A DNA stretch of 5,350 bases from Ignavibacteriota bacterium (GTDB lineage Bacteria; Bacteroidota; UBA10030; UBA6906): assembly GCA_003161755.1 (NCBI GenBank), contig PMNP01000142.1, forward strand, positions 10,503 to 15,852, in the 5' to 3' direction. Position numbers and translations under genes: made by a program. The notes below the pieces were generated by a model. The model was not told the origin of the DNA and did not search any database. It saw nothing but the letters and a program-made list of their open reading frames with translations. Positions 1-5,350 of the stretch are shown here, piece by piece (the stretch's first letter is position 1; each line of letters starts with the position of its first letter).

Positions 1-1031
1 GGCACGGCCGTTTCCGTGCCACCGACACCGCTGACCGAAATTTCTGGAGGCAAGATACCGAGGAACGCAATGGTCTGTGCCAACCCGCTGCCACCTTGTC
101 CACCATGGGAAACGCCGCCGTGAAGTGTGACGGGCGAGATCGCTGTACTGGCTCCCGGTATTGCCTTGACATAGAATGAAGTGTCAGCATCCCCAATGTT
201 CTGGATCACCATGTGAACGATGGAGGCAGTGTCCACCTGGAACGTAAACGTATACTCTCCCAACACATTGGTGGTGAATGTTCTCGCGGTTTGTGCATTC
301 GGTGAAATTACCGTTGAAGTCACCAGAGCACCAGCGACCGGATTCCCCGTCAACCCGTCCTGCACCACTCCTCCCAGTGTTGCAAAGAGTGCGGCTTTGG
401 AAGCCAGGCGAGCAAGGACGTTTGTGATCTGACCGAACGTTGCCAATACCGTTATCGTCGTGTCATTGAAGCGTCCCCGCGTATCATGCATGATGAGGTC
501 TACCGAAAATGGGGCGTTTCCCACCGTGCTATCGACGGGAATGTTCACCGTGAAACGGCCGGTCGTGTCGCTCACAACCACTTGCTGGCTCATAGAGGAT
601 CCCGAAGCCGTAATCGTGATACCCGGAATCGCCACATCGCCCAACAATGGATTCTTGAGCGCCCCTCGAATGCTCGCCGGACCGTAGGGGATTTTGGAAA
701 TCATATAAACGCTGATCGTTGTGGTCCTCAACACCACCAGGCTAGCTACCACGAGGGTGTCCCGATAGCCTTGTTTGCTAAACGTAAGAGTTGCTGAACC
801 GAGGCTATCAACCTTGAACTTCAGATAGAACGATCCGTCATTCGCGGTAGTGGTAGTCTGATTGTTTTCTCCTGTCACTGTCACGCCGGCAATCGGCACT
901 CCGAGAAATGCGTCGGTGACAACGCCGGATACCGTACTGTAACCCGGTTCAGGAGCAGTGGCGTCGTTTGTGCACGTCACAAACAGCACCGCCATCAGTG
1001 CAAAAACTGGAAGAAGTCTCAGGGTTCTCAT
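1..1031 (-). CDS. Probable lipoprotein with three carboxypeptidase-regulatory-like repeats (3' end beyond window)
   Basis: This frame is open from the ATG at 1031 to the window edge (343 codons, no stop), so the C-terminus is missing. Residues 1-19 form a short positively charged, hydrophobic signal sequence (MRTLRLLPVFALMAVLFVT) followed by Cys20 and a polar, Pro-containing stretch. This suggests lipidation at Cys20, although the lipobox (F-V-T-C) is not canonical. Three beta-rich repeats follow (about residues 33-110, 119-209 and 217-306). Each opens with a 'G-V-V-x-D...G-x-P-(I/V)-A-G' type motif and has a central 'DG-S-F / TG-R-F / LG-E-Y' turn, as in CarboxypepD_reg-like/transthyretin-like folds. 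A Gly-rich linker (307-316) leads to 'PPEISVSGVGGTETAVP', which resembles the entry strand of a bacterial Ig-like (Big_1-type) domain. The gene lies 45 nt after the secretin gene with no terminator between them, so it is probably co-transcribed. Exact function is unknown; a surface adhesin or an accessory outer-membrane protein of the pilus is possible. Confidence 0.82.
   Translation of the reverse strand, partial: MRTLRLLPVFALMAVLFVTCTNDATAPEPGYSTVSGVVTDAFLGVPIAGVTVTGENNQTTTTANDGSFYLKFKVDSLGSATLTFSKQGYRDTLVVASLVVLRTTTISVYMISKIPYGPASIRGALKNPLLGDVAIPGITITASGSSMSQQVVVSDTTGRFTVNIPVDSTVGNAPFSVDLIMHDTRGRFNDTTITVLATFGQITNVLARLASKAALFATLGGVVQDGLTGNPVAGALVTSTVISPNAQTARTFTTNVLGEYTFTFQVDTASIVHMVIQNIGDADTSFYVKAIPGASTAISPVTLHGGVSHGGQGGSGLAQTIAFLGILPPEISVSGVGGTETAV
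114..935 (-). repeat. Three tandem CarboxypepD_reg-like protein repeats
   Basis: These are three diverged, in-frame repeats of about 78-91 residues within the lipoprotein gene, at roughly 702-935, 405-677 and 114-383. Aligned opening motifs are GVVTDAFLGVPIAGVTVT, GALKNPLLGDVAIPGITIT and GVVQDGLTGNPVAGALVT. Aligned central motifs are DGSFYLKFKVDS, TGRFTVNIPVDS and LGEYTFTFQVDT. The similarity is clear in protein but weak in DNA, so the duplications are old rather than recent tandem copies. Confidence 0.75.
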
Positions 1032-1040
1032 GCCTTCTAT

Positions 1041-1046
1041 CCTTTC
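1041..1046 (-). promoter_or_regulatory. Shine-Dalgarno site of the lipoprotein gene
   Basis: On the minus strand GAAAGG lies 9 nt before the ATG at 1031. A second purine run, AGAAGG, ends only 1 nt before the ATG and is too close to act. This supports the ATG at 1031 as the start, which also gives a complete signal sequence. Confidence 0.6.
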
Positions 1047-1076
1047 AAGTCACGCGTGTGGCATCAGTAGGGGTTA

Positions 1077-2300
1077 TTACTTTATGTGGCGGTCCATACG
1101 GTCCTGTTCCTGACGCCAGCGGTTCAGAATTCCGTCTTCTTTTCTCTTTTCTGTGATGCGTTCCTGCAATGTAGGAACGAGATCTGCTTTCAGAAGAATT
1201 ATGAGCTCTTTCTTGTCAAACTCTTCCCGATTGTACCCAAAGAGGTACCGGAGACCCAAGACATACCACGGAAGGTCCTTCAGAACGGGGACGCCGGTGC
1301 GAACAGTGTTCGTCTGGGTGGAATACAATCCGCCGATGATGCTCTCTTCTCCATCCAAGAGCAGGAGATTGGTATTGGCTTTTGTCCGATTGACAATAGT
1401 GGTAAGTGTTCCAGGTTGGACATCACTACGTTCGACTTCCACATTCAAATGAATAAAACTAACCCCTTGTTCGGTGAGCACTTGGGGCGTCACGTTGATA
1501 ATCGTGCCTGCGCTATAGAATTTATCTATCAAATTGCCTGCAAAGTCGCGTTCACGGACAGAGAAGTCTTGCCCAACCTGAATGCGCCCGGTCTCGCCGG
1601 AGCGGACAATGATTTCCGGACCCGAGACCAACTCGCCGAGTTGAAGGTTGGAGAACATCTTCGCGAGAACATCGATATTCGCAAAACTGATCTTCGGGCT
1701 AAACCCGACGTTAAAAATATCCGCTTTATTTTGATCTGCCCCGGCGAAGGTGGAAGCCAGCGTGAAATCCTTCGTGCTCTTCATGAAATCCCAGTTGATA
1801 CCCACTTCTTCAATGCGGGTAAGATCTGCTTCGAGAAGATACGCGCTAATCTTCACTTCGCGGCTCTTGATGGATGCAACCTCTTTTTGAATTCTGGCGG
1901 CTGGTGCTGCACCTGCGGGGCCGGCGGCTTGTTTGGTAGATTCGCTGGCAGGGGAGGTGATCTGAATATATGAATCGAATTCAGTGTACCAGAGGTCGTT
2001 CTTTCTGCAGATTGTCTCAAGAGCGTCCTTCCAATGCATGCCCTGGATATCAATGTTGATGGGCGTGGTGCGCCGCTCGGTGTCAATCACGAGTTTTCCT
2101 GTAAATTTCTTGCTCACTTCGCTAATGATCGTAATCGCCTTGTCAAGCGGTGTGGTCGGAGCGATGGAGACAAGTTCTTGCGGGGAGGTATGCTCGCGAA
2201 AGGCCCGGCGTTCAGAAGAACTCGACCCCTGCGCATGCAAAGGAACGACCGCCACACACAAGAGAATGATCGCAGCTGCCATGATACGTGTCGTGTTCAT
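1077..2300 (-). CDS. pilQ: Short PilQ/GspD-type outer-membrane secretin (407 aa)
   Basis: This protein would form the outer-membrane ring through which the pilus passes. A Sec signal peptide is visible (residues 1-23, hydrophobic core AAAIILLCVAVV, likely cleavage after LHA). Residues about 46-115 look like one secretin/STN N domain (FTGKLVIDTERRTTPINIDI...WKDALETI). An Ala/Pro/Gly-rich linker spans about 116-136. The secretin domain runs from about 150 to 378 with typical signatures: VSGPEIIVRSGETGRIQVG, GTIINVTPQVL, LLLLDGEESIIGGLYS, VPVLKDLPW and KKELIILLKADLV. A charged tail of about 34 residues closes the protein. PilQ proteins are usually much longer, with AMIN and several N domains; those are absent here. 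An in-frame ATG at 2345 would put 15 polar residues before the signal peptide and overlap the upstream gene, so the ATG at 2300, one base after the upstream stop, was chosen. The assignment as PilQ rather than another secretin rests on the neighbouring genes. Confidence 0.9.
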   Translation of the reverse strand: MNTTRIMAAAIILLCVAVVPLHAQGSSSSERRAFREHTSPQELVSIAPTTPLDKAITIISEVSKKFTGKLVIDTERRTTPINIDIQGMHWKDALETICRKNDLWYTEFDSYIQITSPASESTKQAAGPAGAAPAARIQKEVASIKSREVKISAYLLEADLTRIEEVGINWDFMKSTKDFTLASTFAGADQNKADIFNVGFSPKISFANIDVLAKMFSNLQLGELVSGPEIIVRSGETGRIQVGQDFSVRERDFAGNLIDKFYSAGTIINVTPQVLTEQGVSFIHLNVEVERSDVQPGTLTTIVNRTKANTNLLLLDGEESIIGGLYSTQTNTVRTGVPVLKDLPWYVLGLRYLFGYNREEFDKKELIILLKADLVPTLQERITEKRKEDGILNRWRQEQDRMDRHIK

Positions 2301-2301
2301 G

Positions 2302-3210
2302 CTAGTCCCATTCCTCTTTGTTAGGTTCGTTTTGCCCAGTTCCATAACGGATTGTGAGTTCGACCCGATCGATAATGCCTCCCTTGTTCAGCGTGCATTC
2401 CAGTCGGCCGTTCTGAGGATCGATCTTTGTCACGTATCCAAGATACACTTCGTCGCCTTCCTGCAACGTGCGGATGGCTTTGCTCTGATCCTCCACGAAT
2501 ACTTTCCCTGGAATGACCGCCTTCAACGAAGAGCGTTCTATTTCCACCAGACCCCGGACGTTGGGTGGAATTCCGCTTGAGATAACCGGGATGAACGGAT
2601 CGGAGGTGATGCTGGTTGGAGATATGATCCGATCGATGAGCGCGCCGGAAAGTTCTGCAACGGAAGAATAGTAGGATTGGACCTCCATGGAGAACGTCAC
2701 GAGCACTCCGCCCAGCTTCTTGTCGGTGGTCGCCACTTCGATTCCATGCAGGGTAAGGGTGGTGATCTTATACAAGCGGCGATCGTTCTCCATGTACCAG
2801 ATGAACCGATACAGGTTGGCGAATGGAGCTTCCCCCTTCAGGCTGTAAATATGATAGCCGTAGTTACTCTTGTCCACTCCCCCTTCGTACGCCACGTCGA
2901 GCTTGATGGGACCGCTCAGATCGATGAGATGGCTGAAGTATGCATAACTTTGCGCGGTCACATCGGCGGGCGGAATGATTTTGTTCCTCGTCTCCCAGCG
3001 CTTTTGTGTATCATTGAGCGTAGTGCTGAGATCGTTGAACTGATTTACGAGGTTAGGGGTATTTTGCAGTTCTTCATCGATCTTCTTCATCGATGCCTGA
3101 ATTGCCTTCACCTTCTTCGGTTGGTTAATTACCCGCCAGTAACCTCCCCCGATGAGGATCAAGAACATCAGGATCCCCAAGACGATGCTATTACGGAGCT
3201 TGTAGGACAC
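2302..3210 (-). CDS. pilOP: PilO-PilP-like fusion protein, type IV pilus alignment complex
   Basis: This is an inner-membrane protein with a short cytoplasmic N-terminus, one transmembrane helix (about residues 8-25, IVLGILMFLILIGGGYW) and a periplasmic remainder. A heptad-like charged helix (about 32-75) and a ferredoxin-like region (about 88-182, with ANLYRFIWYMENDRRLYKI and a final VTFSMEVQSYY strand) match PilO. A linker then leads to DPF (204-206) and a beta-rich segment to about residue 290, with VRGLVEIERSSLKAVIPGKV, LQEGDEVYLGYVTKID and a KGG..DRVELTIRYG ending. This resembles the PilP/GspC homology-region fold that contacts the secretin. PilO alone is usually about 200 residues, so 302 fits O plus P, and no separate pilP lies between this gene and the secretin gene. 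The start is GTG at 3210, supported by AAGGAG 7 nt upstream. The PilO half is fairly secure; the PilP half is inferred from motif layout and position. Confidence 0.8.
   Translation of the reverse strand: MSYKLRNSIVLGILMFLILIGGGYWRVINQPKKVKAIQASMKKIDEELQNTPNLVNQFNDLSTTLNDTQKRWETRNKIIPPADVTAQSYAYFSHLIDLSGPIKLDVAYEGGVDKSNYGYHIYSLKGEAPFANLYRFIWYMENDRRLYKITTLTLHGIEVATTDKKLGGVLVTFSMEVQSYYSSVAELSGALIDRIISPTSITSDPFIPVISSGIPPNVRGLVEIERSSLKAVIPGKVFVEDQSKAIRTLQEGDEVYLGYVTKIDPQNGRLECTLNKGGIIDRVELTIRYGTGQNEPNKEEWD
2311..2319 (-). promoter_or_regulatory. Shine-Dalgarno site of the secretin gene
   Basis: The minus strand reads AAAGAGGAA inside the last codons of the upstream gene, with its GAGG 12 nt before the ATG at 2300. 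It favours this ATG over the in-frame ATG at 2345. The stop at 2302-2304 and this start are one base apart, so translational coupling with the PilO-PilP-like gene is likely. Confidence 0.6.
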
Positions 3211-3217
3211 GGTACCT

Positions 3218-3223
3218 CTCCTT
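3218..3223 (-). promoter_or_regulatory. Shine-Dalgarno site fixing a GTG start
   Basis: The minus strand reads AAGGAG followed by a 7-nt spacer and GTG at 3210. The site lies in the 24-nt gap after the PilM-PilN stop. The next in-frame ATG falls inside the transmembrane helix, so the GTG is the credible start. Confidence 0.75.
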
Positions 3224-3234
3224 CTGTCGTTCGG

Positions 3235-4809
3235 TCAACGGACCGCTTCTGTTGCGGGAATGTCAAGCGAGTATTTATATACTTCCTGGTCACGGATGGA
3301 CTGAACGGTGACCTCTTTGAGAACTGCATTGTCGAATATTGCCGAAAATCTCGGAATCCGGGTGCGATAGGTGGTGTACCCGATCAGATTCAATGTTGAG
3401 CTCCCTCCTTGACCCGCATTGAAATCGGTCACCCAAAGGGAATTCAGGTCCTCCACACCGTTGGTGAGTTTCGTCAGCGTGCGACTCCACCGCTGGCTGC
3501 CCGGAACGAGTGAGTCGTACAACGCAAGAGATGTCTTGTATCGGTTGATCTGCTGTTGAAGGGCGTCGATGGAATTCGCCAATTGTTGATTCTCCGCCTG
3601 CTGGCTTTCCTTTCGCGTCAATTCATCATGGAGATCACGTAGTTCTCTGGTCTTTGAGGTGATCTGCCAAGTGAAGAAAAACGCGGAAATGAACAGGAGC
3701 ACAATCAGGACGTAGCCGTGCCACGCGAGCTTGAAAACGCGCTGACTTTCACGGATGGAATCGGGCAGAAGGTTGACCCGGTACATTGACTGACTCTTTT
3801 GGTCCAGGATGCGCCAAGCCGCGCCGATCGGGACTGCGAAAGCGGAAATTTCGGCTTGCTGCTCCGGCGGCAACGGACTGGTGTCCAACATGGGCACCAG
3901 GAGATAGTCGACTTCCTGATCGGGCAGTTGCTGCACGAGGAATTCCTTGAAGTCGATCCTGTGGCTTTCCCCCGCAAGGACGATTCGATGGATGCGCGGA
4001 AGCCCGAGATTGTCCTGTTCGAGGAGAAGTCTGCTATAGACCGTATTCTGCAGGTTCGGGGAGTCATACCCTTCGCCGAGAATCGGGGCGAATTGATAGA
4101 AGTGATCTCCCCGCATAAAGATAAGCCGCGTGAACTCGACACCGACATAGATGATGACGGTCACCTCATTGGCCTGGAGTTCGTAATTCTGGCGAACCAG
4201 GTTCATGAGCGAGACGTCGGAACTGTCTATGCCAGCAATCAGCGGAAGTCGGCCACCAAGGTAGCTCTTGATGCCTTCCAGTGAGTGGACAAGGCTCAGC
4301 CCATCTTCCCTCACGATGCAGAGAAGTCCACCCTCCTCGGTGTGGATGTGGTCCACGGCATCCATCATTGGCTGGAAAGCGCGGATGTTTCTCAGCTCTT
4401 CGAGAATCCGCTGTCGCAGCTTCACCCCTTTCAGTCCGTAGTCAGTCTCGAGCACGTGATAATAGATTGCCGGTTCAGCCAGACTGTACACCAGCGAGTA
4501 TTTCGTGCTCGGGTAGGCGGCGAGGAGCCTTAGGAGAATGGAACTGTTGTCGTCCGATTGGACATCGGCAGTGGCGGATTCCATGACCGAACCACCCGAC
4601 GAGACGGCAAAGGGGTCCGAGCCCCCGTCGGCGCCAGGAAGACCGATATCAACGCTCTTGTGCTCTGCCATCTTTGAGGCAAGCGTGGCCGTGCGCAATT
4701 CCTGTACAATCACACGCCTGCCTTTGACCGCAAGATGTGCAAGCTTCAAATCGAGCCCGTCCACAAACAGGCCGATGACGTTTTTGCTGCGTCCACTCAT
4801 TTCGGACAT
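3235..4809 (-). CDS. pilMN: PilM-PilN fusion (GspL-like), type IV pilus assembly protein
   Basis: This is a 524-residue bitopic protein joining two normally separate pilus proteins. Residues about 10-340 form a PilM-like, actin-fold cytoplasmic domain: a first beta-hairpin (VIGLFVDGLDLKLAHLAVKG), a 1C-like region (about 103-145), a second phosphate-motif region (VTVIIYVGVEFTRLIFMRGD, about 216-235) and RIVLAGESHRIDFKEFL (about 275-291). A polar Gly/Ser/Asp-rich insert occupies about 48-90. Residue 343 onward is PilN-like: YRVNLLP (the motif by which free PilN binds PilM), a transmembrane helix at about 363-381, a Gln-rich coiled coil at about 383-440 and a periplasmic ferredoxin-like domain to the end (WSRTLTKLTNGVEDLNSLWV, STLNLIGYT, RIPRFSAIFDNAVLKEV). 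The start is the ATG at 4809, behind AGAGGTGAGG; a GTG at 4836 in the same frame is less likely. It would link the cytoplasmic motor to the periplasmic PilO-PilP-like protein encoded 24 nt downstream. Confidence 0.85.
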   Translation of the reverse strand: MSEMSGRSKNVIGLFVDGLDLKLAHLAVKGRRVIVQELRTATLASKMAEHKSVDIGLPGADGGSDPFAVSSGGSVMESATADVQSDDNSSILLRLLAAYPSTKYSLVYSLAEPAIYYHVLETDYGLKGVKLRQRILEELRNIRAFQPMMDAVDHIHTEEGGLLCIVREDGLSLVHSLEGIKSYLGGRLPLIAGIDSSDVSLMNLVRQNYELQANEVTVIIYVGVEFTRLIFMRGDHFYQFAPILGEGYDSPNLQNTVYSRLLLEQDNLGLPRIHRIVLAGESHRIDFKEFLVQQLPDQEVDYLLVPMLDTSPLPPEQQAEISAFAVPIGAAWRILDQKSQSMYRVNLLPDSIRESQRVFKLAWHGYVLIVLLFISAFFFTWQITSKTRELRDLHDELTRKESQQAENQQLANSIDALQQQINRYKTSLALYDSLVPGSQRWSRTLTKLTNGVEDLNSLWVTDFNAGQGGSSTLNLIGYTTYRTRIPRFSAIFDNAVLKEVTVQSIRDQEVYKYSLDIPATEAVR

Positions 4810-4814
4810 GGTTT

Positions 4815-4824
4815 CCTCACCTCT
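4815..4824 (-). promoter_or_regulatory. Shine-Dalgarno site of the PilM-PilN gene
   Basis: AGAGGTGAGG on the minus strand ends 5 nt before the ATG at 4809. It contains two overlapping GAGG-type cores and lies inside the longer reading frame that begins at GTG 4836, which argues that translation starts at 4809 (524 aa). Confidence 0.7.
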
Positions 4825-4843
4825 CGTATGCACCACCAGCGGC

Positions 4844-4860
4844 CTGATCCAGGGGATCAG
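4844..4860 (-). other. Perfect 7-bp hairpin overlapping the pilT stop codon
   Basis: CTGATCC and GGATCAG form a perfect inverted repeat with a 3-nt loop. The stop codon TGA (4857-4859) lies in the 5' arm of the transcript. No T-run follows, so it is not a standard intrinsic terminator. It could be an intercistronic mRNA processing or stability element, or chance. Confidence 0.4.
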
Positions 4861-5350
4861 TCACCAACGCTGGCGGAGAGATTCATGATTTGCTGGAAGC
4901 GACGCTTGTTATTTGCTGAAACAACGGCGTTCTCCAGGGAGATTTTTTTCTGCAGATAGAGCCTCTTCAAATCCTGCTCCAGGGTGGTCATACCGAGATC
5001 TGCACTCTCGGCCATCATCTGATATATTTCACCGGTGTTATTATTCTTGATGGCGGCGCGCACTGGAGGCGTCATCGTCAATAATTCCTTTGCCAATACC
5101 CGTTTGCCATCGAGGCTGGACACGAGCTTTTGCGACATGACACAACTCAACGTATCGGCCAGACGCAGCCGGACGCGGTCCTGCTCGATGGGCGGCATTT
5201 CACCGATAATACGGTCGATCGTCTCCACTGCCGATGCCGTATGCAGCGTTGAAAACACCTTGTGACCGCTATCGGTGATTTCCAGGGCCGTCATAATGGT
5301 GTCGGGATCACGCATTTCCCCGATGACGATGATGTCGGGGTCCTGGCGCA
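4857..5350 (-). CDS. pilT: PilT-type pilus retraction ATPase, C-terminal part (5' end beyond window)
   Basis: This is the last 163 or so residues of a hexameric secretion-family ATPase that depolymerises type IV pili at the inner membrane. The fragment opens inside the Walker B region (RQDPDIIVIGEMRD), followed by the His-box (GHKVFSTLHTASAVETIDRI) that is characteristic of the family. The C-terminal part is of the PilT/PilU kind: RLRLADTLSCVMSQKLV, GKRVLAKELL and SADLGMTTLEQDLKRLYLQK. There is no tetracysteine zinc module of the GspE/PilB kind, which would fall just after the His-box. The segment matching the PilT 'AIRNLIRE' motif reads PPVRAAIKNNNTGEIYQMM, so it is divergent. The Walker A motif and start lie outside the window. 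The ATG at 5315 is internal to the gene. PilT and PilU cannot be told apart from this fragment alone. Confidence 0.9.
   Translation of the reverse strand, partial: RQDPDIIVIGEMRDPDTIMTALEITDSGHKVFSTLHTASAVETIDRIIGEMPPIEQDRVRLRLADTLSCVMSQKLVSSLDGKRVLAKELLTMTPPVRAAIKNNNTGEIYQMMAESADLGMTTLEQDLKRLYLQKKISLENAVVSANNKRRFQQIMNLSASVGD

Follow-up and report, generated by a model that had tools for sequence, protein, structure and literature searches.

Organization of the locus

The window, meaning the whole 5,350-nt stretch of DNA that was analysed, carries a run of minus-strand genes around an ORF encoding a single-chain PilM–PilN protein (PilMN). The features are as follows.

4857..5348, minus strand: PilT-family ATPase, of which the C-terminal part lies inside the window (Pfam/NCBIfam)
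3235..4809, minus strand: PilM–PilN fusion, 524 aa, ATG start at 4809 (translation, homologue alignment, AlphaFold2, profile–profile comparison)
3784..4809, minus strand: PilM-like actin-fold domain, residues 1–342, with a degenerate nucleotide site (F15, E281; AlphaFold2, fold search, profile–profile comparison)
3763..3774, minus strand: NLLP motif, residues 346–349, the PilN start peptide (alignment, AlphaFold2, profile–profile comparison)
3646..3714, minus strand: approximate transmembrane part, residues 366–388 (hydrophobic stretch by eye, helix from AlphaFold2)
3256..3498, minus strand: periplasmic ferredoxin-like PilN domain, residues 438–518 (AlphaFold2, PDB sequence match, profile–profile comparison)
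2302..3210, minus strand: PilO–PilP fusion, 302 aa, GTG start; residues 1–215 PilO-like, about 224–273 PilP-like (profile–profile comparison)
1077..2345, minus strand: short secretin, best match of the PilQ type and under the cut-off; an ATG at 2300 is a possible alternative start
3..1031, minus strand: carboxypeptidase-regulatory domain protein, cut by the window end; it follows the secretin in relatives too

PilM and PilN are encoded by one ORF

The ORF at 3235–4809 is free of internal stops. A GTG at 4836 is a possible alternative start; relatives nonetheless align from the ATG at 4809. The identical protein is present on four contigs, the window's own perhaps included (P0006). A sequence search admitting only proteins of 0.55–1.75 times the query length found 453 homologues, and the 120 listed are 454–532 aa long; the viral contigs searched contained no relative. 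The M–N junction lies within one ORF at 83 of 87 loci, an intact junction being a match that runs from before position 300 to beyond position 400 of the 524, and the other four cases are contig ends (L080, L081 and L179) and an insertion element (L178). These 87 comprise 28 named and 59 further loci; they are loci rather than genomes, since some genomes contribute two, and the 59 are a non-random set, with 15 being the best matches of the search and 44 picked by hand, partly for their split appearance. L014 is counted among the 28 named loci and was left out of the surveys of 27 relatives.

No stop or frameshift between the two halves, the outcome against which the first-pass annotation had set its proposal of PilM and PilN in one polypeptide, was thus seen, and the proposal is borne out by the one-ORF loci, by profile–profile comparison and by fold search. 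Because the listed homologues share this length and the junction is in one ORF at nearly all loci, a frameshift or misassembly joining two genes can be dismissed with near certainty, no direct support for it having been found, although broken copies do occur (L178, L180). In G205, a second PilMN copy (L178, 9505–12343) is split by a transposase-like ORF at 10313–11215. L180 (2272–4002, G049) holds PilMN as two ORFs of 108 and 459 aa, with the break inside the PilM part and not at the junction.

Domain structure and the degenerate nucleotide site

The PilM and PilN assignments were both tested by fold search, which covers listed folds only, and by profile–profile comparison against 30 of 33 reference rows (three were left out, as duplicates and one for an odd frame); each half aligns nearly full length to its counterpart. 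The AlphaFold2 model built from 118 sequences has a pLDDT of 87.0 and a pTM of 0.69, and with only 33 close sequences the model reached a low pLDDT of 61.9. PilMN has the PilM-type actin fold, followed by one helix at 350–433 and an α-β-β-α-β-β arrangement at 438–518 that fits the ferredoxin-like fold of the PilN/GspL type. The NLLP-type start peptide, transmembrane helix (placed by eye), coiled coil and ferredoxin-like domain are all retained, as had been claimed from the single sequence, and the motif is strongly conserved: of 140 aligned rows, 126 keep N346, 134 keep L348 and 134 keep P349. The only PDB sequence match up to an E value of 1 was Myxococcus xanthus PilN (3jc8, E 2.4e-4); the fold and profile checks support both assignments. 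No Pfam family matches PilMN above its cut-off, and NCBIfam gives a weak match to NF045709, the Amuc_1101-type PilM-like proteins (E 3.8e-10, residues 335–471). The first-pass annotation had allowed the NLLP peptide to dock either within the chain or between neighbouring subunits. Docking in cis is plausible; a monomer model does not separate cis from trans.

The nucleotide site of the PilM part departs from that of PilM proper. The phosphate-1 Asp is D in 30 of 30 reference PilM sequences; at the equivalent position 15, Y occupies 76 and F 47 of the 140 rows of the fused family (123 together), and D falls outside the six commonest letters. Likewise, the GG of the adenosine motif is present in all 30 reference sequences, and the second Gly (position 281) is E in 118 of the 140 fused sequences. 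The phosphate-2 Asp is not usable as a marker as it varies in reference PilM (D in 5 of 30). PilMN does not have the combination of phosphate-1 Asp and adenosine-motif GG taken to indicate nucleotide binding, and these degenerate residues suggest that its PilM part has probably lost ATP binding.

A PilT gene upstream and a PilO–PilP fusion downstream

The 302-residue protein downstream of PilMN is itself a fusion, matching PilO at 97.9% and PilP at 94.0% over 48 columns in hhalign (20 PilO and 13 PilP reference rows, the latter being 13 of 16 after three odd-frame rows were left out). The PilO part also matches PilN (96.5%), which would be expected of two proteins that share a fold; other cross pairs of halves score at most 0.6%. 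PilOP lies directly downstream of PilMN at 83 of 83 loci. PilT lies directly upstream in the window and at 82 of the 85 loci whose sequence extends far enough to show it. The misses are L012 and L093, where the 406 and 513 bases preceding PilMN contain no PilT, which counts against a pilus reading, and the IS-split L178, where PilT adjoins the PilM part.

The gene run at L006 adds PilC, PilB and small proteins with hydrophobic starts; the MshEN match in its PilB is under the cut-off, and two of its ATPases score below the NCBI cut-offs (PilT 315.4 of 319.1; PilB 410.8 of 675.65), again a point against a pilus. With models made from these proteins, the same gene set was found around distant relatives, within the fetched regions. 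L006 and the distant loci thus have the type IVa machine set of PilB, PilC, PilT, secretin and M-N-O-P. What computation shows directly is that both M–N and O–P are fused, that the chain has a PilM fold, which genes surround it, and that its nucleotide site is degenerate.

The fusion is the rule in sampled relatives

G006, an Ignavibacteriae MAG by title, defines the phylum sample of 395 genomes, of which 127 are matched by a PilMN profile of 26 members. Sampled relatives thus carry the M–N fusion as a rule: the survey that the first-pass annotation had proposed found it widespread (127 of 395 genomes; one ORF at 83 of 87 loci). Among 27 near relatives, Pfam PilN matches in just one (G022), and there not in PilMN: the matching protein is a GspL-like fusion of 496 residues whose T2SS-like locus (L053/L054) is distinct, has a prepilin peptidase in that stretch and shows no PilT within the 19 kb retrieved. 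PilN frames in the phylum of G014 are mostly about 200 aa long and preceded by PilM, and 7 of 10 fetched loci with longer frames are M–N fusions by sequence. Five of these seven have ATPase, platform and secretin genes nearby, none with PilT; L158 and L160 were too short. L014 is a PilMN contig in G014, an Acidobacteria-titled MAG, and is probably misbinned, the genome having PilM and PilN of the ordinary kind as well.

A candidate for the "real" PilM, an orphan PilM-like gene of about 300 aa that neighbours rsmD and coaD, was rejected, as it does not lie in a pil locus there. The short loci showing this neighbourhood, L031 (G012) and L032 (G011), contain no pil genes. ORFs similar to the orphan protein occur in several other genomes; the neighbourhood is known from L031 and L032 alone.

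Small MGxQQ proteins and the prepilin peptidase

The window itself contains none of the small genes of the L006 run, and the following picture rests on relatives. The small proteins of the operon have about 130 residues and begin MGxQQLLL, followed by a hydrophobic and then an amphipathic stretch. M1, G2, Q4 and Q5 are invariant in a 29-row alignment (A5) whose rows were hand-chosen for a clean start. Its rows include L006:41-448, L001:4664-5071 and 27 more, all outside the window. No Glu occurs at residues 6–8 in these 29 rows, and the operon subunits have no leader and no Glu5. As read, 55 of 59 matches in fetched loci begin MGxQQ; of the other four, one has this form with a GTG start, two have an over-extended start before the motif and one is cut by the region end. 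The profile matches 130 of the 395 genomes, and 125 of these are among the 127 PilMN genomes. G226 and G331 have PilMN and no small protein, and G173, G221, G225, G254 and G351 the reverse. Against six Escherichia coli pseudopilins there was no significant profile match, the best being GspG at 7.9%, in register. Calling these proteins pilins thus draws on layout, operon and co-occurrence, which suggest that they are filament subunits.

Within the phylum sample, the prepilin peptidase family PF01478 has no match in 112 of the 127 genomes that carry PilMN. It was found in 15 of 127 PilMN genomes versus 36 of 268 others, so the peptidase is no commoner with PilMN than without, and it is present in 3 of 27 near relatives. 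A second profile (A6), made from 11 peptidases of near relatives and the phylum sample (3 of 14 loci were left out), found none in the 76 tested of the 112 negatives and recovered four of four positives, of which G010 and G281 are its own rows and G245 and G257 are not. Six peptidase-negative PilMN genomes (G158, G320, G262, G036, G205 and G138) have a contig of about 96% or more of the genome size given for them; missing contigs are therefore no explanation there. N-methyl pilin starts (PF07963) were found in 4 of 27 near relatives. The type IVa hallmarks of a prepilin peptidase in the genome and N-methyl class III prepilins with Glu5 are thus lacking in most genomes, which counts against a pilus reading. 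A peptidase of unfamiliar type is possible. In the available text of PMC10191384, type IV filaments have four core proteins, the prepilin peptidase among them. Precedents in the accessible parts of the literature are Nanoarchaeota, with type IV filaments and no prepilin peptidase (PMC4471445), and MSH loci that have none of their own and may borrow one (PMC6668835). Beyond these, the open-licence literature as available gave no report of prepilin-peptidase-free type IV filaments.

A proposed machine

We consider it probable that PilMN is the one-chain PilM and PilN of a type IV pilus-like machine in the broad-sense Bacteroidota (Ignavibacteria and relatives). The PilM domain would sit beneath the inner membrane with its own NLLP peptide, docked in cis, in the groove that binds a separate PilN. 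The helix would span the inner membrane, and the ferredoxin-like domain may pair with the PilO segment of the adjacent PilO–PilP, whose PilP part would reach the short secretin. The four-protein alignment complex would in this way be built from two proteins, with ratios presumably fixed at 1:1. PilB would power extension of the putative filament and PilT its retraction. The first-pass annotation had recognized the single M–N chain and its NLLP motif and overlooked the PilO–PilP fusion, the degenerate PilM site, the spread of the fusion and the lack of a detectable peptidase in most genomes that carry it.

A further reading, which we hold tentatively and at a little under an even chance, is that PilMN marks a separate phylum-wide, prepilin-peptidase-free branch of type IV filaments with leaderless MGxQQLLL subunits and a condensed base. 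Here the subunits, which have no Glu5, would be inserted as made, losing at most their Met, and a base of PilMN, PilOP and a short secretin, its PilM part without a working nucleotide site, would assemble and retract the filament. If so, processing by a peptidase would no longer hold for the whole superfamily, a protein counted among the four core ones in the available text of PMC10191384 would be dispensable, and models of subunit docking based on Glu5 would need another solution. The M–N fusion is a known sort of arrangement in a new form; type IV filament machinery that works with no prepilin peptidase would be a novelty. PilMN is also a natural counterpart of the PilM–PilN chain used in crystallography and offers a single-chain handle on the coupling of the cytoplasmic ring to the periplasm.

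Relation to GspL and other known systems

GspL is described as a PilM–PilN fusion in the available text of PMC10191384. The first-pass annotation had noted the shared architecture, which holds, and had suggested an evolutionary intermediate or a convergent form, neither of which is established. One ancient fusion shared with GspL, with the canonical T4aP proteins split later, is unlikely but deserves real weight. The fusion does occur in two lineages, and a joint clade is compatible with the ATPase data, since forcing Bacteroidota PilB to group with the T2SS rows lowers the likelihood by only 6.2 log units (AU p 0.40, in a test of 48 rows). However, in the unconstrained ATPase tree Bacteroidota PilB (17 rows, support 84) falls outside T4aP PilB plus T2SS GspE (branch 98), and sharing therefore needs an extra fission; this was a quick tree of 54 rows, rooted on PilT, in which long branches meet at the root, and L163, one of its T2SS-labelled rows, is unconfirmed as a fusion locus. 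The history may have involved two fusions, or a single fusion followed by a fission. A second PilB-like ATPase near the cluster (L001 1502-3358, L027) is basal in the Bacteroidota PilB clade.

That PilMN is a divergent T2SS GspL, in a cluster that secretes proteins and whose pilin-like subunits form a short pseudopilus, is improbable. The layout is the same as that of GspL, and a clade of PilB with the T2SS ATPases survives the test above. In hhalign against seven GspL-like fusions (7 of 10, three wrong-frame rows being left out; L165 and L166 have doubtful N-terminal frames), the whole PilMN chain scores 98.0% and its halves 80.4% and 93.8%; by this comparison the whole chain appears to fit such fusions about equally well, which speaks against the pilus reading. 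Profile comparison with E. coli GspL and HofM found no match to PilMN but is uninformative, as the control of PilM versus HofM failed too (9.9%). Against secretion stand the adjacent PilT and the T2SSL family PF05134, which has no match to PilMN (P0001) at E 1; in 11 genomes searched, it was found in G014 alone, under the cut-off and not at the PilMN gene. T2SS genes without PilT, the expected form of a T2SS locus, are seen neither in the window nor at 82 of 85 loci. With PilT directly upstream and PilO–PilP directly downstream, PilMN is not the GspL of an ordinary T2SS, so that the possibility raised in the first-pass annotation of an ordinary GspL in a complete T2SS operon does not apply. 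Since the M–N fusion occurs beside GspL, it is no mark of secretion systems.

PilMN, read as part of a pilus-like machine, resembles GspL/PulL/EpsL in combining an actin-like cytoplasmic part, one transmembrane helix and a periplasmic ferredoxin-like part in one chain. Unlike GspL, it adjoins PilT, a PilO–PilP fusion and a short secretin, and it fits full-length PilM and PilN better. With the separate PilM and PilN of type IVa pili it shares the M-N-O-P-Q order and the NLL-type start peptide, but it is fused, O and P are fused too and the phosphate-1 Asp is mostly replaced by Y or F. The accessible open-licence literature gave no report of an M–N fusion in Bacteroidota pili. The Amuc_1101 family NF045709, a longer PilM-like chain, is matched at the same place (residues 335–471 to model 347–479 of 608), far under its cut-off (39.2 bits versus 650), and is matched by 5 of 24 distant PilMN members; an M–N fusion may therefore exist in Akkermansia too. 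Finally, the "T2SS" of Cytophaga hutchinsonii is, like PilMN's cluster, a Bacteroidota type IV filament machine. In the available texts it is said to group with T4aP (Denise et al., PMC6668835), and its PilM/N/O/P were found only by remote homology (PMC5553014, PMC6668835). The accessible part of PMC5553014 gives this cluster a prepilin peptidase gene (chu_3197), GspG and the order D-E-O-G-F by gene number, and leaves PilT unmentioned. With a peptidase gene of its own and another gene order, the Cytophaga cluster looks like a different machine from that of PilMN.
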